Assembly: GCA_031273605.1 (NCBI GenBank)
Contig: JAISRN010000071.1
Span: 1-32,442 of the forward strand
Length of the DNA stretch: 32,442 nt
Source of the DNA: Spirochaetales bacterium
Lineage (GTDB): Bacteria; Spirochaetota; Spirochaetia; UBA9216
Direction of reading: 5' to 3'
Under the pieces are notes generated by a model. That model ran no database searches. It was not told the DNA's origin and worked only from the letters and a program-made list of their open reading frames with translations. The position numbers were made by a program, and so were the translations under genes. Below, piece by piece: positions 1-32,442 of this stretch. Numbering within the stretch: the first letter of the stretch is position 1; every line of letters starts with the position of its first letter.

Positions 1-2249
1 AAATGGGGCTGCATACGGCGGGCTTCGCTCCGCTCCATATCTTCCCGGATTTCCTGTACTTTTTTTATGCCAAGACCCTGCCCCGCAAGGGAGCGTTCTT
101 CCAAAAGGCGCTCAAGTTCTTTTGTGTCCAGTGCGCTGTTTATAATCTGGTCAAGCCGTTTTTTAACCTCGATCTGGTTACCATAGCGGATTGCCTGGAT
201 AAGAAGATCCCGCAGAGGTTTATCATCAAAGCTTACTTTTCCCAATACATCAAAAACCCTGCCGCCAAGAGCTTTGCGTTCACGATCCAGTTTCTCAAAA
301 AGCCGGGTAAATACCTCGCCCTCTCTGGTTCCATTGGCAACCAAGTTCCAAAGATGGCAAACATCCCGCTGACCGATACGGTGGATACGGCCAAAACGCT
401 GCTCAAGGCGATTGGGGTTCCATGGTAGATCATAGTTGATCATGAGGTGCGCTTTTTGCAGATTTATGCCTTCACCTGCTGCATCGGTGGCTACAAGCAC
501 AGAAACCGTGGCGTCATTTTTAAAACTCTCCTCAATAAGCTTACGCTCTTCCCTTTTCATGCCGCCTTGTATGGTTACTACCGCATCGGGATTACCAAGC
601 ATGGTGCGAATTTTACCAGCAAGATAATAAAGGGTATCACGGTGTTCAGTAAAGATAATAATTTTCTGGCGAACACCGCGCGGCATGGATGCCGCTGTAT
701 CTACTGCATCCGACAAGATGTTGGATTTTGAGTACATAAGAGCTTCATCTTGCAGGGTCGTTGAAAGCTGTTCCCATTTTTTATCAACGCCGCTATTACG
801 CAGTTTAAAAGACAACAGTTCAAGATCCTTTAGGGTATGTATTTCTATCTCAAGTTCCGCTATGGTTTTTGAAGCGGTCGCTTCGTCAAGAAATTCTTCT
901 TCTATATCGTTTTTATCTTCTTCGGGTGCGTCATCGTAATCAGCCCAATCATCATCGGAAAAAGATCTGATATGCGATTGCACATCCGGATCATATTCAT
1001 GTTGTAAATCCCGCCTTTCCTGAAATTCAACAAGCCGTTTTTCAAGGCGCTGCCGACGGCGGGTAAGGGACTGGTAGATAGCCTCCGGGGAAGATGCAAG
1101 ACGGCGCTGTAAAACGGTAAGGGCGAAACCTACAGCATGGAAACGTTTTGGGTCAAGAATTTTTTCAGCCTTGGCAAAGCCGGTCCGTACATAATCTGTT
1201 ACTTTCTCGTAAATATCCATCTCCGCGGGGCTTAGGCTGTATTTGAGGGTATAGGCTATGCGCTCGGGAAACAGGGGCTTCCCTTCAAAGGTAACCAGTT
1301 CCTCTTTTACAAGACGGCGCATAATATCTGATACATTGATTGTATCCTTTTTATTTCGCTGCTTTCCTTCAAACCGCTCTTTATCAAGCAGGCGGAGAAA
1401 CAACTGAAAATCGTCGTCCTTGCCATTATGAGGCGTAGCGGTGAGCAACAGGAAATGACGGGTCAGACCTGAGAGCAGCTCCCCCAAATGATAACGCTTG
1501 GTATAATGCGGTTCATCACCGAAGTTGGAAGCCGACATTTTGTGAGCTTCATCACAAATGATTAAATCCCAATCCAAAGCCTGGCCTGCGGCCTTGAGTT
1601 TTTCCTGTATATCCTCGTTTCGGGACAGCTTGTCCAGACGGGCAATACAGTAGGGAATATCCATAAAGGCATTTCCCCGGACAGAGGATTCAAGGCGGTC
1701 ATTGGTGAGAAGTTCAAACTCAAGCTGGAAGCGGGAATAGAGTTCATCCTGCCATTGCTCTACAAGATTGCCGGGACATACAATGAGACAGCGGTTGAGG
1801 TCGCCACGAACTTTGAGTTCCTTGATGAGAAGGCCGGTCATGATGGTTTTTCCGGCTCCCGGATCATCCGCCAGGAGAAAGCGAAGGGGCTGCCGGGGAA
1901 GCATTTCGCTATAAACGGCGGTTATCTGATGCGGCAGGGGCTGGATCATGGATGTGTGGACTGCCAGATGGGGGTCAAAAAGATGGGCTAACCGGATGCG
2001 GTAAGCCTCGGAAACCAGGCGATATTGGGCGGCATTGGCATCGAATTTCCAAGGCAAATCCCCCGCTTCTATGGAAAGGGTGTCCAAAACATCCGCATAA
2101 AGGAATCGTTGGCCCAGACTGCCATCGTTTTTACGGTATACGAGGTCAACAGCATCATCCCCCAAGGGTTGAGCAGAGACCACTTGGACGGCTTCATTGG
2201 AGAGTATTCCGCGGATACGGGCTGCTGGTCTTATGTCCTGAAGTGTCAT
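1..2249 (-). CDS. SNF2/DEAD-type superfamily 2 helicase (resembles helicases of DISARM/DUF1156-type defence loci); C-terminus runs off the left edge
   Basis: Manual reverse-strand translation from ATG at 2249 (MTLQDIRPAARIRGILSNEAVQVVSAQPLGDD...) is open to the window edge; frame checked over most of its length. Motifs: DDPGAGKTIMTGLLIKEL (Walker A), IICDEAHK (DEAH), LLLTATPHNGK (motif III), VLVATDAAGEGINLQ...WNPNRLEQRFGRIHRIGQ (motifs V/VI). Absent from the ORF track because no stop lies inside the window. Confidence 0.9.
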   Translation of the reverse strand, partial: MTLQDIRPAARIRGILSNEAVQVVSAQPLGDDAVDLVYRKNDGSLGQRFLYADVLDTLSIEAGDLPWKFDANAAQYRLVSEAYRIRLAHLFDPHLAVHTSMIQPLPHQITAVYSEMLPRQPLRFLLADDPGAGKTIMTGLLIKELKVRGDLNRCLIVCPGNLVEQWQDELYSRFQLEFELLTNDRLESSVRGNAFMDIPYCIARLDKLSRNEDIQEKLKAAGQALDWDLIICDEAHKMSASNFGDEPHYTKRYHLGELLSGLTRHFLLLTATPHNGKDDDFQLFLRLLDKERFEGKQRNKKDTINVSDIMRRLVKEELVTFEGKPLFPERIAYTLKYSLSPAEMDIYEKVTDYVRTGFAKAEKILDPKRFHAVGFALTVLQRRLASSPEAIYQSLTRRRQRLEKRLVEFQERRDLQHEYDPDVQSHIRSFSDDDWADYDDAPEEDKNDIEEEFLDEATASKTIAELEIEIHTLKDLELLSFKLRNSGVDKKWEQLSTTLQDEALMYSKSNILSDAVDTAASMPRGVRQKIIIFTEHRDTLYYLAGKIRTMLGNPDAVVTIQGGMKREERKLIEESFKNDATVSVLVATDAAGEGINLQKAHLMINYDLPWNPNRLEQRFGRIHRIGQRDVCHLWNLVANGTREGEVFTRLFEKLDRERKALGGRVFDVLGKVSFDDKPLRDLLIQAIRYGNQIEVKKRLDQIINSALDTKELERLLEERSLAGQGLGIKKVQEIREDMERSEARRMQPH

Positions 2250-2339
2250 CTCAATTCCTTGTATAGGCAATATTATCATACATCAGGCCCTAAGAAAAGG
2301 AAGCTGTAGGGCTCTTTCGAAGTAACTTCACCCCAAAAT

Positions 2340-2368
2340 TTGACACCATAAAATTCTTGTTCTATGAT
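2340..2368 (+). promoter_or_regulatory. Putative sigma70-type promoter for the FAD lipoprotein gene
   Basis: TTGACA (2340-2345), 17-nt spacer, TATGAT (2363-2368), ~90 nt upstream of ATG 2458. Confidence 0.65.
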
Positions 2369-2457
2369 AATTAGAAAGGGGCGACAAGAAAGGAGCCATT
2401 TCAAAATGTCCTATTTTTGAAGGATAAGCTCTAAACCGGTTCATAACGAGGAGACCC

Positions 2458-3909
2458 ATGAAAAATAGCTTAAAAATACTAGGATGGGCATTGGTTTTGG
2501 CCTGCTCCGCCTGCGCTTCCGGGGGGAACCGGACCTTTAACCAGGAGGCGGATCTGGTGATCATCGGGGCCGGCCCGGCGGGTTTGGCGGCCGCGGTGGA
2601 AGCGGCGGATAGGGGGGTCAAGAGGATTCTCATTCTGGAAAAGATGCCCTACCTAGGGGGAACGGCCTTTGTTTCCCACGGCCTATTGGCGGGCTACGAA
2701 ACCCAAATCACCAAGGCTCTGGGCATCCATGACACGGAGGAAGCCCTCTACGCCCTTCTTAATGAAAATGCGGAGTACCGCCTTGATCCTATGATGGCCC
2801 GGATTACCGTCCGGCAGTCGGGGCCCACCATTGATTGGCTTATCGACCGGATCAAGGTTCCCTTTCTTCCCGCCACCCGCCGGGGTTACGGTTCCCCCAC
2901 CATGATGCACACCATCGAAGGGGGCGGCCAGGGCCTAAGGGAGCCCTTTATCCGGGTTTTGGAAGAAGGGGGAATCCCGGTACTCTTTGAAACCCGGGCG
3001 ACAAAACTAATCCGCAGCGCCGAAGATCGGATTATCGGTGTCGAGGCGGTTTCCGGCGGGAAGACCCTCGCCATCGGCGCCAAAGCCGTGGTAGTGGCCA
3101 CCGGCGGCTATTCGGCCAACAACCGGCTGGCGGAGGTTCTGGACCCCTTTTACCGGGATGTGCTGCAAACCGGCCTTTCCTCCTCCACCGGGGACGGCCT
3201 CATCATGGCCTCCGCCGCCGGGGCGGGGGTGAGCAGCACCCGGCTTTTAAGCCTGGATTTCAAGGATTACGAAATTATCACCGCCCATAACGGCTCCTCC
3301 GATGCGGCTAACTGCAATCCCATTATGAGCGCCCCGGGAGTCATTTATCTGAATCCCCAGGGCCTAAGATTTATGAACGAAAAAAACCTAGGCTTTATGT
3401 TTCAGCGCCTGGGAGAACCTTTTTTCCGGGAGATGCACCGGACCAACTCCCCCTTCCTCTGGGCTGTGGTGGATCAGGAAACCTTTACCGCCGTTAGTGC
3501 CAAGCGGGGCCTGAACTTGGAGTACCTTAACGCCGCCGGCCCTGGGGAACTGGCGTCCCTGATGGGAATAACCCCCCAGGTTCTGGAAGACACCCTGGCG
3601 GTCTATAATCTGGCCGCCGCCGCCGGCCGGGATGAGGAATTTAACCGCCCCGCCGCCACCCTAAAACCCCTTTCCGGCCGGTTGTATGCGGTCAAGTTTG
3701 CCCCGGTTTTGGGGATCACCTACGGCGGCCTGTTAAAAAACGAAAAGGCCCAGGTTCTCCGGCTGGACGAAACCCCCATAGAGGGCTTGTACTGCGCCGG
3801 AGAGGTTTCCGCGTCCACCGCGTGGATGGGCTGGACCTTGAGCAGTTGCTTTAGCTGGGGCCGGATTGCCGGCGCTTCGGCGGCGGAGTTCATTCGCGGC
3901 GGGGCCTGA
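2458..3909 (+). CDS. FAD-dependent oxidoreductase (fumarate reductase/FAD_binding_2-like) with lipoprotein-type signal peptide
   Basis: N-terminus MKNSLKILGWALVLACSACASGGN (lipobox-like); ADLVIIGAGPAGLAAAVEAADRGVKRILILEK dinucleotide-binding motif; C-terminal YGGLLKNEKAQVLRLDETPIEGLYCAGEVS typical of this family. Confidence 0.88.
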   Translation: MKNSLKILGWALVLACSACASGGNRTFNQEADLVIIGAGPAGLAAAVEAADRGVKRILILEKMPYLGGTAFVSHGLLAGYETQITKALGIHDTEEALYALLNENAEYRLDPMMARITVRQSGPTIDWLIDRIKVPFLPATRRGYGSPTMMHTIEGGGQGLREPFIRVLEEGGIPVLFETRATKLIRSAEDRIIGVEAVSGGKTLAIGAKAVVVATGGYSANNRLAEVLDPFYRDVLQTGLSSSTGDGLIMASAAGAGVSSTRLLSLDFKDYEIITAHNGSSDAANCNPIMSAPGVIYLNPQGLRFMNEKNLGFMFQRLGEPFFREMHRTNSPFLWAVVDQETFTAVSAKRGLNLEYLNAAGPGELASLMGITPQVLEDTLAVYNLAAAAGRDEEFNRPAATLKPLSGRLYAVKFAPVLGITYGGLLKNEKAQVLRLDETPIEGLYCAGEVSASTAWMGWTLSSCFSWGRIAGASAAEFIRGGA

Positions 3910-4076
3910 TATGCCGTTAACTAACCGCAAAAACACGGGGGGAGGGAAAAAGAAAAAACCCTCCGCTGGTTATTCTTAAATTCCCTTAAAATCCCCGAAA
4001 GGCTGGGGTTTCCGCCGCCGCCCCTGCCTTTTTGTCTTCTTTTTGGGGAAAAAGGGCAAAAAACACCTCCCCAGGG

Positions 4077-4105
4077 TTGACGATTTTTCTTCCCCATGAT
4101 ATTAT
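4077..4105 (+). promoter_or_regulatory. Putative strong sigma70-type promoter of the rimP-nusA-infB operon
   Basis: TTGACG (4077-4082), 17-nt spacer, TATTAT (4100-4105), upstream of rimP. Confidence 0.7.
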
Positions 4106-4133
4106 TCTATTAAAGTTGAGCTCGATAGCGTAG

Positions 4134-4161
4134 AAGAAGTCCCGCAAGACTTCTTTTTTTT
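4134..4161 (+). terminator. Terminator-like hairpin with T tract in the rimP leader (candidate attenuator)
   Basis: AAGAAGTC (4134-4141) / GACTTCTT (4148-4155), perfect 8-bp stem, 6-nt loop CCGCAA, T run 4154-4161; lies between the promoter and the rimP ATG at 4192. Confidence 0.65.
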
Positions 4162-4191
4162 ATTCTTTTTGACCGGCGGCCGGGAGAAAAA

Positions 4192-4641
4192 ATGGATTTT
4201 GCTGCCCCCAGGGATGAGTTGTATCCCCTGATTGAACCGGTAACCAGCGCCCTGGGACACCGCATCGTAGAGTTAAAAAGCCGAACCCGGGACGGTCGGC
4301 TTAAGATAAGCCTGGTGCTTTTTAACCCCCGGGGCCTGGGAGTCAATGACTGCGCCGGGGTTTACCGGACCGTCCTGGCCCGGATCGAAGCGGCCCTGGC
4401 CTGCCGGGATGTGGCCCTGGAAGTCTGTTCACCGGGGCTGGGGCGCAGCCTGAAAACCCTGGAGGAAGCGGCGGTTTTCGCCGGTCTGCCGGTCCGGGTT
4501 TTAACCGCGGCCGGTCCAACCTGGCTTTCGGGCCGCCTGGGCGCCCTTGGCGAGGGGGCTTTGGAACTCCTGCCCCCGGAGGGGGAAGGAGAGGGGATTA
4601 AACTGTCCCCGGAGGACATCAAAAAGATTGAACTTTTATAG
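4192..4641 (+). CDS. rimP: Ribosome maturation factor RimP
   Basis: 149 aa, position immediately upstream of nusA, LEVCSPGLGRSLKT motif. Confidence 0.9.
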   Translation: MDFAAPRDELYPLIEPVTSALGHRIVELKSRTRDGRLKISLVLFNPRGLGVNDCAGVYRTVLARIEAALACRDVALEVCSPGLGRSLKTLEEAAVFAGLPVRVLTAAGPTWLSGRLGALGEGALELLPPEGEGEGIKLSPEDIKKIELL

Positions 4642-4688
4642 AGTTTTGCCCAAAGGCATCCATTACAAAACCGCTTAGGAGGTTTGGC

Positions 4689-6224
4689 ATGGCATCTGAT
4701 TTAGCCGAGGCTATCAGACAGATCGTACAGGATCGGGGTATTTCCGAAGACCTGGTAAAAAAGACCATCGAAGAATTTCTCTTGGCCGCCTATAAGAAAA
4801 AATTCGGCACCATGGATAACGCGGTGGTCCAGTTTTCCGAGGACGGTTCCACCGTTTCCCTTTACGCCCGCAAATGTATTGTGGAAGACCTCTACGATCC
4901 CGTATCGGAAATTGAACTTGAAGAGGCCCTGCAGTTAAACGATGAATCGGAAATTGGGGACGAGCTTTTAATTGCCATTGATCCCTATAAAGATTTTGAC
5001 CGGGTAGCGGTTCAGTCGGCCAAACAAAAGGCCAAGCAGACCCTCAAGGACATTCAAAAGGACACCCTGTATTCGGAGTATAAAGAAAAAGAAGGGGAAA
5101 TGGTGATTGGTTACTACCAGCGGGAACGGAACGGCAACATTTTTGTCGATCTGGGTAAAATCGAAGGCATCCTGCCCAAAAAATACCAAAGCCCCCGGGA
5201 GGTTTACCACCCCAACGACCGCATTAAAGCCCTGATCTACGATGTTAATAAAACCTCCGCCGGGCTTAACGTGGTCCTGTCCCGGACGCATACGGACTTT
5301 GTCAAAAGAATCTTCGAACTGGAAGTACCCGAAATTTACGATAAAACCGTGGAAATCTTTAAGATTGTCCGGGAGCCGGGATACCGGACCAAGATTGCCG
5401 TTTATTCCCACCGGGAGGATGTCGATCCCGTGGGGGCCTGCGTGGGGATGAAGGGCGTGCGGATTCAGTCCATCGTCCGGGAACTGGAAGGCGAAAAGAT
5501 TGACATCTTAAAATACGAAACGGATCCCCGGATTTTCATTAAAAACGCCCTTTCCCCGGCGGAGATTGACCAGGTGGTTATTTTAGACGAGGCCAAACGC
5601 CAGGCTTTGGTGATTGTCCAGGAGAGCCAGCTCTCCCTGGCCATCGGCAAACAGGGCCTCAATGTCCGCCTGGCCAACCGGCTGGCGGACTGGAATATTG
5701 ATGTCAAAACCGAAGTACAGTTTAACGATTTGGACCTCTCCGCGGATTCCAAAAAGGCGGTTTCCGCCCTCTTTGGCGAAGGGGAACAGGTGGAGATCAC
5801 CAACATCTCCGAACTGCCGGACATTCCCCAGCGGATTGTTTCCATCCTGGCCGCCAACGGGGTGGAACTTATTGAAACCCTGGTGGCCCTCTCTCCGGAG
5901 GAAATTCAGGAGTTGGAGGGGATCAACGCCGAAGACGGCGCCACCATCCAAAAGATCATCTCGGAAAACCTCAGTATTATCGAAGAAGAAGAAACGCCCC
6001 CCGAATCCCCGGGTCCCCCCCCAGAGGAGGGAAGGGAAGAACCGGAGGCCCCCGAATTGAAGGGGTACCCCGGCGCCTCTGTTCCGGATTCCCAGGAAGC
6101 CGCCGACGAGGAAGAAGCCCACCCTGAAATTTATGAGTGTCCGGAATGTGGGGGCGAAATCAAACTCGGAATGACCGTCTGTCCCAACTGCGGCGTAGGC
6201 CTCAGTTTTGAAGAAGAGGAATAA
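4689..6224 (+). CDS. nusA: Transcription termination/antitermination protein NusA with C-terminal acidic linker and zinc-ribbon-like tail
   Basis: S1 and KH domains (DPVGACVGMKGVRIQSIVRELEGEKIDI; SLAIGKQGLNVRLANRLADWNIDVKT); C-terminal YECPECGGEIKLGMTVCPNCGVG. Confidence 0.97.
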   Translation: MASDLAEAIRQIVQDRGISEDLVKKTIEEFLLAAYKKKFGTMDNAVVQFSEDGSTVSLYARKCIVEDLYDPVSEIELEEALQLNDESEIGDELLIAIDPYKDFDRVAVQSAKQKAKQTLKDIQKDTLYSEYKEKEGEMVIGYYQRERNGNIFVDLGKIEGILPKKYQSPREVYHPNDRIKALIYDVNKTSAGLNVVLSRTHTDFVKRIFELEVPEIYDKTVEIFKIVREPGYRTKIAVYSHREDVDPVGACVGMKGVRIQSIVRELEGEKIDILKYETDPRIFIKNALSPAEIDQVVILDEAKRQALVIVQESQLSLAIGKQGLNVRLANRLADWNIDVKTEVQFNDLDLSADSKKAVSALFGEGEQVEITNISELPDIPQRIVSILAANGVELIETLVALSPEEIQELEGINAEDGATIQKIISENLSIIEEEETPPESPGPPPEEGREEPEAPELKGYPGASVPDSQEAADEEEAHPEIYECPECGGEIKLGMTVCPNCGVGLSFEEEE

Positions 6225-6232
6225 TAAACTAT

Positions 6233-8743
6233 ATGTCGGAAGAAAACGGTAACCAAAAACCCAAGGCAACCTTAATCAAACACCGCAAACCGGAACCCGC
6301 CCCGGCGGCGGAAACGGAAAAGCAGGAACGCAAAAAGGTGGTGGTGGTTAAGAAAAAGGTTCCCCTCAAACCGGAGGCCGCTCCCCAGGCGTCCCCGCCG
6401 CCTCCGCCGCCTCCTTCTCCTCCGGTCAAGCCGGTTCCGCCTCCTCCGGCCCCCCCGGCTCAGGAGCGAAGCTCCTTCCGGCCTTCCTATGCCCAGGACC
6501 GCCAGCCCTCTTCCTATAACCAGGACCGTAGGCCCCCTTCTTCCGGCAGCCCCATGAGAAAGGGCCCCCGGGAGGCTGGCGGCTTCGGCGGGCGTCCCCA
6601 GACCTCCGGCGGGCGTCCTCCGGGCCCGGGGGGCCGTCCTCCGGGACCAGGAGGCTACGCGCCCCGTCCCTCCTCAGGGGGGCGGCCCGGCGGCCAAAGA
6701 CCCTACGCGCCCCAGGACGGACGGGGCGACCGGCCCGGCTTTTTTAGGCCCGGCGGAGGCGCCCCCGGCCCCCGGCCCGGAGGGTTTAAACCCTTCGCCG
6801 GCCGCCCCGCCGCCCCGGCTTCCGAAGAGATCTCCCGGAACGGCGAGAAAAAAACCGGCGCCAAGAAATTTTTTAAATCCAAAAAAAAGGAAGCCTATAC
6901 CAAAACAAAAAAGGAGATCCTTAGAGAAAAGGATTTTCTTTTAACCAAAAAAAAGAACGCCCAGATCATCGCCAATCCCATTCCCAAGGAAATTAACATC
7001 ATTGACGTGATCACCGTATCAGAGCTTGCCCGCAAGATGAACCTCAAAGCGCCGGAACTCATTACCAAGCTCATGGGAATGGGAATGATGGTAACCATTA
7101 ACCAGCAGATTGATGTGGACACCGTGGAGATCATTGCCGCGGAGTACGGCTGCAAGGTGAATATCGTGTCCCTCTATGATGAAACTTTAATTGATAGGGA
7201 CACCAGGGGAGACGACGACCTTAAACCCAGGGCGCCCATTGTTACCATCATGGGGCACGTCGATCACGGAAAAACCAAACTTCTGGATGCCATCCGGTCC
7301 ACCGACGTGGTGGCGGGGGAATTCGGAGGCATCACCCAGCACATCTCCGCCTACCGGGTAACCATTCCCCAGGGGGAGATTGTCTTTCTGGATACCCCGG
7401 GACACGCGGCTTTTACCCTGATGCGGGAAAGGGGCGCCAAAATTACGGATATTGTTATCCTGGTGGTGGCCGCCAACGATGGAGTCATGCCTCAAACGGT
7501 AGAGGCTATCCGCATGGCCAAGGAAGCCAAGGTGCCAATTCTGGTGGCCATTAACAAGATGGACCTCCCCGACGCCAACATGGATAAGGTTAAGCAGCAG
7601 CTTTCCGAATATGACGTTCTTTCGGAAGAATGGGGAGGCAGCACCCTCTTTGTGCCCATATCGGCCCTTAAAAAAGAAGGAATTAACGAACTGCTGGAAG
7701 CCGTTCTTCTCCAGGCGGAACTTTTAGAATTAAAAGCCAATTATAACTGCCGCGCCGAAGGGCAGGTACTGGAATCCCGGATTGATCAGGGCCGGGGCAT
7801 TATCTCAACGATCATTATTCAAAGGGGCACCCTCCGGGTGGGAGACGCCTTTGTCGCCGGCGTTTATCCCGGCAAGGTTAAGGCTATGTTTAACGACCGG
7901 AACGAAAGGATCGAAAGCGCCGGCCCCTCCTGCCCGGTGGAGATTTTAGGGATAGACGGGGTGGTCAGCCCCGGAGCGCCCTTTCAGGTAACGGAAAATG
8001 AAAAAATTGCCCGGATGGTGGGGACCAAGCGGCAGGAACTGGAAAAAAACAGCGAAATTAAAAACCTCAAGAAAGTAACCCTGGACAACCTCTATGATAC
8101 CATTCGGCACGGGGAAATTAAGGAACTCAAGGTTATCATTAAAGGGGATGTTCACGGTTCCGTGGAGGCCCTGAAATCGACCCTGGAAAGACTCTCCACT
8201 AAAGATATCAGACTCCTGGTTATCCGGGCTCAGGCGGGGGCTATCATCGAAGACGATGTTAATTTTGCCAATACCTCCGGCGCCATCATCATTGGTTTTC
8301 ACGTGCGTCCCACCGCCAAGGCCCAGGCCCTGGCGGATCAGGAAAAAGTGGAAATTCGAAAGTACAACGTGATCTACGACGCGGTGGATGACATTCGGTC
8401 CGCCATGGAGGGCCTTCTGGCGCCGGAACTCCAGGAGGAGATCATCGGTACCCTGGAAGTCCGCAAAACCTTCAAGGTTCCCAAGGTAGGCGTTATTGCC
8501 GGTTCCTACGTTACCTCCGGGAAAATCATCCGGAACGGCAACATCCGGGTTTTCCGGGAGGGCCTTGAGATTTACAAGGGCAAGGTCAGTTCCCTAAAGC
8601 GCATTAAAGACGACGCCAAAGAAGTGGAAAAGGGCTTTGAGTGCGGCGTGGGAATCGATAACTTCATGGACATTGAACCGGGGGACCTCTTTGAGGTTTA
8701 TATCGTAAAAGAAGTGGCTAAAAAGCTGAATAGCGGGGAATGA
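6233..8743 (+). CDS. infB: Translation initiation factor IF-2
   Basis: [37 protein letters not shown]-domain motifs; Pro/Gly-rich N-terminal region. Confidence 0.98.
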
Positions 8744-9100
8744 ATGTCCGACATTAGAATTCGCCGGGTGGAAAGCCTTTTACAGGATGAAATCGGTCTC
8801 CTCATCGTTACCCACCGGATTAAAGACCCCCGGGTGAGTCCCTTTCTTACCGTAACCCGGGTACAGGCGGCTAGGGATTTTTCCTTTGCCCGGGTCTTTA
8901 TTTCCAGCTTTGAAAGCGAACCTGATCTGACCCAGGGCGTCGAGGCCTTAAATCATGCCGCCGGTTTTATTCAGGTAGAGGTTGCCAAAAAATTAAAAAC
9001 CCGTCAAACCCCCAAACTCAATTTTGTGGGGGATAATTCCATCCTTAAAAGCATGGAATTAAACCGTAAGATCGAGGAACTGCACAGGGATGAAGCCTAG
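8744..9100 (+). CDS. rbfA: Ribosome-binding factor A
   Basis: 118 aa between infB and truB; IRRVESLLQDEIGLLI...DPRVSPFLTVTRVQAARDFSFARVFIS. Confidence 0.93.
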   Translation: MSDIRIRRVESLLQDEIGLLIVTHRIKDPRVSPFLTVTRVQAARDFSFARVFISSFESEPDLTQGVEALNHAAGFIQVEVAKKLKTRQTPKLNFVGDNSILKSMELNRKIEELHRDEA

Positions 9101-9968
9101 CGGCATTGTTTTTCTAAACAAACCCCCCGGGCGGACCTCCTTCCACTCCCTTGACCTCCTTAAAAAGGGGCTGGGACATTCCCGGGTGGGACATTCCGGC
9201 ACCCTGGACCGCTTTGCCTCGGGGCTTATGATTGCCCTGGCGGGAAACTGCACCAGGATGGCGGGGTTTTTTACGGGGCTGGATAAAACCTATCTGGCGG
9301 TGATGCGCTTTGGCGAGGAGACGGACACCCTGGACCCCGAAGGCCGGGTGGTAGCCGCCGGTCCGGTTCCCGGCTATCCCCAAATCATGGAGGCCCTGCC
9401 CCTCTTTACCGGGAAAATTTCCCAGGTTCCTCCGGCCTACTCGGCTATCCACGTCAACGGCCGGCGGGCCTACCGGTCGGCCCTGGCGGGCGAAACCCCG
9501 GAACTCAAGCCCCGGGAGGTGGAGATTGCCTGGATTCACCCCCTCTCCTATGAGCCCCCGGATTTTTGTTTCCGGGTTCGCTGTTCCAAAGGCACCTATA
9601 TCCGTTCCCTGGCCAGGGATTTGGCCGCCGCCCTGGGCACCCGGGGCCGGCTGGAAAGCCTCTGCCGGGAGGCCGTGGGGGATTTCACCCTCCAAGAAGG
9701 GGTAAGGCCGGAGGCTTTCCACCTGGGGGACCTCAAAACCCCGGAAGAGGTTCTGCCCCGGATTCGGGGATTTTCCTCCGCCGGGGTAAAACCCGAGGCC
9801 TGGACCAAGATTCAAAGCGGCCGGGCCTTTGAGGAGGATTTTCTTGAGGTTCCCCGGGAGATGGCGCCGGGAAACTGGCTTCTCCTGGCCGCCGGGCGGA
9901 CCATCGCCGTCCTGGAAGTGGGGGAGGGGGGGCGCCGTTACCGCCTGATCCGGGGGGTGGAAGCATGA
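9090..9968 (+). CDS. truB: tRNA pseudouridine synthase B
   Basis: GIVFLNKPPGRTSFHSLDLLKKGLGHSRVGHSGTLDRFASGLM; overlaps rbfA by 11 nt. Confidence 0.96.
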   Translation: MKPSGIVFLNKPPGRTSFHSLDLLKKGLGHSRVGHSGTLDRFASGLMIALAGNCTRMAGFFTGLDKTYLAVMRFGEETDTLDPEGRVVAAGPVPGYPQIMEALPLFTGKISQVPPAYSAIHVNGRRAYRSALAGETPELKPREVEIAWIHPLSYEPPDFCFRVRCSKGTYIRSLARDLAAALGTRGRLESLCREAVGDFTLQEGVRPEAFHLGDLKTPEEVLPRIRGFSSAGVKPEAWTKIQSGRAFEEDFLEVPREMAPGNWLLLAAGRTIAVLEVGEGGRRYRLIRGVEA

Positions 9969-10885
9969 GAGGGGAGGATGGGGAAGTTTTGGGCATGGAT
10001 GTTCTGGACTGGAAGGACTTCTGCGCCGCCGGGGCGCCGGTTTTCGGAGACCGGGAGATTGCCATGACTCTGGGAGTCTTTGACGGTTTTCACCTGGGGC
10101 ATCAGCGTCTCATTCAGAAGGTGGTCTCCCAACCCCGGACCTACCCGGTACTGTTTACCTTCCGCCGAAGCCCGGCGGAGCTGCTGCCCCACAGGGCCTT
10201 TTTGGGCAGCCTGGCCACCACCGGGCAGAAGTTAGAAGAATGTGCCGGTTTTGGCATGAAAGCCGCCGTGCTCATTGACTTTTCTATGGATTTCAGTAAA
10301 CTAACAGCTAAAGAATTTCTTGACATCATCCTTGACCGGATGAGGCTGTCAAAACTCATCCTGGGGGAGAACCACCGCCTGGGATACCGGGGGGAAGCGG
10401 GGGCCCGGGAGGTTCAGGTTCTTCTAAACCGCCGGGGTATAGAGGTTGATATCATCCCGACTTTGTACTGCCGGGGTCTGCGGATTTCCAGCACCCGGAT
10501 CAGGCAAACCATCCTGGAGGGGGATCTGGCCCTGGCGGAAGAGATGCTTGGTCGGCCCTATGCGCTGGACCTGGGTTTTCTAAAGGAAGGCGGTTTTTTT
10601 CAGGGGGCGGAGCGGAAAAGCGGCGGCGAAGGGTTTATTTATGCGGTTCCGGTCCGGGGATTTCCCCAAATCCTGCCGCCGCCGGGGGAGTATCCGGTAC
10701 TCTACGAGTCCTCCGGGGAGTTTTTCCCCGCAAGGCTTGTACTGGATAATGGGTATATGCAATGGGAGCAGGTCCGGGAAATTCCCGGGACAAAAATATT
10801 CTTTTGTCATTCTAAGAACACAGGAGACGGCGATGTCGTTAACAAAAGAAAAAAAGCAGAGCATTATAAAGGACTTCGGAGCTAA
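9965..10885 (+). CDS. ribF: RibF-like FAD synthetase; C-terminal riboflavin kinase domain degenerate or absent
   Basis: [19 protein letters not shown] nucleotidyltransferase motif and [28 protein letters not shown]; between truB and rpsO; ATGA overlap with truB. Confidence 0.85.
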
Positions 10886-11102
10886 TGAAAAAGACTCCGG
10901 TTCCACCGAGGTACAGATTGCCCTATTAAGCGCCCGCATAAGCGATCTGACCGAGCATTTCCGGATTCACAAAAAGGACCACAACTCCCGCCGGGGATTG
11001 TTAAAACTGGTGGGGCAGAGGCGCAGGCTTCTTAAGTATCTCCAGAGGGAAGATCTGGAAAAATACCGGGAAATCATCAAACGCCTCAATTTACGAAAAT
11101 AA
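10833..11102 (+). CDS. rpsO: 30S ribosomal protein S15
   Basis: [43 protein letters not shown]...; SD AGGAG upstream. The ORF-track start (10641) is too early. Confidence 0.97.
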
Positions 11103-11180
11103 GGCCCTTTCCTCCTTTGGGATTCAAGGGATTTGGGTCTTATAAAATGCCTAAGAATGATTTTTGTTTAAGGAATAACT

Positions 11181-13271
11181 ATGGTAAATAAAGTAAGCGT
11201 CCGGATTGGCGACAGCGATCTTGTTTTGGAAACCGGCCGCATAGCCAAACAGGCTAACGGAGCGGTATTTGCCACCTATGGGGGCAGCGCCGTACTTTCT
11301 ACGGTTTGCTGCGGAAAAAAGGTGGATGATCTGGATTATGTGCCCCTCCAGGTGGAATACAACGAAAAATTCTACGCCGCGGGAAAGATTCCCGGCGGAT
11401 TTTTAAAGCGGGAGGGGCGCCCCAAGGATAAAGAGATTCTGGTAAGCCGGCTGATAGACCGGCCCATGCGCCCCCTCTTTTATAAAGAGTTTTCCCGGGA
11501 AATTCAGGTGATTCCCACGGTTATCTCCGCCGACATGATTAACCCTCCGGATATTATCGCCATGGTTGCCGCCTCCGCTTCGGTGCTCATCTCCGATATT
11601 CCCTTTAACGGCCCTGTGGGAGCCGCCCGGGTCTGCCTGGTGGGGGACGAGTTCATCGTTAATCCCACCTTTGCCCAGATAAGCGAAAGCAGCATGGACA
11701 TTGTGGTGGCCGGAACCGCCCAGGGCATCACCATGGTCGAGGGGGGGGGCAAGGAGGTTTCGGAGGAGGTTCTTCTCTCGGCCATTGCCAAAGCGGACGA
11801 AGTGATTAAGGGGCTTTGCGCTCTCCAGGAGGAGTTGGCCGCCAAGGTGGGGGTCTCTAAACTTCCGGTAGAAAAATCCCAGGCCGGGCTTCCCGGACAG
11901 GAGGAGATTTCCCATTTTGCCCGGCCTCTCTTAGAAGAGGCCTGTTTTGTTAAGGGCAAAATGAAACGCCACGAGGCCATTGCCCAGGTAAAAGCCCAGA
12001 CCATCGAAAAATTTGCCCAGGATTTTTCCGAAGACCAGTACAAACTCCTGGGGGCCCTCCTGGAAAATCTGGAGTACCGCATCGTCCGCTCAAGTATCCT
12101 GGACCGGGGGGTCCGAACCGACGGCAGGGGAACGGAGGATATCCGCCCCATTTCCTGCGAGGTGGGGGTTCTTCCCCGGACCCACGGTTCCGCCCTCTTT
12201 ACCCGGGGAGAGACCCAATCCCTGGTCATCACTACCCTGGGGACGGTTTTTGACGAACAGATGATGGACGACATTGACGGCGAAAAACGTTACGCCAATT
12301 TTATGCTCCATTATAATTTTCCTCCCTTTTCGGTGGGGGAAACGGGCCGCCTTGCCACGGGCCGGCGGGAGATTGGGCATGGCCACCTGGCCCAGCGGGC
12401 CATTGCGGCGGTTCTGCCTAACAAGAACAGCTTTCCCTATACCATCCGGGTTGTTTCCGAGATCTGCGAATCCAACGGCTCCTCTTCCATGGCCTCGGTC
12501 TGCGGGGGAACCCTATCCCTGCTTAACGCGGGGGTCCCCATGGGCAAACCCGTAGCCGGAATTGCCATGGGGCTTATCTCCGGCGAGGAAGGCAAGGTGG
12601 CGGTGTTAAGCGACATCCTGGGAGAAGAGGACCACCTGGGGGACATGGATTTTAAGGTGGCGGGAACCCAAGACGGGATTACCGCTTTTCAGATGGACAT
12701 TAAAATCGCCAATGTTACCCCCCAGATCATGTCCCAGGCCCTGGCCCAGGCCAAGCGGGGCCGGCTGCACATCCTCAACATTATGAATCAGACGATTTCC
12801 GAACCCCAAAAGAACCTTTCCGAATTTGCTCCTAAGATTGTTACCATCAAGGTTGACCCGGAAAAAATCGGCGGCATCATCGGGCCCGGGGGAAAAACCA
12901 TAAAGAGCATTACCGAGGCCACCGGCGCCAACATCAATATCGAAAACGACGGGTCCGTTACCATTTATTCCCGGGAACAGGCCGGGGCCAACAAGGCGGT
13001 GGAGATCATCAAGAGCATAGTCGAAGAACCGGAAGTGGGAAACACCTACACCGGCAAGGTTCGGCGCATCATGGATTTTGGCGCCTTTGTGGAATTTTTG
13101 CCCGGCAAGGAAGGGCTGGTTCACATTTCCAAACTCTCCCGGCAAAGGGTTAACGCCGTTACCGATGTTCTTAAAATTGATCAGGAAATTCCGGTCAAGA
13201 TTATCGAAATTGACCGCATGGGACGGATTAATTTAAGCTATGTCGACGCCCTTCCCAACGGCGGAAAATAA
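11181..13271 (+). CDS. pnp: Polyribonucleotide nucleotidyltransferase
   Basis: 696 aa with RNase PH repeats, KH (IGGIIGPGGKTIKSITEATGANINIEND) and S1 (GKVRRIMDFGAFVEFLPGKEGLVHISKL). Confidence 0.98.
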   Translation: MVNKVSVRIGDSDLVLETGRIAKQANGAVFATYGGSAVLSTVCCGKKVDDLDYVPLQVEYNEKFYAAGKIPGGFLKREGRPKDKEILVSRLIDRPMRPLFYKEFSREIQVIPTVISADMINPPDIIAMVAASASVLISDIPFNGPVGAARVCLVGDEFIVNPTFAQISESSMDIVVAGTAQGITMVEGGGKEVSEEVLLSAIAKADEVIKGLCALQEELAAKVGVSKLPVEKSQAGLPGQEEISHFARPLLEEACFVKGKMKRHEAIAQVKAQTIEKFAQDFSEDQYKLLGALLENLEYRIVRSSILDRGVRTDGRGTEDIRPISCEVGVLPRTHGSALFTRGETQSLVITTLGTVFDEQMMDDIDGEKRYANFMLHYNFPPFSVGETGRLATGRREIGHGHLAQRAIAAVLPNKNSFPYTIRVVSEICESNGSSSMASVCGGTLSLLNAGVPMGKPVAGIAMGLISGEEGKVAVLSDILGEEDHLGDMDFKVAGTQDGITAFQMDIKIANVTPQIMSQALAQAKRGRLHILNIMNQTISEPQKNLSEFAPKIVTIKVDPEKIGGIIGPGGKTIKSITEATGANINIENDGSVTIYSREQAGANKAVEIIKSIVEEPEVGNTYTGKVRRIMDFGAFVEFLPGKEGLVHISKLSRQRVNAVTDVLKIDQEIPVKIIEIDRMGRINLSYVDALPNGGK

Positions 13272-13283
13272 GCGGAAGGGGAA

Positions 13284-13724
13284 ATGAATAAAATCATTAT
13301 TCACTTTTCCGGAAACGAAGAGGGAATGCCGGCTTACCAGAGCGCCCTGGCCGCGGGGGCGGATTTAAGGGCCTCTGTGCCCGAAGACCTGGTGATAAAA
13401 CCGGGCGGCCGGGCCTTGGTTCCCACGGGGATTCATCTTCAGATTCCCGCCGGTTATGAAGGGCAGGTCCGTCCCCGGTCGGGGCTGGCCCTGGAATATG
13501 GCGTTACCATGCTTAACTCCCCGGGTACCATCGATGCGGATTACCGGGGAGAAATTCGGGTTTTGCTGATCAACCACGGAAACAGGGATTTTACCGTCAA
13601 GAAGGGCGACCGAATCGGTCAAATTATTTTTTCTCCGGTAATCCGGGGGGAATTTATTTTTACCCAGGAGCTTTCTGAATCCGAGCGGGGAGAGGGGGGA
13701 TTTGGCTCTACCGGTATCAGTTAA
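13284..13724 (+). CDS. dut: Deoxyuridine 5'-triphosphate nucleotidohydrolase (dUTPase)
   Basis: [53 protein letters not shown] motifs. Confidence 0.96.
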
Positions 13725-15006
13725 GATCCCCAAGTTTAACCTGCCCATCCCCCGGCTGCCGATAGTTGATTCTTACTTAATCGGAGAGTATCTCCTTTCT
13801 TTTTTGGCGGCCTTTGCTTTCTTTTTTATCATTTTTTTTATTAACCAGATCATCCTTATGGCCGAGGATATTCTTTCCAAAAATGTTCCCCTGGATAAAG
13901 TCGCGAGGCTTGTATTTTTTTCCCTTCCGGCGGTGGTGGCCTTTGCCCTGCCTTTTTCCTCCCTGGTGGGGGCCTTGATTGCCCTGGGGCGGTTTTCCAT
14001 GGACAATGAGATTTTGGCTTTTTTTTCTTCGGGATTTTCAACCCTCAGGCTGTTTCTCCCCATCTTTGCTTTCAGCCTTCTCTTGTCTCTCTTTACCTTC
14101 GGGTTTACCGATTATTTTATTCCTTTGGCCAACATGCGGTTTAACAGCCTGTACCGGGAGGTTATTTTTTCTAATCCCGCCCTGGAATTAGAATCCCACT
14201 CCTTTAAAAATTACCAGGACAGCATCATCATTCCCGGAAATGTTTCCGGGGTTTCCCTGGGCTCCCTGGTAATCATTGACAAGGACGAAAACCAGGATCA
14301 GCGGATCATCCTTTCCGAGGAGGCGGCCCTGGAGAAGCGTTCGGTCCAGGAAGGGGTAATTTCCCTTCGCCTGGAAAATGTGGTTACCCATAGTACCCCC
14401 GAACAAATAGAAACGGAGTATCAGTATTCAACCTCCGAAGTTTTGATTTACAATATCCTATTGCAGGAGATTGCCCCCTCCATTTATACTCCCGGCCCCC
14501 GGGAGATGCGGGCCGCCGATGTTTGGGCCGGCATTAAGGTCAAGCGCCGGGAACAGGAAACCCTGTACCGGCAAAACAGGCTTGCCACCGACCGGCTGGC
14601 CGTTGATTTTGCCGGAGTCTATGCCCTGCCGGAAGAGGGCCGGGGCGGGGAAAACCGAAGCCGCCTTTCAACCCTTTACAAACGGCTTGTCGAGCTTCCT
14701 AAGCAGATTGTTTTTGATGATTCCCTTCAAAGGCACGAGGTGGAATTTCACAAGAAATTTTCCATGCCCCTTTCCTGCCTCTGCTTTGTCTGTTTGGCCT
14801 TTCCCGTGGGCCTGGGGGGGCATTCCAACCGGAGCGTCGGATTTGCCCTGGGCATCATCGTTTCGATCATTTATTACGGCCTTCTTTTTACCGGGCAGAC
14901 CATCGGCCTTGACTGGGGGTTTAATCCCTTTTGGGCAATGTGGCTGCCGAATTTCATCATTCTTTTCTGCGGGGCGGCAGCCTTTGCGGTCCGGCTTAAA
15001 CGATGA
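13702..15006 (+). CDS. lptF: LptF/LptG (YjgP/YjgQ) family permease
   Basis: Multi-TM protein, [28 protein letters not shown]..., paired with a second family member. Confidence 0.85.
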
Positions 15007-16082
15007 AAACCTTAAACCGGATGTTCCTGCTTTCCATTATTCCCGGCTTCCTGGGAGCTTTGTTATTATCGATCATCCTTCTGGAAATGCTGGATCTTTT
15101 TTCCAATATCTATCGTTATATTAATAATGATGTCGGCATAAAAAATATCCTTACCATCTGTCTTTACTACATACCTAAGTGCATCAGTTACTGCCTTCCC
15201 TTTGCCCTGCTTTTTTCGGTTTCCTTTTCCCTGGGTACCTATCAGTCCCGGAATGAACTTTTGGCTGTTTTTGGCGCCGGGGTTTCCCTTTCCCGGTTTG
15301 TGCGCCCCGTTGTTTTTCTGGGGCTGTTTTTAAGCCTTTTTTTATTTTTCTTTGAAGACCGGGTGGTTATTCCCAGCTTTTATCAAAAAAATTCCCTCAC
15401 CCGGAATTACCTTAACATGAGCTTATCATTAAGTTCCGCGTCTCCCACGGTACTGGATGACAATAACCGGATTATCTACCATGCGGAATACTATAACGAC
15501 GAGCGTTCCTACCTTTCTAACCTGATCATCATTCAGCGGGACGATTCCGGCAGGCTGCAAAGGCGGATTAACGCTAAATGGGCAGAGTTCAGCGAAGGGC
15601 TGTGGAGGCTTCAGGACTGCCGAATTTTTACCTATCTTCCGGACAGCCAAAGGATTACCGAAGAAAAGGTTCAAAACTTTTCTTCTCCTGAGTTTAACGC
15701 CAATCCTTCCCGGTTCCGAAGGCTTGACCGCACCATCGAAGAGATTCCCCTCATCGAGGCCAGGGAAGTTATTGATTCTTTAATTAAATCTGGCCTTCCT
15801 TACCGCCGGGAACTTTTAGGATACTACCGGCGGTTCTCCTTTTCCCTGACTCCCTTTATCGTATCCTTTTTGGCCTGTAGTCTGGGGGGGCGTTTTAAAA
15901 AAAATATTCTCCTGCTCTGTCTTTTGGGCAGCCTGGGCCTTGCGGTGGTGTTTTACGTTATGCAGATGATTTTGGGAATCATGGCCGTCAATAATTACAT
16001 GGCCCCCCTTTCGGCGGCCTGGATTCCCCTGGTGTTTTTTACCATAGTCGGGGAGTTCCTTTTTTGGACGGGCAGGCGGTGA
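15003..16082 (+). CDS. lptG: LptF/LptG (YjgP/YjgQ) family permease
   Basis: Multi-TM, MLDLFSNIYRYINNDVGIKNILTICLYYIPKCISYCLPFALLFSVSFSLG; ATGA overlap with the preceding gene. Confidence 0.83.
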   Translation: MKTLNRMFLLSIIPGFLGALLLSIILLEMLDLFSNIYRYINNDVGIKNILTICLYYIPKCISYCLPFALLFSVSFSLGTYQSRNELLAVFGAGVSLSRFVRPVVFLGLFLSLFLFFFEDRVVIPSFYQKNSLTRNYLNMSLSLSSASPTVLDDNNRIIYHAEYYNDERSYLSNLIIIQRDDSGRLQRRINAKWAEFSEGLWRLQDCRIFTYLPDSQRITEEKVQNFSSPEFNANPSRFRRLDRTIEEIPLIEAREVIDSLIKSGLPYRRELLGYYRRFSFSLTPFIVSFLACSLGGRFKKNILLLCLLGSLGLAVVFYVMQMILGIMAVNNYMAPLSAAWIPLVFFTIVGEFLFWTGRR

Positions 16083-17224
16083 GGCGCCTCTTTACCCAGG
16101 AAACAACCCAGCCCGGAGGCCGCGCCCGGACGGGGGTTTTAAACCTTAACCACGGCGGGGTTAGCACTCCGGCTTTTATGCCTGTGGGCACCAACGGGGC
16201 CGTTAAAGCCATAAGCCAGGCCGGGGTAAAAAATATCGGGTACAATTTGATTCTGGCCAACACCTACCACCTCTATCTGCGGCCAGGGGCCGCTTTAATA
16301 CAGGCGGCCGGCGGGCTTCACCGTTTTTCCGGCTGGGATGGCAACATTCTCACCGATTCCGGGGGGTTTCAAATTTTCTCCCTGGCCTCCCTGCAAAAAA
16401 TCACCGACGCAGGAATTTCCTTCCGGTCCCACATTGACGGCTCAAAACACGCCTTGACTCCGGAGAAGGTCATCGAGATTCAGGAGATTCTCGGTTCCGA
16501 CATTCTCATGCCCCTGGATGTCTGCACCCCCCCGGGGCTGGATCGCCGGCAAGCCCAAAAAGCCCTGGACATAACCGGCCTTTGGCTTGCCCGTTCCCTG
16601 GAGGCCCACAGGGCGGGGGCTTCCCGGGGAGCGCCGGAGGCTCAGGGCAGCCTCTTTGGAATCATTCAGGGCAATTTTTATCCGGACCTAAGGCGGATTT
16701 CCGCGGAATTAACCTGCCAGTCCGCCGTGGAGGGCCTGGCCATCGGCGGGCTTTCCGTGGGGGAACCCTACCCTCAGTTTCTTGATTTTTTAGCCCTTAC
16801 CGCCGAAAGGCTGGATCCCGAAAGGCCCCGCTACCTTATGGGCATCGGAACTCCGGAGTACATCCTGGACGCGGTGGAAAACGGAATTGACATTTTTGAC
16901 TGTGTTCTTCCCACCCGGATTGCCCGAAACGGGGCGGCCCTTACCCCCGAAGGGATTCTGGACCTCAAAAAGGCCCCCTCGGCCCATAATCTGGAACCCC
17001 TTTCCCAAACCTGCCCCTGTTCCGCCTGCCGGACCTACAGCCGGGCTTATATCCATCATCTCTTTAAGGCCAGGGAAATCCTGGGCCCCATGCTGCTTAC
17101 CGAACATAACCTGGTTTTTTTGTACCGGCTTTTGGAGGACGTGGGGCAGGCCATCCGGGAACACCGGTTTGCCGGGTTTAAAAAAGATTTCTTAAACCGC
17201 TACCGCCAAGGGAAAACCCCATGA
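16064..17224 (+). CDS. tgt: Queuine tRNA-ribosyltransferase
   Basis: ARTGVLNLNHGGVSTPAFMPVGTNGAVKAI; ILTDSGGFQIFSL; FDCVLPTRIARNG; Zn-site CPCSACRTYSRAYIHHL. Confidence 0.96.
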   Translation: MDGQAVRRLFTQETTQPGGRARTGVLNLNHGGVSTPAFMPVGTNGAVKAISQAGVKNIGYNLILANTYHLYLRPGAALIQAAGGLHRFSGWDGNILTDSGGFQIFSLASLQKITDAGISFRSHIDGSKHALTPEKVIEIQEILGSDILMPLDVCTPPGLDRRQAQKALDITGLWLARSLEAHRAGASRGAPEAQGSLFGIIQGNFYPDLRRISAELTCQSAVEGLAIGGLSVGEPYPQFLDFLALTAERLDPERPRYLMGIGTPEYILDAVENGIDIFDCVLPTRIARNGAALTPEGILDLKKAPSAHNLEPLSQTCPCSACRTYSRAYIHHLFKAREILGPMLLTEHNLVFLYRLLEDVGQAIREHRFAGFKKDFLNRYRQGKTP

Positions 17225-18831
17225 AAAACCAGCCCCCCTCCGCCCCGGAGAGTTCCGCTCCGCCGGAAGATACCGGCAAGGCCAACACCCTGTCCACCAT
17301 CGGGGTAAGCCTTATGACCCTGATCTCCCGCATTTTGGGATTTGTCCGGATTGCCGTAACCACCTATTATTTTGGGGCCGGGGGGCAGGCGGATGTTATC
17401 AACCTTACCTTTAACATTCCCAACAACCTGCGGAAACTCATGGCCGAAGGCGCCCTTTCCTCGGCTTTTATTCCGGTTTTTTCCGAAAGCCTGCTGCTGG
17501 ATAAAACCGGCGGCAAGGCCAAATCCATTGTCTGCAACATCTTTTATTTTCAGATTTTTATTTTGGTTCCCCTGTGCCTCTTTTCCGTTGTTTTTGCCCG
17601 GCCCCTTATTCATTTAATTCTGGCGGATTTTAAAAACCCCTGGCAGGCGGATCTGGCGGTTTCGTTATTCCGGTATTTTATTCATTATTTATTTTTTATT
17701 TCTATTGCCGCCTTATTTATGGGGGTGCTCAATTCCCACCGGCATTTTCTTATTCCCGCCATTACGCCGGTTTTATTTTCGGTTTTTGTCATAGCCTGTA
17801 TTGTGCTTTTTACCCGATCCCTCTCGGTCTATTCCATTGTGCTGGGAGTCCTTTTAGGGGGGCTGGCTCAGGTTCTTTTTCAAATGCCCCTGTTCCTCCG
17901 GCTGGGCTACGGTTTTGCCCCCCGGTTTAACTTTAAAAGCCCCGAATTTAAACGGGTGCTGGCCCAGTGGCTGCCGGTTATTGCGAGCTCCTTGGTTTTT
18001 ACGGTTACCCAGGCGGTGGCCTTTCGTTTAGCCTCCTCTCTGGAAGAGGGCAGCGCCTCGGCCTTGTCCAACGCCGTGGTTTTTTGGCAGCTCCCCATGG
18101 GGATTTTTTCCGCATCGATCATCACCGTACTTTTTCCCCAAATGAGCCGCCAGGCCGCCGGCGGCGATTCAAAGGGTCTTTCGGACAGCATAAGGTTTGG
18201 CGTAAGCTTTCTCTTTGTCTTTCTGGCCCCCACCACGGTTTACTTTTTTTTTAACGGTTCCCGCATCATTACCCTGGCCCTGGAGCGGGGACTCTTTACC
18301 CGGCAGAATACCCTGATGACAAGCCGGGTGCTAAGGGGCTACTCCCTGGGGCTTTTTAGCTCAGGGCTCTTTAACTTTCTTCAACGGTATTTCTACGCTA
18401 TAAAAAAATTCCGGTCCACCTTTTTTGTCTGCCTGGCTGCCGGAGCCCTGGACCTGGGGCTGTCCCTAATCCTTATGCGGACCTCCTTAAGGGTTTCCGG
18501 CTTGGCCCTGGCCAACACCTTAGCCTTTACCCTGGGGAGCGCCTTTTTCCTTTTTTCTATGCCCAGAAAAGGGGGGATGGGAAAAATAGCTTTGCTCCTG
18601 GCTAACTTTGGCAAGGCCCTGGCCGCCTCGGCTGTCCTGGGCCTCTTTCTCTGGATCTTCAACAGCCTTTCCCACAATGCCTGGGAGCAGGCTTCTTTGG
18701 GAGGCCGGGTAATCCTCTTTGCCGCCGAAAGCCTGGGCGCCCTGGGGCTTGTTTTTTTGTGTTATGTTTTATTTAAGGTAGAAATGTTGTATTATTTCTT
18801 AAAGAGGAAAAAGGGACATGGCAAGGCTTGA
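17221..18831 (+). CDS. murJ: Lipid II flippase MurJ/MviN
   Basis: Multi-TM 536 aa; FNIPNNLRKLMAEGALSSAFIPVFSE signature. Confidence 0.93.
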   Translation: MKNQPPSAPESSAPPEDTGKANTLSTIGVSLMTLISRILGFVRIAVTTYYFGAGGQADVINLTFNIPNNLRKLMAEGALSSAFIPVFSESLLLDKTGGKAKSIVCNIFYFQIFILVPLCLFSVVFARPLIHLILADFKNPWQADLAVSLFRYFIHYLFFISIAALFMGVLNSHRHFLIPAITPVLFSVFVIACIVLFTRSLSVYSIVLGVLLGGLAQVLFQMPLFLRLGYGFAPRFNFKSPEFKRVLAQWLPVIASSLVFTVTQAVAFRLASSLEEGSASALSNAVVFWQLPMGIFSASIITVLFPQMSRQAAGGDSKGLSDSIRFGVSFLFVFLAPTTVYFFFNGSRIITLALERGLFTRQNTLMTSRVLRGYSLGLFSSGLFNFLQRYFYAIKKFRSTFFVCLAAGALDLGLSLILMRTSLRVSGLALANTLAFTLGSAFFLFSMPRKGGMGKIALLLANFGKALAASAVLGLFLWIFNSLSHNAWEQASLGGRVILFAAESLGALGLVFLCYVLFKVEMLYYFLKRKKGHGKA

Positions 18832-20173
18832 CGGGATTAAAAATTGGCTGTCGGCGCTTCTGGGGCTTGTTCTCCTTTTGGGCGGGGGAGTTTCCCTTTC
18901 CGGCGAGGAGGATGAGCTGGAAAGGCTGCGCCGGGAAAGAACCGATATCCTGCAATTTGGCATTGATTCGGAGGTCTTAAGTCTTCTCACCACCCTAAGG
19001 GCCGAAAAAACCCCGGAGTTTAACGAACTTATCCTGGAGCAGGCTTCCAAAACCGTTAATCAGGACCTCGTTGCCGCAGCCCTGGACCTTTTTAAAGAGG
19101 TTAATTTTGCCGGGGCCCAGGAACTGGCCCTGGGGATAATCCAGGACTATAACCAATACCGTACCCCCGTCCTTCTTTCCGGCCTTGCCTATTTAAAGAG
19201 CCACGTAACGCCCCGGCATACCCAGGCCGTGCTGGCCCTCTTGGGAAGCTCCAATGAGGCCCTGCTCCTGGGGGCGATAGATTACGTGGGCAGCTGCGGG
19301 GATGAAAACCAGGTGGTCACCCTGCTGGATTTATACGAAGATTCCCGCACCCCGGAGAATGCCAAACCGGCGGTATTAAGCGCCCTGGGCAATTTGGGTT
19401 TTCCCGCCGCCTCCGAAAGGCTCACCGAAATTGCGGTGGACCCTTACGAGCGGGCCGCCAACCGCTGGTATGCCGCCCAGGCCCTGGGCAAGATAGGGGA
19501 GGCCGGGGCCTTTACCGCCCTTCAGGGCCTTTTGGGAGACCCCGACCCAAACCTGCGTTCCTATGTGGTGGAGGCGGTGGGCCGGTATCCCCAGGGAGAG
19601 GATGTCTTAATTGAGGCTCTGCGGGATTCTTTTTGGAGGGTCCGTCTAAGCGCCGCCCGCCAACTGGGGGAGAGGGGGTCCGAAAGGGCGGTGGATATCC
19701 TTATCTACAAGGCCAAAAACGATCCGGAAAACAACGTGCGAAACGAGGCCATTTCCGCCCTGGGCAAAATTGGACGGCAGGAAGGCTTTGAGACCCTGCG
19801 GGAAATGGCGGAGGCCAGGGCCACCCTTGCCCCTGCCGTGTGGGCCCAGGCTGTGCAGGTACTGATTCAGTACGATTTGCGCTCCAGCCTGCCGGCAATT
19901 GAAAAAATCATTGACGAAGAGTTTGCCGGAAACAATCCTTATTTTTTAAATCACATCGGCCGGCTTTTGTCGGAAAAAGCCGACGCCCCCTACCTGGCGG
20001 ATATCTACGGCAAATTCATGGACCATCCTTCCCTTATCATTAAGATTTACGGAATCCGGGGGGCGGAATTAAACCAAATCACCGGGCTGCGCAGCCGAAT
20101 TACGGAGCTTTCCGGCGAGGCCAACCATCTGTCGGTCCGCCAGGCCGCCCGGCGGGCCTTGGAAAATCTGTAA
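18818..20173 (+). CDS. HEAT-repeat protein, probably exported
   Basis: Hydrophobic N-terminus (WLSALLGLVLLLGGGVSLSGEE); repeated helical units (LIEALRDSFWRVRLSAARQLGERGS; AISALGKIGRQEG). Confidence 0.75.
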   Translation: MARLDGIKNWLSALLGLVLLLGGGVSLSGEEDELERLRRERTDILQFGIDSEVLSLLTTLRAEKTPEFNELILEQASKTVNQDLVAAALDLFKEVNFAGAQELALGIIQDYNQYRTPVLLSGLAYLKSHVTPRHTQAVLALLGSSNEALLLGAIDYVGSCGDENQVVTLLDLYEDSRTPENAKPAVLSALGNLGFPAASERLTEIAVDPYERAANRWYAAQALGKIGEAGAFTALQGLLGDPDPNLRSYVVEAVGRYPQGEDVLIEALRDSFWRVRLSAARQLGERGSERAVDILIYKAKNDPENNVRNEAISALGKIGRQEGFETLREMAEARATLAPAVWAQAVQVLIQYDLRSSLPAIEKIIDEEFAGNNPYFLNHIGRLLSEKADAPYLADIYGKFMDHPSLIIKIYGIRGAELNQITGLRSRITELSGEANHLSVRQAARRALENL

Positions 20174-20176
20174 GCC

Positions 20177-20203
20177 CTAAACCCCTTTTACCGGCGGGTT
20201 TAG
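20177..20203. terminator. Inverted repeat between convergent genes (possible bidirectional terminator; no strong U tract)
   Basis: CTAAACCC (20177-20184) / GGGTTTAG (20196-20203), 11-nt loop, at the junction of two convergent ORFs. Confidence 0.4.
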
Positions 20204-22080
20204 CCGTTCCTCTCGTGCTGATGCATGATGCGGTTAACCCTGGACAGGGGAGATTCCCACTTGCTAAAGATGATCTGGGTTCTCCGGCCGTCGGGGTCCC
20301 TAACGCTGATGTACCGCTCCAAACAATCAGGCATATCCCCGGGCAAATCAGGAAAGTAATCCGGATCAAGGGGAGAAAAGGTGTAACCTTTGCCGTCAAA
20401 AGAAATCCGGGCAATGGGGTGATCCACATTGATAATGAAGATTGAAAAAACCGAGTTGCGGCCTCCGATTTCCTTTTTTTCTCCCTTTCGAATAACACAA
20501 ATGTTACGGTTGATGGTATGGGGATTCTGCTCGCTTACCTGCATCTGTACGGCCAGGCCAATATCTGCGGGGGAAATCCTAATCTCCCCGGGGGCCCGGG
20601 CGGGGACATTCCGGGTTGTGGCAGGAACCTTGGGCTTGGGCTGGGCCTGGGAAAGGGCGGAGTAGTCATTTTTGCGAACCTGGCCGCTCAAAATAGAAAG
20701 ATCCTTTTTGGTGGACAGGGAGCGGTAAGAATTTTCGGAAGCGGGCTTTCCCGGAGCGGCCGTCTTTAGCTTTAAAGCGGGGGCCGCCGCCCGGCGGGCA
20801 GGGGAGGGGGCCGATTTTAAAGACCCGGAGTAAAGAGTCCGGGAGGCGGAAGCCATCCTCGAAGCCGTCCCGGGAGCCGCCCTCGAAGCTGTTCCCGGTG
20901 TTGTCCTGGAAGCCATTCCCGGCGCCATCCTCGAAGCCGTCCCCAAGGGCATCCCCGAAGCCGTCCCCAAGCCCGGGGAATCCCCGGTGTTTTCCCCATC
21001 CTCGGAGGCGGCGGCAAAGGCAATTTTCCGGACCAGAAGAATAATCGCGAAGATCACCAGGGCGGCAAGAAGGGCGGCCAGCAAAATCAAAAGAACCAGT
21101 CTCAGGGTTCCCCCGGATTTTTGGCTCGTCAAATTAACCTGGACCCGAAAGGTATCAGGGTTAACCCGGCCGGTTTCCGAAAAAACAAATTTAAGATCAA
21201 GCTGGTAAACCCCAAGGGCTGTTTCGGCGGGCAGCTTAACGGCAAAATTAAGGGCCTTTTCCTGGCCGGGCAAAAGATTAATCCTAAGCCGTTTTTGAAG
21301 AATGTCGGCGCCCTCCCACAGGATTTCCTTAAGATTAACAATGGCCGCCTCTTCGGAGTAGTTTTGAATAAGGCCGGGAATGTTAAATTGACGGGAAACC
21401 TCCCCCAAATCCGGGGAAGGAAGGGTCAAATGCTGATTGCCCATAACCTGGCTTGAAAAATTTTCCTTCCCCGCCTCATACCGGACAATGGGGGCCCCCA
21501 GAGTCTCCGAAAGGGTTTCTAAATAAGAAACGCCGGCGTCCTCCGAACCGGGGGGGGGATCCGGTATGGCCACGAGCCGGACGTTCCAGCCGCTCCTGCC
21601 GATCTTTCCGGCAATCTCGTTTAAACTGGACCGGACAAAGTCCTCATCCCGGCCGTAGAACAGGGAGTCCGGAGGAGGATCATGGATGCCGTCGGTTAAA
21701 ATAATAAGGGTTTTCCGGGTGCCGGAATTGAGATCATTGGCAAACCGGTAAAGGTAATTCAGCGCGCTGATGAGATCGGTATGCTGCCCCATGGGTTTAA
21801 GCACCGAAATATAGGTGATAATCCGGTCCTCCTCCGTTTTTCCGCTCATGGACTGGGAAAATTCATAATCCGGAGTATCGGCAAAACTAAGGAGATGAAA
21901 TTTATCCCCCTGGCGGAGTTGAACCTGCAAAAGTTCCCTAACCAGATTTTCCGATAACTCATCAAAGATGGGCAGGACGCTCACCGAAGTATCAAACAGG
22001 ACCACCATATCCTGGCTTTGCTGGGCGGATACCCCCAGGGAAAAGAAAAGGGCCGGGATAAGGAATAGAGACTTCTTCAT
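20200..22080 (-). CDS. von Willebrand factor A domain protein with signal peptide, TM segment and low-complexity linker
   Basis: N-terminal signal; DMVVLFDTSVSVLPIFDEL (MIDAS-like DxSxS), LIILTDGIHDP; TM LRLVLLILLAALLAALVIFAIILLV. Confidence 0.82.
   Translation of the reverse strand: MKKSLFLIPALFFSLGVSAQQSQDMVVLFDTSVSVLPIFDELSENLVRELLQVQLRQGDKFHLLSFADTPDYEFSQSMSGKTEEDRIITYISVLKPMGQHTDLISALNYLYRFANDLNSGTRKTLIILTDGIHDPPPDSLFYGRDEDFVRSSLNEIAGKIGRSGWNVRLVAIPDPPPGSEDAGVSYLETLSETLGAPIVRYEAGKENFSSQVMGNQHLTLPSPDLGEVSRQFNIPGLIQNYSEEAAIVNLKEILWEGADILQKRLRINLLPGQEKALNFAVKLPAETALGVYQLDLKFVFSETGRVNPDTFRVQVNLTSQKSGGTLRLVLLILLAALLAALVIFAIILLVRKIAFAAASEDGENTGDSPGLGTASGMPLGTASRMAPGMASRTTPGTASRAAPGTASRMASASRTLYSGSLKSAPSPARRAAAPALKLKTAAPGKPASENSYRSLSTKKDLSILSGQVRKNDYSALSQAQPKPKVPATTRNVPARAPGEIRISPADIGLAVQMQVSEQNPHTINRNICVIRKGEKKEIGGRNSVFSIFIINVDHPIARISFDGKGYTFSPLDPDYFPDLPGDMPDCLERYISVRDPDGRRTQIIFSKWESPLSRVNRIMHQHERNG
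20852..20971 (-). repeat. 24-bp tandem repeat, 5 imperfect copies, encoding 8-aa units ([LP]G[TM]AS[RG]xx)
   Basis: Copies at 20852, 20876, 20900, 20924 and 20948, e.g. GCCATCCTCGAAGCCGTCCC(GGGA/CAAG). Confidence 0.85.
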
Positions 22081-22083
22081 TTT

Positions 22084-24777
22084 TTATACAAACTCCGATC
22101 TTTCAATCTTAACAATCTTGAGTTTGTAACTCCGCTCGTTGATCACAAACTCAAGTTCCTCCCCCTGGGTCCGTCCGTAAAGCTCCATTCCCAGGGGCGC
22201 CAGGTAGGAGATTATCCTATTATCCGGATCGGATTCCCAGGGACCAAGGATGGTATAAATATCTTCCGAACCGGTAAGGAGATTCTGCAGGGTTACTTTG
22301 GTTCCAAAGGAAACAGCCCCCAGGTTAATGTCCGCCGAATCGAAAATGACCGCCTTGTCCAGTTCATCCTTCATTTTCTTGGCGCTTAGATTTAAGAATT
22401 CCTGTTTTTCCTTTCCCGCCTTATACTCGGCGTTTTCGCTTAAGTCCCCCAGCTCAATGGCGGCGCCGATTTCCCGGCTGTTTTCCGGCATTTCCACGTC
22501 AATGAGATTTTGATAGGATTTTTGCCTTTTCTTATAGCTTGCCTCAAGAACCGTAAGCTGCCGGGGCGTTACATCCGCCTTTCCTGCCGGGGTTATCTCC
22601 CCGTAAAACTTAAAATCAGGAAAGCGTTTGATGATGTTTTCTTTTAGGCCGATCCACAGGGAAGGATCCAGGTCTTTCACATCCTCTACCAGGGTATAGA
22701 TCCTGGTAACCGATTCCTGATCCCGGGTGTTAAGGTAAGCCTCCAACCGGCCGTCGTTAAATAAAAAGCTCTGAATCTGCTTGTTTAACCTGCGGTTAAG
22801 GCTTACCTCCCGGCGGTTGGAAATTTCCCGGTAGGTAATGTCTAAGAGGAGCAGCATGCCGATAAGAATTTTTTCGTATTTTAAGCCGTAGGTTTCGCAC
22901 CATTTTTCATCGGCATAATTCCGGGCAACCCAGATAAAGGCTTCCCGGTTATCCCGGTAATTATCGGCAATCTGGGCAAAGAGGTCCCTTAATTCCTGGG
23001 TTTTGCCGCTTTTTTCCAGTTCCGCCACAATGCTTGGGTTAAGGCAGCGGGGCAGAATTTTAAGGTAGATCTTTTCCCAGCCGTCAAGCTCCTTTAATTT
23101 TTGAAGAAATAACTGTTTAAGGTGGCTGCTTTCGATGTTCATAAAAACCGATTCAACGTTGGGAATCCGGTCCATGAGCTCCTTAAAATTCTGGTTTACC
23201 CCCGGATTCAGAAAGGAATATTTTTCCGTAATCTGGTTAATGATAAAATACGAGCTGATCACCTGGGCGTCCACATTGTTGTAAGCCCTCAAAAAACCGG
23301 CAAAGTAGGAGACAATTTCGGTAAAGTATTCGTTTGCCGCATCCGCGCTTTCTAAAAATTCCGACAGGGCTTTGTACTTGCCGAAAAAGTCCGTTTCGGC
23401 CTTAAATTTATTATAAGCCTTTTCTTCGGCGGAAACAGGATTCTCCTGAACCTTAAAGGTGTCAATTTTATCGGGCAGGTTGGCAAAAACGGGGTCTTCT
23501 TTAAGGATTTTCCGGGCGGCGGCGCTCCAACTGTTCCATTCCTTGGCGTCCAGAATGGCCGGCACCAACTCCGCCTTAATCTGTTTTGTGCTGGCCTGGT
23601 TGCCGTAGCTTTTTATCAGCGCCCGGAGCGCCCAGGGGATATTTTCCTTAATCTGCTTTTTAAGCTCCTCCCTTTTTTTGGTTACCTTGAGAACCCAGAT
23701 ATGATCCTTTTCAAGGTAGGTAAGGGACCCCACCGCCATTTTCAGGCTCATCTTATGGTCGGCCTTGCGGGTAAAATTAATGACAATTTCATCGTCTTCG
23801 ATGGTTTTAATCTTGCCGATTCCCCAGGACCGGTGATAAACAAAGTTGCCCACATCAAAAGAAATATGCTTTTGAAAGTCTTCGATGGCTTCGTGGATGC
23901 TTCTAAAACTCTGATTCAGGTTGGAAAGTTTAATGTAGTCTTCCAAGTGGCTGTGATAACTGTACTTTTGCCTGAAACACTCGGTAATCTCCTTGCGGGC
24001 CCAGGGGTTTTTGGGATCATAATCTAAAATCCGCTTTAAAATTTCAATGCACCGGTCCCAGTTTTCCATTTTTTTATAAGTCAGGTAAAGCTCTTCTAAA
24101 AGCTGGGCGGACCTGTCCGGGGTGATCTGTTTGGCAATCTTAGAATCCACATGAAAAAAGAATTCTATGTCCTGGGGGTTGTGATCCAAAATTTTATGCC
24201 AAATGTCCTTTACCTGGGGAAAAGACTTTTTATTAATATAGCGGTAAATGGCCTTTTTATAATAATCCAGGGCATCTTCGGTTCTGCCGGCGGCCTCAAA
24301 TCTTTCAGCCAACTGCTTAACAATATCCGCCTCTTCGTGGTCAATCTTTACCAGCCTAACCCAAACTTCCTGTTTTTTTTCATCCTCATTTTCGTTTTCA
24401 TAACACTCCGCCAAAAGCCGCAGGGCGTATTTGTTTTCCCCGAAAGACAGGATGCGGTTGCACAGGTACTCCACGATGTTCCATTTGTGGTTATCCACGA
24501 AAAAGTTAATCACCGTTAATAAATTTGAATCATCCAGCATGCGTTTTCTTAGGGAAAGAATGCCGGACAGGTAAAGGGCAATAATGCTGTTTTTGGAGCG
24601 GCTAAGGTGCTCCTCGCAGACGGCCAGGGTTTCTTCCTGGTTTTCTCCCGCTGCGACGGCTTCCACCATTTCATCCAGCTCCCGGAAATTGTTGATGGTA
24701 TAGCTGTTAATGGTAGCCCGGGTCCATTTTTCTTCGTTCAGCAATTCAGAAATCGTTGTTAGAATATTTTCCGCCAT
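22084..24777 (-). CDS. greA: Transcription elongation factor GreA fused to a very long N-terminal helical/TPR-like region
   Basis: C-terminal IGAAIELGDLSENAEYKAGKEKQEFL...LGPWESDPDNRIISYLAPLGMELYGRTQGEELEF; 897 aa total. Confidence 0.92.
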   Translation of the reverse strand: MAENILTTISELLNEEKWTRATINSYTINNFRELDEMVEAVAAGENQEETLAVCEEHLSRSKNSIIALYLSGILSLRKRMLDDSNLLTVINFFVDNHKWNIVEYLCNRILSFGENKYALRLLAECYENENEDEKKQEVWVRLVKIDHEEADIVKQLAERFEAAGRTEDALDYYKKAIYRYINKKSFPQVKDIWHKILDHNPQDIEFFFHVDSKIAKQITPDRSAQLLEELYLTYKKMENWDRCIEILKRILDYDPKNPWARKEITECFRQKYSYHSHLEDYIKLSNLNQSFRSIHEAIEDFQKHISFDVGNFVYHRSWGIGKIKTIEDDEIVINFTRKADHKMSLKMAVGSLTYLEKDHIWVLKVTKKREELKKQIKENIPWALRALIKSYGNQASTKQIKAELVPAILDAKEWNSWSAAARKILKEDPVFANLPDKIDTFKVQENPVSAEEKAYNKFKAETDFFGKYKALSEFLESADAANEYFTEIVSYFAGFLRAYNNVDAQVISSYFIINQITEKYSFLNPGVNQNFKELMDRIPNVESVFMNIESSHLKQLFLQKLKELDGWEKIYLKILPRCLNPSIVAELEKSGKTQELRDLFAQIADNYRDNREAFIWVARNYADEKWCETYGLKYEKILIGMLLLLDITYREISNRREVSLNRRLNKQIQSFLFNDGRLEAYLNTRDQESVTRIYTLVEDVKDLDPSLWIGLKENIIKRFPDFKFYGEITPAGKADVTPRQLTVLEASYKKRQKSYQNLIDVEMPENSREIGAAIELGDLSENAEYKAGKEKQEFLNLSAKKMKDELDKAVIFDSADINLGAVSFGTKVTLQNLLTGSEDIYTILGPWESDPDNRIISYLAPLGMELYGRTQGEELEFVINERSYKLKIVKIERSEFV

Positions 24778-24815
24778 TAGGGGTTCCTCATTTTACCGTG
24801 TCTTTTAAAGCCGTT

Positions 24816-25796
24816 TTAAAATTGACATTTTGAAACGGCCTCTTTTGTCTGAAGAAACTGTTCGTGAACGCTTGAGTTTAGGATTTTCAGCTTTTCCAAA
24901 ACTTCCTCAATCTTGTGCCGACTCTCCTGAATAAACATATAATGATCAATAAGCCAAAAATACCGGTTGATCAGCCGGGGAATGATCCTTTCTTCCCTTT
25001 CCTTTTGCCCCGATTTAACTTCGTTTTCCAAGGTGTAAATGGATTGGCGAAGTTTGGCAAACTCCAGGGATTTAAGCTCCCGTTTTACGTTAAACACATC
25101 GGTCAACACCCCGTAAACGGGAATCCATTCGGCCACATAGGCCGGGTCAACCGCAAGTTCTTCGACCCTTTCGATAAGACGTCTGATAACCCGGGATTCT
25201 AAAAAAACCAGATCCACCTTTTGGGGATCAATAAAAAAGGCCTCGCGGAAAAAAATCTTGGCGCTTTTTATCTCGTTAATTAAGGCGTAAACATCCGCCA
25301 GTTCCGCCAGGATTTCCGCATCCTCCCGCTTGCGATGGTTGGCCATTTCCATTAAGGAAAGGGCGTTTTCATAATCCCCGATGCCCTTGTAACACCGGCC
25401 CATCCGGAAAAGCACCTCCCGGTCCAGGCCGTCGTTGGTCCGGGATATTTGCTTAAAGGCCGACAGGGCGGCGCCGAAAACCCAGCGCTGAACGGCCATG
25501 ATACAGGGTTTTAAACGGCAGGTTTTAAGCCGGATAAAGCTGTCAAAGTTCTTCCATTCCCGGAGGAGAAACTCCCCCGATTCAAAGGGATCGTCAAAGG
25601 CGGCAAACCTATCCTTCCGGGGATTCCAAAAATGGCAGCACTTTAGCCCTATCTGAACCTCCGGGGAGTCAAAATCGATCTCCAGAGCCTTGTCCAGTTG
25701 AAGGCCGGCCTGATAGAAATTGCCTTCGGCAAAATACTTGTCTACCAGGAGAATCTGTTCTTTTAAAGAGTTCGGTTCGACCGTGCTATTATTCAT
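24816..25796 (-). CDS. TPR-repeat protein
   Basis: Repeats such as EVLFRMGRCYKGIGDYENALSLMEMANHRKREDAEILAELADVYALI; same transcriptional direction as greA, short gap. Confidence 0.75.
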   Translation of the reverse strand: MNNSTVEPNSLKEQILLVDKYFAEGNFYQAGLQLDKALEIDFDSPEVQIGLKCCHFWNPRKDRFAAFDDPFESGEFLLREWKNFDSFIRLKTCRLKPCIMAVQRWVFGAALSAFKQISRTNDGLDREVLFRMGRCYKGIGDYENALSLMEMANHRKREDAEILAELADVYALINEIKSAKIFFREAFFIDPQKVDLVFLESRVIRRLIERVEELAVDPAYVAEWIPVYGVLTDVFNVKRELKSLEFAKLRQSIYTLENEVKSGQKEREERIIPRLINRYFWLIDHYMFIQESRHKIEEVLEKLKILNSSVHEQFLQTKEAVSKCQF

Positions 25797-25835
25797 CCCT
25801 GGGAAAAACCTGAAAGTGTATACTTATCCTGTTTT

Positions 25836-25863
25836 ATTATATCAGATCGGCCATTATAGTCAA
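25836..25863 (-). promoter_or_regulatory. Putative promoter for the minus-strand TPR-greA-VWA cluster
   Basis: On the minus strand: TTGACT (25863-25858), 16-nt spacer, TATAAT (25841-25836). Confidence 0.6.
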
Positions 25864-25947
25864 CGCTGCGGGGCCGAAAACGCCGAATTTTATAGAAAGA
25901 AACAAAAAAAGGGCCGCCGGAGGGCCAAAAAAGAAGGGCCGCCGGTC

Positions 25948-25976
25948 TGGACAAAATCCTTATTAGCTTTTATAAT
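25948..25976 (+). promoter_or_regulatory. Putative promoter for rpe
   Basis: TGGACA (25948-25953), 17-nt spacer, TATAAT (25971-25976); ATG at 25985. Confidence 0.65.
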
Positions 25977-25984
25977 AGGTTTTC

Positions 25985-26647
25985 ATGGAAAAGAAAATAG
26001 GAATCCTTGCCCCTTCACTCCTCTCCGCCGATTTTGGCCGCCTGGCGGAGGGTGTCGGGCTTATTGAAACCGCCGGGGGAGACTGGATACACGTGGACGT
26101 GATGGACGGCCACTTTGCCGAGAATCTCAGCTTTGGGCCTAAAACGGTTTCCGATCTCCGGCCCTGCACCAAGCTTCCCATGGATGTGCATCTCATGGTG
26201 GATAATCCGGCGGCTTTTATCCGGCCCTTTGCTTCCGCCGGGGCGGATTACCTCACCTTCCAGATCGAGGCGGCGGTTCATACCCATAGAATCATTCAAA
26301 GCATCCGGGAAGCCGGGGCTAAGCCGGGAATCTGCCTGGTTCCCGGCACTCCCATCAGTTTGGCGGAGGAACTTCTCCCCCTGGTGGATCTGGTTTTGAT
26401 TCTCATGGTTAATCCCGGTTTCGGGGGGCAAAAGCTGATTCCCCCCTGCCTGGAGAAGATCAGCCGGCTCTCCCTAATTCGCAGGGAAAAAAACTATCAG
26501 TACCTGATCTCGGTGGACGGAGGAGTTACCGAAGAGAACGCCTCCGGCCTGCTGTCCCGGGGCGCCGATGTCCTCATCGCCGGCAGCTCCTTTTTTGGCG
26601 CCAAAGCCCCGGGCTTAAGCTGCCGCCGGTTAAAGGGCCAGGACTAA
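25985..26647 (+). CDS. rpe: Ribulose-phosphate 3-epimerase
   Basis: APSLLSADFGRL, WIHVDVMDGHFAENLSFGP, MDVHLMVDNP, LILMVNPGFGGQKLI, SVDGGVTEENA, LIAGSSFFG. Confidence 0.96.
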   Translation: MEKKIGILAPSLLSADFGRLAEGVGLIETAGGDWIHVDVMDGHFAENLSFGPKTVSDLRPCTKLPMDVHLMVDNPAAFIRPFASAGADYLTFQIEAAVHTHRIIQSIREAGAKPGICLVPGTPISLAEELLPLVDLVLILMVNPGFGGQKLIPPCLEKISRLSLIRREKNYQYLISVDGGVTEENASGLLSRGADVLIAGSSFFGAKAPGLSCRRLKGQD

Positions 26648-26733
26648 CCCCGCCCCAGCGGCAGGGCCCGGGCTTGAGGGTTTTTCCATAAAACAAACCG
26701 GGACATCTGCCGATGATAAGATAGGGGGATGAA

Positions 26734-27702
26734 GTGATGACCAAGGCAGCCCATATCGTCTTAACCTTTTGTCTGGGCGGATTAGTTTTCCTCTCCGCCC
26801 AGGAGACCGGTTTGTCCTCCCCTCCGGGCCCGGCCTCAGAAGAATCCCCCCTGCCCCCCGGGGATTCCCCCATGCGCCGGGGTTTGGAAAAATTTCAGGC
26901 CGGGGATTACCAGGGCGCCCTCTACGATTTTCGGGAGACCCTTCTGGACTCCCGTCTGGGGGGGTATCATGGTTCCGCCTATTTTTGGATCGGCAAGTCC
27001 TACCTGGGTCTGGAAAATCCCCGGCCGGCCCGGGATAACCTAGCCCTCTTCCTGGAAAACTATCCCGATCATCCCCTAACGGAGGAAGCCCGGTATCAAA
27101 TGGGCCGGACCCTTCACCTCCTCTCGGATCATCAGGAGGCCATTCTCTGGCTTTCCCAATTCATCAATGATTACCCTGAATCCGGGTTTATCCCCAACAG
27201 CTATTTTTGGATCGGGGAATCCCTCTTTAGCCTGGGTTACTATGGGGAATCGGAAAGGATCTTTCAAAAGGTCCGGCAGGATTTTCCCGAGAGCTACAAG
27301 GCCGAGGCCGCGGGATACCGGCTGGCCCTGATTGAAATGGCCTACCGGGAGAGGGTTCTGCTGAACCTGGTTAAACTAAGCCACGAGCAGACCATGCGAG
27401 AGCGGGAGGACTACCAGCGAAGGCTGAGGAGTTATGAGCAGGCCCTTTCGGCCTATCAAAGGCGGATCCGCCTTCAGGCGGAGATGGAGGTCCTTCCCCC
27501 AGCGCCGAGGATTTCCCCTCCTTCTCCCCCTTCCGGGGGAAACCCTCCCCCGGAGAGCCCCCCGGCGCCCTCCTCGGGGAGTTCCGCCCCTTCCGGGAGT
27601 TTAGGGATCAACCTTGAGGGTTACCAGAGCGCCGCCGAGGATCTCCGGGCGGAACTCTTAAACCTTCTGGAAGATCGGGTGTTAAGGGAGCCGCCGGAAT
27701 GA
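26734..27702 (+). CDS. Exported TPR protein, YbgF/CpoB or outer-membrane assembly lipoprotein-like architecture
   Basis: Signal peptide; FQAGDYQGALYDFRETLLDSRLGGYHGSAYFWIGKSYLGL..., ending in a coiled/proline-rich tail. Confidence 0.75.
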   Translation: MMTKAAHIVLTFCLGGLVFLSAQETGLSSPPGPASEESPLPPGDSPMRRGLEKFQAGDYQGALYDFRETLLDSRLGGYHGSAYFWIGKSYLGLENPRPARDNLALFLENYPDHPLTEEARYQMGRTLHLLSDHQEAILWLSQFINDYPESGFIPNSYFWIGESLFSLGYYGESERIFQKVRQDFPESYKAEAAGYRLALIEMAYRERVLLNLVKLSHEQTMREREDYQRRLRSYEQALSAYQRRIRLQAEMEVLPPAPRISPPSPPSGGNPPPESPPAPSSGSSAPSGSLGINLEGYQSAAEDLRAELLNLLEDRVLREPPE

Positions 27703-28721
27703 AAGGGGTTTTTTTCTTTCTCTTTGCCGCCGCCGGGTTAAGCCTTTCCGGGCTGGAGATAGCCGAAGGCAGCCTCAAACTGGTTCTCCACGAAAGGCAG
27801 GGGGCCTTTAGCCTTTTTGTTCTGGATTCCGAAGGGGAGGAGCGGGCCTGGCTGGATTCCCGGGACCCTTCCAGCACTTTTTTTACCCTCCTTCTGAACG
27901 ACCGGATCTACCGTCCCGCCGCAGACTTAGCCTTTGTCCGGTGGATCCAAATTATTCCCGGAGGGGCGGAATTCCAGTGGCGCCACCCCCAGGCCGAGGT
28001 GTCCCTGGCCTTTGAATTCCTGGGCTCCGCTCCGGACCGGGGGGCCGACGGATGCCGCTTAACCCTCAAGGTAACAAACTCCCTTTCCCGCCCCCTTTCG
28101 GCGGAACTGCGGTTTCTTCTGGATACCCGGCTGGGGGAGGATTCCGGGTTTCCCTTTGTTCTCCCAGGCACAGGCCCCTTAAATCACGAGTTGGAAATTA
28201 CCCGGGACCTTCCTGAATTTTTTTCCTCCGGCCCCCCGGAGGCCCCGGGGAGTCTCATCGTCCGCCTGGAAGGGCCGGAACCGGCACGGCTCGTCATGGC
28301 CAACTGGAAGCGCCTTGCCGAAACTCCCTGGCGTTTTTCCGTCCGTCCCCGGCGTAATTTTAGCTACCCCCCTTACTCCCGGAACGACGGGGCGGCGGCC
28401 CTCTATTACGACCTGAGCCCCCTGGGGGCCGGGGAAACCGCCCAGGTTAGTTTTATCCTGGGGGGCGCCGGTTTTGGGGAGGCCTACGACCCGGCGGCCT
28501 TTGTCCCCCCCGCCCCTTTGGAAGCGTCGGCCCTCGACCGGAGCGAGATTGCCGAAAGAATGCGCCGGGACCTGGCCCTGGTGGATCAATTACTGGCCGA
28601 ACTGGACGTTCTTTTGACGGGGGAAGAGGAACCTGAGCCGGGAAGGGTGGAATTCCTGCGTCAAAACATAGAAGATCTTTACCAAAGAATTCTTGGCTAC
28701 CAGCGGGCCCTTTCCCTCTAG
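27699..28721 (+). CDS. Hypothetical secreted protein
   Basis: Signal peptide MKGVFFFLFAAAGLSLSGLEIAEG; ATGA overlap with the upstream gene; no family recognised. Confidence 0.7.
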   Translation: MKGVFFFLFAAAGLSLSGLEIAEGSLKLVLHERQGAFSLFVLDSEGEERAWLDSRDPSSTFFTLLLNDRIYRPAADLAFVRWIQIIPGGAEFQWRHPQAEVSLAFEFLGSAPDRGADGCRLTLKVTNSLSRPLSAELRFLLDTRLGEDSGFPFVLPGTGPLNHELEITRDLPEFFSSGPPEAPGSLIVRLEGPEPARLVMANWKRLAETPWRFSVRPRRNFSYPPYSRNDGAAALYYDLSPLGAGETAQVSFILGGAGFGEAYDPAAFVPPAPLEASALDRSEIAERMRRDLALVDQLLAELDVLLTGEEEPEPGRVEFLRQNIEDLYQRILGYQRALSL

Positions 28722-28742
28722 GAAGCCGGGTTTCCGGACATT

Positions 28743-29828
28743 ATGGCAGGAAGTTTTAAAAAAGCCCTTTCCTTTTTCCACAAAGGAAATTACTCCGAAG
28801 TTATCCGCATCCTGGAACCCCAGATCTTCCGCTTCCGGGAAAGCGGGGATTTTTATTATCTCCTGGGGGTTTCCTGCCTTTTTCAGGGGGACATCGGAGC
28901 CGCCTATACCTACCTGAGGAGGGCGGGGGACATCAAGCCCCAGGATACTTCGGTTCTTCTCTGCCTGGCCATGGTTCATCTTCACCGCCAGGAGAATCCC
29001 GAGGCCCTGGACTGCTGGCTAAAGGTTTTAGAGATCGATCCCAAGAACCGCCGGGCCCAGCGGGGGCTTAATTTTTTAAAAAATTCCCCCCCCCGGGAGG
29101 TGATCAACGATTACCTGGAAGAAGGAAAACTCCGCCGGCTTCTGCCCCTGGGCAGGGGGAGGCCCAAACTCAAGGCCCGGTTCCTCTGGTTCCTGGGCAT
29201 CCCGGCGCTGCTCTTGATCCTGATTCCCCTGGGAATCTCCCATGTTCCCCGGCTTTTGGCCTCCCTTTCCGGGGAGAGTTCCCGGGAGGATTACGAAAGG
29301 ATTCGCCTTTCCGATTTTGACATCCCCTTTGAAACCGGGGGCAGTTTTCAACTGATCCTCACCCAGGGCGAACTGGAAAGGGCCCTCAACGACCTGAACC
29401 GTTACCTCGTTGCCTACCGGGACAACCGGGCCATGGCGGAGATTAACCGCATCCTGCTGTCCAACGCCCACGGGGACATCAAAAACAAGGTCCGGCTTCT
29501 GGAAAGCCACATTAGGGAACCCAATTTTGCCGGCTTTCGGGACAACTACACCTACCAGGAAATACAGGAAAACCCTCCCTTGTACCGGGGCTGTTTCGTG
29601 GCCTGGAAGGGGAGGGGGGTAAACATAGCCGTCGGGGAGGATAACATTACCTTTGATTTTTTAGTGGATTACCAGGACCGGCGGACCCTTTCGGGGATCG
29701 TGCCGGTGGTCCTGGAATTTGCCGCCGAGGTAAGCCCGGATTTCCCTATGGAGCTCCTGGCCGAGGTTATTCCCACTGCGGGGGGGTTCCGGCTCCGGGG
29801 GGTGTCCTTTCACCGCCTCCGGGGATAG
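28743..29828 (+). CDS. TPR-repeat membrane protein
   Basis: N-terminal TPRs (GDFYYLLGVSCLFQGDIGAAYTYLRRAGDIKPQD), central TM FLWFLGIPALLLILIPLGISHV, conserved-looking C-terminal extracytoplasmic region. Confidence 0.75.
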   Translation: MAGSFKKALSFFHKGNYSEVIRILEPQIFRFRESGDFYYLLGVSCLFQGDIGAAYTYLRRAGDIKPQDTSVLLCLAMVHLHRQENPEALDCWLKVLEIDPKNRRAQRGLNFLKNSPPREVINDYLEEGKLRRLLPLGRGRPKLKARFLWFLGIPALLLILIPLGISHVPRLLASLSGESSREDYERIRLSDFDIPFETGGSFQLILTQGELERALNDLNRYLVAYRDNRAMAEINRILLSNAHGDIKNKVRLLESHIREPNFAGFRDNYTYQEIQENPPLYRGCFVAWKGRGVNIAVGEDNITFDFLVDYQDRRTLSGIVPVVLEFAAEVSPDFPMELLAEVIPTAGGFRLRGVSFHRLRG

Positions 29829-29922
29829 GCCCGGCCTATTCCTCTTGCCACTAACCACTAACCACTTTTTCCCTCGGGTGGTTATCCTAAATTGAGAATT
29901 GCTGCAATTCCCCGACGGGGAC

Positions 29923-29951
29923 TTGAGGATTCCCCCCCGGCATGGTAAAAT
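29923..29951 (+). promoter_or_regulatory. Putative promoter for the right-edge lipoprotein gene
   Basis: TTGAGG (29923-29928), 17-nt spacer containing C7, TAAAAT (29946-29951). Confidence 0.45.
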
Positions 29952-29965
29952 GACCCTAAAATTCC

Positions 29966-29990
29966 CGGCAGGAAGTACAGATTCCTGCCG
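29966..29990. other. Perfect inverted repeat in the leader of the lipoprotein gene
   Basis: CGGCAGGAA (29966-29974) / TTCCTGCCG (29982-29990), 7-nt loop. Confidence 0.7.
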
Positions 29991-30033
29991 CCCTTCGGCT
30001 TTGGCGGGGGGTAAACCGGGAAAGGATTAAAAA

Positions 30034-32442
30034 ATGAAAAATTTGCGGAACACCCTTGCCCTTGGCGCTGATAAATCAGTCCCGTTTACCCCCCCCCCCC
30101 CCCCCGATAGGAATACTAAGATATAAACCCCTCCGGGCCTTCGCTTGTTTTGTTCCCTCCTTCAGCCTGATAAGCCTTATCGTCCTCGTGTTGGCGCTGG
30201 CCTCCTGCCCCAGCCCGACCGGCGGCGGGGAGGAAACTCCACATATTGTTTCTGTCGGAGATATACAAATAGTAACTAATGGATTTCCGGAGGGTTATAC
30301 CGGTATACCGCAAGTAACGATAAATGGTACCAGTTTGAATGTGAGTATGTTGAACGGAGTAATTATCTTAAGATTTCCCGCTTCTTTGCAGAAACACACT
30401 TCCGAAGGCATTATCGAGATCAAAATTTCTAAGACTTTGATGCAGAGCATGGTTAGCAATGGAGCAATTCCGGGTCTAAAATTTGAGCAAGGCATAGACA
30501 GTAATGATGAGATTAGCGAACAGGATGCTGAAACAATTAGACAGCGTATTGTGGATGCTATAAAGTCTATTACTATCGCTTATACTGCGACTGCAGAATA
30601 TTCTAATGAAACGACTGGTCCTATCAGCGATAGCGGAACCATTGGGGTATTAGGAACCTTTGCGCTGCCTAGTATTGATTATAGCGCAATGACAGTAAAA
30701 AATTCTGATTATACGACAAATGAGCAAAATCCTACCCCTACGCAGGATGTTACGTTGTGGGGACTCACCGCCACGTTCACCAAAACGAGCGAAACTACAG
30801 TGACTTTGGATATACCTTGGACTGGCTCTGTTAGTGGCGATTTGTCCGATATAGCTACCTACGCCACCAGCTATGTAACTGGGAAAAGTATTACCGTCAC
30901 ATTTACCAAAACTGGCGGAAACGCAGGCAACGACAGGGTCAGTTTCGGCAAGATAGCCGAATTGAAATCGGCTCTTGCCGGTGCGGCTTCTGTCAGTATG
31001 CAATCGTCCACCGAGTCCGGCAAGGAGGTCGCTCCGCTGTTCAACGGGGATGATATGTATGGCGATCCGTATGAAAATGCTGCTTATTTATATAATAAAG
31101 ATAGGGTGTTTTATTTATATAACAATGGTGATGAAATTTTTGAAGGGTATGAAGTACGATATGGGGCTAATAAGAATAACGCACATATTTATGTCAAAAC
31201 TGGCCATAGTATAATTGTAGACAAGCTAAGATTTTTTAAGACTTCAGACAGTTCTAAATTGTCTACTAAAGGTTTTGGTCTTGAGCTTCAGAGCGGTGCA
31301 ACTATTTCTTTTGTCTCAAATCCTAGTATTTCTCTAGATTTAATTGGAGATAGTACTGTACAAGCTATTACACCAGCGGATCTTGCTAGCGCATTGTGTT
31401 ATATAGGGTTAGATTATACTAGTTATATCTCAGGTTCTTCTAGTTCTTCATCTACTCCAACAGCTCCATTATTTACTATAAATGCTGGTAAATTATTGAA
31501 TGATTATTCTAGCAGTTTAATAGATGTAAATATTGCTTCATCTTTAAACGCTCTGAAGTTCCTCGAGAAACATGCGGATGCTAGCAAGTTAGGTAATCTT
31601 GCTCTTTCTGTTACTACTCCACATCTCATTCTCCAAAAATCCAACCCCTACACCGGAAATACCGCTCCTGCCGCCAATCAGGTGAGCGGCAACCTCGCCG
31701 TCTGGCTCGGTAACAAGGGCGTCGCACTTAGGGAGGTCTATCTGACCAATCCAAACTTGTATACTTCCGCCACTTCAGGGGGCACACTAAGGAATGTTGT
31801 ATTAGAGGGAAATAATTGGAAAAATATTACTGTTGCTGAGGCTCATGGCGTTATTGTATCGGTAAATACTCCGGTTGCAGCTCTCAATAATCCCAACAAC
31901 TCCAACCTCTGGTACGTCGTCCAGGGCGGGAATCCTTCTACGCAGGTGCAAATCAATGCCAAGGTTCTTGAACTTGGTTATAGTCATCCCTATGCAAACT
32001 TGGCACCGGTCGGAGGATCTATCACGCTGGATGGCCTTATAACTCCGACTAGTGATAGAACTGGATTGAGTAGTAATTTTTCGGCCACTAAGCATTATTA
32101 CACCGGTTCCCCTAACAGCGCTCGTCCCACGATAACATGGCAGCAGTATGCCGCGACAGTAGCGGGGGGTGGTACGCCCACCTTCGCCTTCGCTCCTATG
32201 GATAATTCAATCCGTCTGGCCGAAGGGAAAACCGATGCAAAGGATAACGATTACTTGCGCATGCTTGCGAACATTCCGACGCACGAGCTGGCCGATGCCG
32301 GCCGTACCGCATTGGAAAGCTTCCTGGGTTCCGTCTATGCGTCGTTTGAAAACGGCACGATGACTTCGGCCGACCGCCGTCTGGCCAACCAAATTATGGC
32401 CAGCATCTCCAAAGCGAATGGATTCAATCCGAGAAATGTACG
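30034..32442 (+). CDS. Very large putative surface lipoprotein; N-terminus split by a poly(C) tract (candidate phase-variable, off-frame as given); C-terminus runs off the right edge
   Basis: SD AAAGGA at 30021 and ATG 30034 start frame A (MKNLRNTLALGADKSVPFTPPPP...), which stops at TAA 30124. Frame B (codons starting at 30161 and +3n) is open from after TGA 30035 to the window end and encodes ...SFSLISLIVLVLALASCPSPTGGGEE... (signal peptide/lipobox) followed by a Ser/Thr-rich body. Not in the ORF track (no stop in window, no ATG near its start). Confidence 0.8.
30089..30105 (+). repeat. 17-nt poly(C) homopolymer
   Basis: Counted directly: C at 30089-30105. Other long G/C runs seen in the window reach only ~9 nt. 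Confidence 0.9.

Follow-up and report, generated by a model that had tools for sequence, protein, structure and literature searches.

What is the helicase gene that runs off the left edge of a spirochaete contig, and with which genes does it work? The stretch of DNA analyzed here (the window, 32,442 nucleotides) comprises bases 1-32442 of contig C27 in the genome of a Spirochaetales bacterium, a 2.29-Mb assembly in 234 contigs that is an estimated 86% complete. A preliminary description took the gene for an intact SNF2 helicase of the defense type, likened it to DrmD of DISARM and to the helicases of DUF1156/DUF499 loci, and placed it at the edge of a horizontally acquired anti-phage island.

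A helicase gene cut by the contig end

The minus-strand helicase gene is real: a single open frame of 759 aa occupies window 3-2279. The start with homolog support is the ATG at 2249 (MTLQDI..., profile position 2 of HmaA), 2279 being the alternative frame start, and from this ATG the frame runs uninterrupted for 749 codons down to base 3. The gene is not intact, however: the first base of the window is also the first base of C27, which leaves the frame with no stop codon, and its match to the HmaA profile ends at position 733 of 1176, so that ~440 C-terminal residues are absent, including the NOV_C/PD-(D/E)XK-type nuclease with which homolog L031 ends. The open end is also the likely reason for the absence of the gene from the ORF list, in which it appears only when open ends are allowed.

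Among PADLOC profiles, which the preliminary description proposed to run, HmaA is the top family by 680 bits, with 1074.6 bits over residues 11-759 (profile 2-733), followed by DrmD (392.9 bits) and BrxH (316.9 bits); the HmaA profile thus covers all 749 available residues. An alignment with seven relatives retains the Walker A, DEAH, TATPH, and QRFGRxHRIGQ motifs (Table 1), including all those quoted earlier. Full-length HmaA homologs are 66-71% identical to the window protein over the best segment, and a homolog that is itself cut by its own contig end, L033, reaches 76%; RFIEVKGR of the C-terminal nuclease region aligns in L031, L032, L034, and L035. On these sequence grounds we identify the left-edge gene as the 5′ two-thirds of the gene for the helicase in Hma, a known and widespread bacterial anti-phage system.

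Two other assignments would place the protein outside Hma. As DrmD, it would work with DrmA/B/C and the DISARM methylase. DrmD is a related SNF2-type helicase, second in PADLOC and best in NCBIfam, where no Hma model is among the matches, but its PADLOC score is far below that of HmaA, its NCBIfam score (355.1 bits) falls short of the cut-off of 610, and the partners in the scanned related loci are HmaB and HmaC rather than DrmA/B/C. The PADLOC and NCBIfam scores refute DISARM as the best label, and we regard membership in that system as exceedingly improbable. Alternatively, the gene could encode a RapA-like SNF2 helicase that has a housekeeping function in spirochaetes and no part in defense, a reading that draws on RapA being the nearest solved structure. 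The NCBIfam RapA model scores only 169 bits against a cut-off of 576, six genomes of the same family contain no close homolog (best E 2e-10), and the related genes belong to Hma operons, which together make a housekeeping role scarcely credible. The family has no conserved single-copy ortholog at this position, which refutes the reading. RapA, like BrxHI/BrxHII of BREX, shares the helicase superfamily and motor architecture with the window protein but scores lower, and no BREX partners were seen in the related loci scanned. Pfam returns general helicase domains only.

Table 1. Positions of the hmaA gene, its motifs, and the other features discussed
Feature	Contig or locus	Position	Strand	Remarks
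hmaA, SNF2/SF2 helicase of the Hma (Type-1 DUF499-centered BR) system, 5′ two-thirds	window	3..2249	(-)	open frame; PADLOC HmaA match; 59-78% identity to relatives, motifs aligned
Walker A region LADDPGAGKTIMT, residues 136-148 of P0001	window	1836..1874	(-)	columns L136-T145 invariant in the alignment
DEAH box DEAHK, residues 243-247	window	1539..1553	(-)	columns D243, E244, A245, H246, and K247 invariant
Helicase motif VI region QRFGRIHRIGQR, residues 627-638	window	366..401	(-)	nearly every column invariant
Intergenic region between hmaA and the divergent flavoprotein gene	window	2250..2457	.	near-consensus sigma-70-like site; consensus match only
Sigma-70-like site TTGACA-17-TATGAT	window	2340-2368	plus	faces the flavoprotein gene; consensus match only
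Secreted FAD-dependent oxidoreductase gene	window	2458-3909		high GC
Open frame with lipoprotein-like start	window	30056-32440		GC 45%, GC3 43%
HmaC C-terminus	C146 (G000)	59-529		profile 782-940 of 941; E 3.9e-23
Apparent frameshift in the HmaC piece	C146 (L115)	1-120		FAYADG in one frame, GRYEGL in the next
comF of this genome	C162 (L130)	10700-11404		followed by pyruvate kinase
NsnABC-like set	L031	7697-10859		NsnC match weak
Schlafen/AlbA_2 + HATPase_c_4 + winged-helix protein	L034	8111-9580		other Hma loci contain similar genes

Partner genes in related loci and, probably, across an assembly gap

Hma comprises three genes, encoding a helicase (HmaA), a DUF1156 methylase (HmaB), and a DUF499 ATPase (HmaC). 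It was named as a candidate defense system found in 26 phyla (Payne et al. 2021, PMC8565338) and has been re-described as the Type-1 DUF499-centered BREX-Related (BR) systems (PMC12839542), in a paper that sets out the Type-1 BR architecture and relates, at second hand (its ref. 112), an anti-phage test of the helicase in Halomonas. Among the 80 best-scoring HmaA homolog loci from 84,980 species genomes, a sample that describes the close family and not all SNF2 helicases, hmaB lies downstream of hmaA on the same strand in every one of the 54 loci whose sequence extends 6 kb or more beyond hmaA, and hmaC is also present within the fetched sequence in 43 of these. In the relatives, HmaB contains DUF1156, HmaC has a Swt1-like HEPN domain at its N-terminus in addition to DUF499, and NOV_C forms the end of complete HmaA. 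These are features of Type-1 BR systems; the nuclease end and the HEPN domain are known here from the relatives, since they fall outside the assembled sequence of this genome. The DUF1156/DUF499 lead of the preliminary description was therefore right, as was its view of the gene as a defense-type helicase.

Two of these loci, from the closest relatives whose flank is long enough, illustrate the arrangement. The gene order is hmaA-NsnA-NsnB-NsnC-hmaB-hmaC in L031 and hmaA-hmaB-Schlafen/AlbA-hmaC in L034, and neither drmA nor drmB is found among the neighbors scanned there. In L031 an NsnABC-like set thus stands between hmaA and hmaB, one defense system nested in another; in L034 a Schlafen-type protein gene stands between hmaB and hmaC.

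In the mechanism proposed for the family, HmaB methylates self DNA, the DUF499 ATPase assembles, and the helicase-nuclease attacks DNA (PMC12839542). As extended to this locus from family knowledge, HmaB, a DUF1156 adenine methylase, would mark the host's own DNA; HmaC, a DUF499 AAA+ ATPase, would assemble a scanning complex; and HmaA, in which an ATP-driven SNF2 motor lies between a Tudor-like domain at the N-terminus and a nuclease of the PD-(D/E)XK type at the C-terminus, would act on and cut unmarked invading DNA. Accounts of the HmaB chemistry disagree, naming an m5C methyltransferase (PMC8565338), a DNA-adenine methylase (PADLOC), or an N6-MTase (PMC12839542).

The search for DUF1156 and DUF499 partners in the genome itself succeeded in part. 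Its sole HmaC match covers the final fifth of the protein, is 43% identical to HmaC of L034, and reads away from the left end of contig C146. HmaB gave no match in this 86%-complete assembly, where its expected position falls in an assembly gap, and further HmaA pieces were limited to weak general-helicase matches. Since hmaA leaves C27 at its left end and hmaC enters at the left end of C146, the orientations fit one operon across the gap, and the missing stretch (the rest of hmaA, hmaB, and most of hmaC) would measure ~7 kb as estimated from L034 lengths. We infer this join from gene content and orientation; hmaA very probably leads, within the gap, into hmaB and hmaC, with the end of the operon on C146. 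An hmaB gene would accordingly lie in the gap, the nuclease end would be intact, and the system could be active in restriction. We thus consider it highly likely that this gene represents the 5′ two-thirds of an hmaA from an Hma system (PADLOC PDLC00659) whose operon very probably spans the gap to C146, although the assembly contains no more of this operon than that part of hmaA and the final fifth of hmaC. A defense operon of this kind drops from view inside an assembly gap, and its recognition needs both contig ends read together.

Could hmaA instead be a decayed or solitary remnant of a lost or broken operon, no longer defensive? HmaB was not found in the genome, and the reading frame of the HmaC piece appears to shift ~55 bases from the contig end, where assembly error and real damage are indistinguishable. 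Yet the hmaA frame is open over all its codons with every motif kept, and the missing parts fall exactly at both contig ends of an incomplete genome, so we judge decay unlikely.

A rearranged flank

To the right of hmaA lies the divergent secreted flavoprotein gene, then rimP, nusA, and infB. The sigma-70-like site in the intergenic region faces the flavoprotein gene; on the minus strand no such site was found for hmaA within this region. The flavoprotein gene is not at this place in the relatives; it has 24 matches in its own genome (paralogous pieces), perhaps a lineage expansion. At the other end of the window, a low-GC open frame runs off the right edge.

In five genomes of the same family and one of the same class (G007), mutS and comF stand upstream of rimP. 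The relatives keep the order mutS-comF-rimP-nusA with the gld operon elsewhere; in the genome studied here, mutS-comF lies on C162, and the comF-rimP adjacency is broken (window 4192). No clean empty-site comparison is therefore available, and the flank has been rearranged in this lineage rather than receiving a simple insertion. On C146, the genes that follow hmaC are, judging by their sequences, an ABC transporter operon of the Gld type and then genes for a small membrane protein and a UvrD-type helicase. The join between C27 and C146 likewise needs a rearrangement, because the nusA and gld regions are not neighbors in the relatives (in G001 a single contig carries both, ~97 kb apart). Because housekeeping genes lie beyond hmaC, an inserted operon is supported and a larger defense island is not; the proposed island edge thus survives as an Hma operon whose inferred far side, on C146, consists of the end of hmaC and then ordinary genes.

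The patchy family, its close homologs in other phyla, and the conserved comF-rimP order broken beside hmaA could also be read as signs of a chimeric contig, in which a helicase gene from another organism of the sample was mis-joined to a spirochaete operon. Against this, the divergent high-GC flavoprotein gene stands between hmaA and rimP, and the HmaC piece belongs to another contig, C146, where the gld operon has its closest match in same-family genome G002 (52% identity), so that two chimeras would be needed. We find this very unlikely.

Distribution and descent

Base composition says little about origin. The preliminary description called hmaA lower in GC than the core genes, and its GC content is indeed low (48.4%, whereas sequence windows of equal size average 53.4%, sd 3.9), but 17 of 111 such windows are equally low or lower, and low GC is weak evidence of transfer; GC3 is 47.7%, with only one of 16 other genes measured lower. 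With GC depressed only slightly, the argument for transfer relies on the patchy distribution, the tree, and the disrupted gene order.

HmaB and HmaC, like a close HmaA homolog, are absent from all six same-family genomes, and no more than a handful of the 97 relatives searched give strong matches to HmaB and HmaC. In a tree of 87 sequences, the window protein and L031-L035 form a six-member clade with support of 100, in which the other members come from three Spirochaetota bins, one Synergistota bin, and one Bacillota bin; misbinned contigs are possible in this clade, and the Synergistaceae contig is only 4.7 kb. This patchy distribution and a clade that spans three phyla support the suggestion of horizontal acquisition. 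With this locus the known range of Hma gains a spirochaete lineage, and the findings point to movement of the family across phyla.

Three of the five bins are confirmed as termite-gut bins (Th196, Nt197, and Ncb351), from Termes hospes and Neocapritermes taracua (PMC7024585) and Neotermes cubanus (PMC11707648), respectively. We tentatively raise the possibility, to which we give somewhat less than even weight, that a termite-gut Hma lineage has been exchanged across Spirochaetota, Synergistota, and Bacillota, settling each time at a different chromosomal site and with different nested accessory defense genes (NsnABC; Schlafen/AlbA-type).

Phage records contain no full-length HmaA homolog. Some plasmids carry full-length homologs, at 53-59% identity among the matches listed, and five IMG/VR contigs filed as viral (L135-L139) carry HmaA homologs that cover nearly the whole query at 53-58% identity.
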